A stretch of DNA of 64,000 nt from Prochlorococcus marinus XMU1411. Lineage in GTDB: Bacteria; Cyanobacteriota; Cyanobacteriia; PCC-6307; Cyanobiaceae. Each line of letters begins with the position of its first letter. The first letter of the stretch is position 1. A program made the position numbers and the translations under genes. The stretch spans positions 62,001-126,000 of the forward strand of contig NZ_JAAORI010000003.1 of the NCBI RefSeq assembly GCF_017696075.1, written 5' to 3'. A model generated the notes under the pieces. It was given only the letters and a program-made list of their open reading frames with translations. It searched no databases and was not told the DNA's origin. Positions 1 to 64,000 of the stretch are shown piece by piece.

Positions 1-2
1 AA

Positions 3-77
3 ATTATTCAATATGCATCCCAATATAATGAAGACGTTATGCCTTATTTTTCTTTGATTTTGATTAGGTTCGATTAA
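3..77 (+). CDS. C-terminal end of an unidentified protein (cut by window start)
   Basis: An open frame enters from the left edge and runs 24 codons to a TAA at 75-77. The stop overlaps the ATG of the next gene (TAATG), a common translational-coupling arrangement in this genome. The residues end in YFSLILIRFD. Too little remains to identify a family. The other two plus frames close earlier, at 26-28 and 55-57. That this is a real gene tail is an inference from the stop/start overlap. Confidence 0.4.
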   Translation: MIQYASQYNEDVMPYFSLILIRFD

Positions 78-562
78 TGCATAAAAAAGAAAAATTAGTT
101 GAAAATCAATTTACATGGCCAATATGTAAAAAAATATTATTTCTTATTCTTGAAGATAAGGTTAGTGATGTATTTGTTTGTGAATTAGTTTGGGAAAGAC
201 TTTTTTATACTAGAGAACTATCTATAAATGATTGGGTATTTAGCGCATTAACTCCTTCTTATTGGTCAGAAAAATTTGAAAAAGCTCCTCAAATCATTTC
301 AGAGCGACCAGCCTCAATACATTTGACTCGATCAATTCCAAAAGATTATAAACAGGGATTAAAAAATTTTCTTAATTTTAAAGGTTATAAGATTAATGAA
401 CTCTATCCAAGAAGAACTAGAAGAGCGACGGCAGTAAATTGGTTGATTTATTGGGCGATTGAAAATGATTGTTTTTCAAAAGATAATAGATTAATGCCAA
501 TTCCTAGTTTACCGCCTGTTAATCCAGTTAAAGGACATTTTGGCGATCCAGAAATTAAATAA
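77..562 (+). CDS. DUF1823 family protein
   Basis: A 161-residue protein that I recognise as the cyanobacterial DUF1823 family, whose function is unknown. It is soluble, with no signal peptide or membrane segment. The middle is rich in aromatic and basic residues, including a YPRRTRRATAVNWLIYW stretch near residues 114-130, and the tail is proline-rich (PIPSLPPVNPVKG). It starts at an ATG overlapping the stop of the preceding frame and lies 74 bases upstream of der, so it may be co-transcribed with the der-pipX run. No enzymatic motif is visible and I do not assign a role. Confidence 0.8.
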   Translation: MHKKEKLVENQFTWPICKKILFLILEDKVSDVFVCELVWERLFYTRELSINDWVFSALTPSYWSEKFEKAPQIISERPASIHLTRSIPKDYKQGLKNFLNFKGYKINELYPRRTRRATAVNWLIYWAIENDCFSKDNRLMPIPSLPPVNPVKGHFGDPEIK

Positions 563-636
563 GTTTTTTTGAATAAGGTAAATGATTCTATTAAAGGTAT
601 AGTTGTAATGGATACAACTTACTTTGGAGAGAAGAA

Positions 637-2010
637 TTGATTCTTCCTACAATAGCAATTATCGGAAGACCTAACGTTGGGAAATCTACCTTAGTTAATC
701 GTCTTTGCCAAAGTAATGATGCAATAGTATTTGATAAACCGGGTGTTACAAGAGATAGAACTTATCAAAATGCTTCATGGGGAGGTAAGGAATTCCAAAT
801 AGTTGATACTGGAGGTTTAGTTTTTGATGATGATAGTGAATTTCTCCCAGAGATAAGAACACAAGTTTTCTTGGCCTTAGAAGAGGCTTCACTCGCGTTA
901 CTGGTGGTAGATGGGAATCAAGGCGTTACTGATGGTGATTTATCAATAGCAAAATGGTTAAGAAACTCAAGCTGTAAAACAATTGTTGCTGTTAATAAAT
1001 GCGAATCTACTACTCTAGGAATATCCCTAGCTTCAGAGTTCTGGAAATTAGGATTGGGCGAACCTAACCCTGTTTCGGCTATTCATGGTTCAGGTACTGG
1101 TGATCTTTTAGATCTCGTTGTTGGCGAACTTCCTGAAAATAAGTTTCAGGATGATGAAGAAAAGATAATGATGTCAATTATTGGTAGGCCTAATGTTGGT
1201 AAATCTAGTTTGTTAAATTCAATCTGTGGAGAAAAAAGAGCAATAGTTAGTGATGTTAGTGGTACTACAACTGATTCAATAGATACGCTTATTAAAAAAG
1301 ATGATAATCATTGGAAAATTATTGATACTGCAGGGATTAGAAGAAAGAAAAATGTTAAATATGGTACTGAATTCTTTGGTATTAATAGGGCCTTTAAATC
1401 TATAGATAGAAGTGATATTTGTGTTTTAGTTATAGATGCCATAGATGGAGTAACTGATCAAGACCAGAAGCTGGCTGGGCGCATAGAAGAACAAGGCAGA
1501 GCTTGTATAATTGTTGTTAATAAATGGGATCTTGTAGAAAAAAATAGTTCAACAATTTATCAAGTAGAAAAAGAACTTAGATCTAAACTTTATTTTTTGC
1601 ACTGGTCAAAAATGATTTTTATATCTGCCCTAACTGGTCAAAGAGTTAATAATATTTTTGAGCATGCTCTTAATGCTGTAAAGCAACATAGAAGAAGAGT
1701 TACAACATCAGTAGTTAATGAAGTACTTAAAGAATCAATAAGTTGGAAAAGTCCTCCAACGAAGAGAAGCGGCAAGCAGGGTAGGCTTTATTACGGTACT
1801 CAAGTAAAGAACAAACCTCCCACTTTTACTCTTTTTGTAAATGACCCTAAATTATTTGGAATAACTTATAGAAGATATATTGAAAAACAAATTAGAGTAA
1901 ATTTAGGCTTTGAAGGCACACCTCTCATTTTACTTTGGAGAGGAAAACAGCAAAGAGCTTTAAATAAAGAAGTCGAAAGAGAAAATATTGAGTTAATTCA
2001 AAAAGATTAA
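637..2010 (+). CDS. der: Ribosome biogenesis GTPase Der (EngA)
   Basis: This is the double-GTPase that assists 50S ribosomal subunit assembly. Two complete G domains are visible: the first P-loop is GRPNVGKST at residues 10-18, with DTGG near 57 and NKCE near 119; the second is GRPNVGKSS near 182, with DTAG and NKWD (about 295). A C-terminal KH-like domain follows (about 350-457). The length of 457 residues is normal. The start codon is TTG, chosen because the first G domain begins within ten residues. The TAA stop overlaps the ATG of the next gene, which implies coupled translation. Confidence 0.97.
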
Positions 2011-2924
2011 TGAATTTGCTAACCAAATTTTCTGTTGGTCAATACGTTCATGGTAATAGAAGTTGGCTAAGAATTATAGATAGTAGATTAAAAATAATTA
2101 TCGTAATGATATTTTTAATCACTCCAATTTGGGCAGGTCCAATATGGAGATTGAGTTTAGTTGGTCTTTTACTATTAATTACTTTTTTAAGTTTATTGCC
2201 ATCAAGAGTATGGTGGCGATCATTATTTTTTCTCTCATGTTTATCACTATTAATTGGATGTATATCAATACTTGCCTCGTCTGATATTCAATCACTTAAT
2301 AGCTACTTAAGAAATCCCAATGAGTTGCAAGTAGTACTGGAAAGCCAAAAAGAATGGAATATTTTGCAAATTCCTTCGCAGAAGATATGGTTTATTAATT
2401 TTGGTCCCTACAACTTATCAAGAAAAGCCTTTGAACTAGGAATTAAAACCTCCACTTTGATATTTACTGTTATTCATAGTGTGAATTTGATGCTTTTAAC
2501 CACATTGCAGGAAGACATTGTATGGGGATTAAGTTGGTTTATGTATCCATTAAGAAAGATTGGATTGCCAACAAGTAAGTGGCTTTTTCAGTTATTAATT
2601 GCCTTGCGTTTTATTCCTTTAGTACAGGAAGAATTTCAAAATATTATTAAATCATTATCAGTTAGATCAATAAATTTTCGAATTTTAGGGTTAAAAAAAT
2701 CTTTTAATATTTTTTTAATTTTAGTGGAAAGATTATTTCAAAATATATTTCTTAGAATTGATCAAGGCGCAGAGTCTTTGCTTTCTAAGAAAGAAATTAT
2801 TATTAAAACTAATAGATTTAGAACTATTTATCCTTCAAAATCTCTCAATGTAATTGTTAATACATTATCGATATGTTTTATTTGCATAGCAATTTTTCTT
2901 AGAAAACTGTATGGTGCATTATAA
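2010..2924 (+). CDS. Energy-coupling factor (ECF) transporter T component, CbiQ/EcfT family
   Basis: A 304-residue membrane protein with several hydrophobic segments (about 28-62, 70-90, 140-165, 278-298). Near the N-terminus it has IDSRLKI at 23-29, matching the L-D-P-R-x-K motif of CbiQ/EcfT proteins. These T components couple ATPases to substrate-binding S components in vitamin or metal uptake. No A or S component gene is near, so the substrate cannot be inferred; cyanobacterial members are often solitary. It overlaps der by one base and lies 18 bases upstream of pipX. Confidence 0.8.
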   Translation: MNLLTKFSVGQYVHGNRSWLRIIDSRLKIIIVMIFLITPIWAGPIWRLSLVGLLLLITFLSLLPSRVWWRSLFFLSCLSLLIGCISILASSDIQSLNSYLRNPNELQVVLESQKEWNILQIPSQKIWFINFGPYNLSRKAFELGIKTSTLIFTVIHSVNLMLLTTLQEDIVWGLSWFMYPLRKIGLPTSKWLFQLLIALRFIPLVQEEFQNIIKSLSVRSINFRILGLKKSFNIFLILVERLFQNIFLRIDQGAESLLSKKEIIIKTNRFRTIYPSKSLNVIVNTLSICFICIAIFLRKLYGAL

Positions 2925-2942
2925 ATAACAAAAAAATTAAGT

Positions 2943-3209
2943 TTGATTTCTGAGCGTTATTTAAACCACCCAACTTTTGGTATGTTGTACCAAGTCTCTA
3001 CTGGAAATGATGGAAGAGATATTTATGCAACTTTGTATGCACAAAAAATGTTTTTTTTGGTTGAAGTTAGACAGAGAGAAGTTGTTTTTGAAGTCATACC
3101 TTATTTAGATGCCCGTAATCAGTCCGAATTAAACCTTCAAAAAGCTAGAAGAAATGGATCTGAAGAGCTACATAAATGGGAGAATTTATTCAACCAAACT
3201 TTCTTATAA
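2943..3209 (+). CDS. pipX: NtcA coactivator PipX
   Basis: An 88-residue protein matching PipX, the small cyanobacterial protein that swaps partners between the nitrogen regulator NtcA (coactivating it at high 2-oxoglutarate) and the signal protein PII. Recognisable segments are YLNHPTFGMLYQ near the start, DIYATLYAQKMFFLV in the Tudor-like fold, and the NQTFL end. The start is TTG, after which the characteristic sequence begins at once. pipY follows directly, and the pipX-pipY pair is a conserved cyanobacterial unit, which supports the call. It links this operon to carbon/nitrogen balance. Confidence 0.93.
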   Translation: MISERYLNHPTFGMLYQVSTGNDGRDIYATLYAQKMFFLVEVRQREVVFEVIPYLDARNQSELNLQKARRNGSEELHKWENLFNQTFL

Positions 3210-3211
3210 AG

Positions 3212-3847
3212 GTGAATCCTTCAAATTATTTAAGAATAAAAAATAAAATACCATCAAATGTAAATATTCTTGCTGTAAGTAAAGGATTTAAAAGTCAAGA
3301 AATCAAGACTATTCAAAATATGGGTCAAATTGACTTTGGTGAGAGTAAGTTTCAAGAGGCTTTTGAGAAGCAATTAATTTTAAAAGATCTTAAACAAATT
3401 AAGTGGCACTTTATTGGAAGAATACAAAGTAATAAAATAAGAAAAATAGTGCAAAATTTTAAATATATTCATTCAGTAGATTCATTTGAAAAGTTACAAA
3501 AGATTTCTCATATTTCATGTGAAGAGAAGAAAAATCCATTAATAATGTTGCAGATTAAGTTGAGTGATGACCCTACTAAAGGAGGTTTTAAACCTGAACT
3601 TTTAAAATCGAAATGGGGAGAAATTCAAGAATTGAAAAATGTCATATTATCAGGTTTGATGACTATTAATCCTAAAGGGCTTAGTTCTAAGGAAAATTTA
3701 GAATTGTTCAAAAAATGTCGCTCTCTCGCTGATGCACTTCAACTTCAAGATTGTTCAATGGGAATGTCTGGAGATTGGGAGGAGGCTATTGAAGCTGGAT
3801 CTACTTGGTTAAGATTAGGATCATTGATTTTTGGAAATAGATCCTAA
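3212..3847 (+). CDS. pipY: PipY, YggS-family pyridoxal-phosphate homeostasis protein
   Basis: A YggS/PROSC-family protein that binds PLP without known catalysis and helps keep B6 and amino/keto-acid pools balanced. The PLP lysine lies in ILAVSKGF near the N-terminus; the barrel contains DFGESKFQEA, WHFIGRIQSNK and, near the end, MGMSGDWEEAIEAGSTWLRLGSLIFG. The frame is open from an ATG at 3176, inside pipX, but a GTG at 3212, two bases after the pipX stop, gives a normal 211-residue protein and avoids a 34-base overlap, so I prefer it. It is part of the pipX-pipY unit. Confidence 0.93.
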   Translation: MNPSNYLRIKNKIPSNVNILAVSKGFKSQEIKTIQNMGQIDFGESKFQEAFEKQLILKDLKQIKWHFIGRIQSNKIRKIVQNFKYIHSVDSFEKLQKISHISCEEKKNPLIMLQIKLSDDPTKGGFKPELLKSKWGEIQELKNVILSGLMTINPKGLSSKENLELFKKCRSLADALQLQDCSMGMSGDWEEAIEAGSTWLRLGSLIFGNRS

Positions 3848-3885
3848 TTAATTTTTTTATAAAAATCTTATCTATAAACTTGCAG

Positions 3886-3941
3886 TTAAGTATAAGTAAC
3901 GTTATTTAAGTATAGGTAGTTTATTCATTTAAAAAATGAAT
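3886..3941 (+). promoter_or_regulatory. Direct repeat plus inverted repeat upstream of sepF
   Basis: Two near-copies of TTAAGTATARGTA begin at 3886 and 3906, exactly 20 bases apart, about two helical turns. Just downstream, ATTCATTT at 3923-3930 and AAATGAAT at 3934-3941 form a perfect 8-bp inverted repeat with an AAA spacer. The sepF start is 54 bases further on. The spacing suggests a protein-binding region controlling sepF, but no known consensus is matched. Confidence 0.4.
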
Positions 3942-3994
3942 CTATTACTTGGGGTTCTTAAACCTTAGTAATCAATTTAATGAGGATTTAAAAG

Positions 3995-4570
3995 GTGTCA
4001 CTTATTTCTAGATTAAAGGCAGTTGTCGCGGGGGATGAGTATCTCGATGATGATTTTGATGAATTGGATTATCCATTAGAGGATGAATTAAATGATATTA
4101 ATGATTTAAAACAAAAATCAAGAAATTCAAATGCTCTAGCAAATGCAAACCCATTCGATTTTATGAATAACAACAGATCATCAAAAGTTGTTGGAATGCC
4201 TGGGATCTCAAATTCATCCTCAGAAGTCAGCTTAATGGAACCAAGAAGTTTTGAAGAGATGCCTCAAGCTATTCAAGCATTAAGAGAGAGAAAAACTGTG
4301 ATTCTCAATTTAACTATGATGGATCCAGATCAAGCACAAAGAGCAGTTGATTTTATAGCTGGAGGGACATATGCAATTGATGGACACCAAGAAAGAGTGG
4401 GTGAAAGTATTTTTCTTTTTGCCCCAAGTTGTGTAAATGTAACTTGTTCTTCCCCAGATGAAGCTTCTCCTTCTTCTGGACCTACAGAAAATACTCCAAA
4501 ATATAGTATGGGAATTAACACGACACCTGAACCCGCATGGGGTAATTCTAAATTAAGTGCTTTTTCATGA
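3995..4570 (+). CDS. sepF: Cell division protein SepF (Cdv2)
   Basis: SepF binds FtsZ and tethers the division ring to the membrane. The 191-residue protein has a short amphipathic N-terminus ([11 protein letters not shown]), an acidic linker, and the conserved SepF domain at about 80-150, with [12 protein letters not shown] and [20 protein letters not shown]. The start is GTG, placed so that the membrane-binding helix is included. It has its own 147-base upstream gap with repeats and is followed after 7 bases by proC, so the two are probably co-transcribed. The order pipX-pipY-sepF-proC is conserved in cyanobacteria. Confidence 0.95.
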
Positions 4571-4577
4571 TTAATCT

Positions 4578-5390
4578 GTGACTGTTAAAATTGCGATTAT
4601 TGGTTTTGGAAATATTGCAAAAGCTATAATAACTCCATTATTAGAAAAAAAATTTATAAAGCCAGAGGATGTTTATTGTGTTGTAAATTCAGAAAAAAGT
4701 TTAAAAAATATAAAAAAAAATTATAGGTTTAACATAAATGTCTTTGAATCTAGATCAAAAGACTCAAAAATAATTTGGGACTGTCAAGTTAAACTTCTTT
4801 CTGTAAAACCACAGCACTTTGAAGATATAATTGAGGCGGATAATTTAAAAAGTAAGGATAATTTATTAATTTCAATTCTTGCGGGAGTCTCAATAAATAA
4901 ACTTACTAAAAAATTCCCTAATCATAAATGTGTGAGGGTCGTTACAAATTTACCAATAACTGTTGGCAAGGGTTTAACTGGAATTGCTTGGGGTGAGAAA
5001 ATCACAAAAGATCATAAACAAGTTACAAAACAATTATTCGAAGATACAAGTAAGATTTACGAATTTACAGAAGATTACCTTGATATATTTTTAGCTTTAA
5101 CCTCATCAGGGCCTGCAATTATTGCTTTGATTGTAGAAGCATTAAGTGATGGAGGTTTAAGTGGTGGATTACCTAAAGTACTTTCAGAAGAACTTGTCAA
5201 AGAGATGATACTTGGGACCATTGATTTATTAAAAGAAAAGAAACTAACTACTTCCGAACTTAAAAATTTAGTTACTTCTCCAGGGGGAACAACTATTTCT
5301 GCTTTAAGGGTTTTAGAAAAAAAAAGTATGAGGTCAGCTCTAATTGAATCAATAGTTGCAGCTAGTAATAGAAGCAAAGAGTTTGGTTAG
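4578..5390 (+). CDS. proC: Pyrroline-5-carboxylate reductase
   Basis: Catalyses the last step of proline synthesis, NAD(P)H-dependent reduction of pyrroline-5-carboxylate. At 270 residues it has the N-terminal Rossmann motif IGFGNIAKA (8-16), LLSVKPQ near 75, and the family signature SPGGTTISALRVLEKK followed by ASNRSKEFG at the C-terminus. It starts with GTG 7 bases after sepF. Its last four bases overlap the 3' end of the convergent glycosyltransferase gene, so there is no room for a separate terminator. Confidence 0.96.
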   Translation: MTVKIAIIGFGNIAKAIITPLLEKKFIKPEDVYCVVNSEKSLKNIKKNYRFNINVFESRSKDSKIIWDCQVKLLSVKPQHFEDIIEADNLKSKDNLLISILAGVSINKLTKKFPNHKCVRVVTNLPITVGKGLTGIAWGEKITKDHKQVTKQLFEDTSKIYEFTEDYLDIFLALTSSGPAIIALIVEALSDGGLSGGLPKVLSEELVKEMILGTIDLLKEKKLTTSELKNLVTSPGGTTISALRVLEKKSMRSALIESIVAASNRSKEFG

Positions 5391-6553
5391 TTTTTGAAAT
5401 GATCTTTTAAGTCCATGTAAACTTTCTCAAGCAAATTTATATTTTGAGAAATTGTATATCTCTCAAGTACTCGATCTCTTGCTTTTCTTCCAAGATCTTT
5501 TGTAAATGAAGGATGTTCTATTAAAATTGGGAATATAGTTTTTAGCTGCTTAGCTACATTATCAGTTGATATTACTATACCTGCTCCTTTATCTAAAACT
5601 TCACCATCAGCGCCAGCATCTGTGGCTACGCATGCCGTGCCAGTAGACATTGCCTCTAAAAGTGATAATGACAAACCTTCTACTAAGCTTGGTAAGAAAA
5701 ATACCTCTGCTATTTGCATTATCGCTACCCTAGTTTCTAAATCTAACTCGGCACCCCACCAAATTAATTTATCAATACTAAGGTTAGAAAAACTATTTTC
5801 AAGTGTTGGCTTCATTGGGCCATCTCCAACAATAACTAATTTGCAATTATTGTTTTTTGTTTGGCGCCAAGAACGTAAAAGTGCTTCGATATTTTTTTCA
5901 TTGGCAATTCTTCCCATATATAAAAAGATCCTTTCATGTCCAAGTTTGTTTTTAACCCGATCATATTTTTTATTTTTTTCGCAAAAAGGTTTCCAAATAT
6001 TTTCATCAACGCCGTTTGGAATAATTATTAGTTTTTCTTTTGGTACACCTAATTTCTCAAGAACATTTTTTTGAAGTTCAGAAAAAATGATTAATTTATC
6101 AAACTTTGCCAAAGAGGGAGCATAAAGTTGATAAGTTAATTGTTGAGTGCTCGCAGTTAAATTTCTATTTTTTGCATCAAATGGTGGATGAAATGTTCCT
6201 ATAAGTGGAATGTTAATTTCATTACAAAGCTCTGGAAGTCTAAAGTCTAAAGGAGATAAAGTTAGGCTTGCATGTACTATGTCAGGTTTTAATCTTTCCA
6301 ATGATAGTCTTAGTTCTTTTTCTGCTCTTGGCGAAGGTATTGTATAAACTTGGGACTTAATTAAATATGGGAGACTTACATCAGGATCATTTGCCAGAAA
6401 TAATGGTTTTGATGAATTCGAACTAGATGGATTGTCGAAATGAATAAAACTAATTTTATGGCCTCTGGCCTTCAATTCCTCAGTAGTTGAGTTGCCGTAA
6501 GTTACATTTCCACAAAAAGGGGATTTTTTACCCAACCAGGCAATATGAACCAC
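5387..6553 (-). CDS. Family 4 glycosyltransferase (group 1)
   Basis: A 388-residue retaining GT-B glycosyltransferase. The C-terminal half holds IPNGVDENIWKP near 180-191, FLYMGRIANEKNIEALL (sugar-nucleotide domain), and the E-x7-E motif in EGLSLSLLEAMSTG. The N-terminal acceptor domain contains DIVHASLTLSPLDFRLP and GTFHPPFD. The start is GTG. I cannot name its acceptor; lipid or cell-surface glycan synthesis is the usual role, and it does not resemble SqdX closely at the N-terminus. It lies downstream of recO on the same strand with an 85-base gap, and overlaps proC by 4 bases tail to tail. Confidence 0.85.
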   Translation of the reverse strand: MVHIAWLGKKSPFCGNVTYGNSTTEELKARGHKISFIHFDNPSSSNSSKPLFLANDPDVSLPYLIKSQVYTIPSPRAEKELRLSLERLKPDIVHASLTLSPLDFRLPELCNEINIPLIGTFHPPFDAKNRNLTASTQQLTYQLYAPSLAKFDKLIIFSELQKNVLEKLGVPKEKLIIIPNGVDENIWKPFCEKNKKYDRVKNKLGHERIFLYMGRIANEKNIEALLRSWRQTKNNNCKLVIVGDGPMKPTLENSFSNLSIDKLIWWGAELDLETRVAIMQIAEVFFLPSLVEGLSLSLLEAMSTGTACVATDAGADGEVLDKGAGIVISTDNVAKQLKTIFPILIEHPSFTKDLGRKARDRVLERYTISQNINLLEKVYMDLKDHFKN

Positions 6554-6638
6554 ATTGATTGAATTAACTATTTATTAAGTTAACAGTCAGAGCGCAAAAG
6601 ATCATAATTAAAAAAAATTTTCGTTGTTCATGAAAATG

Positions 6639-7424
6639 CTAACTATATATTTCTCTCAACATTTTTAGTGAAGATAGATCTTTCTCTAGTTGAGTAGCGA
6701 TCCAAGTCTCAATAATAAATAATATTTTAAGCCAAACTTTTTTAGGTCCTAACAACTCTCCATTAGATTTTATTGGTAATTCTGGGAAAAGCAGTCTCTG
6801 TAATAAAGCAACTTCAGATGCATTTATTTTTAGGTTACTTTGAGGATCTTCTATGGATGAAAACCCTTCACTTGGTAAATAATAACAACTCCATTCCCAA
6901 TTTCCTAAAGGTGGAATTATAGGTTCTCCAGTTTTGCAACAATGATGAATTGGTAAATTAATACCCCCGATGGCTAATAGATGGATTAAAGATTGAATAC
7001 TCATCGAGAGCATTTTAATATCTTCTTCTTGAGACTCTTTATATAAATAAATCCTATCAAGATGTGCAAGAACGCAAGATAAATAGTCTTGTTGCTTGTC
7101 ATTATTACCTACTAATAAAAATGTTAATTCAGTAATTGCTTGCGCGGCTGCAAGACATTCAATATTTTTACCTAGGCCAGAATAGCTTTTTAATATTTTA
7201 ATTTGACGTACAGATTTAAGATTTCTTTTTCCAAAAATCTGCAGACTTAAATATGTTAAAGGAGTAGCTGCGGCAAGACTACTTTTAGGACGCCTAGCAC
7301 CAGGTGCCGCTAATCTAACAATCCCTTGCTCATCGGTAAGGATAGTTATTAATCTATCATTCTCGCCTAATGGAGAAGCTTTAATACAGAGACCTTTTAG
7401 TCTGCACTCACCAGAACCAGACAT
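6639..7424 (-). CDS. recO: DNA repair protein RecO
   Basis: RecO loads RecA onto SSB-coated DNA in the RecFOR pathway. This 261-residue protein shows the N-terminal OB fold (LKGLCIKASPLGENDRLITILT) and the linker LAAPGARRPKSSLAAATPLTYLSL, both typical. The family's C-terminal four-cysteine zinc finger is reduced to HHCCKTGEPI and one later Cys, as is common in picocyanobacteria. It starts one base downstream of the end of the DeoC-like gene, so the two are almost certainly co-transcribed. Confidence 0.93.
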   Translation of the reverse strand: MSGSGECRLKGLCIKASPLGENDRLITILTDEQGIVRLAAPGARRPKSSLAAATPLTYLSLQIFGKRNLKSVRQIKILKSYSGLGKNIECLAAAQAITELTFLLVGNNDKQQDYLSCVLAHLDRIYLYKESQEEDIKMLSMSIQSLIHLLAIGGINLPIHHCCKTGEPIIPPLGNWEWSCYYLPSEGFSSIEDPQSNLKINASEVALLQRLLFPELPIKSNGELLGPKKVWLKILFIIETWIATQLEKDLSSLKMLREIYS

Positions 7425-8090
7425 TTAATAAACGTTTACTTCTTCAAAAATTTCACAAAAATTGGAAGTACCCACGAAACTAACTCCATTATCAAATAAA
7501 TCAATTACTTGCGTCAGATTTTTTATACCACCTACAACTTTGATTTGATTTTGTGATCCTATTATTTTTAGTATTTCGGTGACATCATTAGATGTAAGAG
7601 GAGACCCAAACCCGTCCCCGAATTGAAAATTTTTTATTCCTAATTCCAAACATATTTCTATCGCATTAATAAAAACTTCTTCTTTTAGTTTTGATTTATT
7701 TATGATTATTGAAACTGGTAACCCAGATAATTTAACCTGCTCAATTTCAGTAGCGAAAGTTTCTAAATTTCTTTTGGATAAATTTATAAAGTTTGGGATA
7801 TATTCAATTCCTTTTGCACCCTTATCTTTTGCAAAACAAACTAATTCTTCAATAAATGAGACTGGTAAATCTGCTAAAGGGTAAGAAATAAGTGCGTTTA
7901 TATTTATATCCGCACTGTAATTACCCAAACAGTTCTTAAGATCAGTTAAATAATTTAGTGAAGTAGAAATATTTTTGATATTGTAATTTCTTATCAAATC
8001 GCAATTCACACAGAAATCTTCCCAGGATAGATAAGGGTTAATAATTATCGCATGAATTTTCTCGTTTAATTCATATTCAATATTGGGCAT
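7425..8090 (-). CDS. DeoC-like TIM-barrel protein with altered catalytic residues
   Basis: A 221-residue protein with the fold pattern of deoxyribose-phosphate aldolase. The canonical Schiff-base lysine segment (K-T-S-T-G-F) reads QFGDGF at 156-161, so the lysine is Gln156. The active-site Asp in the D-x-V-I-N segment reads Glu96 in IEYIPN. The second lysine survives as Lys184 in IKVVGGIK. Aldolase activity is therefore doubtful, and annotation as deoC would be by similarity only. It sits between hpf and recO on the minus strand, 7 bases after hpf and directly abutting recO. Confidence 0.75.
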   Translation of the reverse strand: MPNIEYELNEKIHAIIINPYLSWEDFCVNCDLIRNYNIKNISTSLNYLTDLKNCLGNYSADININALISYPLADLPVSFIEELVCFAKDKGAKGIEYIPNFINLSKRNLETFATEIEQVKLSGLPVSIIINKSKLKEEVFINAIEICLELGIKNFQFGDGFGSPLTSNDVTEILKIIGSQNQIKVVGGIKNLTQVIDLFDNGVSFVGTSNFCEIFEEVNVY

Positions 8091-8097
8091 TTAAAAC

Positions 8098-8682
8098 TTA
8101 TTTAGATTGAATCAGTCCATAACCTCCATGATTCCTTTTATATATAACTTGAAGTTCATTATTTTTTTTATTTCGAAAAACATAAAAATCATGATCAATT
8201 AGATCTAATTGTTTTCTTGCTTCTTCTGATGAAATTGGAGTCATTTCAAAGTATTTATTTTTAATAGATGGTTCAGGCAGACTTGCTTCAGTTCCTTCTT
8301 CAAATAAAGCTTTATCTAAAAAACTTGATTCCATACTTTCAATTGGTAAAGAATCTTTATTTTTAAATTGTTTATTATGAATTGTTTTATTGTTTCTTTC
8401 TTTATATTTACGTAATTTCCTACAAAGTTTATTTGAAACTAAATCAATGCTTGAGTATAGATTTTCAGTTTTTTCTTCAGCTCTAATTACGGTACCATTT
8501 GCAAAAATAGTAACTTCTGCAGTTTGGAACGAGACTCTTGGGTTCTTTTCAATTGAAAGGTGTATGTCAGCTTCTTTAACGATATCCTTATAGTGATGCG
8601 TTGCTTTTTCTATCTTTGCCTCAGTATATTCTTTTAATGCTCCAGTGAGCTCAAGATTCTTTCCATGGATTAAAATTTTCAT
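8098..8682 (-). CDS. hpf: Long-form ribosome hibernation promoting factor (LrtA/HPF)
   Basis: Binds the 30S subunit and dimerises 70S ribosomes into inactive 100S particles under stress or darkness; the cyanobacterial form is known as light-repressed protein LrtA. Of its 194 residues, the N-terminal S30AE domain spans about 1-100 (MKILIHGKNLELTGALKEY at the start), followed by a low-complexity linker and the C-terminal dimerisation domain about 140-194 (KYFEMTPISSEEARKQLD). It is transcribed divergently from lipB across a 44-base gap and leads the hpf/DeoC-like/recO group. Confidence 0.95.
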   Translation of the reverse strand: MKILIHGKNLELTGALKEYTEAKIEKATHHYKDIVKEADIHLSIEKNPRVSFQTAEVTIFANGTVIRAEEKTENLYSSIDLVSNKLCRKLRKYKERNNKTIHNKQFKNKDSLPIESMESSFLDKALFEEGTEASLPEPSIKNKYFEMTPISSEEARKQLDLIDHDFYVFRNKKNNELQVIYKRNHGGYGLIQSK

Positions 8683-8726
8683 AACAAATCTAAAAATATT
8701 TACTTACTTTCTAAATCTACTTAAAT

Positions 8727-9377
8727 ATGGAAAATAGAACAGCAATAATTAAACAACCTGATAATATTTCTTCTTTTAATGATGTTTATAAATTACAAAA
8801 AGAATATCAGGAGGCATTGATTTTAGACAATTCTAACCCTGACTTTATTTGGATAGGGGAGCATCAACTCTGTTATACGTTAGGTAGAGGATCTAATTAC
8901 GATAATTTACTATTTTCTTTGGATGATGATAAATATGATGTTTTTAAGATTAATAGAGGTGGTGAGGTTACTTGTCATATGCCAGGACAATTAGTAACTT
9001 ACTTGGTTTTAGATTTGAAAAATTTTAATAAAGATTTAAATTGGTATTTGAGAAAAATTGAAGAAATTATTATAAAAATTCTTGGAACTTTTAATATAAA
9101 TTGTCATTCAAGAGAGGGTTTCACTGGTGTTTGGATAGGAAACAAGAAAATTGCTTCAATTGGAATTGGTTGTAAAAGATGGATAACAATAAATGGATTT
9201 TCAATCAATATTGACTGCGAATTAGAAAACTTTAATAAAATTGTTCCTTGCGGGATAGAAAATTGTCTTATGGCAAATATGATTGACTACAACAAAAATT
9301 TAAATATTCAAGAAGTCAAGAGAATTGTTAAAAAAATCATTCAGGAAGAATTTAATTTTGATTTTGTATCAAAATAG
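8727..9377 (+). CDS. lipB: Octanoyl-[ACP]:protein N-octanoyltransferase LipB
   Basis: Transfers octanoate from acyl carrier protein to lipoyl domains, the first step of lipoate attachment. The protein is 216 residues long. Motifs visible: [12 protein letters not shown] at 77-88 (family R-G-G-x-x-T-x-H-x-P-G-Q), the acid/base lysine in [10 protein letters not shown] about 139-148, and the nucleophilic Cys175 in VPCGIENC. Its product serves E2 subunits such as the pdhC protein encoded 3 kb downstream. It is followed after 27 bases by the acyl-activating enzyme gene, a plausible fatty-acid linked pair. Confidence 0.95.
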
Positions 9378-9404
9378 AAATTAAAATTTCAAAATAAATT
9401 TGAT

Positions 9405-11348
9405 ATGAGTGATTTAGCATACTGGTCTTCAGCCAAACTTTTTTCTAAAAAAGATAAATTTGCTAAAAATAGAGATTTTATTAAGAACCTTGATCATATA
9501 GATCAAATTTGGGAAAAATTAAAATTTAAATGTGGTGATACTTTAGCTGTTTGCGATTTAAGAGGGAAATACAAAGAAAAATTTTCTTATTCTGAGCTAG
9601 CTGATTTAATAACAAAAGTCTCTTTTTCTTTTAAAAATTATGGTTTAGCAAAGGGGGATGTAGTTACTGTAATATCTGAAAATTCTCCAAGATGGCTAGT
9701 AGTTGATCAAGGCTTAATGCGTCTAGGGGCTATAAATGCAGTGAGAGGTATTAATTCTCCTTCAGTAGAATTAGACTATATTATTGAGCACTCTAATTCA
9801 GTAGGTCTAATAGTTCAATCTAAGGAGATTTGGCTAAAGTTAAACAACAAAGAAGAATTAAAAAAAAGACTGAAATTTATAATCAGTTTAGAAGATGAAC
9901 AATTTGAAAGTTTAATAAGTTGGAGTAAATTTATAAGTTCAGCAGAAAAAGAAAATTCACAAAATAATAATCTTGAAAAATTTAATCCAGAAATAGATGA
10001 CGTCGCTACTATTCTTTATACTTCTGGGACAACAGGAAAACCTAAAGGTGTGCCTTTGACTCACGCAAATTTTTTACATCAAATAATCAATTTAGCCTAT
10101 ATCGCTGATCCAGAACCAGGGACCTCTGTATTAAGCGTTTTGCCTATCTGGCATTCTTATGAGAGGAGTGCTGAATACTTCTTTTTTTCATGCGGTTGTT
10201 CTCAATACTATACAATTCCAAAATTTCTTAAAGATGATATTACTCAAGTAAAACCTGTTGTCATGGCTACTGTACCGAGACTATGGGAAGCAATACATGA
10301 TGGTTTTTTTCAGGCGTTGAAAAAAATGCCTTCCAAAAAGCAAAAACTTATTAAGTTTTTAATAAGTAATAGTTCGGTTTTCAAAAGAAGTCTTAGAAAG
10401 ATAAGAAATATAGATATAAATCAAATAACTTTTAAATCAAAAATCCCCTTACTGGGTTCTGTTATTAGCCGATATCCTTTACATAAATTGTCTACTATTT
10501 TTTTATGGCCGAATATTCTAAGACAACTATGCGGAGAAAAACTGAAATTTCCCATTAACGGTGGAGGTGCATTGCCAGAACATGTAGATCTTTTTTTTGA
10601 ATCTTTAGGTGTAGATGTTTTGGTGGGATATGGACTCACAGAAACTAGTCCAGTATTAACTTGTAGGAGAAGAGAATTAAATGTTAGAGGATCATCTGGG
10701 CAGCCTCTTTCATTTACTGAAATCAAAATAGTGAATGATGATAAGAAAAAGATTCTGAAGTTCAGAGAAGTCGGGAAAATTCTTGTTAGGGGGCCGCAAG
10801 TAATGAAAGGTTATCTTAATAATGAAATTGCTACAAATGATGTTTTATCCAAGGATGGTTGGTTTGATACTGGTGATTTAGGTTTTCTAATACCAAATGG
10901 CTCTCTCTTTATAACAGGAAGAGCCAAGGATACAATAGTGTTATCAAGTGGTGAAAATATAGAACCGAATCCGCTAGAGACTGAAATTCTTAGTTCTGAA
11001 TTTATTAATCAGATTCAATTAGTAGGACAAGATAAGAAATGTTTAACAGCCCTTGTAGTTCCTAATGTCGAATTGGTTAAAAGCAAGTTTTTGGAAGAAG
11101 ACCTTTCAAAATTAAACCTGAATAAGAAAATTGGTACATTTTTCAAATCACAAATTAATAATTTGCTTAAAAGTCGATTAGGAGCAAGATCAGAAGAACA
11201 AATATTAGATTGTTATTTTGTTGATGCCTTTACTCTAGAAAATGGGTTATTAACACAAACTCTTAAACAAAAAAGAAAAGAAATAGAAAAAAAGTATTCA
11301 TTACAAATAGAAAATATGTATGAAAACAAATTTAGTAAGAAAATTTGA
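9405..11348 (+). CDS. Acyl-ACP/acyl-CoA synthetase (AMP-forming)
   Basis: An ANL-superfamily enzyme of 647 residues that activates fatty acids through an acyl-adenylate. In cyanobacteria the homologue (Aas) recycles free fatty acids onto ACP. The AMP-binding motif YTSGTTGKPKGVPLTH lies near residues 205-220, with GYGLTETSPVL near 410 and DGWFDTGDLGFL (A8 region) near 484. A lysine-rich C-terminus follows. ACP versus CoA specificity cannot be read from the sequence. It lies close behind lipB and 38 bases ahead of the YlqD-like gene, on the same strand. Confidence 0.9.
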   Translation: MSDLAYWSSAKLFSKKDKFAKNRDFIKNLDHIDQIWEKLKFKCGDTLAVCDLRGKYKEKFSYSELADLITKVSFSFKNYGLAKGDVVTVISENSPRWLVVDQGLMRLGAINAVRGINSPSVELDYIIEHSNSVGLIVQSKEIWLKLNNKEELKKRLKFIISLEDEQFESLISWSKFISSAEKENSQNNNLEKFNPEIDDVATILYTSGTTGKPKGVPLTHANFLHQIINLAYIADPEPGTSVLSVLPIWHSYERSAEYFFFSCGCSQYYTIPKFLKDDITQVKPVVMATVPRLWEAIHDGFFQALKKMPSKKQKLIKFLISNSSVFKRSLRKIRNIDINQITFKSKIPLLGSVISRYPLHKLSTIFLWPNILRQLCGEKLKFPINGGGALPEHVDLFFESLGVDVLVGYGLTETSPVLTCRRRELNVRGSSGQPLSFTEIKIVNDDKKKILKFREVGKILVRGPQVMKGYLNNEIATNDVLSKDGWFDTGDLGFLIPNGSLFITGRAKDTIVLSSGENIEPNPLETEILSSEFINQIQLVGQDKKCLTALVVPNVELVKSKFLEEDLSKLNLNKKIGTFFKSQINNLLKSRLGARSEEQILDCYFVDAFTLENGLLTQTLKQKRKEIEKKYSLQIENMYENKFSKKI

Positions 11349-11386
11349 TTTGTTCTATCTATATTGAAAAGGTAATTTAATTTTTT

Positions 11387-11830
11387 ATGGAAACAAAAAA
11401 CTCAATATCTATAAAGCGCTCAATAGCTATTAAAGCTGTAGTTACACCAACTTGGAAGGAAGATGCTGAAAAAGAATTAAGTAAAGCAATTTCAAACATT
11501 GATCAGCAATTATCGCAACTGGAGCAAGAGGGGCAGCAAATAGTAAACAATATTAGATCCCAATCGGTTAATCCCCTAGATCCAAGGGTTCAAGAACAGG
11601 TTAGTCAGGTGCAACAACAAGTCGCAGCAAAACGAAATGAAATTGAAGAACAAAAAAGAAATCTCTTACAACAACAGAGTCAAGTTCGCGAATTAAAAAT
11701 GGACGAAATTGTTGATCAAGGGCAAGTGGATAGTTTCTGTGATGTCACTGTGGGAGACAATCTTATTGAAAAAATGCAAGTATCGATTACGGTAAAGGAT
11801 GGAGTTATTCAATCTATAGATAATAATTAA
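11387..11830 (+). CDS. YlqD-like coiled-coil protein
   Basis: A 147-residue protein with a Gln/Glu-rich helical middle (about 25-110) predicted to be a coiled coil, and a C-terminal beta-rich part (CDVTVGDNLIEKMQVSITVKDG). This matches the YlqD family found in cyanobacteria and Firmicutes, whose function is unknown. It has no signal peptide or membrane segment. An AT-rich inverted repeat (AAGATTTA at 11835 and TAAATCTT at 11863) follows the stop and could weakly terminate transcription before pdhC. Confidence 0.75.
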   Translation: METKNSISIKRSIAIKAVVTPTWKEDAEKELSKAISNIDQQLSQLEQEGQQIVNNIRSQSVNPLDPRVQEQVSQVQQQVAAKRNEIEEQKRNLLQQQSQVRELKMDEIVDQGQVDSFCDVTVGDNLIEKMQVSITVKDGVIQSIDNN

Positions 11831-11929
11831 AGAGAAGATTTAGTATTTTTGATAAATATAAGTAAATCTTAATTTCGAAAAGTTTTAAATTCTAATCGAT
11901 CTAAATTATTACTTTCTTAAGTTTTAAGA

Positions 11930-11959
11930 GTTCCCACTGTGAACATGATTTCGTATAAT
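11930..11959 (+). promoter_or_regulatory. pdhC promoter: palindrome overlapping the -35 region and a TATAAT -10 box
   Basis: A perfect TATAAT lies at 11954-11959, about 90 bases before the pdhC ATG. Ten bases upstream is a 15-base interrupted palindrome, GTTCCCACTGTGAAC (11930-11944), with six of seven pairs matching around a central C. It occupies the -35 region, the place for a repressor or class II activator site. The palindrome does not match the NtcA consensus or the cyanobacterial LexA box as I remember them. The leader of roughly 80 bases holds no obvious riboswitch. Confidence 0.55.
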
Positions 11960-12048
11960 TAAAACAAGAGTTTAAAGGCTTCTTAACCATAAAAACTTTA
12001 GGAAGTTTGGTAGAAATCCCTTGAAACTTATGCAATAACAATTTTCTT

Positions 12049-13416
12049 ATGTCTCACGAAATATTCATGCCTGCCTTGAGTTCTACTATGACGGAGGGCA
12101 AGATTGTGGAATGGTTGAAAAATCCAGGAGATAAAGTTGAAAGAGGTGAATCTGTCTTGGTTGTTGAATCTGACAAAGCAGATATGGATGTTGAATCTTT
12201 TCAAGATGGATATCTTGCGGCTGTTTTAATGCCTGCTGGCAGCACTGCACCAGTAGGAGAGACTATCGGTCTTATTGTAGAAAATGAGGATGAGATAGCT
12301 TCTGTTCAAGAACAAAATAAAGGAAATCAACCCGAAGTTTCTAGTTCGGATCAACTTGAATTGGTAAGCAATAAAACTAAAGAAAAACCTCTGGTTCAAA
12401 GTGAAATTGTTGAAAAACAAGAAAAAGAAGTCGTATTAATGAGTGAAAAGGCAGCCTCATCTTTTAATAGTGATCAAATAAATGCTGCTACGAGCAATGT
12501 TTCTTCGAGGGTGATTGCATCTCCAAGAGCTAAAAAACTTGCCTCTCAAATGGGTGTTGATTTAGCAAAGGTTCATGGATCCGGACCTCACGGAAGGATT
12601 CAAGCCGATGATATTTTAAAAGCTAATGGCCAACCAGTCTCTATACCATGGATAGGTGAAGGTGGTTCTCCTGCAAGTATACCTGGTGCAAATTTGGGAG
12701 TTGAAAGTAAGCCAGAAACTTCAGGAAATAGTTTTGGTAATCCCGGAGAAACAGTTCAATTTAATACTCTTCAAAAAGCGGTAAATAAAAATATGGAATC
12801 TAGTTTAGATGTGCCATGTTTTAGGGTGGGTTATTCCATTAACACAGATAAATTAGATAATTTCTACAAAAAAGTAAAACAGAACGGAGTTACTATGACT
12901 GCTTTACTAGTAAAGGCAGTTGCAAAGACACTAAAGAAACATCCTCAAGTTAATTCAAGTTTTTCAGAGAATGGAATTTCTTATCCAGAAAATATAAATA
13001 TTGCTGTTGCTGTTGCGATGGAAGATGGTGGACTAATAACTCCAGTTTTAAAAGAACCATGCAATACTGATTTATTTGAATTGTCTAGGGAATGGAAAGA
13101 TCTCGTAAAAAGATCAAGATCAAAACAATTAGAACCTGATGAATACTCAACGGGAACCTTCACTTTATCTAACCTTGGGATGTTTGGAGTTGATAGATTT
13201 GACGCAATTCTTCCTCCAGGTACCGGTGCTATTTTAGCTATAGCATCATCGAAACCAACCGTTGTTGCTAATAGTGATGGTTCAATATCTGTAAAAAAAA
13301 TAATGCAAGTAAATCTAACAGCTGATCATAGAGTGATATATGGAGCTGATGGAGCTTCATTCTTAAAAGACTTGGCTTCCCTAATTGAAGATGAGCCAGA
13401 GACTCTTGTCTCCTAA
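12049..13416 (+). CDS. pdhC: Pyruvate dehydrogenase E2 (dihydrolipoamide acetyltransferase)
   Basis: The E2 core of pyruvate dehydrogenase moves the acetyl group from E1 to CoA. Its 455 residues show a lipoyl domain (1-80, lipoyl-Lys in ESDKADMDVES near 44), a Ser/Pro-rich linker, a peripheral subunit-binding domain (ASPRAKKLASQMGVD about 157-171) and the catalytic domain. The active-site segment reads LTADHRVIYGADGASF, with His427; the Tyr in place of the bacterial Asp is the normal plastid/cyanobacterial form. It has its own promoter and is followed after 6 bases by queA. Confidence 0.95.
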   Translation: MSHEIFMPALSSTMTEGKIVEWLKNPGDKVERGESVLVVESDKADMDVESFQDGYLAAVLMPAGSTAPVGETIGLIVENEDEIASVQEQNKGNQPEVSSSDQLELVSNKTKEKPLVQSEIVEKQEKEVVLMSEKAASSFNSDQINAATSNVSSRVIASPRAKKLASQMGVDLAKVHGSGPHGRIQADDILKANGQPVSIPWIGEGGSPASIPGANLGVESKPETSGNSFGNPGETVQFNTLQKAVNKNMESSLDVPCFRVGYSINTDKLDNFYKKVKQNGVTMTALLVKAVAKTLKKHPQVNSSFSENGISYPENINIAVAVAMEDGGLITPVLKEPCNTDLFELSREWKDLVKRSRSKQLEPDEYSTGTFTLSNLGMFGVDRFDAILPPGTGAILAIASSKPTVVANSDGSISVKKIMQVNLTADHRVIYGADGASFLKDLASLIEDEPETLVS

Positions 13417-13422
13417 ATTTAA

Positions 13423-14547
13423 TTGATTTCTCAAATTAATAATGAAGAAAGAGATTATAAGCTTGAAGCTTATGATTATTTACTTGATCCTTCATTAATT
13501 GCTAGTAAACCTTCTGCAATTAGGCATGAATCAAGATTGATGATAGTTAGAAATAGTTTTTTAGAAGAAGACTGTTTAACTAATAAATTTACCAAGAATC
13601 TTTTAGATGAATTTAGAGAAGGGGATCTTGTAATTGTAAATAATACTAAAGTTATGAAAGCTAGGTTAAAGGTTGAATTAGAAAATAAGACATTAGTCGA
13701 ATTATTAGTTTTAGAAAGATCCCATGAATGTGTTTGGTTATGTTTGGCAAAGCCAGCAAAAAAGTTAAAAATAAATAGAAAATTAAAATTAAAATCTCCA
13801 ATAGCACAAGATATTTATTTAATTGTTGATGGAGTTGATGAAGAAACTGGAGGGAGATTTATTAAATTTCCTGGAAATATAACTTGTCTCAATTCAATGA
13901 ATGAACTTCTTGATAAATATGGGGAAATCCCTCTTCCTCCTTATATAAAAAATTCCGAAGAAGAATCTTTTCATGAGAAAAGTTATCAAACTGAGTATGC
14001 AACAAATCCGGGGGCAGTTGCTGCACCAACAGCTGGTTTACACTTAAGCAAAAGTCTTATTTCCAATCTAAAAAAAAAAGGCGTAATAATCTTACCGATA
14101 ACTTTGCACGTGGGTTATGGAACATTCAAACCAATTGATCAAGAAGATTTAAGTAACTTAAAACTTCACAAAGAATGGGTAAGTGTTAATAAGGAAGTAG
14201 TGGAGGAAATAAAAAGAATAAAGAAAACAGATAGAAAAATAATTGCTATTGGTACAACTAGCGTAAGAGCTCTTGAAAGTTGTTATTCTCACGAAATTAA
14301 TGACTTTATTCCCATAGCTAAATACGTAGATTTAGTAATTAAGCCAGGTTATAAATTTAAGGTAGTTGATGGATTATTAACTAATTTTCATCTCCCTAAA
14401 AGTTCATTATTACTTTTAGTAAGTGCAATGATTGGTAGAGAAAGATTATTAGATCTGTATAAGAAAGCCATAAAAGAAAAATTTAGATTCTTCTCTTATG
14501 GCGATGCAATGTATATTTCACCAGATTCAATACTGGAGAAAAAATAG
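13423..14547 (+). CDS. queA: tRNA preQ1(34) S-adenosylmethionine ribosyltransferase-isomerase
   Basis: QueA builds epoxyqueuosine at tRNA wobble position 34 by transferring the ribosyl part of SAM. Characteristic segments are YDYLLDPSLIASKP near the start, the conserved PTAGLHLS near 205-212, LHVGYGTFKP, and the C-terminal HLPKSSLLLLVSA. At 374 residues its length is typical. The start is TTG, 6 bases after pdhC, so it is likely read from the pdhC promoter. Its 3' end is only 2 bases from that of the convergent cysK. Confidence 0.95.
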   Translation: MISQINNEERDYKLEAYDYLLDPSLIASKPSAIRHESRLMIVRNSFLEEDCLTNKFTKNLLDEFREGDLVIVNNTKVMKARLKVELENKTLVELLVLERSHECVWLCLAKPAKKLKINRKLKLKSPIAQDIYLIVDGVDEETGGRFIKFPGNITCLNSMNELLDKYGEIPLPPYIKNSEEESFHEKSYQTEYATNPGAVAAPTAGLHLSKSLISNLKKKGVIILPITLHVGYGTFKPIDQEDLSNLKLHKEWVSVNKEVVEEIKRIKKTDRKIIAIGTTSVRALESCYSHEINDFIPIAKYVDLVIKPGYKFKVVDGLLTNFHLPKSSLLLLVSAMIGRERLLDLYKKAIKEKFRFFSYGDAMYISPDSILEKK

Positions 14548-14549
14548 AT

Positions 14550-15536
14550 TTAGGCTTTGACTGGTTCTTGAATGATTCCGCTTGGAACTTCAGTAAACAT
14601 AATTGATGATAAATACCTCTCTGCTAAATCAGGTAGAACAACTACAATTGTCTTCCCAGCATACTCATCTTGTTCAGCTAATCTAACAGCAGCAGCAGCG
14701 GCAGCCCCACAAGATATTCCTACTAATAGACCTTCCTCTTTAGCTAACCTAAGAGCCATCTCAATTGATTCGTCATTAGTTACTTGTTCGACCTTATCAA
14801 CAATTGATAAGTCAAGGTTCTTAGGAATAAATCCTGCTCCAATTCCTTGGATTTTATGTGGTCCAGATTTAACCTCTTCTCCATTCATTGTCTGTGTAAT
14901 AACAGGACTGTGTGATGGTTCTACAGCTACAGAAGTAATATTCTTGCCCTTCTCTTGCTTAATGTATCTTGAAACTCCTGTAATTGTGCCGCCAGTTCCA
15001 ACCCCTGCAACTAAAACATCAATTTCACCATCGCAATCATCCCAGATTTCTGGTCCAGTAGTTTTGAAATGAATTTCAGGGTTTGCTGGATTATCAAATT
15101 GACCTGGCATGAAATATTGAGAAGGATTACTTTCTGCAATTTCTTTAGCCTTAGCTATTGCTCCAGGCATACCTTTAGATGCCTCTGTTAAAACAATTTC
15201 AGCACCCAACACTGCCATAACCCTTCTTCTTTCAATTGACATGGATTCTGGCATTGTAAGGATCAGTTTATAACCTCTTGCTGAAGCAGTAAAAGCTAGA
15301 GCAATTCCTGTATTTCCAGAAGTTGGCTCAACAATAGTTTTGTCTTTTGTAAGCTTCCCACTTTTCTCTGCATCCCAGATCATGTTTGCGCCAATCCTAC
15401 ATTTGACACTGTAAGCAGGGTTTCTACCTTCAATTTTTGCAAGTACTGTAGCTTTCGCGTTTTTAGTAACTGATTTTAATTTTACTAATGGAGTGTTTCC
15501 AATAGCAAAACTGTTGTCCTCATAAATTTTTGCCAT
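14550..15536 (-). CDS. cysK: Cysteine synthase A (O-acetylserine sulfhydrylase)
   Basis: Makes cysteine from O-acetylserine and sulfide using PLP. In 328 residues the PLP lysine sits in [14 protein letters not shown] (about 40-53), the substrate loop is [12 protein letters not shown] and the phosphate-binding loop [13 protein letters not shown]. These are typical of CysK; the longer loops of CysM are not seen. It is the last of three minus-strand genes for sulfur amino acids, after an 84-base AT-rich gap, so it may have its own promoter. Confidence 0.96.
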
Positions 15537-15620
15537 TTATATATTGAGAAAATATATATTAATACTAACTATTATTCAGAAAAAGAGTATATAAGTTTCT
15601 ATACGGTAAATACTAGGAAT

Positions 15621-17090
15621 TTAGAAATTATTTAGTGCTTCAGAAAAGGTTTTCCATAATTGATCTTGGTCTTCTAATCCAACTGATACTCTAATAAGGT
15701 GCGAGGGTATACCAAAACTTTCAGCCCAATCTAACTCGTCATAATGAGCCAGTAAAACATAAGGACAAACTAGAGTAAATTTTGTACCTAAACTAGGTCC
15801 TTTAGATACTTTTAGAGAATCATAAAATTTCTTAGCTTTGTTCAATCCTCCATTTAATTCAAACGATAATAAGCAGCCGTATCCTCCATCAGAAGTAAGT
15901 AAAGAATTAAAATTTGGACAATTTTCAGGATGGAAAATATTTTTAATCTCGCTATGGGTCTCTAATCTTTTTTTTAATTTTAAACATGCTTTATTTTGTT
16001 CAAAAACTCTTTGATTGACATCTCTACTAACTTTCTCTAGATAAACTGTATCTCCATCGGAAAGTATTGGAATATTAATCTCGTTTAATGCATTTCTAAA
16101 CTGATCAATCCATTTACTTTTTGGATTTAGTATTAATGATCCGGCAAGAATATCACCACTACCTGAAAAAATTTTTGTAAGTGAAGTAAAAACTATATCT
16201 GCATGTTCTAGGGAATTTATATTTAAATTTGAACCAATTGTATCGTCAACAATTAAGGGAATATTTAACTTTTTTGCTATTTTTGAAATTTTTTTAATAT
16301 TTACACATTTGAGCATTGGATTACTCGGTAGTTCAATAATTAATGCTGATGGATTTATTCTTTTGATTTCTAATTCAATATCCTCGCAATTTTCTTCTGT
16401 AATTAACTTGGCTCCATGAAAGATATTCATTGGTAATTTAAGTACATCTACATATGGAAAACCAATTTGGAGTGTTGGTTTAGCTGGAAATAATTTATAT
16501 ATGATTTCTAATGATGTATGCAATGCAGACATTCCAGATGAAGTTAAGTGAATATTATTAGAGTTAATTTTTGTAGATTTAGAAATTCTATTTTTTATTC
16601 TTTGAGAACATTCATTTACGTACGATTTTGGAGGGCAATCTTCAAGACCGAGTTCTATAGCAGCAGCTCTTGAAGATATACCAAGACCAGTATGTTGCCA
16701 AAAAGATTTTGCATAAATACTTCCTTCTTTTTCAGTTATTAAAAAAGCTAAATTATCTCTTTTTTCTATTAATGAAAATTGTTCAGAAGTATTTCTATCA
16801 ATGTATTTTTTTGCTTTAAAAGCTATGCTTTCATTCGAATATGGCCAGATACTTTTATTGATGTAGTAATTATCCTTTTTTATTTTTTCGCATAATCTTT
16901 TCACGATGGGGTTTAGCCCGAACCTTGGGTATATGGACTTTAATAAATTCATACATTCTTTATTTTTTTCCTCGTAATTTTTTACATCATTCCAAGTTGG
17001 TAATGCTACAGAAACGGCATGAATACTATCAGGGATTGCATGTCCCAACTCTAAATTTTTCCATATAGGGTTTTTAAGTAAATCTCTCAA
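15621..17090 (-). CDS. Cystathionine gamma-synthase family PLP enzyme with long N-terminal extension
   Basis: The C-terminal 350 residues have the Cys/Met metabolism PLP-enzyme fold: SSGMSALHTS at 184-193, IIELPSNPMLK, VDDTIGSN, and the PLP lysine Lys306 in FTSLTKIFSGSGD. The first 130 or so residues are an extension absent from ordinary MetB/MetC (family length 380-400) and rich in Lys and aromatic residues. The start is TTG, 3 bases after the upstream paralogue, so the two are coupled. It probably acts in transsulfuration or methionine synthesis; substrate preference cannot be read from sequence. Confidence 0.85.
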   Translation of the reverse strand: MRDLLKNPIWKNLELGHAIPDSIHAVSVALPTWNDVKNYEEKNKECMNLLKSIYPRFGLNPIVKRLCEKIKKDNYYINKSIWPYSNESIAFKAKKYIDRNTSEQFSLIEKRDNLAFLITEKEGSIYAKSFWQHTGLGISSRAAAIELGLEDCPPKSYVNECSQRIKNRISKSTKINSNNIHLTSSGMSALHTSLEIIYKLFPAKPTLQIGFPYVDVLKLPMNIFHGAKLITEENCEDIELEIKRINPSALIIELPSNPMLKCVNIKKISKIAKKLNIPLIVDDTIGSNLNINSLEHADIVFTSLTKIFSGSGDILAGSLILNPKSKWIDQFRNALNEINIPILSDGDTVYLEKVSRDVNQRVFEQNKACLKLKKRLETHSEIKNIFHPENCPNFNSLLTSDGGYGCLLSFELNGGLNKAKKFYDSLKVSKGPSLGTKFTLVCPYVLLAHYDELDWAESFGIPSHLIRVSVGLEDQDQLWKTFSEALNNF

Positions 17091-17093
17091 TTT

Positions 17094-18257
17094 TCAGAAT
17101 TTATTCAAAGCAAATAAAATGTCTGAGATTAAATCGTTTGTATCTTCACATCCAATTGATAATCTGACAAGAGCATCATCTATCCCAAGAAGATTTTTTG
17201 TTTTTTCATCAACAGAGGCATGAGTCATTGTTGCTGGGTGACAAATTAAACTTTCAACTCCTCCAAGGCTTTCTGCTAGTGAGAAATATTTGAGAGATTT
17301 GCAAAATTTAAAAGTATCTTCCTTATTTAAATTTAATTTTAGGGTGATCATCGAACCTCCAGATCTCATTTGCGATTTTGCTAAATTAAATTGCGGATGT
17401 TTTTGATTAAAAGGATAAATTACTTGACTAATTATTTTATGATTCTCTAATTCTTCAGAAATTAATTTTGCACTTTGCGTTTGTTGTTCGATTCTTAAAG
17501 GAAGAGTTTTTACTCCTCTCGTAATGAGCCAACTATCAAAAGGAGATGGTTGAAGCCCTAGAGCTTTTTGAGAGAAAAGCATCTTGCTATTCCATACCTC
17601 ATTATTTGTCAGTACTGCTCCACCAAGTGCATCACTATGTCCATTAATGAATTTTGTTGTGCTTACGAGTGATAGTGTTGCACCAAGGTCTAATGGTTTT
17701 TGAATAAGTGCCGTAGAAAAGGTATTGTCCACAACTACTGGGATTTGTAGTTTATTCGCTTCATCACAAATCGCCTTAATATCAAGTACCTTCAAAAGTG
17801 GATTAGTTGGACTTTCAAGCCATATCAAGGTTGGCTTGAAGTTTGAAATTTTTTTGATATTATTTTCGTTTGTAAAATCTGTGTATAAAACTTCTAGTCC
17901 AAATTTCTTGAAAACTTTTTCGAACATCCTCACTGTACAACCATAGAGATTTGACTCGCAGAGTATCTTGTCACCTGATTTTAGTGTTGATGAAATTGCA
18001 GTTACCGCACTAATTCCAGATCCAAAAACTGTACAGTATTTAGAATCTTCTATTGATTTAAGGATGTTTTCTAGAATTCTAAAGTTTGGATTGCCTGATC
18101 TGGTGTAGTCGAAATTATCTTTATTTCCATGTTTGAAAGTAGATGTAGAAAAAATAGGAGGCATAACGCATCCAGTTTCTTCAGCAAATGTTTCCCCATG
18201 GTGAATAGATAAGGTCTTAAAACCTGGCTTTTTTATATTATTTTCCTTATTTCCCAT
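17094..18257 (-). CDS. metB: Cystathionine gamma-synthase / beta-lyase (trans-sulfuration PLP enzyme)
   Basis: A 387-residue Cys/Met metabolism PLP enzyme of normal length. Visible are YTRSGNPNFRILE (51-63), the substrate-loop GSGISAV (79-85), WLESPTNPLLK (146-156), VVVDNTFST (174-182) and the PLP lysine Lys202 in STTKFINGHSDALGG. It joins O-acyl-homoserine and cysteine, or cleaves cystathionine; these activities are not separable by eye, so the symbol is provisional. It opens the two-gene unit with the longer paralogue and lies downstream of rpsD behind a hairpin. Confidence 0.85.
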   Translation of the reverse strand: MGNKENNIKKPGFKTLSIHHGETFAEETGCVMPPIFSTSTFKHGNKDNFDYTRSGNPNFRILENILKSIEDSKYCTVFGSGISAVTAISSTLKSGDKILCESNLYGCTVRMFEKVFKKFGLEVLYTDFTNENNIKKISNFKPTLIWLESPTNPLLKVLDIKAICDEANKLQIPVVVDNTFSTALIQKPLDLGATLSLVSTTKFINGHSDALGGAVLTNNEVWNSKMLFSQKALGLQPSPFDSWLITRGVKTLPLRIEQQTQSAKLISEELENHKIISQVIYPFNQKHPQFNLAKSQMRSGGSMITLKLNLNKEDTFKFCKSLKYFSLAESLGGVESLICHPATMTHASVDEKTKNLLGIDDALVRLSIGCEDTNDLISDILFALNKF

Positions 18258-18284
18258 TATTTTTAAAAATAAGAATTAAATTAA

Positions 18285-18318
18285 ATTAAATCTCTCTTTT
18301 AAAAATGAGAGATTTAAT
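18285..18318 (-). terminator. Hairpin terminator after rpsD
   Basis: ATTAAATCTCTC (18285-18296) and GAGAGATTTAAT (18307-18318) form a perfect 12-bp stem with a 10-base loop. It lies 20 bases past the rpsD stop and 28 bases before the metB start. The stem is AT-rich apart from its CTCTC core, and the following tract on the minus strand is T-rich but interrupted, so termination may be partial. Confidence 0.55.
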
Positions 18319-18337
18319 AATCCAAAGAAAAGTAGTA

Positions 18338-18946
18338 TTAAACTTTTCTTGAATAATATTCAACAACTAGTAGTTCGTTTATTTCAAGAGCCACCCACTC
18401 TCTATCGCATTTCCCATTTATTTTTCCCGTTAATTTAGGCTTGTCTAAATCAAGATGAGGTGGGACATTTGCTAAGCCAGGGAATTCTATATTACCTTCT
18501 ACAAGTTTTTTGCTTGCTTTGTTTTCTTTAATTCCGATTACATCGCCTGATTTGCATTGATAACCAGCAATATCAAGAACCTTCCCATTAACGGTTACAT
18601 GGCCATGATTTACTAATTGTCTTGAGCCTGGAATGGTACCTCCAAAACCTAATCTAAAACAAACATTATCAAGTCTGTTTTCTAAAAGTCTTAGTAGGTT
18701 AGTACCTGTAGATCCTTCTTGAGCTCTAGCTTTTTTTACATAACGTACTAGTTGTTTTTCAGAAACTCCATAATTAAACCTAAGTTTCTGCTTTTCTTCT
18801 AGACGAATTGCATATTCTGATCGCTTGCGACGGGCTTGGCCGTGCTGACCTGGAGGATTAGACTTCTTTGAAGCTTTCCTGGTGAGACCTGGTAGTTCTC
18901 CCAAGCGACGCGTAACCCTTAATCTGGGGCCGCGGTATCTTGACAT
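18338..18946 (-). CDS. rpsD: 30S ribosomal protein S4
   Basis: A 202-residue primary-binding protein of the 30S subunit. The N-terminal basic region starts [20 protein letters not shown] and the S4 RNA-binding domain is at about 90-150 ([29 protein letters not shown]). The length is typical for cyanobacteria and plastids. It appears monocistronic, transcribed divergently from yidD across a 95-base gap and followed by a hairpin. Confidence 0.98.
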
Positions 18947-19041
18947 AATTTTAAATTAAATAGAAAATTGCAATAATTTGGATAATTGATTAAATTCAAT
19001 TAAACTAATTACTACTGGAAATATTATTTTACATCATTAAA

Positions 19042-19278
19042 GTGTTCAAAACTATTAATAAATCAATTACTTCTATACTTCTTTTTATGATTTCGTTTTA
19101 TCAAAAGTGGTTTTCTCCTTTTTTTGGACCAAGATGCAGATTTATTCCAAGTTGCAGCTCTTATGGATATGAGGCAATTACTAGACATGGTCCTTGGAAG
19201 GGAGGGTGGTTAACTTTAAAAAGATTAAGCAGATGTCATCCTTTAACTCCCTGTGGATGTGACCCTGTGCCTGACTAA
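19042..19278 (+). CDS. yidD: Membrane protein insertion efficiency factor YidD
   Basis: A 78-residue protein of the YidD family, an amphipathic, membrane-associated factor thought to help YidC-dependent insertion. Signature segments are [20 protein letters not shown] (20-39), [13 protein letters not shown] and the cysteine-rich end [15 protein letters not shown]. The start is GTG. It is followed after 4 bases by the glutaredoxin-like gene and sits near rpsD rather than the rpmH-rnpA-yidC locus used by many bacteria. Confidence 0.95.
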
Positions 19279-19282
19279 ATGA

Positions 19283-19585
19283 ATGAAAATATTTATTTTT
19301 GTTAGGCAGGGATGTTGCCTTTGTGATTCATTAAAAAACAAACTGGCAAAAATAAATCTTAATGAGTTATTCCCTAATCTAGAAGAGCTTAAAGAAATTG
19401 ATATTGATAGGGTCGATTTATATAAAGATAAATATAAAAAATATGATTATGAAGTACCTGTTATTGCTGTTGAAAGAATTAGGTCCGAGGAGATCATAGA
19501 ATTGCCTCGCATTTCTCCAAGATTAAAAGATGATCAATTAAAGAATTGGTTTCAAAAAAATATTAGTACCATTTTGGAGAAATAA
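19283..19585 (+). CDS. Glutaredoxin/thioredoxin-like protein (DUF836 type)
   Basis: A 100-residue thioredoxin-fold protein. The redox motif is C-C-L-C in RQGCCLCDSLKNKL (8-21), and the cis-proline lies in YEVPVIAVE (about 57-65). This is the DUF836/glutaredoxin-like pattern; the partner is unknown. It is 4 bases downstream of yidD and 9 bases upstream of murE, so it belongs to a yidD/Grx-like/murE unit. Cytosolic, as no signal peptide is visible. Confidence 0.8.
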   Translation: MKIFIFVRQGCCLCDSLKNKLAKINLNELFPNLEELKEIDIDRVDLYKDKYKKYDYEVPVIAVERIRSEEIIELPRISPRLKDDQLKNWFQKNISTILEK

Positions 19586-19594
19586 TTTTTTTAT

Positions 19595-21130
19595 ATGAGA
19601 TCTATAAAATTATTTAAACTTTTAGATTTGGTAGGAATTATTCCTTCATCAAATCTTATCGATCAAGAAATCAATAATATTTCTTTTAACTCTAAAGAAG
19701 TACAAAAAGGAACTTTATTTTTAGGAATGCCTGGTTTAAATGTTGATGGAGGAAAATTTTGTATTGAGGCAATTGAAAATGGCGCGGAGGCTGCCATTAT
19801 TGGCTCTGCTGCAAAAGAGAAAATTGGATCTATTGATCGAGAAAGGATTTTGGTTATTGAGGATAATTTAGATTATATTTTTGGTCAAATTGTAGCTGAG
19901 TTTTGGAATAGGCCTTCAAGAAAACTTAAACTTATTGGTGTTACTGGTACTAATGGAAAAACGACAATTACTTTCTTATTGGAATATCTTTTAAAAAAAT
20001 TAGGGAAAAAGACAGCATTATTCGGGACCTTGTTTAATAGATGGCCTGGCTTCTCAGAAGTGGCTTCTCATACAACTGATTTCGCCGATAAACTTCAAAA
20101 GAAATTAAATGCTGCTGTTGAGGCAGAATCTGAATTCGCGATATTAGAGGTAAGTTCTCATTCTATTGCTCAAAAGAGGATATCAGGATGCGAATTTGAG
20201 GCTGCTATTTTTACTAATTTAACTCAAGATCATCTTGATTATCACTCAGATATGGAATCTTATTTTCAAACAAAAAGAAAATTGTTTTTCCCACCTTATT
20301 TAATAGAAAGGGATGGAATTTCTGTATTAAATCACGATGACCCTTGGATATCTAAATTATCGTCTGATCTTGAAAAAAGATCTTCATTAGTGTCTACAAA
20401 GATTACTAAAAGTGAATTTAAAAATCATGATTTTTTTTTCGTAACAGATAAAAAATTTACTGAAAATGGCTCAACCTGCATTTTTCATACACCTAAGGAA
20501 AAAATTCAACTTTTTGTTCCACTTGTTGGAGAATTTAATTTAATGAATGCGATTCAAGCAATAACAATTTTGTATAAACTTAATTTTTCTTTAAAAGATC
20601 TATCAAAGTTAATACGATCTTTCCCTGGCGCCCCTGGGCGAATGGAGAAAATAGAAATTGATAATGATGACGTTTCAAGATCACTTCCAACAGTAATTGT
20701 TGATTATGCCCACACGCCTGATGGATTGAAAAAAGTTTTGCAATCAATTAAAAAACTTTGTAAGGGAAAACTCATTACTGTTTTTGGCTGTGGAGGAGAT
20801 CGAGATCTTGGTAAAAGGCCTTTAATGGGATCAATAGCTGAAGAGTTTTCTGATCAACTTTTTATAACTTCAGATAATCCAAGATCAGAAGAACCCCAAA
20901 AGATAGTAAATGATATTTTGATGGGTATAAAAAAAAGAGAAAAAATAACAATTGAGATTGATAGATTTAAAGCAATAAATAAATCTATTAAATTTGCCAA
21001 TAAAGAAGATATTGTTTTAATTGCAGGAAAAGGACATGAAGACTACCAAATTCTCAATGATAAAGTTATTAATTTTGATGATAGAAAAATAGCTTATAAA
21101 TTATTAAAAGAAAAAAGAAAATCTCAATAA
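19595..21130 (+). CDS. murE: UDP-MurNAc-L-Ala-D-Glu:meso-DAP ligase MurE
   Basis: Adds meso-diaminopimelate to the peptidoglycan precursor. In 511 residues the ATP-binding motif is GVTGTNGKTT near 114-123, followed by LEVSSHSIAQKR and the Mur-ligase pattern VDYAHTPDGLKK. The segment TSDNPRSEEP carries the D-N-P-R motif specific for meso-DAP rather than lysine. The length is normal. It closes the yidD/Grx-like/murE run; an 81-base gap precedes the next gene. Confidence 0.96.
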   Translation: MRSIKLFKLLDLVGIIPSSNLIDQEINNISFNSKEVQKGTLFLGMPGLNVDGGKFCIEAIENGAEAAIIGSAAKEKIGSIDRERILVIEDNLDYIFGQIVAEFWNRPSRKLKLIGVTGTNGKTTITFLLEYLLKKLGKKTALFGTLFNRWPGFSEVASHTTDFADKLQKKLNAAVEAESEFAILEVSSHSIAQKRISGCEFEAAIFTNLTQDHLDYHSDMESYFQTKRKLFFPPYLIERDGISVLNHDDPWISKLSSDLEKRSSLVSTKITKSEFKNHDFFFVTDKKFTENGSTCIFHTPKEKIQLFVPLVGEFNLMNAIQAITILYKLNFSLKDLSKLIRSFPGAPGRMEKIEIDNDDVSRSLPTVIVDYAHTPDGLKKVLQSIKKLCKGKLITVFGCGGDRDLGKRPLMGSIAEEFSDQLFITSDNPRSEEPQKIVNDILMGIKKREKITIEIDRFKAINKSIKFANKEDIVLIAGKGHEDYQILNDKVINFDDRKIAYKLLKEKRKSQ

Positions 21131-21211
21131 AATTTCCTAATCAAATAAGAAAGATCTTTACGCAAATCACAAGAAAAGTTTCTTAGAATTGATTAAGTTA
21201 TTTTTAATAAA

Positions 21212-21916
21212 ATGAAAGGCTTAGCCTTAGTTGTAGGCGCAGGTGGAATTGGAACCCAAATAGCTAAAGATCTGAGTGAAAGTGAAAAAGATTTAGAAGT
21301 TGTTTTGTGCGGAAGAAAAAGTGAATTTAATTCTTTTTGGGAATTAGATATAGAGGATTCACAATCCCTTTTGCAGTTGAAAAATAAAATATCAAATAAG
21401 CCTTCAAAATTAAGGCTAGTTGTTAATGCTACAGGTAGACTTCATAGTGATTCTCTTCAACCGGAAAAAAGATTACAACATCTTGATAAAAAAAATATGA
21501 TGGAAAGTTTTTCAATAAACGCCTTTTCTCCTATTTTATTAGCTAAAGCGATTGAAGAATTTATACCAAAAGATTTGGATTTTAATTTTGCAAGTATAAG
21601 TGCAAGAGTTGGTAGCATTGGAGATAATCAAACTGGAGGTTGGTATTCATATAGAGCTGCAAAATCTGCGCAAAATCAGTTTTTTAAATCTTTAAGTATT
21701 GAATGGGCTAGACGTTTCCCAAAGGCTACTATCACATTGCTTCATCCAGGAACAGTAGATACTGATTTATCTAGACCTTTTCACAAATTTGTTCCAGAAC
21801 ATAAATTATTTAGTAAAGAAAAATCCTCCCAATTTTTGATCAATATTATTAAAAATCAATCCCCAAAATCTACTGGAAAATTTATTGCTTGGGATAGCTC
21901 AGAAATACCCTGGTAA
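21212..21916 (+). CDS. Short-chain dehydrogenase/reductase
   Basis: A 234-residue SDR. The cofactor motif is VVGAGGIGTQIA (7-18), a variant of G-x-x-x-G-x-G. The catalytic Tyr and Lys lie in WYSYRAAKSAQNQF, with the Ser in FASISARVGSIG. C-terminal HPGTVDTDLSRPF is also typical and resembles CsgA/sniffer-like members. The substrate is unknown. Its 3' end overlaps the convergent aminotransferase-like gene by 18 bases. Confidence 0.85.
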   Translation: MKGLALVVGAGGIGTQIAKDLSESEKDLEVVLCGRKSEFNSFWELDIEDSQSLLQLKNKISNKPSKLRLVVNATGRLHSDSLQPEKRLQHLDKKNMMESFSINAFSPILLAKAIEEFIPKDLDFNFASISARVGSIGDNQTGGWYSYRAAKSAQNQFFKSLSIEWARRFPKATITLLHPGTVDTDLSRPFHKFVPEHKLFSKEKSSQFLINIIKNQSPKSTGKFIAWDSSEIPW

Positions 21917-23080
21917 TTTTTTAATTTCTTCAGAAAGTAAATTAATCTCAGCTTCTGTAGTCATTTGATGTACGCATGCTCTAAACCATTTTGGATCTTC
22001 TAAAACTCTAATCCAAATTTTCTTTTCTCCAAGTTTATTTACAAATTTATCCTTATCTTTAATATTTTCGATATTAAAACTAACTATCCCATTTAAGTAC
22101 TTTTTTTCTAAAACTAATTCAACTCCTTTTAATTGATTTAATTCATCCCAAAGTTTCTCACTTAATCTTTTGATATGTTCGCTTTTTTCTTTTTCATGGC
22201 AGTCTTTATCCAAAAGATCTATAGAATTACGAAGCCCTGCAAGTAAAGGAATGCAAGATGTAGCTACTTCAAACTTCCTTGCGTCATCATGAAAAAGATT
22301 ATCTGAATGCTCATAAATTCCTTGTTCTTTTTTTAATGATTTCCAACCAATTATTGTTGGATCTGTTTCATGAATAAATCTATCTGAGACATAAATAGCT
22401 CCAAGTCCTTCTGGACCACATGCCCATTTATGAGAAGTTATTGAATATAAATCAGAATAAAAAACTTCTTCTTCAATATTTATGTGCCCAAAGGTTTGAG
22501 CACCATCAACAAGTAGATAAGAGTTTTCTCGATTATTTTTTAATTCGATAGAAATTTGTTTTAAAGGTATTTTATATCCAAAGTTCCATAAAATATGAGA
22601 AATAATTAGGATCTTAGTCTTACTATTTAGATTTTTTAAAATCTCTAAAATTATATTTTCATCGTTTAGATTTTTAATTTTTTGGATTGGTAAAATTTTG
22701 AATATTAATTTATTTCTTCTGCAAAATTCTCTACTAGCAGCTACTACTCCAGGATGTTCACAGTCACTTATTAACAACTCTTCTCCCTCTTCTACTTTTA
22801 TTCCCCAAAAGGGCAAAATCATACCAGAAGATATATTCTCGGTTAAAGCTATATTCTTTGAATTGACACCTAATTTTTGTGCAATGATTCTTTTTGTGGT
22901 TAATATTTCTTTGTAAATAAAAGGCCAAATATCATTGGTAAATGGTCCTAAATCTTGGATAATTTCCCAAGTTTTAACTATTGCTTCTAGAGAAGATTTT
23001 GGTAATGGTCCTTGACCGCCATAGTTGAAATAATACTTATTTTTTAATGCGGGTATTTGATCTCTTAGATTATTTCTCAT
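21899..23080 (-). CDS. Class V aminotransferase-like PLP enzyme (cysteine desulfurase / C-S lyase type)
   Basis: A 393-residue fold-type I enzyme of the class V group. Visible are ALTENISSGMILPFWG, a HPGVV segment, LLVDGAQTFGHINI (Asp contacting PLP) and the PLP lysine in SITSHKWACGPEGLGAIYV near 215-233. This resembles the cyanobacterial cysteine/cystine lyase and isopenicillin-N epimerase group more than SufS or IscS, because the active-site cysteine loop is not obvious. The likely role is PLP-dependent sulfur release, with the substrate unproven. It follows the ArsM-like gene on the same strand after a 20-base gap. Confidence 0.75.
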   Translation of the reverse strand: MRNNLRDQIPALKNKYYFNYGGQGPLPKSSLEAIVKTWEIIQDLGPFTNDIWPFIYKEILTTKRIIAQKLGVNSKNIALTENISSGMILPFWGIKVEEGEELLISDCEHPGVVAASREFCRRNKLIFKILPIQKIKNLNDENIILEILKNLNSKTKILIISHILWNFGYKIPLKQISIELKNNRENSYLLVDGAQTFGHINIEEEVFYSDLYSITSHKWACGPEGLGAIYVSDRFIHETDPTIIGWKSLKKEQGIYEHSDNLFHDDARKFEVATSCIPLLAGLRNSIDLLDKDCHEKEKSEHIKRLSEKLWDELNQLKGVELVLEKKYLNGIVSFNIENIKDKDKFVNKLGEKKIWIRVLEDPKWFRACVHQMTTEAEINLLSEEIKKLPGYF

Positions 23081-23100
23081 GGAAAATTTAAATTATATTT

Positions 23101-23895
23101 TTAAATATTGCCCACTAAAGTTACTGTCCTAAATTCAATATCCTCAATTACTTTCCAAGGTTCAGCACTCCTTTCTGCAAATTCTAAATTTTTAAATCCT
23201 AGTTCTTTAAAGTCACTTATAAAGTCTGGTTCATACCATGCTCCACTAATACATCCTGTCCATAGGTCATGATCATTTTGCAATCTTAAAGGAACTTTTT
23301 TGTTAGAAACAATATCGCTAATTGCAATTCTTCCATTATCTTTTAAAACTCTTTTTATATTTCTTAGAAGGTTATTTCTAGATTCTGGACTTACCAAGTT
23401 TAAAACGCAATTACTTAAAATAATATCAACTAATTTGTCAGCGATTAATGGATTTAAATCTTTATCTAATTCATCAAGTTTCTCGATTGAACCTTCTAGA
23501 AATTCTGTATTGTTGAAACCTATATTTTTTGTAACTTCTTTAGAGGCTGATCTAGATAAAGAAAGCATATCAGGATTCTGATCAACTCCAATAACTTTCC
23601 CTTCTTTCCCAACAATTTGGGCACAAATAAAAGCATTTTTTCCGCTACCACTTCCAAGATCTAAGACTATATCATTTTTTTGAACATATTTTGTTGGATC
23701 ACCACATCCATAGTCTCTTTCTATAACCTCTTGAGGAATTGCTTCAAGTAAAACGGGATTAAACCCAACCGGTGTACAAAGACAACTTTCTTTTTCTAGT
23801 GCGGCTGAACCATATCTTTCTTGAATCGCATCTTTATGATCGAATTGATCAGATGCTTTATTAGATGTGTTTGTATTACAGCAACTTTCAGACAT
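23101..23895 (-). CDS. arsM: ArsM-like SAM-dependent methyltransferase
   Basis: A 264-residue methyltransferase. The SAM motif is LDLGSGSGKNAF (79-89) and the acidic end of strand 2 is VIGVDQNPDM. Beyond the generic fold it has the ArsM pattern: QERYGSAA, a paired Cys at 38 and 40 (ESCLC), Cys64 in YGCGDP, Cys163 in SNCVLNLVSP and Cys215 in TGCISGA. These correspond to the four arsenite-binding cysteines of known ArsM enzymes. It also opens with Cys5-Cys6. Methylation of arsenite is therefore the best inference. It is upstream of the class V aminotransferase-like gene, probably in one transcript. Confidence 0.75.
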   Translation of the reverse strand: MSESCCNTNTSNKASDQFDHKDAIQERYGSAALEKESCLCTPVGFNPVLLEAIPQEVIERDYGCGDPTKYVQKNDIVLDLGSGSGKNAFICAQIVGKEGKVIGVDQNPDMLSLSRSASKEVTKNIGFNNTEFLEGSIEKLDELDKDLNPLIADKLVDIILSNCVLNLVSPESRNNLLRNIKRVLKDNGRIAISDIVSNKKVPLRLQNDHDLWTGCISGAWYEPDFISDFKELGFKNLEFAERSAEPWKVIEDIEFRTVTLVGNI

Positions 23896-23930
23896 ATTTT
23901 TTAAAGGGACTCCTGATAAATATAGCCAAA

Positions 23931-23957
23931 AAAAAAGCCCCTGAAAAAGGGGCTTTT
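23931..23957 (-). terminator. Rho-independent terminator of the DUF4278 gene
   Basis: Read on the minus strand, AAAAGCCCC, a 7-base loop and GGGGC are followed by eight or more T. The GC core pairs 23937-23941 with 23949-23953 and the A/T flanks extend the stem. It lies 17 bases past the stop of the DUF4278 gene and upstream of the ArsM-like gene. It is the clearest intrinsic terminator in the window and could also work weakly on the plus strand. Confidence 0.85.
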
Positions 23958-23973
23958 AATTTGTTTAATTAAA

Positions 23974-24147
23974 TTATTTAGTGTAATTAACACCTCTGTA
24001 ATTTAATTCTGCTTTTTCATTACTTGAAGAAGCGTCATCCATTCTGTTGGTGTATACGTTTCTTCTGTAGGTAAGTTCAATAAGTTGCTTTTTAGCAGCT
24101 TCTTTGTTTTGAACGTAGTTTTTACCTCTGTAAGTTAAAGTAGTCAT
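23974..24147 (-). CDS. DUF4278 mini-protein
   Basis: A 57-residue protein built from two related segments, LTYRGKNY near the start and LNYRGVNY at the end, with LTYRRNVYTNR between. The L-x-Y-R-G-x-x-Y motif defines the cyanobacterial DUF4278 family, often present in several copies in Prochlorococcus; its function is unknown. I start at the ATG at 24147 (MTTLTYRG) because the motif begins there; the frame stays open to an ATG at 24183 through a GC-rich stretch I read as leader. It is flanked by its own promoter and a strong terminator, so it is an abundant-type monocistronic transcript. Confidence 0.8.
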   Translation of the reverse strand: MTTLTYRGKNYVQNKEAAKKQLIELTYRRNVYTNRMDDASSSNEKAELNYRGVNYTK

Positions 24148-24240
24148 GTTTCGATGTGACAACACGGCCATCCCCCGTTCCATGGTATGACTCGAACTGC
24201 GCCCTCAAATGAGGGTGAACGAAAAAGTAGCTATTGCTAC
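24148..24240 (-). promoter_or_regulatory. Structured, GC-rich 5' leader of the DUF4278 gene
   Basis: About 93 bases between the predicted transcription start and the ATG. On the minus strand it opens with the hairpin GTAGC-AATA-GCTAC (24227-24240) followed by TTTTT, then CCCTC-ATTT-GAGGG (24202-24215), then a G/C-rich stretch (GGAACGGGGGATGGCC) that stands out in this AT-rich genome. The stems suggest post-transcriptional control, or a short attenuated RNA. No named RNA family is recognised. Confidence 0.45.
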
Positions 24241-24246
24241 CAAATT

Positions 24247-24276
24247 ATTATAAACCTATTTTTAACTGCATGTCTA
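24247..24276 (-). promoter_or_regulatory. Sigma-70-type promoter for the DUF4278 transcript
   Basis: On the minus strand, TAGACA (24276-24271; one mismatch from TTGACA) is followed 18 bases later by a perfect TATAAT (24252-24247). Initiation would fall near 24240, giving a leader of about 93 bases. It is one of the few sites here with both boxes recognisable. Confidence 0.6.
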
Positions 24277-24402
24277 GCTTTTACAAATAGAAACGAAGAT
24301 TTAATATTTTTTTAATTATTATCTTAGGTAAATTTTTTTATAAATAGTCTCTAAAAAGGATTATGTTTATATTTGGTTTAATCTTCATATAACTATTTTT
24401 CT

Positions 24403-24660
24403 ATGACCGGTTTTTTATATTTCTTGGGAAATACTTTAAGGTGGCCAGTCCTAAAGCCAAAAGAATTTTTTTCACTACATGCGTATTTTTCAATTATCTA
24501 TTTGATAACTTTTACTTTGAGTAAATATGATGTAAGCCAATCAAATTTAGTTTTTACTCTAGGAATTCTTGCACCTCTTTTAATTGCTATTGGGCAAGGA
24601 CTTCCAACTGATTGCCTTGATATGGAATCATCTTTGTTGAAGGAATTAAAAACTAAGTAG
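24403..24660 (+). CDS. Small membrane protein of unknown function
   Basis: An 85-residue protein with two hydrophobic segments (about 26-41 and 51-64) and a charged C-terminus (LDMESSLLKELKTK). I recognise no family, though it looks like the short conserved picocyanobacterial membrane proteins. It starts with ATG at 24403 after a 226-base stretch shared with the divergent DUF4278 promoter. Its 3' end faces nfu with a 22-base gap. Confidence 0.65.
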   Translation: MTGFLYFLGNTLRWPVLKPKEFFSLHAYFSIIYLITFTLSKYDVSQSNLVFTLGILAPLLIAIGQGLPTDCLDMESSLLKELKTK

Positions 24661-24682
24661 TATATCTTTCAGTTAAAAATTT

Positions 24683-24928
24683 TTATAAAACCTGGACAAC
24701 TTCGCTTATTTCAGGAATCATTTCTTTTAACTTTCTTTCAATACCCATTTTTAGAGTCATAGTACTACTTGGGCAACTACCACATGCTCCTTGAAGTCTG
24801 ACTTTGACAATTGGACCATCTATTTCTGCAATCTCTACATTACCTCCATCAGAAATTAAAAAAGGTCTTAGCTCGTCAAGGACTTTTTCTACATTTTCGT
24901 TTGTCAGCGAGAGTGTTTCAGTACTCAT
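24683..24928 (-). CDS. nfu: NifU C-terminal domain iron-sulfur scaffold (Nfu)
   Basis: An 81-residue stand-alone Nfu domain that assembles and hands on Fe-S clusters, important for photosystem I in cyanobacteria and plastids. The cluster-binding C-x-x-C is in [16 protein letters not shown] near 47-62, and the fold starts [17 protein letters not shown]. The length matches cyanobacterial CnfU/NfuA domain proteins. It is transcribed divergently from mqo across a 70-base gap. Confidence 0.95.
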
Positions 24929-24998
24929 AATTTTGGATTAACTTTATAATAAGCCTAGAAAGAAATCTGATTAATTGCAAAAAAGATAATTTTCTGTT

Positions 24999-26495
24999 GT
25001 GACTTCATCTAAAAATCCCACTAATGAAAATAGCTACTTTGATGCAGTCTTAGTAGGAGCTGGGATAATGAGTAGTACTTTAGCCCTCCTAATTTCAGAA
25101 GTTTTACCAGATAAAAAATTTCTTATTATAGAAAAATTAAATGCTCCAGGAAGTGAAAGTACTGGCGCTTTTAATAATGCAGGTACAGGACATGCGGCTA
25201 ATTGCGAATTAAACTATACCCCTTTAGACGAAAAAGGAAATCTAAAAATAGATAAAGCGCTCTCAATAAATCGTTCTTTTGAAACATCTATGTCATTGTG
25301 GGCTTCATTGTATGAAGTAGGGAAAATTGATATTAAGAAGTTTCTAAAATTTATTCCTCATATTAGCTTTGTGTCTGGCCAGGATAATATTTCTTTTTTA
25401 AAAAAAAGATTTCAGAAAATGACCGAAAATCCTGAATTCATCGATATGGAATTTTCTACATCTTTTGATGAAATTTCATCATGGGCTCCTCTAATAACAA
25501 AAGATAGAAATCCATCTACTAATATTGCTGCTACCAGAATAGGTAGAGGAACTGATATTAATTTTGAGGCTTTAACTAAAGAGTATTTGTCATTAGTTTC
25601 TTTAAACAAAAATGTTGAAATTAGATATAAAACAGAATTAGTAGATTTAAAGAAAATTGATAAAAAACAATGGGAAATAGAAATTAGTTCAGAAGGTAGA
25701 AAATCTTCAATTAGAACAGGCTATGTTTTTCTTGGCGCTGGTGGAAAAACAATTAATTATTTACAAAAATCAAAAATTCCAGAAGCAAAAAGTTATGGTG
25801 GATTTCCTGTTAGTGGGAAATGGCTTATTTGCGAGAAAAAAGATCTAACAGAAAAACATAACTCAAAAGTTTATGGTAAAGCTGATATTGGATCGCCACC
25901 AATGTCTGTTCCTCATTTAGATACCAGATGGATTGATAATAAAAAACTTCTTTTATATGGACCTTTTGCTGGATTTACAACAAAATTTTTAAAGCAAAGT
26001 TCATACTTTGACTTATTTAGTTCAATTAAAAAGAATAATATTTTTTCTATGTTAGACGTTGGTTTCAAGAATAATGATTTAATTAATTACTTAATATCAC
26101 AATCATTAAAGAACCATAACTCAAGAGTTGAAAATTTAAAGAATATGATGCCATCAGCTAATTCGTCTGATTGGTATTTAAAGAATGCTGGTCAAAGAGT
26201 CCAAATAATTAAAAAAACTGAAGCCGGTGGTTCTTTGAAATTTGGAACTGAGATTGTGAATTCATCTGATGGATCATTATCTGCTTTGTTAGGGGCATCT
26301 CCCGGAGCAAGTACTGCGGTCTCAATTATGGTTAAGGTTCTAGAAAAATCTGTCTTATTTTTAAACGACAAGCATAATCTTCAGAAAAAAATAAATGACT
26401 TAATCTATCCAGGAATATCGGACTCTGAAAATAACAGTACCTTCATAAAAGACATCAAAAAAAGAAATAATTCCATTTTTGGTTTCCATCCATAA
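24999..26495 (+). CDS. mqo: Malate:quinone oxidoreductase
   Basis: An FAD enzyme of 498 residues that oxidises malate to oxaloacetate and passes electrons to the quinone pool at the membrane surface. The dinucleotide motif is [17 protein letters not shown] (15-31), followed by [21 protein letters not shown], characteristic of Mqo, and a C-terminal [20 protein letters not shown]. The start is GTG. It provides a membrane-linked malate oxidation step that is independent of NAD. It is followed after 56 bases by lepA. Confidence 0.94.
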
Positions 26496-26551
26496 TTCTA
26501 ATTAGCTAGTATTAATCAAGATGTAATAAGAGGAGAATTTTTCTTTACTAT

Positions 26552-28360
26552 ATGACTGATATATCGGTTTCAAAAATTAGAAATTTCTGCATAATCGCTC
26601 ATATTGACCATGGTAAATCTACCCTTGCAGATAGGTTGCTCCAAGATACTGGTACTGTGCAGCAAAGGGATATGCAAGAACAATTTTTGGACAGCATGGA
26701 TCTTGAAAGAGAGAGAGGAATTACTATCAAGTTACAAGCCGCTAGGATGAAATATAAAGCTGACGATTCTCAAGAATATGTTTTGAACTTAATAGATACT
26801 CCAGGGCATGTTGATTTCTCTTATGAGGTTAGTAGATCACTTCAAGCTTGTGAAGGCGCTTTACTCGTTGTTGATGCAAGTCAAGGAGTAGAAGCTCAAA
26901 CCTTAGCTAATGTTTATCTTGCCTTAGAAAATAATCTTGAAATTATTCCTGTTTTAAATAAAGTTGATTTACCAGGTGCTGATGCTGAAAAAATAAAACA
27001 AGAAATAGAGGAAATTATTGGACTTGATACATCTAATGCTATAAATTGTTCAGCAAAAACTGGAATTGGTATTAAAGATATTTTGGAAGCAATCGTAAGA
27101 AGAGTACCTCCTCCTCAAGATGAAATTAAACTACCTACAAAGGCACTCATTTTTGATTCTTATTATGATCCGTACAGGGGAGTTATTGTTTATTTCAGGG
27201 TAATATCTGGGTCTCTTAATAAGAGAGAAAAAATATTATTAATGGCAAGTAAGAAAAATTATGAACTAGATGAGATAGGAATAATGGCGCCTGATCAGCA
27301 GCAAGTTGATGAATTACATGCAGGAGAAGTTGGTTATTTAGCTGCTTCTATAAAATCAGTTGCTGATGCGAGAGTGGGAGATACGATTACTCTTTTAAAT
27401 TCACCTGCCAATGATCCTTTGCCTGGTTATAAGACAGCAAATCCTATGGTTTTTTGTGGCTTATTCCCGACTGATGCTGATCAATTCCCAGATTTAAGAG
27501 TATCACTAGAAAAATTACAATTATCTGATGCAGCTTTAAAATATGAGCCCGAAACCAGTAGCGCAATGGGCTTCGGATTTAGGTGCGGATTCCTAGGACT
27601 TCTTCATATGGAGATTGTTCAAGAAAGATTAGAAAGAGAATATGACTTGGATCTAATCGTAACGGCACCATCAGTTATTTATAAGGTTAATTTAAATCAG
27701 CAAGAACATATCTTTATTGATAATCCCTCTACAATTCCTGATCCACAACTTAGAGAATCAATAGAAGAGCCTTATGTGAAAATGGAAATTTATGCACCCA
27801 ATGAATTTAATGGAACATTAATGGGTTTATGTCAGGAAAGAAGGGGAGTATTCATAGATATGAAATATATAACAACAGATCGAGTTACTTTGATTTATGA
27901 AATTCCATTAGCAGAAGTAGTTACAGATTTCTTTGATCAAATGAAAAGTAGGACCCAAGGTTATGCATCAATGGAATATCACTTGATTGGCTATAGAAAG
28001 AATGACCTTGTTAGATTAGATGTTCTAATAAATTCAGAAAGAGCAGATCCATTAACTTCGATTGTTCATAAAGATAAGGCTTATGGAATTGGCAGAAGTT
28101 TAGTTGAGAAATTAAAAGAGCTTATTCCAAAACAACAATTTAAAATACCTATTCAAGCTTCAATCGGTAGCAGAATTATTGCAAGTGAAAGTATAAGTGC
28201 TTTACGAAAAGATGTTTTATCTAAATGTTATGGAGGAGATATTTCTAGGAAAAAGAAACTTTTAAAGAAACAAGCTAAAGGTAAAAAAAGGATGAAGGCA
28301 ATGGGTAAAGTTGAAGTCCCTCAAGAAGCTTTTATGGCAGTCCTGAAATTAAATCAGTAA
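26552..28360 (+). CDS. lepA: Elongation factor 4 (LepA)
   Basis: A translational GTPase of 602 residues that acts on stalled or mis-translocated ribosomes. The G1 motif is AHIDHGKST (16-24), G3 [12 protein letters not shown] and G4 NKVDLPGA. The LepA-specific C-terminal domain is present ([23 protein letters not shown]), which separates it from EF-G. The length is typical. An AT-rich inverted repeat (TTCTTAAAA at 28362 and TTTTAAGAA at 28394) lies between it and the next gene. Confidence 0.98.
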
Positions 28361-28437
28361 TTTCTTAAAATTTAAATTTAATAACTATTTTTTTTTTAAG
28401 AATTGGGTATATTTCAGTCATATCTCTAAAAAAGATT

Positions 28438-29283
28438 TTGGATATTAACTCAATCAATCGTGTCGGCACAAATATCAGAAAAGCTGGATTTTTAATTGTA
28501 TTTTTTTATCTTCTTGTTGTTTTAATAATGAAATTTTTAGAGGCCAATAATTTTTTTGGTTATTCATTTTCAATGTTAAGCAATGATATCTTTGCACCTC
28601 CTTCGCTTAATCATTTCTGTGGCACAGACAGATTAGGAAGAGATGTTTGCTTAAGAACTTTGCAAGGATCATCTTTAGCGATAGAAGTTGTTTTCTTAGC
28701 TATTCTTTTTTCATTAAGTTTGGGTTTGCCATTAGGATTATTAAGTGGTTATTTTGGTGGTTTTTTTGATAAATCTTTATCACTTATAATGGATACTATT
28801 TTTTCAATACCTGTAATTTTGCTTTCAGTTGTTGTTGCTTTTGTATTGGGTAAGGGTATCCTTAACGCATCTTTGGCATTGTGTATTGTTTACTCTCCTC
28901 AATATTTTAGATTAATCAGAAATCAGACAATATTGGTTAAATCAGAAACTTATGTGGAGGCAGCTCAAGTTTCAGGAGCTGATGTTAAAACAATTATTTT
29001 TAAATATATTCTCCCAAATGTAATAACACCCTTGCCTATTTTGCTTACCCTAAATGCTGCGGATGCTGTCTTGGTATTAGGAAGTTTAGGATTTTTAGGT
29101 CTTGGTGTTCCTGCAGATGTCCCAGAGTGGGGAAGTGATTTGAATCTTGCTCTTGCCGCTTTACCTACAGGTATATGGTGGACGGCTTTGTTCCCAGGTT
29201 TGGCAATGTTTTTTTTAGTTTTAGGTCTTTCTTTTATAGGAGAGGATCTTGAAGAAATTTTTGATAGTCAAAATTCTGATTAA
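28438..29283 (+). CDS. ABC transporter permease, DppC/OppC family
   Basis: A 281-residue inner-membrane permease with about six hydrophobic segments. The N-terminal extracellular part has HFCGTDRLGRDVCLRTLQG, typical of the OppC N-terminal domain. The EAA loop that contacts the ATPase reads YVEAAQVSGADVKTIIFKYILPNVITP. Peptide or nickel uptake is the usual role. Neither the partner permease, ATPase nor binding protein is nearby, so partners must be encoded elsewhere. The start is TTG. Its 3' end is 2 bases from the convergent trmH. Confidence 0.85.
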   Translation: MDINSINRVGTNIRKAGFLIVFFYLLVVLIMKFLEANNFFGYSFSMLSNDIFAPPSLNHFCGTDRLGRDVCLRTLQGSSLAIEVVFLAILFSLSLGLPLGLLSGYFGGFFDKSLSLIMDTIFSIPVILLSVVVAFVLGKGILNASLALCIVYSPQYFRLIRNQTILVKSETYVEAAQVSGADVKTIIFKYILPNVITPLPILLTLNAADAVLVLGSLGFLGLGVPADVPEWGSDLNLALAALPTGIWWTALFPGLAMFFLVLGLSFIGEDLEEIFDSQNSD

Positions 29284-29285
29284 AT

Positions 29286-29957
29286 TTAGTTATCTGTAAT
29301 TGGATCAAGTTCTCCTTGATCATTCAACTTTGGATATTCTTTAGCTGATTTTTTATACACCGCAGCTAATTCTGGGTAACACCATTCAAAAAGTGTTTTT
29401 TGATATTCATCTATATTTAACCCTTCTCCATTAGCGGGTAATATACCTTTATTTTTTCTTTGGCGAATAGCTTCAAATAATAATATGGAAGCAGCAACAG
29501 AAACATTCAGAGATTGAACCATACCTCTCATAGGTATAAAAATTGATTGATCAACCATTGATATAAGTTCATTACTTAGCCCCCATTTTTCTGCGCCTAA
29601 AACAAAACATGTGTTTTGAGAATAATCAAAATTTCTATAATCTACTGATTCGCTATTAAGAGTCGTTCCATATAATTTAAAACCCTTATTTTTTAAAGAA
29701 GATATTGCCGTGATAGTGTTTTCATGATTATTCAGTTTTACCCATTTTTGACTTCCTTGAGCAGTACTATTAAAAGTCTTAACGGCATTCGTTTTACTAA
29801 TAAAATTTGCTTCGAAAACTCCTGCGGCATCACATGTCCTTAATATCGCAGATAAATTATGTGGTTTATTTACATCCTCAACTAAAACAGTCAAGTTTTT
29901 CATTCTGCAATCTAAAACACTTTTGATTCGTTCAAATCTTCTTGGTAAAATTGACAT
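29286..29957 (-). CDS. trmH: tRNA (guanosine(18)-2'-O)-methyltransferase TrmH
   Basis: A SPOUT methyltransferase of 223 residues that methylates the ribose of G18 in the tRNA D-loop. Motif 1 is VEDVNKPHNLSAILRTCDAAGVFEA near 26-50, motif 2 CFVLGAEKWGLSNE near 122-135, and motif 3 IPMRGMVQSLNVSVAASILLFEA with the knot. The C-terminal extension after residue 180 agrees with TrmH rather than RlmB. Divergent from the next gene over a 96-base gap. Confidence 0.92.
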   Translation of the reverse strand: MSILPRRFERIKSVLDCRMKNLTVLVEDVNKPHNLSAILRTCDAAGVFEANFISKTNAVKTFNSTAQGSQKWVKLNNHENTITAISSLKNKGFKLYGTTLNSESVDYRNFDYSQNTCFVLGAEKWGLSNELISMVDQSIFIPMRGMVQSLNVSVAASILLFEAIRQRKNKGILPANGEGLNIDEYQKTLFEWCYPELAAVYKKSAKEYPKLNDQGELDPITDN

Positions 29958-30023
29958 TTATAATTTTTTCACACTTTTAAATTATATTCAAAAAATATTG
30001 ATTACCTATTAAATCTCTTGGTT

Positions 30024-30029
30024 TATAAT
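30024..30029 (+). promoter_or_regulatory. -10 box upstream of the 67-residue protein
   Basis: A perfect TATAAT at 30024-30029 lies 25 bases before the ATG at 30054, predicting a very short leader. The -35 region is not recognisable, as is common in Prochlorococcus promoters. Confidence 0.4.
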
Positions 30030-30053
30030 ATTTTGGTAGTTTGAATTAACTCA

Positions 30054-30257
30054 ATGGCATACATAGAATGGGACTATACAGTAATAACAAGTATGGTAGA
30101 AAAACAAGGGTGGGATTTACCTGAGCGTGAATCTGAAGAATGGAATAAATTTAACGATGAATTAGGAGAAAAAATGAGAGGTGTTGGACTTATTTTTGAA
30201 AAATATTGTAAATTTACCCCTGACGTAGGAGAGGGAGTTCATCTTCTAGATGAATGA
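30054..30257 (+). CDS. Small acidic protein of unknown function
   Basis: A 67-residue soluble protein with several Trp/Tyr residues (IEWDYTVITSMVEKQGWDLP at the start) and many acidic residues. No family is recognised. It has no signal peptide, membrane segment or cysteine motif (one Cys). A possible promoter lies directly upstream and a 7-bp hairpin (CCATTGA/TCAATGG, 30276-30301) downstream, which suggests an independent short transcript. It is separated by 166-178 bases from the DCC/photolyase group. Confidence 0.65.
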   Translation: MAYIEWDYTVITSMVEKQGWDLPERESEEWNKFNDELGEKMRGVGLIFEKYCKFTPDVGEGVHLLDE

Positions 30258-30435
30258 TAATAAATAGTTTTAAACCATTGATGTATCCCTTAGTCAATGG
30301 CTTATTAATCTATAAGATAATATAATTTCACCAAATTAGAACTGGCAATTATAAAGGCTTTATAAAGCTTATACTCTAAAAAAAAATTTTTTATTCCACA
30401 AAAAAGTTATTTAATTTCTATATTTGAATAAAAAT

Positions 30436-30828
30436 ATGAAAAATAAATTAACCTTTTTATTCGATGGTGGTTGTCCACTTTGTTTGAGAGAAACAAATTT
30501 TCTAAAAAAAAGAGATATCTTAAATCAAATTGCATTTATAGATATTAATAGTAAGGATTATGATCAAACTCTTTTTAACGACATCTCATACTCAGAAGCT
30601 ATGTCAAACCTGCATGGGATTATGGAAAATGGTGAAATTATTAAGGGACTAGATGTACTTGCATATTCTTATGAATTAGTTGGTTTAGGTTGGGTTTATT
30701 ATCCCTTGAAGATTAATCTCTTTTCTCCATTATTGAGACTGGTTTATAGATATTGGGCAAAATATAGACTTCAAATTACAGGTAGATCAGATATAGAAAA
30801 ACTTTGTACCTCACAATGTGAACAATAA
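30436..30828 (+). CDS. DCC-family thiol-disulfide oxidoreductase-like protein (DUF393)
   Basis: A 130-residue protein with the DCC motif: FDGGCPLC near residues 9-16, i.e. D-G-x-C-P-x-C, close to the N-terminus. The family is predicted to have thiol-disulfide activity, but no substrate is established. C-terminal Cys residues (LCTSQCEQ) add a second possible redox pair. I start at the ATG at 30436; a TTG at 30424 would add four residues. It is 2 bases upstream of the TIGR03643 gene and opens the photolyase group, so a role with the photolyase or its thiol state is possible but unproven. Confidence 0.85.
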   Translation: MKNKLTFLFDGGCPLCLRETNFLKKRDILNQIAFIDINSKDYDQTLFNDISYSEAMSNLHGIMENGEIIKGLDVLAYSYELVGLGWVYYPLKINLFSPLLRLVYRYWAKYRLQITGRSDIEKLCTSQCEQ

Positions 30829-30830
30829 AT

Positions 30831-31067
30831 ATGGAAAGTATCGACATAGACAGAATAATAGAAATGTGTTGGGAAGATAGAACACCCTTTGAAGCTATCG
30901 AGTATCAATTTGGTTTAAAAGAGGAAGATGCGATAAAAATTATGCGTCAAAATCTTAAACCCAAATCCTTCAAAGTCTGGAGAAAGAGAGTTTCGGGAAG
31001 AAATACAAAACATATGGCGCTTAAAGATTCAACTAGATTTAAATCTACTCATAAAAGAAAATTATAA
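30831..31067 (+). CDS. TIGR03643 family protein (photolyase-associated)
   Basis: A 78-residue protein with an N-terminal helical part (IDRIIEMCWEDRTPFEAIEYQFGL) and a very basic C-terminal half (KPKSFKVWRKRVSGRNTKH). It matches the TIGR03643 family, known from genomes that carry the cryptochrome/photolyase-related protein. The helix pattern resembles a helix-turn-helix and the basic tail suggests nucleic-acid contact, but no function is established. It lies 2 bases after the DCC gene and 3 bases before the DUF2256 gene. Confidence 0.85.
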   Translation: MESIDIDRIIEMCWEDRTPFEAIEYQFGLKEEDAIKIMRQNLKPKSFKVWRKRVSGRNTKHMALKDSTRFKSTHKRKL

Positions 31068-31070
31068 ATT

Positions 31071-31202
31071 TTGAAAAATCTTACTACTAAAACATGTCCT
31101 GTTTGCAATAGGCCGTTCGAGTGGCGTAAAAAATGGAAAAACTGTTGGGATAATGTTATCTACTGTTCAAAAAGATGCAGTAACAGGAAGTCTCAAAGAT
31201 GA
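31071..31202 (+). CDS. DUF2256 zinc-finger mini-protein
   Basis: A 43-residue protein starting at TTG 31071, 3 bases after TIGR03643. Cysteines at 9, 12, 32 and 36 ([19 protein letters not shown] ... YCSKRC) form a C-x2-C-x19-C-x3-C finger, and an extra Cys lies at 25. This is the DUF2256 pattern. The basic, Trp-rich centre suggests nucleic-acid or protein contact. Its TGA overlaps the ATG of the photolyase gene (ATGA), so the two are translationally coupled. The short length makes it easy for gene finders to miss. Confidence 0.88.
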
Positions 31203-32689
31203 AACAAGTATCAATTATTTTCCCGAATCAACTTTTTAGAGAAAGCCCAATCTTAAAAATAAATTGTGAAGTTTTGATTTTGGAAGACTCATTATTTTTT
31301 GGAAATGATAAATTTTATAAATTAATTAACCATAAAAATAAGTTAGTTTTTCATAGAGCATCTATGCTTGCTTATAAAAATTATTTAGAAATATCTGGCT
31401 TTAAAGTTTTATATATCGAAAACAAGAATAATTTTTCTACAGTTGATTACTTATCGGAATTTATTAAAAATAAATATCAGAAAATAAATCTCATTGACCC
31501 TCATGATTTTTTAATAATGAAGAGGATTAATAATTTTGTTGAAAGTAATAATTTAGCTTTAAATATTTTGCCTTCTCCTATGTTTATGAGCAGTGAAGAT
31601 TTAAAAGATTTATTTGCAACAAATAAAAAAAAACCTCTTATGGGGAGATTTTATGAGAATCAAAGAAAGAGCCAAAAGATATTAGTTAATCCTGATGATA
31701 CACCTGAAGGGGGTAAATGGAGTTTCGATGAAATGAATAGAAAAAAATTACCAAAAAAAATAAATATACCCGATACACCTAAATTACAAAAAAATAAATT
31801 TGTAGTTAATGCAGAAAGGTCATTAGCCAATGTTGATATTGAGTTTATTGGAGAAAGTAATAACTTTTTATATCCAACTAATTTTGAAGAGGCAGATGAA
31901 TGGTTAAATGATTTTTTTAAACATAGATTTTTCTTATTTGGAGATTATGAGGATGCTATTTCTAAAGAAAATTCTTTTTTATGGCACAGTTTACTTTCTC
32001 CTCTTTTAAATAGCGGCTTATTAACCCCAGATGTAGTAGTGAATAAAGCATTACTTTTCGCAAAAAATAATAATGTTCCTATTAACTCTTTAGAGGGTTT
32101 TATTCGTCAAATCATTGGATGGAGAGAATTTATTTGCCTCGTCTATAAAAAGTACGGAACAAAGATGCGAAATAGTAATTTTTGGAATTTTGAAGATAAG
32201 CCAATTCCAAAATCTTTTTATCAAGGAAATACAGGAATTGAACCAGTAGACGTTGTTATAAAAAATATTATTAAATTTGGTTATTGTCATCATATTGAGC
32301 GGCTAATGATTGTTGGAAACTTTATGCTTCTATGTAGAATTCACCCCAACCAAGTTTATAAATGGTTTATGGAAATGTTTATTGATTCTTATGATTGGGT
32401 TATGGTCCCAAATGTTTACGGAATGAGTCAGTTTAGTGATGGAGGTATCTTTTCAACAAAGCCATATATATCAAGCTCTAATTATGTAAAAAAAATGTCT
32501 AATTTTAAAAGTGGCCCATGGTGTGAAATATGGGATGGCTTATTTTGGAAATTCATTAATGATAATGAAAGCTTTTTTAGAAAGCAATATCGTCTGGCAA
32601 TGTTAACGAGAAATCTCGATAAAATGTCAGAGGAAAAATTAAATAATCACCTAAAAACGGCTGATAAATTTTTAAAAGATATTCAATAA
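31199..32689 (+). CDS. Cryptochrome/photolyase-related protein, FeS-BCP ((6-4) photolyase) family
   Basis: A 496-residue flavoprotein of the bacterial FeS-BCP/PhrB group, whose characterised members repair (6-4) photoproducts with blue light. Visible are the N-terminal Rossmann antenna domain (IIFPNQLF), [22 protein letters not shown] (361-370, with the His pair needed in relatives) and [21 protein letters not shown]. The family's cluster cysteines seem lost: only Cys442 lies between MSNFK (433) and the LFWKF block, and Pro349 sits near the first ligand position. So it is probably a cluster-free variant. It overlaps DUF2256 by 4 bases. Confidence 0.88.
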
Positions 32690-32703
32690 ATTAAGATTAA
32701 TAA

Positions 32704-32796
32704 TCTACAGTTGTCTTTGAAAAAATTAAAAAAATATTATGTTATGACGAAATATTAAGTACGGATGATAGTTTAGGAGATATTAGGTTTGTCTAA
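32704..32796 (+). pseudogene. Possible remnant or frameshifted tiny gene
   Basis: A frame of 30 codons ends in YDEILSTDDSLGDIRFV with a TAA that overlaps the ATG of the next gene (TAATG). It has no ATG, GTG or TTG start. A TTG at 32711 in the neighbouring frame (MSLKKLKK) would join it if one A were added to the A7 run at 32728-32734, giving a 28-residue protein. This could be a recent indel, slippage during expression, or a chance open frame. Confidence 0.25.
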
Positions 32797-32975
32797 TGGA
32801 AATTGGAACACTTTTTTTAAAAAGTAATTCGACAGGTATTATCACTTTTTCTGAATTAGATTGGATAACTACCCATCAATCTAATTTCACAAGGTTGGAG
32901 GAATCCATAGCAATCAAATTAGGCAGAATGATTGATGTAGGAGCTATCAATATTGGTTGCCGTTTGAAATCCTGA
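32796..32975 (+). CDS. Conserved small picocyanobacterial protein
   Basis: A 59-residue protein starting at ATG 32796. The sequence (LDWITTHQSNFTRLEESIAIKLGRMIDVGAINIGCRL in two blocks) looks like the short conserved unknown proteins of marine Synechococcus and Prochlorococcus that end in LGCR plus a few residues. The regular hydrophobic/charged pattern supports coding. It has no membrane segment. It is followed after 19 bases by another tiny gene; both sit between the photolyase gene and rsmB. Confidence 0.65.
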   Translation: MEIGTLFLKSNSTGIITFSELDWITTHQSNFTRLEESIAIKLGRMIDVGAINIGCRLKS

Positions 32976-32994
32976 TTAAGTTTTTATTTTAATA

Positions 32995-33138
32995 ATGAAG
33001 TATCAAGAAGAAAAAAAAATATTTTTTCGGGAAAGAATCCATTCTTTAAATATCTTTCTTTTTTTAGGATTTAATCTTTCACTTATTTCTATCTTAGGTT
33101 TTATTTGGTTGAATACTGCAATTGAAAAAGTAGTTTAA
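32995..33138 (+). CDS. 47-residue single-pass membrane protein
   Basis: A short frame from ATG 32995: a basic/acidic N-terminus (MKYQEEKKIFFRERIHS) and one long hydrophobic stretch about residues 18-39 (NIFLFLGFNLSLISILGFIW). This is the form of small thylakoid or plasma-membrane proteins. No family is recognised. It is 19 bases downstream of the 59-residue gene and 50 bases upstream of rsmB, so it may be co-transcribed with both. Confidence 0.55.
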   Translation: MKYQEEKKIFFRERIHSLNIFLFLGFNLSLISILGFIWLNTAIEKVV

Positions 33139-33188
33139 ATTTTTGAATTTTTTGTATATTAAAGTTATCTTTAAAAATAAATTATATT

Positions 33189-34505
33189 TTGAGCATAGGA
33201 TATTTACAAAGAAAGGCAGCTTGGGAAATTTTATTAAAAGTTAGTTCTGGTGATTTTTCTGATCATGCTCTTGAAAAGGTCTTAAAAAATTATCAATTTA
33301 ATCCTCTTGATATAGCTTTTATTACGGAATTATCTTTTGGATGCATAAGGTATAGAAAATTTCTTGATCTTTGGACGGATCATACATCAAAAATTACTCA
33401 TAAAAAGCAGCCTCCAAAGTTAAGATGGCTTCTCCATATAGGTTTATATCAACTATTGAAAATGGATAAAATTCCATTTTCTGCTGCTATTTCTACTACT
33501 GTAGAAGTTGCTAAAAAAACAGATTTAAATGGTTTAGCGGGAACTGTAAATGCGATATTGAGAAATGCATCAAGAAAATTAGAACAAAAAATTTTCCCAG
33601 AATTATCTTCTGATAGTAAAGAAAGAATCTCATATCTTGAATCATTTCCATTATGGCTTGTGAAGGATCTTTATAAATGGGTCGGCAATAGCGAGGGTGA
33701 AAATATCATTAAGGCATTTAATAAAAAACCATCAATTGATTTGAGAATTAACCCATTAAAAACTAACTTAGATAACTTTTTGAAAATACTTCATGAAAAT
33801 AAAATTGATGCTGAAATTATTAAAGATTTACATAATGGAATTACTTTAAAATCTAATCCAAGATCTATAAAAAATTTACCAGGATATAGTAATGGACTTT
33901 GGACAATTCAAGATAGATCTTCTCAGTGGATAGCACCTCTATTAAATCCAAAAGAAGGTGAAAAGATTTTAGATGCTTGTGCAGCTCCAGGAAGTAAGTC
34001 TACCCACCTAGCAGAATTAACAAATGATAGTGCTGAAATCATTGCCGTAGATAGATCAGCAAAAAGATTGAAAATACTGCAATCAAATTTAGAAAGGTTA
34101 AATTTGAAATCTGTTAATACCCTTAAGGCTGATGCTAAGAGTCTGATTGAATTAAATCCTAATTTTATATCTTATTTTGATAAGATTTTATTAGATGCTC
34201 CATGTTCAGGCATTGGAACTCTTTCCAGGAATCCAGATTCTAGATGGTCTTTAAGTAAAGAAAAAATAAAATCTTTAACTTTATTACAGGAAAAACTTTT
34301 GGAGAGTATTTTTCCTCTTTTGAAAAAAGATGGCACTTTAGTTTATTCAACTTGTACTATTTGTCCCGATGAAAATAATCTATTAATTGAAAGATTTATT
34401 GAAAAAAACAAAACTTTAAAATTAGTTAGCCAAAAGCAAATTTTACCTAGCTTGGATTATCCTGGTGATGGATTTTATTCTGCAATAATTTCTTATAAAT
34501 CTTAA
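33189..34505 (+). CDS. rsmB: 16S rRNA (cytosine(967)-C5)-methyltransferase RsmB
   Basis: Also called Sun. The 438 residues combine an N-terminal NusB-like RNA-binding domain (about 1-130) with a C-terminal m5C methyltransferase. SAM motif I is LDACAAPGSKSTHLAEL, the catalytic loop DAPCSGIGTLSRNPDSRW, and the second cysteine lies in YSTCTICPDEN. The start is TTG, giving full NusB-domain coverage. Its 3' end is 9 bases from the convergent penicillin-binding protein gene. Confidence 0.95.
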   Translation: MSIGYLQRKAAWEILLKVSSGDFSDHALEKVLKNYQFNPLDIAFITELSFGCIRYRKFLDLWTDHTSKITHKKQPPKLRWLLHIGLYQLLKMDKIPFSAAISTTVEVAKKTDLNGLAGTVNAILRNASRKLEQKIFPELSSDSKERISYLESFPLWLVKDLYKWVGNSEGENIIKAFNKKPSIDLRINPLKTNLDNFLKILHENKIDAEIIKDLHNGITLKSNPRSIKNLPGYSNGLWTIQDRSSQWIAPLLNPKEGEKILDACAAPGSKSTHLAELTNDSAEIIAVDRSAKRLKILQSNLERLNLKSVNTLKADAKSLIELNPNFISYFDKILLDAPCSGIGTLSRNPDSRWSLSKEKIKSLTLLQEKLLESIFPLLKKDGTLVYSTCTICPDENNLLIERFIEKNKTLKLVSQKQILPSLDYPGDGFYSAIISYKS

Positions 34506-34514
34506 AAATATAAT

Positions 34515-36293
34515 TTATTTTTTAATTGGAATTTTATAAATTTCAGATATGAACTTCTTCCATAAATAAGCTGCATTTCCACTAGATAATTCAGATTCCT
34601 TGTTATCGTCGTAACCTATCCAGATCCCTGTTGTAAGGTTATCAATGGAACCAATAAACCACAGATCTTTATTTCCATCAGATGTTCCTGTTTTCCCATA
34701 TATTTTCTTTCCTTTTATAGAGGCTGCTTTTGAAGTGCCTTCTTTTACAGATTTTTCAAGAAGTTTATTTATTTTCTTATTTATTGTTAAATCTAATATT
34801 TTCTTCGAAATAGATTTTTTTTCCCAAATAGGTTGTTTTTTAAATGATTCTATTTTTTCTATAATTTCAGGGTTTTGAATCTTCCCATTATTGTTTATTG
34901 CAGAATATGCATTTGTGATGTTTAAAAGATTATCTCCGTAGGAGCCAATAGCTAATGATGGGAATTCCTCAAACTCTTGCTCGAAACCTAGTCCAAATGA
35001 ATTCGCTAAATTAATAATATTTTTTAAGCCGATTTGTTTTGTTATTGATATTGGAACGATATTTGATGAACTTTTAAATGATTCAATCAAAGATATTGAA
35101 CCTCTATAGTCTTCTGAAAAATTTTTTGGGCAATAACTTTCCCAGCATATTGGTAAGTCTTCAAATTTATCGCTTAATTTTATTCCTTCTATTAATGCAG
35201 CAGCATAAGGAATTATTTTAAAAGTAGAACCTAAAGGCCTTATTGATGAAATCACCCTATTGTATTCATTAATTGATGGATTTTTGCTGGTTATCATTGT
35301 CCTGATTAGTCCCGTGTTTGATTCGATAGATAACAGACCAAATTCAAGTTCTTTAGGCCCTGCATATCTTGATATTTTTTGACCTTTTTCTTGCCAATCT
35401 TTGTTGATAGAAGATTTAATTCTTAAAAACTTATAATCATTTTTACTTCCAACTCTTTTATCTGTTTCCTGAAGAATAAAGTTTATTAGTAATTTATCAT
35501 CTAAAAAATTATCAGATGTTTGATAATTTAATTTTATTTTTTCTTTAATAGCCTTATTCTTATTTGTTAGAGAAATATATCCATCAACATACATTGATTC
35601 AAGAACTTTATTTCTATTTTTAATAGCAAGTTCTAAATTTTGATAGGGTGAATAAATTGATGGAGCGGGAGCTAATCCTGCAATTAATGCGATCTCTGAT
35701 AATGTCAATTCTTCTGTAAATTTTCCAAAATAAACTTGGGCAGCCTCGTCTACCCCGTAGGCTCCTGATCCTAGATAAATATTATTTAAATATAATTTTA
35801 AAATTTGATTTTTGTCATATCTAAATTCAAGTATGAGTGATATAAATATTTCTTTGATTTTTCTTTGAAAACTTAAATCATTATTTAGAAAAAGTAATCT
35901 AGCAACTTGCTGGGTAATTGTACTTCCTCCCTCTTTAACATAACCACTTCTAATATTTTGAATGAGGGCACGTGAAATACTTTTTAAATCTATTCCATTA
36001 TGTTTATAAAATCTTTTATCCTCAGAAGATATAAAAGAATGTTTAAGAAAAAATGGAATTTTATGATAGCTATTATCTATTTCAAATTTGCGGCTTAATT
36101 TGCTTAGTATCTTATTATCAGAAGATGATATTACATAAGAATATTTGGTTTCCCGAAACTTTTTATTTTTAGACACGTCAAATTTTAACGTACTAAATAT
36201 TAGACTAAAAAAATAAAAAGATATTCCAGAAAAAATTAATATTGGAATTATTAAAACAAAAGATTTGAATTTAATCTTTTGCACCTTAAGCAA
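34515..36293 (-). CDS. Class A penicillin-binding protein (transglycosylase/transpeptidase)
   Basis: A bifunctional peptidoglycan synthase of 592 residues with one N-terminal membrane anchor (about 10-33). The GT51 domain holds EDKRFYKHNGID, GGSTITQQVARLLF and KNQILKLYLNNIYLGSGAYG. The transpeptidase domain has the nucleophile motif STFK (PLGSTFKIIPYAAAL), SSN (SSNIVPIS) and KTGTSDG. The C-terminus ends soon after the KTG box, so there is no PASTA or other tail. The start is TTG, overlapping the 3' end of chlG by 8 bases, so translation is likely coupled to chlG. Confidence 0.93.
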   Translation of the reverse strand: MLKVQKIKFKSFVLIIPILIFSGISFYFFSLIFSTLKFDVSKNKKFRETKYSYVISSSDNKILSKLSRKFEIDNSYHKIPFFLKHSFISSEDKRFYKHNGIDLKSISRALIQNIRSGYVKEGGSTITQQVARLLFLNNDLSFQRKIKEIFISLILEFRYDKNQILKLYLNNIYLGSGAYGVDEAAQVYFGKFTEELTLSEIALIAGLAPAPSIYSPYQNLELAIKNRNKVLESMYVDGYISLTNKNKAIKEKIKLNYQTSDNFLDDKLLINFILQETDKRVGSKNDYKFLRIKSSINKDWQEKGQKISRYAGPKELEFGLLSIESNTGLIRTMITSKNPSINEYNRVISSIRPLGSTFKIIPYAAALIEGIKLSDKFEDLPICWESYCPKNFSEDYRGSISLIESFKSSSNIVPISITKQIGLKNIINLANSFGLGFEQEFEEFPSLAIGSYGDNLLNITNAYSAINNNGKIQNPEIIEKIESFKKQPIWEKKSISKKILDLTINKKINKLLEKSVKEGTSKAASIKGKKIYGKTGTSDGNKDLWFIGSIDNLTTGIWIGYDDNKESELSSGNAAYLWKKFISEIYKIPIKK

Positions 36294-37233
36294 CTAAAAA
36301 ACTATGTCCAATCGCTAAAGCTGTAACTAACATTCCGGTTATAAGGAACGGTTGGGCACTTGCTTGATATTTGACATCAAACTTGAGAGGATCTCTTAGC
36401 AACCACATATCTTGAAATGTAATTTGTGGAATTACCAATAAAACCAAAATTACAGAGGCTAAATGTTGACCAATAATAACTAATACTACAACCATTGCTA
36501 ATTGAAAAATGTCAATCAGTCCTGCACTTATTCTACTTGCATTTTTAATTCCAAATACTACAGGTAGAGAATTTAAGCCTAGCTTTGAGTCTCCTTCAAC
36601 ACTTTTGAAATCATTAATAACAGCAATTCCAAGTCCTGAGAGGCTATAAGCAAGTGTTAGTATCGCCGTCACGATAGTTAATTTCCCAAACAAGGCTTGT
36701 CCTGCCCACCAAGGTAAAGCTATATAAGATGCTCCTAATGCATAATTTCCAAGCCAACCATTCTGTTTTAATTTGAGTGGTGGAGCAGAATATATATAAC
36801 TAACAAAGGAACCTCCTAATGCCAAAAGTAAGACGGAGGGGAAGCTGTGCTTAGCATATAAATCTAATAGAAAAGCAACTATTAAACCCGCTATAAGTAA
36901 TACCCAGATTTGTATTTTTACATCTTTAATTGAAATTTTTCCAGAAGGAATTGGTCTATTTGGTTCATTAATTGCATCAATTTCTTTATCAAAAAAATCA
37001 TTTATGGTTTGGGTATAACCAGCCAGAAGTGGTCCACTCATCAACATACATGCTAATGAAGCTAAAACATTACTAAATGTCCATTCAAAATTCCCACTTG
37101 CAGCTGCTCCACAAATAACTCCCCATATCAAAGGGATCCACGTTATGGGTTTCATTAACTGTATACGGAGTTTCCATATACTTGATGTTTCAGAGGCGCC
37201 CTTAATTCCTAATAGTTGTTTTGGATCATTCAC
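36286..37233 (-). CDS. chlG: Chlorophyll synthase (chlorophyll a synthase ChlG)
   Basis: Attaches a phytyl or geranylgeranyl chain to (divinyl) chlorophyllide. It is a UbiA-superfamily membrane enzyme of 315 residues with about eight or nine hydrophobic segments. The first Asp-rich motif is NDFFDKEIDAINEPNRPIPSG (split here as NDFFDKEID and NEPNRPIP) and the second is NDFKSVEGDSKLG. N-terminal SIWKLRIQLMKPITWIPLIW fits ChlG. The start is GTG. It follows DUF2862 by 8 bases, an arrangement common in cyanobacteria. Confidence 0.97.
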   Translation of the reverse strand: MNDPKQLLGIKGASETSSIWKLRIQLMKPITWIPLIWGVICGAAASGNFEWTFSNVLASLACMLMSGPLLAGYTQTINDFFDKEIDAINEPNRPIPSGKISIKDVKIQIWVLLIAGLIVAFLLDLYAKHSFPSVLLLALGGSFVSYIYSAPPLKLKQNGWLGNYALGASYIALPWWAGQALFGKLTIVTAILTLAYSLSGLGIAVINDFKSVEGDSKLGLNSLPVVFGIKNASRISAGLIDIFQLAMVVVLVIIGQHLASVILVLLVIPQITFQDMWLLRDPLKFDVKYQASAQPFLITGMLVTALAIGHSFLVA

Positions 37234-37241
37234 TGTACTCT

Positions 37242-37466
37242 TTAACCTTTCTCAATTTCGTCTGGGAAAAACCAATTTTGCTCACCATTCTGAAATTTTG
37301 CGGTGATCCCAATACTTCTGCCGTCTGTCATTTTATAGCCTGTTATTACGGCTTTAGGATTCGAGGATATTTGATCGATTAATTTAGCTGGTAGTCTATC
37401 TTTTACTTTGTTAATGTTAATTTTGATTTTACTACCGATTTTGGGTAATAATTTTGTTTCAGCCAT
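37242..37466 (-). CDS. DUF2862 protein, chlG-associated
   Basis: A 74-residue soluble protein of the DUF2862 family, seen in cyanobacteria next to or near chlG. Segments typical of it are IGSKIKININKVKDRLP and the Phe/Trp-rich end EQNWFFPDEI. The fold resembles a small SH3-like barrel. Function unknown; the neighbourhood suggests a link to pigment synthesis, but no more. It leads the DUF2862-chlG-PBP transcript and is divergent from hisF across 59 bases. Confidence 0.85.
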   Translation of the reverse strand: MAETKLLPKIGSKIKININKVKDRLPAKLIDQISSNPKAVITGYKMTDGRSIGITAKFQNGEQNWFFPDEIEKG

Positions 37467-37525
37467 AAGAGGTAAAATGGAAGCTATTATGCAAGATTAA
37501 CAGCATTTGGACAATTTTTACTAAA

Positions 37526-38296
37526 ATGGTAGCTCTTCGTTTAATTCCTTGTTTAGATGTCGCCCATGGCAGAGTCGTTAAAGGTGTAAATTTTGTTAAC
37601 TTGAGAGACTCAGGTGATCCTGTTGAATTGGCTTGTAGGTATTCTGATGAGGGCGCAGATGAATTAGTATTCTTAGATATTAGAGCTAGTGTAGAAAATA
37701 GAAATACATTAGTTGACCTTGTCTCTAGGACCGCAAAATCAGTAAAAATCCCATTTACAGTAGGGGGAGGAATAGACTCTGTGTCTTCAATTAATGATCT
37801 TTTAAGAGCTGGAGCGGACAAAGTGAGTTTGAATTCTTCTGCTGTTAGAAATCCAGATTTAATTTCTAAAAGTTCTAGAGAATTTGGTAATCAATGTATC
37901 GTGATAGCAATTGATGCTAAAAGAAAAGTTAATAAGACTGATGAATGGGAGGTATATGTAAAAGGTGGGAGAGAAAATACTGGAATAGATGTATTAAGTT
38001 GGGCAAAGAAAGTTGAGGAGTTAGGCGCAGGGGAAATTTTGCTTACTTCAATGGATGGTGATGGCACGCAGAATGGATATGATTTAGATCTGACTGAATC
38101 TGTTACCAATATTGTTAATATTCCAGTGATTGCTTCTGGAGGAGCAGGTTGTTTAGAAGATATCTATGATGTTTTCAATGAAGGTAGGGCATCTGCCGCA
38201 CTTTTAGCATCATTACTTCATGATAAGAAACTTTCTTTAAAAGAAATAAAGACTTTCCTCCTCGAAAAAAAACTTCCAATTAGACCATATGAATAA
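37526..38296 (+). CDS. hisF: Imidazole glycerol phosphate synthase subunit HisF
   Basis: The cyclase subunit that, with HisH, makes imidazole glycerol phosphate and AICAR. A TIM barrel of 256 residues with catalytic Asp11 in [14 protein letters not shown] and the second Asp in VIAIDAKRK near 130. Phosphate-binding motifs GGGID (about 80) and ASGGAG (about 205) are present. Other his genes are not close, as is usual in cyanobacteria. It is followed after 45 bases by menG. Confidence 0.98.
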
Positions 38297-38341
38297 AAAA
38301 TTTAATTTAATACCAAAAAGATATAAGTTAAAAATTTAAAA

Positions 38342-39043
38342 ATGAAATTCACAAAAACTACCGAAGTCAAAAATATATTTAATAAAATTTCTTATAAATA
38401 TGACTTTTTAAATAATCTATTAAGTTTTGGGCTGCACAGATTATGGAAAAGGAAATTAGTTAATTTATTGGAACCTTTAAATGGTGAAGATTGGGCTGAT
38501 TTATGCTGTGGAACTGGAGATTTAGCATTCTTAATTTCTGAGAGAGTTAGTCCAAGGGGTTCAATTACTGGGATTGACAGTGCAGAGGATATTTTAAATA
38601 TTGCAAAAAAAAAATCAGAGCTCACAAAAAATAAATTTATTAAGTGGGAAATTAAAGATGTATTAGAAATTAATGATTATTCAAAAAATTTTGATGGGAT
38701 TTGCATGTCATATGGACTTAGAAACTTGAATAATGTTGAAGAAGGAATAAAAAAAGTTTTTGATCTTTTGAAGGATAAGGGAAGGGCAGGATTTTTGGAT
38801 TTTAATCACTCAACAAGAAATTCACTATCCAATATTTTTCAGAAAATTTACTTGAAATTAATTGTAGTAAACATTTCGAGGCTTTTTAATTTAGGTCCAG
38901 AGTACGCATATATTGAAAAAAGTATTAGTAATTTTCCAAAGAAAAATGAGCTTATAAATATTGCTAAGGAAGTTGGATTTAAAAAAGCTGAATATAGGAC
39001 TATTTTGGGGGGGCAAATGGGAATACTAATTTTAACTAAATAA
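38342..39043 (+). CDS. menG: 2-phytyl-1,4-naphthoquinone methyltransferase (MenG/UbiE)
   Basis: The final methylation of phylloquinone, the photosystem I secondary electron acceptor. A UbiE-family enzyme of 233 residues with SAM motif DLCCGTGDLAFL (about 54-65), GIDSAEDILNIAKKKS, ICMSYGLRNL and the C-terminal RTILGGQMGIL. Cyanobacteria do not make ubiquinone, so the MenG role is preferred over UbiE. Same strand as hisF; convergent with the DciA-like gene after 5 bases. Confidence 0.93.
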   Translation: MKFTKTTEVKNIFNKISYKYDFLNNLLSFGLHRLWKRKLVNLLEPLNGEDWADLCCGTGDLAFLISERVSPRGSITGIDSAEDILNIAKKKSELTKNKFIKWEIKDVLEINDYSKNFDGICMSYGLRNLNNVEEGIKKVFDLLKDKGRAGFLDFNHSTRNSLSNIFQKIYLKLIVVNISRLFNLGPEYAYIEKSISNFPKKNELINIAKEVGFKKAEYRTILGGQMGILILTK

Positions 39044-39048
39044 AGAAT

Positions 39049-39534
39049 TTAGTTTTTTATTTTTCTCCAACAAAAGGAACACTTTCCCCACCTTTTGATT
39101 TCGCCCTCAGGAGTAGGGGAATTACAAAGAGTGCAAATGCACATATTATTTTGATTGATTCTGCTTGGATGCTTTGCCCAAACTATCTTTGCATTAGTAG
39201 CTTTGATATTTTTACTTTTAATTTCATAATTTTGTATTATTTTTATTTCATTCAAAGTTATTCCAATTTTCTCGATTCTCTCTTTTAATTTATGCTTGTT
39301 ATAGATTAAAGCTTGGCGCCACTCTGGATGATTTACTGCAATAGTAAGTATTTTTTTTTCAATATTTAATGGTTTACATTCTTGAAATAGTTCTAAGCCA
39401 ATTAAGTTCTTCCAGTTTTCGTTGATTTTAGAGAGTTTATCTAAGTCTCCGCAGGATTTTTTGAAATTATCAAGACAATTTTTTAATGGATGTGGATTCC
39501 TTCTATTCACTATTGGCAAATACTTTTTGTCCAA
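39049..39534 (-). CDS. DciA-like DUF721 protein with C-terminal zinc ribbon
   Basis: A 161-residue protein. Residues about 15-110 match the DUF721/DciA pattern (WKNLIGLELFQECKPLNIEKK, LTIAVNHPEWRQAL), the family that loads replicative helicase in bacteria lacking DnaC. The end carries cysteines 132, 134, 137, 152 and 155 (CICTLCNSP and GKCSFCWRK), which form a zinc ribbon not found in typical DciA. Helicase loading is an inference from the domain only. The start is TTG. It is divergent from birA over 75 bases and convergent with menG. Confidence 0.75.
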   Translation of the reverse strand: MDKKYLPIVNRRNPHPLKNCLDNFKKSCGDLDKLSKINENWKNLIGLELFQECKPLNIEKKILTIAVNHPEWRQALIYNKHKLKERIEKIGITLNEIKIIQNYEIKSKNIKATNAKIVWAKHPSRINQNNMCICTLCNSPTPEGEIKRWGKCSFCWRKIKN

Positions 39535-39609
39535 TTTGTAAAATTTACTTATTAAGACTAAAGTTAATCTAATCTTTAAAAAGATGCTCGTTGTTTTAAT
39601 AAAGAATTT

Positions 39610-40359
39610 GTGAAAGTTATTGGACCTGCAGCTAAGACACTTTTTTATTTAAAAAAAATTCAGGGTCAATATCCAACCTGGAATCTTCATTACAAAATAA
39701 AATGTAAAAGTACTGAAAATGAGCTAACAAACTTGCTTGAATATTCTGAAACAAAGAAAAACCAGCCAGTAGCGATAATCGCAAGAGAACAGTTCTCAGG
39801 GGTTGGCCAAAATTCAAAAACTTGGGTTTCTCCAAAAGGCGGGATTTGGTTAAGTGCAGCTTATCCAATATTTTCAAAAGAATTTGAATATCAAATATTT
39901 AATTTGTCTTTAGGTATTAAGTTATGTGAAATGCTTAGACAAAAGAATATAAATGTTTGTTTGAAATGGCCAAATGATATTTTTTTTGGTTCAAAAAAGT
40001 TGATTGGATTTTTACCAAGGGTTATCACAAGAGGTAAAAAAATTATCTATGTAAGATTAGGACTTGGCATGAATGTTTTAAATTACACCCCATCAGAAGG
40101 TATTTCATTATCAAAAGTTCTTCAAACTAAGAATATTAATCAATATTATTGGACAGCCAAAGTTCTTAAAGCTTTTTATGATTCAATTGAATGTAACAAG
40201 AAAAAAGAATATGTGATTAAATCTGCAAATAAGTTTCTTACTAAAAGTTTTTTACCTAGTGGTTATTGTCCAAATATATGGAAAATTAAAGATATTGATT
40301 CGAATGGGCATTTAAGAATTGAAAATGAAACTCAATTAAAGATAATTAAAAGATTTTGA
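39610..40359 (+). CDS. birA: Biotin--[acetyl-CoA carboxylase] ligase BirA
   Basis: Attaches biotin to the carboxyl carrier protein of acetyl-CoA carboxylase. The 249-residue protein has the class II catalytic core: AIIAREQFSGVGQNSKTWVSPKGG (family R-x-x-x-G-x-G) split over 53-77, and KWPNDIFFGSKKLIGF near 118-133. It lacks the N-terminal HTH found in E. coli BirA, so it is a monofunctional ligase. The start is GTG. The 3' end faces the LolD-type ATPase gene with a 2-base gap. Confidence 0.92.
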   Translation: MKVIGPAAKTLFYLKKIQGQYPTWNLHYKIKCKSTENELTNLLEYSETKKNQPVAIIAREQFSGVGQNSKTWVSPKGGIWLSAAYPIFSKEFEYQIFNLSLGIKLCEMLRQKNINVCLKWPNDIFFGSKKLIGFLPRVITRGKKIIYVRLGLGMNVLNYTPSEGISLSKVLQTKNINQYYWTAKVLKAFYDSIECNKKKEYVIKSANKFLTKSFLPSGYCPNIWKIKDIDSNGHLRIENETQLKIIKRF

Positions 40360-40361
40360 AT

Positions 40362-41048
40362 TTAATTAACTTTTAAATCAACTATTCTTCCATCCTTAAA
40401 TTTGGCTATTTTTTTGGCGCGATTTGCAACTTCATCTTCGTGAGTAACTAAAACTATAGTTATTCCAGACTCATGCAGTTTGTCAAAAAGATCTAATACA
40501 TCTTTAGTTGTTTTTGAATCTAATGCCCCAGTAGGTTCGTCTGCTAATAATATTGCAGGATTATTAATAATAGCTCTTGCAATAGCAACTCGTTGTTGCT
40601 GCCCTCCCGATAATTGGTTTGGGCGATTATTCATTCTTTCTGAAAGGCCAACTTTTTTTAAGGCATACTTACCTCGTTCTAATCTTTGCTCAGGCTCAAT
40701 ACCAGCATAAATCATCGGCAAAATTACGTTTTCAAGTGCCGTTGCATCTGAAAGAAGATGAAATTGTTGAAAAACGAAGCCTAATTTTTGATTACGTATT
40801 TCTGCTAGCTCGTCGTCACATAAATTCTCAACAGGGATACCATTTAGTTTATAAACACCTTCAGATGGTCTATCTAGACATCCAATAATATTCATAGCGG
40901 TACTTTTGCCTGAGCCACTAGCTCCCATTACAGCTAAATAATCACCCTTATAAATTTCTAAGTTTATGCTGTCTAAGGCTTTAACAGTTAGATCTTCTTT
41001 CCCATATGTTTTGGATATATTTTCTAAACTTGCGACTTTTTTAGGCAT
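40362..41048 (-). CDS. ABC transporter ATPase, LolD/MacB/DevA family
   Basis: A 228-residue ATPase: Walker A GASGSGKST (about 42-50), Q-loop FVFQQFHLLS, signature LSGGQQQRVAIARA, Walker B ILLADEPTGALDS and H-loop VLVTHE. The LolD/MacB/DevA subgroup energises extraction or export of lipoproteins, glycolipids or peptides, but no permease or fusion protein is adjacent, so the substrate is unknown. It follows ndhB after 16 bases on the same strand, probably in one transcript. Confidence 0.9.
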   Translation of the reverse strand: MPKKVASLENISKTYGKEDLTVKALDSINLEIYKGDYLAVMGASGSGKSTAMNIIGCLDRPSEGVYKLNGIPVENLCDDELAEIRNQKLGFVFQQFHLLSDATALENVILPMIYAGIEPEQRLERGKYALKKVGLSERMNNRPNQLSGGQQQRVAIARAIINNPAILLADEPTGALDSKTTKDVLDLFDKLHESGITIVLVTHEDEVANRAKKIAKFKDGRIVDLKVN

Positions 41049-41064
41049 TTATTGAAAAATTTTT

Positions 41065-42585
41065 CTAGGAAATATTGTTTGCTGTAGCAATAATATCTTG
41101 TAAGAAAGGAGTTTCTGAAACAGCTGTATTAGCTAATTTAAAAAGAGGATTAGATAGGATTCCTCCAAGAGCAGTTACCGCCACGCAAGTATAAAGTGCA
41201 ATTCTTAAAGGAGGTAATCCTATAATTCCCCAATTAATTTCAGGATATGATTTGACTATTTCAGAAGCTTCCTGTGGTTCTTTAACTACCATCATTTTTA
41301 TCACTGAAATGTAGTAATAAATAGATATAACTGAAGTTACTAATCCAACGATTACCAGTAAATATTGATGATTTGCCCAACCTGCAAAGAACAAATAGAT
41401 CTTTCCAAAAAATCCTAACATTGGAGGTAAACCTCCAAGAGATAGAAGACAAAGACTTAATCCTAATGTAATGAGAGGATCTTTTTGGTAAAGTCCAGAG
41501 TAATCAAGAATTCTGTCAGAACCAGTTCTTAGTGAGAAAAGTATTACACATGAAAATGCCCCCAAATTCATAAATAAATACGCAGCCAAATATAAAACAG
41601 CAGCTGATAAACCATCTTGTGTGCCAGATACTATTCCTATCATTACAAATCCTGCTTGTCCAATAGAACTGTAAGCAAGCATCCTTTTCATTGAGGTTTG
41701 AGCTAGAGCTACAACATTTCCTAGAGCCATGCTCAAGATTGCCAAAATAGTGAATAAAAGTTTCCATTCCTCATCAAATGAAGAGAAAGTAGTACTTAAT
41801 ATTCTTATCGCAAATGCAAAACCTGCCGTTTTTGAACCAACAGATAAAAAAGCAACCACAGGCGTAGGTGATCCTTCATACACATCAGGGGTCCATTGAT
41901 GAAAGGGAACAGCAGCGATTTTAAAAGCAACGGTTGATAAGACAAATACAAGAGATAGAGAAGTGATGAAGGAGGGTTTGTTTATAATCTCTAAACCAAT
42001 CGTTACTAAATTTGTGGAACCACTTAATCCATAAAGAAAAGAGGAGCCATACAGATAGACTGCAGCAGCAGCTGACCCAACAAGCAAGTATTTTAAAGCT
42101 GCTTCTGAACTTCTTGGATCTCTCTTGAGATAACCAGAAAGTAAATAGCTTGCAACAGATAAAGTCTCAAGAGAGATAAATACACTAATAAGGTCAGTAG
42201 ATCCACACAAAAGCATTGCTCCAAGAGTTGCCGAAAGAACTATCGCTGCGAACTCCCCTATAGGGCTACCACTTTGCTCTGTATAACGCCAGCTGATGAG
42301 TAAAGATACTAGAGTTGACAGAGCTATTATTGCTCTAAATGCGATTGCTAAATTATCTGAATTAAAAGAACCAAGAAAAGCGCTATTTACTGGATTCGTC
42401 CATTGCAAGGCTAAACTTAAAAGAGAACTTCCAATTGATACGTAGCATATTATTGGTGCCCATTTTGATGCAGTTTTTTCTCCTGCTAAATCTACAAGAA
42501 GAGTCCCAACAATGCCTATTAAGATAAAAGCCTCTGGAATAATGGCTTGAGCATTTAAATTAATTGTAAAGATTTCGTTGGGCAC
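41065..42585 (-). CDS. ndhB: NAD(P)H-quinone oxidoreductase subunit 2 (NdhB)
   Basis: A proton-pumping antiporter-like subunit of the photosynthetic NDH-1 complex in the thylakoid membrane, serving cyclic electron flow, respiration and CO2 uptake. Of 506 residues most lie in about 14 hydrophobic segments. Conserved segments are [42 protein letters not shown] and [13 protein letters not shown]. The length fits cyanobacterial NdhB. The start is GTG. Its 175-base gap to topA carries a TATAAT-like element. Confidence 0.98.
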
Positions 42586-42649
42586 TTTATTAAATAGGAT
42601 TAAATTAGATGATTGATTGTAATGGTCAAAGAGTTAATCTTAACTTGAT

Positions 42650-42655
42650 TATAAT
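42650..42655 (+). promoter_or_regulatory. Candidate -10 box in the ndhB/topA divergent gap
   Basis: TATAAT at 42650-42655 sits inside the palindrome ATTATAAT, so it could serve either strand: topA would have a leader of about 100 bases, ndhB one of about 60. No convincing -35 box is seen for either. Confidence 0.35.
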
Positions 42656-42760
42656 TTGTGGGTATGATTTTTGAAATTTTCAAGAGAAATTACTTGAAAA
42701 AGTTTCAAATAATCATAATATGCCCTAACTGAACAAAAACACCAATTTTTGAAATAAACC

Positions 42761-45367
42761 TTGGATCACACACTTGTTATTGTTGAAAGTCCCACCAAAG
42801 CAAAAACTATAAGAAAGTTTTTGCCTTCTAATTATGAAGTTCTTGCTTCAATGGGACATGTAAGAGATCTTCCAAAAGGAGCGGCTGAAATACCTGCTGC
42901 AGTTAAAAAGGAAAAATGGTCAAGGATAGGAGTAAATACAACGGAAGATTTTGAACCGCTTTACATAGTTCCTAAAGATAAGAAAAAGGTTGTTAAAGAG
43001 CTGAAAGATGCTTTGAAAGGCGCTAGCCAACTATTACTGGCAACTGATGAAGATAGAGAAGGAGAGAGTATTAGCTGGCATCTTCTGCAAATACTGAAGC
43101 CTAAAATACCGACTAAGAGAATGGTTTTTCATGAAATTACAAAAAAGGCAATTAATAAAGCATTAGATCAAACAAGAGAAATTGATATGGAACTTGTTCA
43201 GGCTCAAGAAACTAGAAGAATCTTGGACAGGCTTTTTGGATATGAATTATCTCCTTTACTTTGGAAGAAGGTAGCCCCTAGATTATCTGCTGGTCGGGTT
43301 CAATCAGTTTCTGTAAGACTTCTTGTTAGACGAGAGAGAGAAAGAAGATCCTTTAAAAAAGCTAGTTACTGGGGGATTAAAGCATCTTTAGTAAAAGATA
43401 ATATAACTTTCGAAACTAAATTATTTAGTTTAAAGGGTCAAAGAATTTCTAATGGTTCCGATTTCGATGAACAGACGGGCAAATTAAAACAAGGAAATAA
43501 ATCTTTAATAATTGGAGAAGATAAAGCAAATGATTTATTAAAGACTTTTTCCTCAGAGGACTGGTTAGTCTCAAAAATCGAAAAAAAACCATCCACTCGT
43601 AAGCCAGTTCCTCCATTTACGACAAGTACATTGCAACAAGAAGCAAATAGAAAGCTTCGTTTATCTGCAAGGGAGACCATGAGATGTGCACAAGGGCTTT
43701 ATGAGAGAGGTTTCATAACATATATGAGGACTGATTCAGTTCATCTTTCCGAACAAGCCACAAGAGCTGCCAGAGAATGTGTTAGTTCTATGTATGGAAA
43801 AGAATATTTATCTAATTCACCAAGACAATTTAATTCGAATGCAAGAAATGCACAAGAAGCTCACGAAGCTATAAGGCCGGCAGGTGAGGTATTTAAAACA
43901 CCAAAAGAAACTAGTCTGACTGGTAGAGACTTATCTCTTTACGATTTAATTTGGAAAAGAACTGTAGCTAGTCAAATGGCGGAAGCTAGGCTAACCATGA
44001 TTAATGCTGAAATAAGTGTGGGGGATGGATTATTTAAATCGAGCGGGAAAAGTATTGATTTCGCAGGATTCTTCAGAGCTTATGTTGAGGGAAGTGATGA
44101 CCCAAGTTCATCACTTGAACAACAAGAAATTATTCTCCCAAACCTAATAACTGGAACAAGTCTTAAAGTTGCTAATAAGGAATCTACTTTTCATGAAACC
44201 AAACCGCCGGCAAGATATACAGAGGCTGCATTAGTAAAAGTTCTTGAAAAAGAAGGGATTGGAAGACCATCTACCTATGCAAGCATTATTGGGACAATTG
44301 TGGATAGAGGTTATGCAAATATATCTTCAAATACTTTGGCTCCGACGTTTACAGCTTTTGCTGTTACCGCTTTATTAGAAGAACATTTTCCTGATCTTGT
44401 TGATACTACTTTTACTGCAAAAATGGAGTCTTCATTGGATGAAATATCTTCAGGCAATCTTGAGTGGCTGCCATACCTCGAGACTTTCTATAAAGGTAAA
44501 AATGGTCTTGAGGTAAAAGTTCAGAAAACAGAGGGTGATATTGATGGTAAAGCTTATAGACAAGTTGATTTCGAAGACCTTCCTTGCGTAGTCAGAATAG
44601 GTTCAAACGGACCTTGGCTAGAGGGTACAAAAATTGATGAATCTGGTAATGAGATTCAGGCTAAAGGTAATCTTCCAATGGATATAACTCCGGGAGATTT
44701 GGATATAAAGCAAGTTGATCAAATTTTAAGTGGCCCATCAGATCTTGGAACTGATCCAAAAACTGGGGAAAAAGTCTTTTTAAGATTTGGCCCTTATGGA
44801 CCTTACGTACAATTGGGAAATAATGATCAAGATAAAGCTAAACCAAGAAGAGCTTCATTACCCAAAGAGTTGAAAACTGATGATCTAACTTTAGATGAGG
44901 CTCTTGTACTTTTAAGTTTGCCTAGATTATTAGGGGTTCATCCTGAAGGAGGTGTTATTGAGGCTGATAGAGGAAGATTTGGACCTTATATTAAATGGAT
45001 TAAAAATGAAAATGAATCTGAAAACAGATCATTAAAGAAAGAGGATGATGTTTTTACAGTTGATATAAAACGAGCACTAGAAATTCTTGCGATGCCAAAA
45101 ATGGGTAGAGGCGGTCAAGAGGTAATTAAAGACTTTGGGAAACCAAAAGAATTTAAAGAAAAAATCCAAATTTTAAATGGAAGATATGGGGTCTATTTAA
45201 AATGTGGCAAAACTAATGTTTCGATTGCTAAAGATACTGACTTAGAAAAATTTACTATAGATGATGCCATATCTCTTTTAGAAGAAAAACTAAAAAATAA
45301 AAATGGCTCTATTTTAAAAAAAACAAAAATAAGTAATAAAAAAACTACAAGTAAAAAGAAAAGTTAG
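42761..45367 (+). CDS. topA: DNA topoisomerase I
   Basis: A type IA topoisomerase that relaxes negative supercoils. The protein is 868 residues long. TOPRIM domain: VIVESPTKAKTI (6-17) and ATDEDREGE near 108-116. The active-site Tyr is in RGFITYMRTDSVHL near 321. In place of zinc fingers the C-terminus has repeats of the form RFGPYGPYVQLG, RFGPYIKWI and RYGVYLKCG, then a Lys/Ser tail. This is the usual cyanobacterial type. The start is TTG. It heads a plus-strand run through cobT. Confidence 0.97.
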   Translation: MDHTLVIVESPTKAKTIRKFLPSNYEVLASMGHVRDLPKGAAEIPAAVKKEKWSRIGVNTTEDFEPLYIVPKDKKKVVKELKDALKGASQLLLATDEDREGESISWHLLQILKPKIPTKRMVFHEITKKAINKALDQTREIDMELVQAQETRRILDRLFGYELSPLLWKKVAPRLSAGRVQSVSVRLLVRRERERRSFKKASYWGIKASLVKDNITFETKLFSLKGQRISNGSDFDEQTGKLKQGNKSLIIGEDKANDLLKTFSSEDWLVSKIEKKPSTRKPVPPFTTSTLQQEANRKLRLSARETMRCAQGLYERGFITYMRTDSVHLSEQATRAARECVSSMYGKEYLSNSPRQFNSNARNAQEAHEAIRPAGEVFKTPKETSLTGRDLSLYDLIWKRTVASQMAEARLTMINAEISVGDGLFKSSGKSIDFAGFFRAYVEGSDDPSSSLEQQEIILPNLITGTSLKVANKESTFHETKPPARYTEAALVKVLEKEGIGRPSTYASIIGTIVDRGYANISSNTLAPTFTAFAVTALLEEHFPDLVDTTFTAKMESSLDEISSGNLEWLPYLETFYKGKNGLEVKVQKTEGDIDGKAYRQVDFEDLPCVVRIGSNGPWLEGTKIDESGNEIQAKGNLPMDITPGDLDIKQVDQILSGPSDLGTDPKTGEKVFLRFGPYGPYVQLGNNDQDKAKPRRASLPKELKTDDLTLDEALVLLSLPRLLGVHPEGGVIEADRGRFGPYIKWIKNENESENRSLKKEDDVFTVDIKRALEILAMPKMGRGGQEVIKDFGKPKEFKEKIQILNGRYGVYLKCGKTNVSIAKDTDLEKFTIDDAISLLEEKLKNKNGSILKKTKISNKKTTSKKKS

Positions 45368-45375
45368 AAAAAAAT

Positions 45376-45969
45376 ATGATTTTTAAAAAAAAAGAATTTT
45401 TTTTATTAATTTTTTTAATTTTCTTGCAATCATGCACTGGAGGAAGGATTGGTAATTTTCTTGAGAGTAGTTTCAATGATTTAGAAAGAACAAGCCAAAA
45501 TGAAGATCTACAAAATAATAATTTAGAAAATAAAAAAGATATAGATTTAGTAAAAGAAAACAAAGAAATAGATGATAAAAAAAATAAAAAAATTAAAAAA
45601 ATAGAAAATTCAAAAAATGTTCCAGAAAATAAAAAAGATATAGATTTAGTAAAAGAAAACAAAGAAATAGATGATAAAAAAAATAAAAAAATTAAAAAAG
45701 TAGAAAATTCAAAAAATGTTCCAGAAAATAAAAAAGATATAAATTTAGAAAAGATACAAAGACAAAAAAATAAAAAAATTAAGAATCTTTCAGAAAAAAG
45801 AAAAATTGAGCTTCCATCTTACAAAATAATATTAATTCTAAAAGATGTAGATCCAAAAGATCCCACCGAAGAGTTAAGCTCCATATTAAGTAAATCTGAG
45901 GTAAATTTTGAGATAGAAAAGATTGAACGTATCTTAGATTCAAAAAATAAAAGTATGAATAAAAATTAA
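45376..45969 (+). CDS. Lipoprotein with Lys/Asn-rich tandem repeats
   Basis: A 197-residue predicted lipoprotein: a basic N-terminus, hydrophobic core and lipobox FLQSC with Cys20. Residues 51-116 are two copies of a 33-residue unit beginning ENKKDIDLVKENKE, differing by one residue (Ile/Val). A third, degraded partial copy starts at 117. The unit is highly charged and helix-prone. The last 60 residues are non-repetitive (LPSYKIILILKDVDPKDP). No family is recognised. It starts 8 bases after topA and ends 20 bases before the DUF2232 gene. Confidence 0.75.
   Translation: MIFKKKEFFLLIFLIFLQSCTGGRIGNFLESSFNDLERTSQNEDLQNNNLENKKDIDLVKENKEIDDKKNKKIKKIENSKNVPENKKDIDLVKENKEIDDKKNKKIKKVENSKNVPENKKDINLEKIQRQKNKKIKNLSEKRKIELPSYKIILILKDVDPKDPTEELSSILSKSEVNFEIEKIERILDSKNKSMNKN
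45526..45783 (+). repeat. 99-bp tandem repeat inside the lipoprotein gene (2.6 copies)
   Basis: Copy 1 is 45526-45624 and copy 2 is 45625-45723; compared by eye they differ at one base (A to G). A partial, diverged copy runs from 45724 to about 45783. The unit is a multiple of three, so copy-number change keeps the frame. The near-identity at DNA level suggests recent duplication or ongoing homogenisation. Confidence 0.9.
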
Positions 45970-45989
45970 TTAAAAATATTCAACAAAAA

Positions 45990-46628
45990 ATGAAAATAAC
46001 AACAAAAACTGAAGCATTAAATATTGTCGAGACATCATATTTAGCATCTCTGTCGTCTTTGTTATGGGTTGCACTATATTATTTGCCCATTGGGGGAGCT
46101 TTATTAAGGTTGATTTTGCCTCTCCCAATGATCTTACTGCAATTAAGAAGAGGAACTAAAATTGCATTGGAAGGACTCTTAATACAATTTCTTCTTTTAT
46201 TCATAATTATGGGTCCTGTTAGAGGAACTTTATTTTTATTTCCTTATGGAATCTTGTCGTTTTGGTTAGGTTGGTGTTGGTTTAAAGAAAAGAGTTGGAA
46301 ACTTAGTTTAACTGTTGGAATTGTTATTGGAACCCTTGGCTTCTTACTACGAGTAGTAGCATTATCTACTTTGGTTGGAGATAATCTTTGGGTTTTAATT
46401 ACTAGAGCCAGTTATGGTCTAATAGAAAAGTTCATTGGATTTTTTAATTTACCTCTATCTCCCTCAATTGTGAGTATCCAATTAGGTGCAATTTTATTAA
46501 TAATTTTTCAAGAAATAGTTTATGTTTTAACTGTACATGTAGTTGCTTATTCTCTGTTTCCTAGATTTAAATTAAATATCCCAGATCCACCAAGATTATT
46601 AAATAGCTTAGTTGATTTTAAAAATTGA
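45990..46628 (+). CDS. DUF2232 integral membrane protein
   Basis: A 212-residue protein with about six hydrophobic segments (around 15-45, 60-80, 80-100, 105-130, 155-195). It matches the DUF2232 (YybS-like) pattern, seen next to cobT in picocyanobacteria. The opening ALNIVETSYLASLSSLLWVAL and RLILPLPMILLQLRRG are typical. A transport role, perhaps as the substrate-binding part of an ECF system, has been suggested for related proteins, but nothing here proves it. Its TGA overlaps a possible TTG start of cobT. Confidence 0.8.
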   Translation: MKITTKTEALNIVETSYLASLSSLLWVALYYLPIGGALLRLILPLPMILLQLRRGTKIALEGLLIQFLLLFIIMGPVRGTLFLFPYGILSFWLGWCWFKEKSWKLSLTVGIVIGTLGFLLRVVALSTLVGDNLWVLITRASYGLIEKFIGFFNLPLSPSIVSIQLGAILLIIFQEIVYVLTVHVVAYSLFPRFKLNIPDPPRLLNSLVDFKN

Positions 46629-46639
46629 AAAAAGTAAGA

Positions 46640-47797
46640 ATGTACAGTACAGAATTAGGGATAAATTTTTTTGGTAATGAATCCAATAAAAAAAATCAAC
46701 TTAATAAGTTAGAAATACTGAAAAAGAATATAAATAATTTCAAAATATTTCTTATAATTGCAGGCACTAATACATCTCAAATTCCTGGAATTTCCGCTGC
46801 AGGTATTAATGCAAAATCAAGAAGAAAAACTGCTCTAGCAGATGCCGAATTTTTGCTTAAGGGTGCTTCAAAAGATCATAAATATAAATTGCCTCTCCTC
46901 AATGCAGGAGTAACTCCGGCCCTAATAAGTCATGTTTGTTCAAAGCTTATAAATATTTATCCAGTCATTGTTCCATTGGGAATAGGAGTCGAGCCTTATT
47001 TTAATCATTTGGTTGTAGAAGATAAAGATTTGGGTCCATCAAATTGTCTAACTTCTGGTAAATCTATGTCCAAAGAAAGAGTTATAAATCTCTATGAGAA
47101 AGGTCTCGCGATTGGACAATCTTCAAAACGACCCATCTTAATTTCTGAATCTGTACCAGGGGGCACCACAACTGCTCAGGCAGTAATGGAAGCTTTTGGT
47201 TTGCGGGTGTCTAATTTAGTAGGGAGTAGTTTATTTAAAGCTCCAAGAGAACTAAAAAGAAAAGTAGTTCAAAAAGGCCTTTTAAATGCAAGTCTCAAGA
47301 CTGATTTTGACTCTTTTGATGTTGTCGCGGCAGTAGGTGATCCTTTCCAAGCTTTCTCGATGGGTTTATTAATTGGTGCCAGGTTAGCAAAACAACCTGT
47401 CATATTGTCTGGCGGAAGTCAAATGTTAGCGATCATTTGTCTTGTATTAGAATTCTTAGATGTGAAAAATCAAGATGACTTTATTGAAGATGTTTTTATT
47501 GTGACAACTGGGTGGCTCGTGAAAGAAAATTCTCTAGATGATTTGTTAAATCTAATTAATGAAAAATTTGATGTCAAATTATTAGGTTTAGCAAGTCCAT
47601 TAAATTTTAAATCTTCAATATACAAAGAATTGAAGGATTATGAATTAGGTCATGTAAAAGAAGGTGTAGGTGCTGGTGGAATATCATTGCTTGCTTTCTT
47701 ATATGGATTTAAAAATGAAGAAATAGTTTCATTGTGTCAACAAAATCTGGAAATGATGAAGGGCCTAGGTCAAATTTCTTTAGAGAAGGATTGCTGA
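46640..47797 (+). CDS. cobT: CobT-like nicotinate-nucleotide--base phosphoribosyltransferase (TIGR00303 type)
   Basis: Activates the lower ligand base for cobamide synthesis; in marine picocyanobacteria the base is adenine, giving pseudocobalamin (established for the group, not read from this sequence). Visible are AGTNTSQIPGISAAGIN, VPGGTTTAQAVMEAFG and GVGAGGISLLAFLYG. The protein is about 385 residues long, matching the cyanobacterial TIGR00303 subgroup rather than enteric CobT. I prefer the ATG at 46640 (MYSTELGINFFG); a TTG at 46625 overlapping the previous stop is the alternative. Confidence 0.88.
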   Translation: MYSTELGINFFGNESNKKNQLNKLEILKKNINNFKIFLIIAGTNTSQIPGISAAGINAKSRRKTALADAEFLLKGASKDHKYKLPLLNAGVTPALISHVCSKLINIYPVIVPLGIGVEPYFNHLVVEDKDLGPSNCLTSGKSMSKERVINLYEKGLAIGQSSKRPILISESVPGGTTTAQAVMEAFGLRVSNLVGSSLFKAPRELKRKVVQKGLLNASLKTDFDSFDVVAAVGDPFQAFSMGLLIGARLAKQPVILSGGSQMLAIICLVLEFLDVKNQDDFIEDVFIVTTGWLVKENSLDDLLNLINEKFDVKLLGLASPLNFKSSIYKELKDYELGHVKEGVGAGGISLLAFLYGFKNEEIVSLCQQNLEMMKGLGQISLEKDC

Positions 47798-48796
47798 ATG
47801 TTTTCAAAATTTTCAACCAGGAGAGAATTTTTAAATTGTGGTAAGCTTTCCTTTTTATTTCTCTTAAACTCTTGCAGTAATTCTCCTAATAAGGTAAAAA
47901 TTGCACTTCAAAATTCTTTTTATCCAGAATCTTTTAAAGATACTATTCCAAAAGATTGGAAGCAGGAAAAAATTAATTTTGAAAGTATCCAGTTACAAAA
48001 AAATAGAAACACAATTTTCAATTCTGACTTTACTCTAATAAACGATGGATGGATAACTAGTATAGATTTTGCAGAATTTGAAAAAATAAATGAATATTCA
48101 TTGATAGAAAATTTGGATAAGAGATCGATAGATTTTTTGGGTAGTTTTAATCAAAATCGGAGAAGTAAATTATTCCCTATTGGCGTAGTACCTTATACAA
48201 TTATCCTTAAAAATAATAAAGAATTAATAAATTCAGCCAGAACTTCTTGGGATTTTCTTCTTTCTAAAAAATTAACTGGGAAAATTATTTTTCCACAAAG
48301 TCCCAGAATAATATTGTCAATTGCTCAAAAGATTAATTCATCTAGTTCTTTAAAAAAACTCAAAAGCCAAGCAATGTTATTTGATGATAAAAATACGCTC
48401 AATTGGTTGATTAATTCTGATGCTTGTGTCGCAATAGTTCCTTATAGTCTCTGCTCAAAATATTTAAAAATAGATCCAAGGCTTTCTTTAGTTTTCCCAA
48501 GCCAAGGCGTACCTTTGATGTGGCATTTTCTACTTAGTCGTTCAAATCTTAATAATCCGATATTAATTAAATGGATTAAATCTTTAGAAAACAAATCAAT
48601 AATAGATAAATTAGTAAGCCATGGTTGGTATCTACCATTCAATAGTGATTATTTACAAAGTAAATATAAATCTGAGATGTTCCCCATATCAGGACCTTCT
48701 GAGAAATGTTGGGAAAATAGCTGGTCTTTTCCTGTCCTAACAAATGAACAAAAAATTAATCTTGAAAATTTCTGGAATGAGTCTTTAACCCCATAA
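47798..48796 (+). CDS. Periplasmic solute-binding-like lipoprotein with Tat-type signal
   Basis: A 332-residue exported protein. The N-terminus has a twin-arginine pattern (STRREFL), a hydrophobic core and a lipobox LLNSC with Cys26. The body resembles PotD-like bacterial solute-binding proteins (FTLINDGWITSIDFAEF, FPIGVVPYTII, WDFLLSKKLTGKIIFPQSPR, CVAIVPYSLC), diverged enough that I cannot name the ligand. No permease or ATPase is adjacent. It starts directly after the cobT stop, and its 3' end overlaps the convergent reductase gene by 12 bases. Confidence 0.65.
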   Translation: MFSKFSTRREFLNCGKLSFLFLLNSCSNSPNKVKIALQNSFYPESFKDTIPKDWKQEKINFESIQLQKNRNTIFNSDFTLINDGWITSIDFAEFEKINEYSLIENLDKRSIDFLGSFNQNRRSKLFPIGVVPYTIILKNNKELINSARTSWDFLLSKKLTGKIIFPQSPRIILSIAQKINSSSSLKKLKSQAMLFDDKNTLNWLINSDACVAIVPYSLCSKYLKIDPRLSLVFPSQGVPLMWHFLLSRSNLNNPILIKWIKSLENKSIIDKLVSHGWYLPFNSDYLQSKYKSEMFPISGPSEKCWENSWSFPVLTNEQKINLENFWNESLTP

Positions 48797-49927
48797 TCTT
48801 TTTTTCGGAGTTTCAATTAGTAAGTTATGGGTTTGGTTTAATAAATTTGGTATGTCTAATTTACTAGGACATTTAGGGACGCATTCGTTGCATTCTTGAC
48901 AAAATGAAGAATTTTTTTCTTCCCACCAGTGGCCAGCTTTTCCTATTAAATTGTATCTTTCTTTTGAAAATTCTAATTGGCCATAACCAATAGATATATT
49001 CCTTAAACGAAGTATTTCTGGAATAGGTATTTCATTTGGGCATGGTAGACAACATCTGCATTGTTCACATTTGGTTGAGTTTAATCTTTCATTAGCAACT
49101 TTCTCAATTTTATTCAGGGCCTTTTTTTCAATTTTTGTAAGCTTCTCGAAGGAGTTTCTAAGTTTATGAGCATATTCAAAATCTTTTTTGCTTGTCGCCC
49201 CTAAGGATAAAGTCGTAATGCCTTTTGCTAAGAGAAATCGATACGCTAATTCTAATGGATGAAAAGGCTTTGAGGCCTTTAACAAAATATCACTTGGAGA
49301 ATATAATCTACCGCCTTTATCAGCAGGCGATATTGCTAATACTCCCATACCTTTTTTTATAGCTTCCTCTGCCAAAGTAATTTTAGATTGATCTAAATAA
49401 TGTAAATGTAGGCTACAAAAACTAAAAACTTCACAGTTTATTGCTTCTTTAATTAGTGAATAACTTCCGTGTGAACTAAAACCAACTTGATCAACTAGCT
49501 CCTTCTCAAGTATCCATGATATGAATTTCTTACCCTCCCCAGCCAGAACCCAATCTAGATGTTGTTTTAAGTTGAGTCCGTGAATTGCAAGATTATTGAT
49601 TTTCTCGCGATTTAAATTTTTAAGAGACTTTTTAAAATTATTTTTTAAAAAGTCAAAATCACCCTTTGGTAAGACTTTGGAAGTAATCACCCAATTTTTT
49701 TCTTTTATATTCTCTTCTATTGCTAGTTTTTTTATTGAATGTCCAATAAGTGATTCAGCATCACCATAAGAAGGTGCTGTTTCTATGTGGTTAATTCCAA
49801 CATAATATGCATTTTTTATTATGTTATACATTTTTTCGAGACTTTCAGTTGCTCGCATTGTCCCTAAAGTGAATAAGCTCACTTTCGCCCCTCTACCAAA
49901 TGATCTTTTTTGTGAATTAATAATCAT
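48785..49927 (-). CDS. Aldo/keto reductase with C-terminal ferredoxin-like motifs
   Basis: A 380-residue protein. Residues about 1-270 form an AKR TIM barrel: FGRGAKVSLFTLGTMR at the start, catalytic Tyr in NHIETAPSYGDAESLIG, VGFSSHG and VLAISPADKGGRLY. The C-terminal 100 residues carry two cysteine clusters, CEQCRCCLPCPNEIPIPE and CQECNECVPKCPSKLDIP, consistent with Fe-S binding. Such AKR-ferredoxin fusions are widespread, but the substrate is unknown. Divergent from ribE across 112 bases. Confidence 0.88.
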   Translation of the reverse strand: MIINSQKRSFGRGAKVSLFTLGTMRATESLEKMYNIIKNAYYVGINHIETAPSYGDAESLIGHSIKKLAIEENIKEKNWVITSKVLPKGDFDFLKNNFKKSLKNLNREKINNLAIHGLNLKQHLDWVLAGEGKKFISWILEKELVDQVGFSSHGSYSLIKEAINCEVFSFCSLHLHYLDQSKITLAEEAIKKGMGVLAISPADKGGRLYSPSDILLKASKPFHPLELAYRFLLAKGITTLSLGATSKKDFEYAHKLRNSFEKLTKIEKKALNKIEKVANERLNSTKCEQCRCCLPCPNEIPIPEILRLRNISIGYGQLEFSKERYNLIGKAGHWWEEKNSSFCQECNECVPKCPSKLDIPNLLNQTHNLLIETPKKRLWG

Positions 49928-50039
49928 CTAAGATTGATCAATTTCTTTTTATTTAATCTTTAATTTATTTATAGTTGAAAATGATTTAAAGTAAATTAAA
50001 GTAAATACAAATTTTTGCAAAAATATTTTTCTTAAATCT

Positions 50040-50693
50040 ATGTTCACAGGAATAATTCAATCAATTGGAAAACTAAAACAAGAAAAAAATATTTTAGAAA
50101 TTGAAATTCTAGATAATTTATTTGATATGGCAATAGGTGACAGCATAGCTGTTGATGGAATTTGTTTGACAGTTAAAGAGATTTTTCAAAATAAATTTAC
50201 TGTTGATGTAAGTGAGGAAACATTAAAAAAAACAACTTTAGGAGTCAAGTCGAACCTTAATCAGATTGTTAATTTAGAGCCCGCTCTTAGGGTGTCTGAC
50301 CGTCTAGGAGGGCATATAGTCAGTGGACATGTTGATGGCCTAGGAACAGTTGAGAATATAGAAAAACTTGAGAAATCCTGGCTTTTATCTATAAAGTGGA
50401 AAAATAATAATTTTTCGAAATATGTAGTTAATAAAGGCAGTATTTGTGTAAATGGTATAAGTCTTACAATTGCAAAATATGAGCAGGCAGGAGAAATATT
50501 CACTATCGCGATAATTCCTCATACTTGGCATAATACAAATTTAAATAAATTAAATATTGGTGATAGCGTAAATCTTGAGGCAGATGCACTAATTAAATAT
50601 GTAGAGAAATTACTTTTATTTAATAAAAATAGTAATCAAGATTTATCTTCTAATTATATTTCTTCGGAGTGGCTTAAAGAAAATGGTTGGTAA
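50040..50693 (+). CDS. ribE: Riboflavin synthase alpha chain
   Basis: Dismutates two molecules of 6,7-dimethyl-8-ribityllumazine into riboflavin. The 217 residues form two similar beta-barrel lumazine domains: MFTGIIQSIGKL ... DGICLTVKE in the first, and HIVSGHVDGLGTVENIE ... INGISLTIAK (here VNGISLTI) in the second. The length is normal for RibE. No FMN riboswitch features are seen in the short upstream gap. Convergent with cyAbrB over 10 bases. Confidence 0.97.
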   Translation: MFTGIIQSIGKLKQEKNILEIEILDNLFDMAIGDSIAVDGICLTVKEIFQNKFTVDVSEETLKKTTLGVKSNLNQIVNLEPALRVSDRLGGHIVSGHVDGLGTVENIEKLEKSWLLSIKWKNNNFSKYVVNKGSICVNGISLTIAKYEQAGEIFTIAIIPHTWHNTNLNKLNIGDSVNLEADALIKYVEKLLLFNKNSNQDLSSNYISSEWLKENGW

Positions 50694-50703
50694 AATATAT
50701 TTT

Positions 50704-51057
50704 TTAATTTAATGGAATCAGATAAATTGTTTTTGACTCTTTTTTAAGATCGATTTTAAATTCCTGACCAGGTTCAAGACCTAATTTTTTTGTGTAAGCA
50801 TGACCAATTAATAGGTTCCCATTGCCATGAACTTTAGTTTTGAATTCTGTCTGTCTGCCTCTTGAAGCTCTATTACCATTCTTCCCCTGACGACCATTTC
50901 CTATTTTGTAACCCTTAGCTTCGATGAGAGCCCTATAAAAACTTTTTCTTAATATTCTTCCGCTGGGACCTACGTACCCACAACCTTTTGCTATCTCATC
51001 TTCAGATTTTTTACTTAATAATTTTGCTTTTTCAAGAAGTTCTTTTCCTTCTAGCAT
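50704..51057 (-). CDS. cyAbrB-type transcriptional regulator
   Basis: A 117-residue member of the cyanobacterial AbrB family, in which the DNA-binding domain is C-terminal (FKTKVHGNGNLLIGHAYTKKLGLEPGQEF, about 72-100) rather than N-terminal. The N-terminal half has GCGYVGPSGRILRKSFYRALIEAKGYK, diagnostic of the group. cyAbrB proteins regulate carbon/nitrogen metabolism genes. It lies 97 bases downstream of ctaE on the same strand, with its own upstream gap. Confidence 0.92.
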   Translation of the reverse strand: MLEGKELLEKAKLLSKKSEDEIAKGCGYVGPSGRILRKSFYRALIEAKGYKIGNGRQGKNGNRASRGRQTEFKTKVHGNGNLLIGHAYTKKLGLEPGQEFKIDLKKESKTIYLIPLN

Positions 51058-51154
51058 TATCTGACAAATTTCTAACTATATATTCTTACTAAAAAGTAGA
51101 ACTGTGGCAATATAAATTAATAAAAAATATATTTAATTGTTTAAATTTAGTTTT

Positions 51155-51757
51155 TTATAAAAGATACAAGATAATAAATAAAATAACCCATATTCCATCT
51201 ACAAAATGCCAGTACAATTCAACAGCTTCCAATGGGAACATATTTTGACTAGTTAATCTTCCGCCATTGATTCTAGATTGCCAAGCAATAATTAAAATCA
51301 TTAGAGTGCCTAAAGTGACATGTAATCCATGAAAACCAGTAAGAGCATAAAAAGTACTTGCAAATAAATTATCGGTTAATCCAAAAGGTAAATGAAAATA
51401 TTCAAATAATTGACATATTAAAAATATAATTCCAAGAAAAGCAGTAAAAAATAACCATTTTTGGGAATCAGATTTTTTATCTTTTAATAGTGCTTTGCCT
51501 GCTTTATGGAAAGTTGCACTACTAACAAGTAACAAAATTGTATTGAGTGTAGGTATTGGTAGTTCTAATTCATAAATAGCACCATCAGGTAATGGATTTA
51601 CTGCTTTATAAGTTAAATAAGCAGCAAAGAATCCAGCAAAAGTCATCCCGTCCGCAATTAGGAAAGTTATAAGCCCAAACATTCTGAAGTCTTCATGTGT
51701 TTCATTAACTTCAGATTTATTTTTTTGAATTTCTTTTGAGCTATCTAGAGTTGTCAT
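51155..51757 (-). CDS. ctaE: Cytochrome c oxidase subunit III
   Basis: Subunit III of the aa3-type terminal oxidase, a 200-residue protein with five main hydrophobic segments. Conserved parts are FRMFGLITFLIADGMTFAGFFAAYL at the start and ALTGFHGLHVTLGTLMI plus AVELYWHFVDGIWVILF at the end. The shorter form without the first two helices of mitochondrial COX3 is usual in bacteria. It is the last gene of ctaC-D-E, 6 bases after ctaD. Confidence 0.96.
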   Translation of the reverse strand: MTTLDSSKEIQKNKSEVNETHEDFRMFGLITFLIADGMTFAGFFAAYLTYKAVNPLPDGAIYELELPIPTLNTILLLVSSATFHKAGKALLKDKKSDSQKWLFFTAFLGIIFLICQLFEYFHLPFGLTDNLFASTFYALTGFHGLHVTLGTLMILIIAWQSRINGGRLTSQNMFPLEAVELYWHFVDGIWVILFIILYLL

Positions 51758-51763
51758 ATTTTT

Positions 51764-53389
51764 TTATTTTTGTTTAGAAATTTCTTTACCATAACCATAA
51801 GGTTCTTCAACTAATGGAGCTTCTCCTTCCCAATTTTCAACTGGAGGTGGAGAAGATGTTAACCATTCAGGTGTAAGAGCATTCCAAGGGTTATCTCCAG
51901 CATCTTTCCCATTTCTCACACTAAGGAATACATTAATTAAAAAAGGAATTGTACTTATAGCCATCAAAAGAGCCCCAAGGCTACTAATTTGATTAACGAA
52001 CTGGAATTGAGGATCATATTCTGCAACTCTTCTTGGCATTCCATTTAAACCAAGCCAATGCTGAGGAGCAAAGCACAAGTTAAATCCAATAAAGGTAATG
52101 ATAAAATGTAAAATTCCTAATTTTTCATTGAACATTTTTCCAGTCACTTTGGGGAACCAATGATAAATTGACGAGAAAATAATAAAAACAGTCCCTCCAT
52201 AAACTATGTAATGAAAATGGGCCACAACGAAATAGGTATCATGTACGTGAATATCGAAAGGTACCTGTGCCAAAGCAACACCTGTGATACCTCCAAAAAC
52301 AAAATTTATAATAAATCCGCAAGAGAATAACATTGCACTATTAATGGAAATTTTACCTCCCCATAATGTTGCAACCCAATTGAAAAATTTTATACCTGTT
52401 GGAACAGCAATAAATGCTGTGGCAATAGTAAAGAACAATCTCATCCAAGGAGGTGTTCCACTCGTAAACATGTGATGCGCCCAAACAACTAAACCTAAAA
52501 CTACAATCCCCATTATTGAAAAAACCATTGTTGTATATCCAAAAAGTGGTTTTCTAGCATGTACAGGAAGTATTTCACTAACTAAACCAAAGGCAGGAAG
52601 GACCATAATGTATACAGCGGGATGAGAATAAAACCAAAATAAATGCTGATATACGACGACATTGCCACCTAAAACAGGATTGAAAAAACCTGTTTTAGCG
52701 ATGATATCGAAGCTAAGTAGAATCAAAGTGCCTGCTAAAACAGGAGTTGACAAAACAACTAATAGACTTGTCCCAAGCATTGCCCAACAATACATTGGCA
52801 ATTGCATAAGTTTTAATCCTGGCCTTCTTAATTTGATAATGGTCGCGATAAAGTTTATTCCACCAAATATAGAACTGCCTCCAAGTAAAAGAACGCTCAG
52901 AATCCAAATAATTTGTCCCGATTGAGGAGTAGTTATGCTCAAAGGTGGATAAGCCGTCCATCCAGCCTGAGCAGCACCCTCAACAAAATAGCTTGCTACC
53001 AGCATCAAACCTGAAGGAGGAATTAACCAAAAAGCTACGGCATTTAATCTTGGGAATGCCATATCTCTAGCTCCTACATAAAATGGAATTAAGTAATTTC
53101 CAAAAGCACCGTTAACTACAGGCACTATCCAAAGGAATATCATTATTGTTCCGTGCAAAGTTAAGACTTGGTTATAAACATCTCTTGGCATAAAATCAGA
53201 CATTGGACTGGCTAGTTCAATTCTTATAGCGCTCGCTAAGGTTCCGCCTATTAAGTAGAAAAGAAAACCGCAAACTAAGTATTGTATTCCAATTACTTTA
53301 TGATCAAGGCTAAAACTAAAGTATCTTAGCCAGCCTTTAGGTTGAAGACTTTCATTATTAGTTTTTTGTGGATCAATTGATATTGTCAT
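51764..53389 (-). CDS. ctaD: Cytochrome c oxidase subunit I
   Basis: The catalytic subunit with heme a, heme a3 and CuB. The 541-residue protein has 12 hydrophobic segments. Ligands and channel residues are seen in LTLHGTIMIF (heme a His), WFYSHPAVYIMVLPAFG (CuB His with the cross-linked Tyr), WAHHMF (CuB histidines) and DTYFVVAHFHYIVYGG (heme a3/a). The ATG overlaps the end of ctaC by four bases (ATGA), so translation is coupled. Confidence 0.98.
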   Translation of the reverse strand: MTISIDPQKTNNESLQPKGWLRYFSFSLDHKVIGIQYLVCGFLFYLIGGTLASAIRIELASPMSDFMPRDVYNQVLTLHGTIMIFLWIVPVVNGAFGNYLIPFYVGARDMAFPRLNAVAFWLIPPSGLMLVASYFVEGAAQAGWTAYPPLSITTPQSGQIIWILSVLLLGGSSIFGGINFIATIIKLRRPGLKLMQLPMYCWAMLGTSLLVVLSTPVLAGTLILLSFDIIAKTGFFNPVLGGNVVVYQHLFWFYSHPAVYIMVLPAFGLVSEILPVHARKPLFGYTTMVFSIMGIVVLGLVVWAHHMFTSGTPPWMRLFFTIATAFIAVPTGIKFFNWVATLWGGKISINSAMLFSCGFIINFVFGGITGVALAQVPFDIHVHDTYFVVAHFHYIVYGGTVFIIFSSIYHWFPKVTGKMFNEKLGILHFIITFIGFNLCFAPQHWLGLNGMPRRVAEYDPQFQFVNQISSLGALLMAISTIPFLINVFLSVRNGKDAGDNPWNALTPEWLTSSPPPVENWEGEAPLVEEPYGYGKEISKQK

Positions 53390-54189
53390 AAATTCACCTC
53401 TGGTTTTTTATTTTTGTTAAACCATTCTTTGTAATCAGATTCTTCTTCAACGATTATGGAGGCTCTCATACCTCCATGATATGGGCCACATAATTCTGCG
53501 CAAATTATCGGATATTTGCCTACTTTTGTAGGAGTGAAATTTAGAATAGTGGGTTGTCCAGGAATAATATCCTGTTTAATTCTGAACTCTGGTACCCAAA
53601 AAGCATGAATCACATCTTTGGATTCCATCTTCATTGATACTTTTTGATCAACAGGAACGTGTAGTTCTCCTGATATGAAATTGCCCTTGGGATAATTGAA
53701 TAGAAATGCAAATTGCATAGCTGAAACTTCAATTGATAAATTATTTATTGCTATTTCATTATCAGAAGTTTGACTTATTCCAGCCCATATTTTTTCAGTG
53801 TTAGAACTCATCATCTCATGGTTATGATTTAGTTCTTTCATCCCTCCCATTCGATCGTAGATGTTGTAGCTATATAAACCTATTAATAAAACAATTATTG
53901 AAGGAATAATTGTCCATACAATTTCTAAGCTTAAATTCCCCTCTAAAGCTATTCCATCGCCTATCTGATCACTTTTTTTCCTAAACTTAAATAAGCTATA
54001 AATAACTGCTATGGTCATTCCTATAAAAATTATTAATCCAATGATGAAAAGAATTTTAAAAAGTTCATCGTAAATTGGTGCATTAATACTTGCTTCCGCT
54101 GGGAGCAAATTTACATTAAAACCAATCCAAAAAGATATAGCAAAAACGAGGGAAATAGTAAGTATTAAATAAATGTTTTTATTTAACAA
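53386..54189 (-). CDS. ctaC: Cytochrome c oxidase subunit II
   Basis: Carries the CuA centre that accepts electrons from cytochrome c6 or plastocyanin. The 267-residue protein has an N-terminal signal-like helix, a second membrane segment near 45-67, and a cupredoxin domain. CuA ligands lie in HAFWVPEFRIKQD and CAELCGPYHGGMRA (C-x3-C-x3-H-x2-M). The start is TTG. First gene of the ctaC-D-E operon; the 222-base gap to ctaA holds both operons' promoters, but no clear boxes can be picked. Confidence 0.97.
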   Translation of the reverse strand: MLNKNIYLILTISLVFAISFWIGFNVNLLPAEASINAPIYDELFKILFIIGLIIFIGMTIAVIYSLFKFRKKSDQIGDGIALEGNLSLEIVWTIIPSIIVLLIGLYSYNIYDRMGGMKELNHNHEMMSSNTEKIWAGISQTSDNEIAINNLSIEVSAMQFAFLFNYPKGNFISGELHVPVDQKVSMKMESKDVIHAFWVPEFRIKQDIIPGQPTILNFTPTKVGKYPIICAELCGPYHGGMRASIIVEEESDYKEWFNKNKKPEVNL

Positions 54190-54411
54190 TTGACCTCTGA
54201 AAATTTGTATTTATAACCTCAAGATATTCAATTTTTTTAATTCTGCATCCTTTGTTAAAAGAAAATTATTTAAATTCACAACTTCTTAAGATTTATGAAA
54301 TAAAAGGCGTATTATTAATAACTTTTATGAGCTAATTGTCAGGGAAAAAAGATTATTTATATGAATTATTTTTTAAATTAAACATATTAATTTTTAATTA
54401 ATGTTTGGTTT

Positions 54412-55380
54412 TTGAATCTAATTTATTATGCAGAATATATAGGTTTTATCCATTTGATCAATAACCAATTATATAAATCAAAATATCTGACAATTTTTAA
54501 AACTTTGGGGAGTCATAGTGTACTTGCACTTATCGCACTAATAGTAATTGGAGGTGCTACGAGAGTTATGGAGGCGGGACTTGCCTGTCCAGATTGGCCA
54601 TTATGTTATGGATCCTTTTTGCCTTTTAATCATATGAACCTAAGAGTATTTCTTGAGTGGTTTCATCGTTTAGATGCTTTTCTGGTTGGAATATTAATTC
54701 TTTTTAAATTTGCACTTTCAATAATTTGGAAAAATGAAATTCCAAATTGGTTACCTAAAACTTATTCATTATTACTTTTTCTCGTTATTGTCCAAGGATC
54801 TTTTGGAGCCTTAACTGTAATAAACCTGCTTGATTCATATACTGTTACTGGCCATCTTTTAATAGCTTTTCTACTTCTAATCACAACAATTTCAATAAAT
54901 CAAAATTTAGAAAATGACGATATAGAAGAGCCATTAATTTGGTGGAGATTATTATTGTTTTTTCCTCTTTTACTTACTCTGATTCAATCTTTTATTGGAG
55001 TAAGGCTTTCATCAACTTGGTCAGCACATATTTGCTTATCTTTTAATAAACAATGTCTTATTCTAAATACTCATAAATTATTTGCTTTTCCAATTGCTTT
55101 TTCAATTCTATTGATTATTGCTATAGCAATTTATAAGAGAAATTTGCTTAATGAAAATTGGAAATATCTCTCAGCACTTATTCTTCTATTGTTTTCCCAA
55201 ATTGGTTTGGGTGTTTTAAGTCTTAAAACAAATTTGAATGAACCTATTTTTATTATCGGTCATCAACTTAACGCCTCATTATTTATTGCGATATTAACAA
55301 CATTAATTTTTAGAAATCCTTTTCCCAAAAAAGACCTAGACCACTCCCTTAATTCTCAAATGGTTGGTATCAATTCATGA
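54412..55380 (+). CDS. ctaA: Heme A synthase (CtaA/COX15)
   Basis: Oxidises the heme O methyl group to make heme A for the oxidase. The 322-residue protein has eight hydrophobic segments in two four-helix halves. Conserved parts are [23 protein letters not shown] (with the paired Cys), EWFHRLDA (heme His), [10 protein letters not shown], and [11 protein letters not shown]. The start is TTG and the first 30 residues are poorly conserved, so a later start is possible. Overlaps ctaB by four bases (ATGA). Confidence 0.93.
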
Positions 55381-56378
55381 ACAGTAGTAACTTAGAAAAC
55401 TTTAACTATAAATCTCCAACTAGGGATGAAGTTGTGCCTTCAAGAAAAAGATTAACTTTGCCACCTTGGCTTGAGGTGGCAAAACCTAGATTAATCCCAC
55501 TTTTACTGGCGACAACTTTAGGAGGAATGGCTTTAACAGACGAATGGCCTTTGTCTTCACCAAAGCTTATCTGCACTTTAGGAGGCGGCGCTTTGGCAGC
55601 AGCAGCAGCAGGAGCTCTTAATTGCTTGTGGGAAATGGAATTAGATAAAAGGATGACAAGAACTAGCAAAAGAGCCTTGCCAGCAGGAAAATTGTCATCT
55701 GAGACTGTATTTTTAGCTGCCGTATCATGTACTTTGGCAGCTTCGATGCTTTTAGTAAGTGGTGTAAATTATTTGGCTGCGGGATTAACTCTTCTTGGTT
55801 TATTTAGCTATGTAATTTTATATACAGTTATTTTGAAACCTCGTACAACCAAAAATATTGTTTTCGGAGGAGTTGCTGGCGCGATACCACCTTTAGTTGG
55901 TGCATCGGCCGCCACAGGGCATGTAGGTCTTAGTGGTTGGTGGTTGTTTGGTTTAGTTATGTTATGGACTCCAGCTCATTTTTGGGCACTTGCAATTTTA
56001 TTGAAGGACGATTACGCATCTGTTGGTATTCCTATGCTCCCTTCTGTTAAGGGATCTGTTTTTACTGCTAAAGCAATTTCTCGTTATGGATGGGCAACAG
56101 TTTTAATGAGTATTATGGGGGTTTTTGCTTTACCTGAAGGGGGTCTCTTATACGGAATTATGTTATTGCCATTTAATGGAAGACTTTTGCAATTAATAAA
56201 TGAATTAAAGAAATCTCCTGATGATCTTTCAAGAGCAAAGTCTCTTTTTAGGTGGTCTATTCTATATATGTTTGGTATTTGTCTTTTGTTATTAATTTCC
56301 AGAACCCAGCTATCCGTAGAATTTGAGCAGCAATCACTTCAAATATTTTTCTCTATAGTGTCTCTTCTTAGTAATTAA
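55377..56378 (+). CDS. ctaB: Protoheme IX farnesyltransferase (heme O synthase)
   Basis: Converts heme b to heme O, the step before CtaA. A UbiA-superfamily membrane enzyme of 333 residues. The first Asp-rich motif is [20 protein letters not shown], and the conserved [14 protein letters not shown] and [17 protein letters not shown] follow. An N-terminal extension of about 30 residues precedes the first membrane segment. It follows ctaA with overlap, so maturation genes form one unit facing the structural genes. Confidence 0.97.
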
Positions 56379-56417
56379 ATTAGATGTAAAATGTTATATA
56401 AGTAAATAGTAAGTTTG

Positions 56418-57434
56418 ATGAATTATATAAAAGTTAAAGGGCTCTCAAAATCTTATTCAGATATCAAGGCATTAAAAAATTTATCGATGGAAATTGAAGC
56501 CGGCACATTATTCGGAATACTAGGTCCAAATGGTGCTGGCAAATCAACACTAATAAAAATACTCGCTACTTTAATAGAGCCTGATAGTGGAGAAGTTTTT
56601 ATTAATAATATTAATCTGATAAAAAATTCAAGGAACATTAGAGAATTAATTGGTTATGTTGCCCAGGATATTGCACTTGATAAAATATTAACTGGACGAG
56701 AGCTTTTGGATTTTCAATCAGATTTATATCACATCAACAAAAACAAAAAATTTGAAAGGATAAAGAAATTAATAGATCAATTAGAAATGAATGATTGGAT
56801 TGATCGTAAGTGTGGAACTTATTCAGGGGGAATGAAAAGAAGAATAGATCTTGCAGCTGGACTTTTACATTTGCCGAAAGTATTAATATTGGATGAACCT
56901 ACAGTTGGTTTAGATATTGAAAGCAGAAATATTATATGGCAACTTTTGAAAGATTTGAGAAATAATGGAATGACTATTATTTTAAGCAGTCACTATCTTG
57001 ATGAAATAGATAAATTGGCAGACAGATTAGTGATAATTGATGATGGAAGAGTCATAGCACAAGGGACTCCTGCAGAGCTCAAAAATAAATTAGGAGGTGA
57101 TAGAGTAACTTTGAAAGTAAGAGAATTTAGTAATCAGGAAGAAGCAAAAAATATATGTCAAATTTTATCTTCAATAGATGGAATTAGTCAGATTATCATA
57201 AATGAAGCTCAAGGTTTCTCGATAAATTTTGTGGCAGATAAGGAAAAAGATTTACTTACGAAACTCAAAGTGGAATTGGCCTTCTCAAAGTTTGAAATTT
57301 TTTCTCTAACCCAAAGTCAACCAAGCTTAGATGATGTATATCTTCAGGCAACTGGGAAAACATTATTGGATGCCGAAATTTCTATGGCAGGGAAAAGAGA
57401 CCTTAAAAAAGAATCAAAGCAATCAATGCGATAA
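56418..57434 (+). CDS. ABC-2 type exporter ATPase (DrrA-like)
   Basis: A 338-residue ATPase: Walker A GPNGAGKSTLIKIL (about 36-49), Q-loop YVAQDIALD, signature YSGGMKRRIDLAAGLL, Walker B VLILDEPTVGLD and switch His in LSSHYLDE. A C-terminal domain (about 230-339) is typical of the daunorubicin-exporter subgroup. Its partner permease follows after 48 bases. The substrate is not known. A TTG precedes the ATG used here. It lies 39 bases after ctaB and may be read with it. Confidence 0.9.
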   Translation: MNYIKVKGLSKSYSDIKALKNLSMEIEAGTLFGILGPNGAGKSTLIKILATLIEPDSGEVFINNINLIKNSRNIRELIGYVAQDIALDKILTGRELLDFQSDLYHINKNKKFERIKKLIDQLEMNDWIDRKCGTYSGGMKRRIDLAAGLLHLPKVLILDEPTVGLDIESRNIIWQLLKDLRNNGMTIILSSHYLDEIDKLADRLVIIDDGRVIAQGTPAELKNKLGGDRVTLKVREFSNQEEAKNICQILSSIDGISQIIINEAQGFSINFVADKEKDLLTKLKVELAFSKFEIFSLTQSQPSLDDVYLQATGKTLLDAEISMAGKRDLKKESKQSMR

Positions 57435-57482
57435 AAAAACTTTTGGTTAACTAACTATAATGAAAACTAAATACTGCTAATT

Positions 57483-58307
57483 ATGGAATTACAACAGTAT
57501 AATTTATTTTTTTTATATCAAGAAACATTCGCCTTAACAAAGAGGTTATTTATTCAATTAAAAAGAAGACCATCAACTCTTTTAGCAGGAATATTACAAC
57601 CCATAATTTGGCTTTTTTTATTTGGGGCTCTATTCTCTAAAGCTCCTGAAGGTTTTTTACCAGGAGTTGATTCTTATGGGAACTTTTTAGGGGCGGGACT
57701 TATTGTTTTTACTGCTTTTAGTGGAGCCTTAAACTCTGGTCTTCCTTTAATGTTTGATAGAGAGTTTGGATTTCTTAATAGATTACTTGTGGCTCCTTTA
57801 ACTAGCAGATTATCCATAGTTTTATCTTCTTTTATTTATATAACAATCCTAAGCTTTGTTCAGAGTATTGTAATTATGGTTGTTTCATACATTTTAGGTT
57901 ATGGATGGCCTAACTTATATGGTTTAGGAATTGTTTTTACAACACTAATTCTATTGGTTCTTTTTGTGACATCAATAAGTTTATGTTTAGCGTTTGTCTT
58001 GCCCGGACATATTGAATTAATCGCTCTTATATTTGTGATAAACTTACCTCTTCTTTTCGCAAGCACTGCTCTAGCTCCAATCTCTTTCATGCCAAATTGG
58101 CTTGGTTGGTTAGCCTCATTAAATCCATTAACTTTTGCGATTGAACCAATTAGGACTGCTTATACAGAAACTATGAATTTAGAATTAGTAGCGTTACATG
58201 CCCCATATGGTGATTTAACTTGTAAGAGTTGTATATCAATTTTATTTTCATTAACAGTTTTTTCCTTGATTATCATAAGGCCACTGTTAAATAGAAAGTT
58301 AAATTAA
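57483..58307 (+). CDS. ABC-2 type exporter permease (DrrB-like)
   Basis: A 274-residue membrane protein with six hydrophobic segments. ABC-2 features are KRRPSTLLAGILQPIIWLFLFGALFS near the N-terminus, NSGLPLMFDREFGFLNRLLVAPL before the third segment, and the late LNPLTFAIEPIRTAY. With the ATPase just upstream it forms a two-gene exporter. Conserved next to ctaA-ctaB in picocyanobacteria as I recall, which hints at a membrane or heme-related cargo, but this is unproven. Confidence 0.9.
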   Translation: MELQQYNLFFLYQETFALTKRLFIQLKRRPSTLLAGILQPIIWLFLFGALFSKAPEGFLPGVDSYGNFLGAGLIVFTAFSGALNSGLPLMFDREFGFLNRLLVAPLTSRLSIVLSSFIYITILSFVQSIVIMVVSYILGYGWPNLYGLGIVFTTLILLVLFVTSISLCLAFVLPGHIELIALIFVINLPLLFASTALAPISFMPNWLGWLASLNPLTFAIEPIRTAYTETMNLELVALHAPYGDLTCKSCISILFSLTVFSLIIIRPLLNRKLN

Positions 58308-58375
58308 TAAATTTATGCTTTTAAAAAATCATCTAATAGAAGTTTTTAAAAAAGCCTCTTCAGCAAAAAAACATT

Positions 58376-58705
58376 TTGCTTAAAGAAAATATTGTCCTTA
58401 AGTGGGTTCATAGATTTGGGATTGATTCGTTAAATGATTTATTAATCCATACCCCAGTTCTAAGGGAATATAAGTTTGAAGAAGAAAATCAAGAACAAAT
58501 TAGTCTTGAATCTTTTAAAACTTTAGAAAATTTAGAAGAAACAAATTGTGAATCAAATTACTTAAAAATTTCTAACAAAAATCAAGTCTTCAATACTAAA
58601 CTAGAGTCTAATCAAATACATCAATATATTAAAACCCCAAAATTACCACTACCTAATATTAAAAATTTAAGAAAATGGATTAATAAAGATAAAAAAGCTA
58701 GTTAG
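58376..58705 (+). CDS. Small protein of unknown function, possibly 5'-frameshifted
   Basis: A 109-residue soluble protein: a conserved-looking start (VLKWVHRFGIDSLNDLLIHTPVLREY) then an acidic, Asn-rich linker and a basic end. No family is recognised. The only start is TTG. An ATG at 58315 opens another frame (MLLKNHLIEVFKKASSAKK) that closes just after an A7 run at 58365-58371; removing one A would join both into a protein of about 129 residues. The true N-terminus is therefore uncertain. Convergent with groEL, 3 bases apart. Confidence 0.6.
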   Translation: MLKENIVLKWVHRFGIDSLNDLLIHTPVLREYKFEEENQEQISLESFKTLENLEETNCESNYLKISNKNQVFNTKLESNQIHQYIKTPKLPLPNIKNLRKWINKDKKAS

Positions 58706-58708
58706 TTT

Positions 58709-60454
58709 TTACATCATACCTGGCATACCCATGCCGCCCATACCTGGCATACCCATACCTCCCATACCTGGCATACCCATGCCGCCCATACCTGGCATGC
58801 CCATACCTCCCATACCTGGCATGCCCATACCTCCCATGCCTCCCATTGGATCTCCACCTGGTCCTCCTGGGGCTGCGGCTTCAGGCTCTGGAATGTCAGC
58901 CATCGCAACTTCTGTTGTGAGGAGCATAGCTGCAATAGATACTGAATCTTGAAGAGCTAATCTTATTACTTTGGTTGGATCTAATATTCCTGAATCCTTT
59001 AAATCCTCATATTTTCCTGAATTAGCATTGAAGCCTTTGTTAAGTCTTTTAATTTCAGCGACAACTACATCACCATTAAACCCAGCATTTTTTGCTATTT
59101 GTTTAGTAGGTTCCAAAAGGGCTTCTTTTAATATATTTATCCCTGTTCTTAAATCATCGGAAGATGTTTGACTTAAATTTAAAAGGTTATCTGATATTTC
59201 AATTAAAGTTTGTCCACCTCCAGAAACTACACCCTCCTCAATAGCAGCTTTCGTAGCATTAAGGGAATCTTCGATTCTTAACTTTTTGAACTTCATCTCT
59301 GTTTCTGTTGCAGCCCCAACTTTGATAAGTGCTACTCCTCCAGCTAGTTTTGCTATCCTTTCATTGATTTTGTCCTGATCATACTCTGAGTCTGTTATTT
59401 CAACTTCTCTCTTTAATTTTTCTACTCGCGCTTTAACTAAATCCTTAGTGTCTTCGAAGGCAACTATTGTAGTTTTGTCCTTCGTGATAGTTATTTTTTT
59501 TGCTTTACCTAAATCATTAATCGATACTTTATCAAGTGTCATCGATTTATCTTCACTAATTAACTTAGCTCCTGTAAGTATTGCAATATCCTCAAGGGCA
59601 GCTTTTCTTCTTTCACCAAATAACGGAGCTCTTACTGAAGCTACATTTAACACTCCACTATTCTTATTCAAAACTAGTGTGGTTAAAGCCTCTCCTTCGA
59701 TATCTTCAGCAAGAATTAAAAAAGGTGAGCCTGATTTCTGAATTTCTTCAAGTATGGGAACCAGATCAACTAAAGTTGAGATTTTTTGATCAGTTATTAA
59801 TATTTTAGGGTTTTCAAGTTCACAAACTTGTCTTTCTTGGTCTGTTACGAAATATGGAGAACTATAGCCTCTATCAAAAGACATTCCTTCTGTTATATCT
59901 AATTCTGTATCTAGTGATTGAGATTCTTCAACAGTTATTACACCATCAGAGGTAACAATATCCATGGCCTTTGAAATTATAGATCCAATTTCTTCATCCC
60001 CTCCAGCACTAACTGTTGCAACTTTTTGGATATCAGAACCACTTAATGAAATACTTTTGGAACTTAATTTTTCTAAAACAAAAGCTAGGCCTACCTCCAT
60101 ACCTTTTTTTAACTCCATGGGACTGGCACCAGAAGCAATATTTTTTAATCCCTCCTGAACCATCTTTTGAGCCAAAATAGTAGCTGTTGTAGTTCCATCA
60201 CCAGCACTCTCTTTTGTCTTAGATGCAACTTGTTCTATTAATTTCGCACCTAAATTAGAAATAGGGTTTTCAATCTCAATCTCTTTAGCAACAGTGGATC
60301 CATCTCTTACTATATCTGGTGAACCGAATTTTCTCTCTATTACTACGTTTTTTGCTTTCGGCCCAATAGTAACCTTTACTGCATTAGCTACGAAATTTAC
60401 ACCTTTTTCTAGCTCTTCTCTTGATTCATTAGAAAAACTTAACTGTTTTGCCAT
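58709..60454 (-). CDS. groEL: Chaperonin GroEL with extended GGM tail
   Basis: The 60-kDa chaperonin, 581 residues, longer than the usual 540-550. ATP-site segments are [14 protein letters not shown], the [11 protein letters not shown] motif (as [10 protein letters not shown] near 86-95) and [11 protein letters not shown] near 405-415. The C-terminus is Gly/Met-rich, with five copies of an 8-residue unit (GMPGMGGM). It has no adjacent groES, so it is likely the second, stand-alone cyanobacterial copy. No CIRCE inverted repeat is seen in the 131-base upstream gap. Confidence 0.96.
58719..58838 (-). repeat. Five tandem 24-bp units coding the GroEL GGM tail
   Basis: Units start at 58719, 58743, 58767, 58791 and 58815, each 24 bases and each coding eight residues of the Gly-Met-Pro tail. 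Units 1 and 3 are identical, and units 2 and 4 differ at one base, which suggests expansion by 48-base pairs. Length changes keep the frame. Confidence 0.9.
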
Positions 60455-60585
60455 GTTTATTCAGTCTTTTATCTTATTCTAATCTCCCACAGAATCATTT
60501 TTAAGGGATATTTAATTAAGTGGGGAAAGCCGAATTTCTTTTAATGAGACATACAAATTTATTCAAATAAGAGTATCTTTAATAT

Positions 60586-60765
60586 ATGGATGAAACTAAT
60601 AATCTTATTTTTACTCTTACCGCAATCCTAGCGATTGCAATGACACTAATTTACTTCCCTCTAAGATTTTTCTTGACTTTAACTGCTAGAAGTCGAAGAC
60701 TAAAACTTTTAAAAAAAATTAGAAGTTTAAGAGATGAATTGGGCCAACCTTACGAAAGTACTTAA
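60586..60765 (+). CDS. 59-residue single-pass membrane protein
   Basis: A short frame from ATG 60586 to TAA 60765. It has one hydrophobic segment about residues 7-33, then a basic cytoplasmic tail (TARSRRLKLLKKIRSLRDELG). The layout is that of a conserved small cyanobacterial membrane protein; I recognise no named family. Its last base abuts the last base of the convergent fabG, which supports its being a real, tightly packed gene. It is divergent from groEL. Confidence 0.65.
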   Translation: MDETNNLIFTLTAILAIAMTLIYFPLRFFLTLTARSRRLKLLKKIRSLRDELGQPYEST

Positions 60766-61515
60766 TTAAATACTCATACCCCCATCTATACTAATTGTTT
60801 GTCCTGTAATGTAACTTCCAGCGTTACTTGAAACTAAAAAGGATACTAAGTTTGCAATTTGAGAACAACTTCCTAATTTCCGTAAAGGAATAACTTTAAG
60901 AATATCTTCAGTATTAAGTTTTTCAGTCATCTCTGTTTCTATAAAGCCTGGAGCTATTGCATTTACGTTTATACCTCTTGAAGCAAATTCTTTAGCGCAA
61001 GTTTTGGTGAATCCAATAACTCCAGCTTTGGCTGCAGAATAATTTGCTTGGCCGGGATTACCAATTAATCCAACAACAGATGAAATATTTACGATGCTAC
61101 CACTTCTTTTTTTCATCATAAATTTTGAAGCATATTTTGTACAAAGAAAAACTCCTTTTAAGTTTGTATTTAATACGTCATCCCATTGTTCCGATTTCAT
61201 TCTCATCAATAGTCCGTCTCTAGTAATACCAGCATTGTTAATGAGGATATCAATGGTGCCATTGATTTTTATAATTTCTTCAAAAGCTGAACTCACAGAA
61301 TCCTCTTTTGAAACATCAAATTTTAATTTATGAGCTTTACCTCCTGAATTTTTTATTGAACTTACTACTTCTTCAGCTTTTTCATCTGATGAAGAGTAAT
61401 TAATAAAAACTTCTGCTCCTAAGCGGCTTAGTTCTAAAGCAATTTCTTTACCAATTCCTCTGCTAGCTCCAGTGATTAAAGCGACTTTGCCTGATAATGA
61501 ATCTGTATTTGACAT
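60766..61515 (-). CDS. fabG: 3-oxoacyl-[acyl-carrier-protein] reductase
   Basis: The NADPH-dependent first reduction of each fatty-acid elongation cycle. An SDR of 249 residues: cofactor motif TGASRGIGKEIA (about 15-26), NNAG near 92, catalytic Ser in NISSVVGLIGN, Tyr-x3-Lys in NYSAAKAGVIGFTK, and the FabG-type end ITGQTISIDGGMSI. All catalytic residues are in place. Divergent from ispD across 93 bases. Confidence 0.94.
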   Translation of the reverse strand: MSNTDSLSGKVALITGASRGIGKEIALELSRLGAEVFINYSSSDEKAEEVVSSIKNSGGKAHKLKFDVSKEDSVSSAFEEIIKINGTIDILINNAGITRDGLLMRMKSEQWDDVLNTNLKGVFLCTKYASKFMMKKRSGSIVNISSVVGLIGNPGQANYSAAKAGVIGFTKTCAKEFASRGINVNAIAPGFIETEMTEKLNTEDILKVIPLRKLGSCSQIANLVSFLVSSNAGSYITGQTISIDGGMSI

Positions 61516-61608
61516 TGTGCGATTTTTATAATCTTCAATCGTAGTACTATTTGTGTAAAGATATAGCTTTTATTTATAATTGTCTAGAAAATATTAAGAC
61601 CTTTTATC

Positions 61609-62280
61609 GTGCACTTTTTAATACCAGCTGCAGGCAGTGGTAGCAGAATGAAAGCTGGAAAAAATAAATTACTTATTGATTTAGAGGGAGAGTCTTTGAT
61701 TTATTGGACACTTAAATCTGTATTTTCTGCAAGCTCTATAAACTGGGTTGGAATAATTGGGCAACCAAAAGATAAAGAATTATTATTAAATTCAGCAAAG
61801 AATTTTGCTAATAAAGTGCATTGGATTAATGGTGGAGACACAAGACAACAATCAGTTTTTAATGGTTTAAACGCGCTGCCAAAAGATGCTGAAAAAGTTT
61901 TAATACATGATGGTGCTAGATGTCTAATTAATCCTGAATTAATAGACCAATGTGCTAGGCAACTAGATGAAAATGAAGCTGTTATTTTGGCTACTAAGGT
62001 AACTGACACAATAAAGATTGTTGATAATGAAGGTTTTATTAAAGAAACACCAGATAGAAATTATTTATGGGCAGCGCAAACTCCTCAGGGCTTTTTAGTA
62101 GATAGATTAAAAAAAGCTCATATGATGGCAATTGATAAAAACTGGAAAGTCACAGATGATGCCTCACTATTCGAAATGCTTAATTGGAAAGTGAAGATTA
62201 TTGAAGGAACTTATTCAAATATAAAAATTACATCTCCTATAGATTTGAAAATTGCAAAACTTTTTGTGAATAACCCTTAG
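61609..62280 (+). CDS. ispD: 2-C-methyl-D-erythritol 4-phosphate cytidylyltransferase
   Basis: The third step of the MEP isoprenoid pathway, which supplies the prenyl chains used by the chlG, menG and ubiA steps in this window. The 223-residue protein has the nucleotide-binding [15 protein letters not shown] (6-20), [11 protein letters not shown] near 102, and VTDDASLFE near 180. The start is GTG. Its 3' end overlaps the convergent carboxypeptidase gene by four bases. Confidence 0.96.
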
Positions 62281-63149
62281 TTAAAAGATGTATCGATACT
62301 AAGAATGCCATCATCACCATTTAAGGTAGCTTCGTATCCTAAAGGAATGCAAGCATTTCCCGATATGTGGCCTATTGGGAGGTCAAAAAGAATAGGAAAA
62401 TCAAACTCTTGGAGTCTTTCAATAATGCAGTTTTTTAGTAAATCTTTCCATTCAAGGTCGCAGGAATCATTAGAAAAACTTCCAAATCCAATACCAGCAA
62501 TTTCAGTAAGTGTTTTAGTCATTCTGAGGTAAGTCAACATGCGATCAATTTTATAAATATCTTCATTAATATCTTCAAAAATTATTATTTTCCCTTTGCA
62601 ATCTGGAAAGTGATTAGTACCAATTAAAAAAGTAGCAATAGTTAAGTTAGAAACGATAATTTCTCCTTTAGCTTTTCCATCTCTTAAAGGAATTCCTCTT
62701 ATGTCCTCAACATATCCCTCAAAAAGTAAATTTCTTAATCTCTCAAGACTCCACTCTGGCTCTTTAAAAAGGCCAGTAACCATTGGGCCATGAATAGAAC
62801 CTATAAATCCTTGAGAATATTTAGATAGTAATAGAGAACATGTATCTGAGAAGCCAAGCATTAAACCATGCTGCCAAGAAGGTTCTTTTTCTAAAAGTCT
62901 TGCTGAACCCCAGCCTCCTTTTGCAAAAATGATTAGCTTACTATTTTGTGCTTTTTCCAGTTCTTCAAATCTAGTTAAATCATCACCTGCAAAATAACCA
63001 AATTTTTTTGATAGAGAATTATTTTCATTAATTTCCAAGCCCCATTTTTTTAAGATTTCTATACCTTTTTGAAAATTTTCGTCTTCATCAATAAAGGAGC
63101 TTGGAGCTAAAATATCTATTAGATCCCCTTTTTTTAATCTAAAAACCAT
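62277..63149 (-). CDS. LD-carboxypeptidase, peptidase family S66
   Basis: Cleaves the L-D bond of muropeptides in peptidoglycan recycling (LdcA), or related amide bonds (MccF). In 290 residues the family motifs are [13 protein letters not shown] (about 75-87), the nucleophilic Ser in [13 protein letters not shown], the catalytic Glu in [17 protein letters not shown] and His in [15 protein letters not shown]. The triad is complete. No signal peptide, so a cytosolic LdcA-like role is likely. It is 9 bases downstream of ubiA on the same strand. Confidence 0.9.
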
Positions 63150-63158
63150 ATTTAGAAT

Positions 63159-64000
63159 TTATGAGGCAAGAATAATTCCTAATAAAAGGACTCCTCCATA
63201 AATTGATTGATTTTTGAAGTGATTCCCAATATTTTTTATTGATTGCTTTTCCTCAGGAAATACTTTTAGTATATCTCTCTGCATTAAGATTGAAGTTGTA
63301 AGACAAATTGGCCAAAAAATAAAATCCATTTGATTAATAAATGCGCATAATGCTAGGAAACAAGAAGTTAAAAAATAACAAATTTGAATAGTTATTCTTG
63401 TATTGTTCTGGAGGTTGACAGCGGAACTATTTATTCCAATTTTGATATCATATTTTTTATCTGCTAAAGCATAAATCGTGTCAAAGCCAAAAGTCCAAAA
63501 AATGGTAGCTAGCCAGCAAAATAATAAAACAATACTATTTAAATTGCCTTCATTTGCGGCCCAGGGAATTAATACAGCAAAACCCCAGCATATGGATAAG
63601 ATTAATTGAGGATATTTAAACCATCTTTTAGCAGAAGGGTAAATTAAAATAATAGGTAAAGCTATAAAAGCAAGTGAAATAGAAAGGATTCTTCCAGGCT
63701 CAGGTAGTGACAAAGTTAAAAAAAAGCTACATAAAATTAAAAAGAAAAGGATTAAATAAGCCGTTTTAAGACTAATTTTATTTGCAGCTAGAGGTCTATT
63801 TTTTGTCCTAACAACTTTTTGATCAATTTTTTTGTCCCAAATATCATTAACCACGCAGCCTAATCCACTTACTATTAGACCTCCCAGTATTATTCTTACC
63901 AACATTAAAAATGTTGGATTAGCATCTGGGGTTAAATATAAACTCCATCCAGCAGGAATAAGTAATATCATTCTTCCAGTCGGTTTATTCCACCTTAATA
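63159..64000 (-). CDS. ubiA: 4-hydroxybenzoate polyprenyltransferase-like (UbiA), start beyond window
   Basis: A UbiA-superfamily membrane prenyltransferase; in cyanobacteria the solanesyl-transferase step of plastoquinone synthesis. Motifs are NDIWDKKIDQKVVRTKNRPLA and ADKKYDIKIG. An ATG at 63971 would give 270 residues, but the frame stays open to the window edge and reads LRWNKPTGRMILLIPAGW, the normal UbiA N-terminal segment, so that ATG is internal and the gene is cut here. About eight hydrophobic segments are seen. It precedes the S66 carboxypeptidase gene. Confidence 0.92.
   Translation of the reverse strand, partial: LRWNKPTGRMILLIPAGWSLYLTPDANPTFLMLVRIILGGLIVSGLGCVVNDIWDKKIDQKVVRTKNRPLAANKISLKTAYLILFFLILCSFFLTLSLPEPGRILSISLAFIALPIILIYPSAKRWFKYPQLILSICWGFAVLIPWAANEGNLNSIVLLFCWLATIFWTFGFDTIYALADKKYDIKIGINSSAVNLQNNTRITIQICYFLTSCFLALCAFINQMDFIFWPICLTTSILMQRDILKVFPEEKQSIKNIGNHFKNQSIYGGVLLLGIILAS

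Follow-up and report, generated by a model that had tools for sequence, protein, structure and literature searches.

What do three small genes do when they are packed against a photolyase gene? A 64,000-nucleotide stretch of the Prochlorococcus marinus XMU1411 genome (1.67 Mb), here called the window, holds such a set (Table 1). A sequence-only reading had proposed four genes separated by gaps of 2 and 3 bases and one ATGA overlap, in which the small proteins accompany a FeS-BCP-type photolyase. We compared the locus with cyanobacterial, Bacteroidota, plasmid and viral sequences.

A conserved four-gene locus

The open reading frame calls confirmed the proposed arrangement: 2 bases separate the DCC gene from the TIGR03643 gene, 3 bases separate the latter from the DUF2256 gene, and the DUF2256 and photolyase genes overlap in ATGA. 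The DCC protein carries a GGCPLC motif, read from the sequence. An in-frame TTG at 30424 would lengthen this protein to 134 aa if used as the start. Named Prochlorococcus records contain an identical TIGR03643 protein.

Table 1. Features of the four-gene locus, in window positions
Product	Position	Strand	Length and start	Family score (cut-off), bits
DCC1-like thiol-disulfide oxidoreductase family protein	30436..30828	+	130 aa	PF04134 84.2 (27.8)
TIGR03643 / DUF2805	30831..31067	+	78 aa	TIGR03643 123.7 (66.55); PF10985 111.2 (22.5)
DUF2256	31071..31202	+	43 aa, TTG start	PF10013 66.6 (25)
DPRP photolyase	31199..32689	+	496 aa	PF04244 148.6 (22.1); PF03441 32.5 (27)

Of 26 Prochlorococcus loci that contain all four genes, 23 retained the junction spacing; 24 of the 26 came from the best 80 of 569 TIGR03643 scan candidates. 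The exceptions were a locus with broken genes (L103), one with a longer TIGR03643 start (L113) and one with a gap of 3 (L119). One four-gene locus (L099) lies on a contig labelled Rhodobacteraceae, which we take to be Prochlorococcus contamination. In the 24 four-gene loci from that scan, TrmH was a neighbour in 24/24, LepA and an upstream transporter protein in 23, RsmB in 22 and a penicillin-binding protein in 21. The misses fall on L099, whose contig spans 3.4 kb, and on L115 and L119, which are short on that side. Promoter- and terminator-like matches at the locus showed no excess over shuffled sequence. The spacing and its conservation suggest that the four genes would be read as one transcript.

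The core of TIGR03643, DUF2256 and DPRP genes sits at two Prochlorococcus loci. The window's group has it near lepA and accompanied by DCC, whereas a second group (g89) has it at another place and without DCC. In one g89-type locus (L247), genes for a peroxiredoxin and for another FAD_binding_7 protein come after the core. Judging from records (MIT 9201 in the first) and from PMC9426592, the two groups are probably those called "high-light" and "LLI".

A photolyase devoid of iron-sulfur ligands

The window's photolyase combines the DPRP N-terminal domain (PF04244) with an FAD-binding domain (PF03441), and its PDB matches include PhrB and CryB. The FeS-BCP label of the sequence-only reading did not survive alignment, as all four cluster cysteines are missing. 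The ligand columns read P--E instead of CCCC; in the alignment to PDB 4dja, C350 of PhrB falls on P349 of the window enzyme and the CxxC is deleted. FeS-BCP membership is thus ruled out despite the DPRP domain architecture. In an alignment of 108 DPRPs (reading frames of >440 aa and >100 bits, identical sequences entered once), 66 had CCCC and 42 had Pro/gap/gap/other, with no intermediates. Upon addition of 11 sequences, all four ligands were present in 66/119 and all were missing in 53/119. A quick-method tree, which gave long-branch warnings and does not include PromaPL itself, split 31 Fe-S-less rows from 12 Fe-S rows by a single branch (SH-aLRT 99).

The enzyme shares the DPRP fold with Agrobacterium PhrB and the FeS-BCP (CryPro) proteins, and it keeps His366, Leu370, Trp390 and Tyr424 of PhrB. 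Mapped by hand on the 4dja alignment, PhrB H366 corresponds to H365 and Y424 to Y423 of the window protein; likewise, W390 corresponds to W389, and L370 is kept. Unlike PhrB, which has four Fe-S cysteines, Trp342 and Tyr391, the window enzyme has none of the cysteines, and Tyr and Phe occupy the latter two positions. Excerpts of PMC4619345 describe H366 as the catalytic histidine and Y424 as a lesion-binding tyrosine of PhrB, and report that mutation of the aligned residues matters.

Fe-S-less prokaryotic photolyases have been described as PromaPL or subgroup M (PMC9178010 and PMC9426592, in part). PromaPL, encoded by phr2 in marine picocyanobacteria, belongs to the same family and likewise has no Fe-S ligands, and the window enzyme would correspond to an Fe-S-less prokaryotic (6-4) photolyase of this type. 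The neighbouring DUF2256, TIGR03643 and DCC genes are not mentioned in the available portions of either paper. In one passage of PMC9426592, the missing cluster is taken to make Phr2 a likely CPD photolyase, leaving Prochlorococcus without a (6-4) enzyme; another passage of the same source names PromaPL a (6-4) photolyase. We favour (6-4) specificity for the window enzyme, as predicted from the kept histidine and tyrosine.

Association of DUF2256 with DPRP across genomes

Our survey of 111 Cyanobiaceae genomes found DUF2256 and DPRP together in 76, DUF2256 only in 1, DPRP only in 7 and neither in 27. The DUF2256-only genome (G118) is a draft, and all seven DPRP-only genomes are multi-contig; among single-contig genomes, DUF2256 was present in 36/36 with DPRP and in 0/9 without it. 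Restricting the counts to the 93 genomes with a FAD_binding_7 match gave 76 with both, 1 with DUF2256 only, 7 with DPRP only and 9 with neither. DUF2256 was therefore found in 76/83 FAD_binding_7-bearing genomes with DPRP versus 1/10 without it, so having some photolyase is not enough. Within the g89 group, a single genome (G195) was devoid of DPRP, DUF2256 and TIGR03643 together, and its six sisters in our tables have all three.

A similar picture emerged from 148 Bacteroidota genomes, of which 46 had both families, 4 DUF2256 only, 3 DPRP only and 95 neither. Among the four DUF2256-only genomes, one had a match under the cut-off and one a short match. Fisher p values for the Cyanobiaceae and Bacteroidota counts ignore relatedness, and habitat may explain part of the pattern in Bacteroidota, where other photolyases were not counted. 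In 14 control genomes, DUF2256 matched Caulobacter and S. elongatus, both bacteria among the three DPRP-matching genomes; Haloferax had a DPRP match without DUF2256. FAD_binding_7 matched 7 of the 14 controls (6 over the cut-off), including E. coli and C. glutamicum, both without DUF2256.

On a LepA tree of 28 Cyanobiaceae genomes, in which 14 of 25 inner branches were weak, DPRP changed 5 times and DUF2256 4 times. Thirty genomes had been entered, and two (G115 and G128) gave only LepA paralogues. In the three contrasts that lie on well-supported branches, DUF2256 changed in the same direction as DPRP in 2 or 3 and never in the opposite one; these contrasts were not significant because the independent events were too few.

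The sequence-only reading had proposed both small families as companions of this photolyase. For DUF2256, the proposal held in the two samples above, where the tracking is near one-to-one, and loosened in a wider cyanobacterial sample of 107 genomes. There, a hand count gave DUF2256 in 48, DPRP in 33 (one a fragment) and both in 30; 18/48 DUF2256 genomes had no DPRP, and 3/33 DPRP genomes had no DUF2256. The near one-to-one tracking in two samples is new here. The literature searched, which covered few subscription journals, gave no DUF2256-photolyase link in the portions available, but this does not prove novelty.

Linkage added a second line of evidence. In Bacteroidota, 21/46 DUF2256-DPRP pairs were same-strand and no more than 2.5 kb apart, with DUF2256 upstream in 20/21. 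DUF2256 is also upstream in Prochlorococcus, an order opposite to that on a Rhizobium plasmid, where DUF2256 starts 34 bases downstream of DPRP, and on an Acinetobacter plasmid, where DPRP followed by DUF2256 is convergent with TIGR03643. The Acinetobacter layout recurred on one IMG/VR contig. Within Cyanobiaceae, 15/76 pairs were no more than 3 kb apart, and the two Prochlorococcus groups account for 14 of these. The flanks of 39 cyanobacterial DUF2256 loci, from genomes with and without DPRP, held a photolyase-like gene in 0/39 (30 loci covered up to 1.5 kb per side and nine up to ~6 kb). On Salinivibrio and Tritonibacter plasmids, the photolyase that adjoins DUF2256 belongs to a different class, so DUF2256 may have partners beyond DPRP. 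Plasmids of Pantoea, Deinococcus (short on one side) and Spirosoma carried DUF2256 and no photolyase in the fetched stretch. No fusions of the small proteins with photolyases were found in the fetched loci. Public annotation already shows neighbourhoods of this kind.

Flavobacterial photolyase runs resemble the Prochlorococcus core in that DUF2256, DPRP and TIGR03643 lie only a few genes from one another and share a strand. These runs differ in having further photolyase-family and other genes in between, and DCC was not found in them. Both DUF2256 and TIGR03643 occur there with Fe-S DPRPs or with Fe-S-less ones. Part of PMC2955971 likewise describes a small operon for repair that includes a photolyase gene, but there a Nudix hydrolase gene and phrB lie between folK and degT, so that locus and partner differ.

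Streamlined genomes have tight gene packing, and the Prochlorococcus cluster might be a chance operon of small, independent genes. The Synechococcus-like g60 and g76 relatives, which hold DPRP, DUF2256 and TIGR03643 at separate places, fit such an account. However, linkage of these families recurs in Bacteroidota and on plasmids, and two Prochlorococcus lineages keep the three-gene core at different loci. We therefore regard packing by streamlining as improbable.

A broader alternative is that DUF2256 and TIGR03643 are part of a gene set for light/UV or photo-oxidative stress and share regulation or habitat with the photolyase without acting on it. Several neighbourhoods are compatible with this alternative. 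The flavobacterial runs include, besides further photolyase-family genes, GTP cyclohydrolase I followed by SDR- and glutathione-peroxidase-like genes (the latter two read from sequence by eye, without a family search). The g89-type locus contains the peroxiredoxin and the second FAD_binding_7 protein, and viral TIGR03643 genes sit next to flavodoxin-fold reductases, SHMT or ThyA. A gut or dark lifestyle may also underlie the joint absence in Bacteroidota, where other photolyases went uncounted. What argues against this alternative is that DUF2256 tracks DPRP even among FAD_binding_7-bearing Cyanobiaceae, and that linkage arises in several lineages with differing gene orders. We consider this alternative unlikely, while still giving it real weight.

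The recurrence of the core also raises the question of its origin. The photolyase tree placed Prochlorococcus nearest the g60/g76 genomes (SH-aLRT 96, in a quick tree with long-branch warnings). We also considered acquisition of the cassette from Bacteroidota; holding the Prochlorococcus photolyase with Bacteroidota was not rejected (p-AU 0.117). For TIGR03643, the free tree drew Prochlorococcus towards Bacteroidota, a weakly supported placement (48/86), but uniting Prochlorococcus and Synechococcus in one clade gave a higher likelihood and was allowed (p-AU 0.614), so the tree of this family is compatible with either placement. TIGR03643 proteins of g60 and g76 grouped with named Synechococcus records. 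The simplest reading is that the cluster arose separately in Prochlorococcus and Bacteroidota.

Possible roles of the small proteins

Four cysteines of DUF2256 (C9, C12, C32 and C36; CX2C...CX3C) were invariant in 52 sequences, as was a core of W18, R19 and W22 amid them, and the protein has a net charge of +10. Its structure model (pLDDT 81.6) gave weak Foldseek top matches to 4tma (prob 0.75-0.92, E 0.29-0.46), which is gyrase bound to YacG, and to 2w0t (E 2.4); YacG and an FCS zinc finger were the nearest folds. A PDB profile search returned weak matches to L24 and zinc fingers (best E 0.031). DUF2256 belongs to the TRASH clan, and its cysteine pattern and clan are common to the gyrase-inhibiting zinc finger YacG (DUF329) and to zf-FCS (PMC4047054, in part). 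DUF2256 is not YacG itself: the curated model NF001638 gave 11.5 bits against a cut-off of 83. Clan and fold suggest that DUF2256 may bind zinc. YacG is known to bind another protein, gyrase, and the modelled likeness of DUF2256 to it (E about 0.3) may serve as a lead. The family is frequent among small bacterial proteins, according to a portion of PMC11796252. In the section available from a Xanthomonas study, PF10013 stands in a table of plant-association features, with no mention of a photolyase.

A four-cysteine protein beside a photolyase could also deliver iron-sulfur clusters or metal to Fe-S photolyases and be a relic in the window. Consistent with such a role, 66/119 DPRPs carry all four ligands, five loci with an Fe-S-less DPRP (L127, L129, L130, L136 and L139) had no DUF2256 in reach, and genome G010 combines an Fe-S-less DPRP with no DUF2256. 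On the other hand, many of the 53/119 ligand-less DPRPs still lie beside a four-cysteine DUF2256, both in Prochlorococcus and in flavobacteria (L155, L160, L163, L170, L173 and L175). Since DUF2256 is kept with Fe-S and Fe-S-less DPRPs alike, cluster insertion is unlikely to be its job, and we judge delivery of metal or cluster to be very improbable.

TIGR03643 proved to be a looser companion of the photolyase than DUF2256. In Cyanobiaceae, 32/32 genomes with TIGR03643 also had DPRP, and DPRP was present in 42/47 non-cyanobacterial genomes found via TIGR03643 (mostly Bacteroidota) versus 49/148 in the Bacteroidota sample. At these 47 loci themselves, DPRP was found in 24, DUF2256 in 22 and both in 18. 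Yet among cyanobacterial genomes with TIGR03643, DPRP was present in 12/21 (one a fragment) and missing in 9/21. TIGR03643 also occurred on 79 viral contigs, with no photolyase in the fetched stretch of 78/79 loci. The 38 loci left after dereplication of the 79 viral ones gave 74 neighbours; among the 60 of these that were scanned, we found flavodoxin-fold reductases (5), SHMT (2), ThyA (1) and ribonucleotide reductase (1). Vibrio and Pseudoalteromonas plasmids had TIGR03643 and no photolyase in the stretch, and phage records gave neither TIGR03643 nor DPRP matches. The idea of a photolyase-only family was weakened by the viral contigs and the other cyanobacteria.

The TIGR03643 model (pLDDT 77) is helical, with a helix-turn-helix-like pair at 20-27 and 31-41, and residues 41-78 form a basic tail with 14 K/R and 1 D/E. 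The best fold comparison (2znz; Z 4.0, rmsd 3.1 over 47 residues) and the best Foldseek match (E 5.6) were weak, and a PDB profile search gave no match up to E 1. Lrp-type DNA-binding domains are among these weak fold matches. TIGR03643 probably serves more widely as a DNA-binding helper. The literature searched, which covered few subscription journals, contained no mention of TIGR03643 or COG4338. In the part seen of PMC3597751, DUF2805 is placed statistically near translation-related domains in metagenomes and nothing more is said of it; the available portions of PMC9649867, PMC5241685, PMC9239080 and PMC3765255 contain nothing on these small proteins.

The proposed membership of DCC in a general module failed: the gene was seen beside these families only in the four-gene Prochlorococcus set and in a single further cyanobacterium (L064), where DCC is paired with TIGR03643, and none was found in the 47 non-cyanobacterial loci with the window's DCC as query, a search that a diverged DCC could escape. 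Being so lineage-bound, DCC is not essential. Overall, the co-occurrence and neighbourhood comparison sustained the companion claim for DUF2256 in Cyanobiaceae and Bacteroidota, in part for TIGR03643 and not for DCC.

The explanation that we prefer, at about even odds, is that the locus is a (6-4) photoreactivation operon with DUF2256 as a dedicated accessory zinc finger. Co-occurrence, the ATGA overlap, the +10 charge, the invariant cysteines with W18, R19 and W22, and the YacG-like model together suggest that the photolyase, or DNA close to it, is what DUF2256 acts on. DUF2256 would most likely bind the photolyase and/or DNA beside the lesion, and may load or hold the enzyme on DNA or stabilise its fold. 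Two members would be optional: TIGR03643, with its HTH-like core and basic tail, could help by binding DNA or could act as a regulator, and DCC could serve in thiol redox in the window's Prochlorococcus group. From these observations we infer a physical partnership between DUF2256 and DPRP, with an effect on repair. Such an effect need not be absolute: production in E. coli, which has no DUF2256 match, yields PhrB and SePhrB that repair lesions (portions of PMC4619345 and PMC9178010), so DUF2256 is not strictly required. More generally, and more tentatively, bacterial (6-4) photolyases of the DPRP class, with or without Fe-S, could have in DUF2256 a second subunit or a loading factor dedicated to them; the enzymes so far studied would then have been examined without their natural partner, and the operons would have been assembled several times independently.

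The presence of DUF2256 with ligand-less enzymes too separates two questions, namely, the purpose of the cluster and how the Fe-S-less forms are held together. If the proposed partnership is true, a function could be assigned to DUF2256, a domain of unknown function, and prokaryotic (6-4) photolyases would need to be re-measured biochemically with DUF2256.

The Prochlorococcus gene cluster: upstream sequence and irregular copies

Upstream of the cluster in the window lies a 67-aa open reading frame (Table), for which we detected no Pfam match above the cut-off and no NCBIfam match.

Table. Coordinates of features outside the cluster
Feature	Sequence	Position
67-aa ORF	Window	30054-30257
TIGR03643	L064 (genome G099)	6048-6302
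DCC	L064 (genome G099)	5550-6017

The Prochlorococcus cluster was also found on JABSSB010000278.1 (L099), a contig of a 'Rhodobacteraceae' metagenome-assembled genome, where TIGR03643 is 100% identical to that of the window; this occurrence is probably contamination. Two single-cell Prochlorococcus genomes, AG-409-A10 and AG-436-E22 (loci L148 and L103), carry the gene for DPRP, the PF04244 photolyase, split into several pieces, and at L103 the DCC gene is broken too. The DUF2256 and TIGR03643 reading frames are open at both loci. The fragmentation reflects either decay or sequencing errors.

Relatives on viral contigs

TIGR03643 relatives are encoded on 79 IMG/VR viral contigs (L269-L347) of up to 380 kb, some adjoining genes for a flavodoxin-like reductase, SHMT, ThyA or RNR. 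The one protein of this set scanned against PHROG families gave no match at E 0.001. DUF2256-like proteins are encoded on 36 viral contigs (L348-L383), and many share a single value of 65% identity across residues 3-36. Apart from L382, none of these contigs has a photolyase label near the DUF2256 gene. These genes are perhaps prophage-borne.

TIGR03643-DCC without DPRP, and DPRP types in flavobacteria

A distant cyanobacterium (G099) carries a TIGR03643-DCC pair at locus L064, and its genome lacks DPRP. Among flavobacteria, similar gene runs hold at one position a DPRP without the four cluster cysteines (Fe-S-less; L155, L160, L163, L170, L173 and L175) in some genomes and an Fe-S-type DPRP (L131, L134, L150, L162, L165 and L171) in others, as if the two forms had been swapped in situ.
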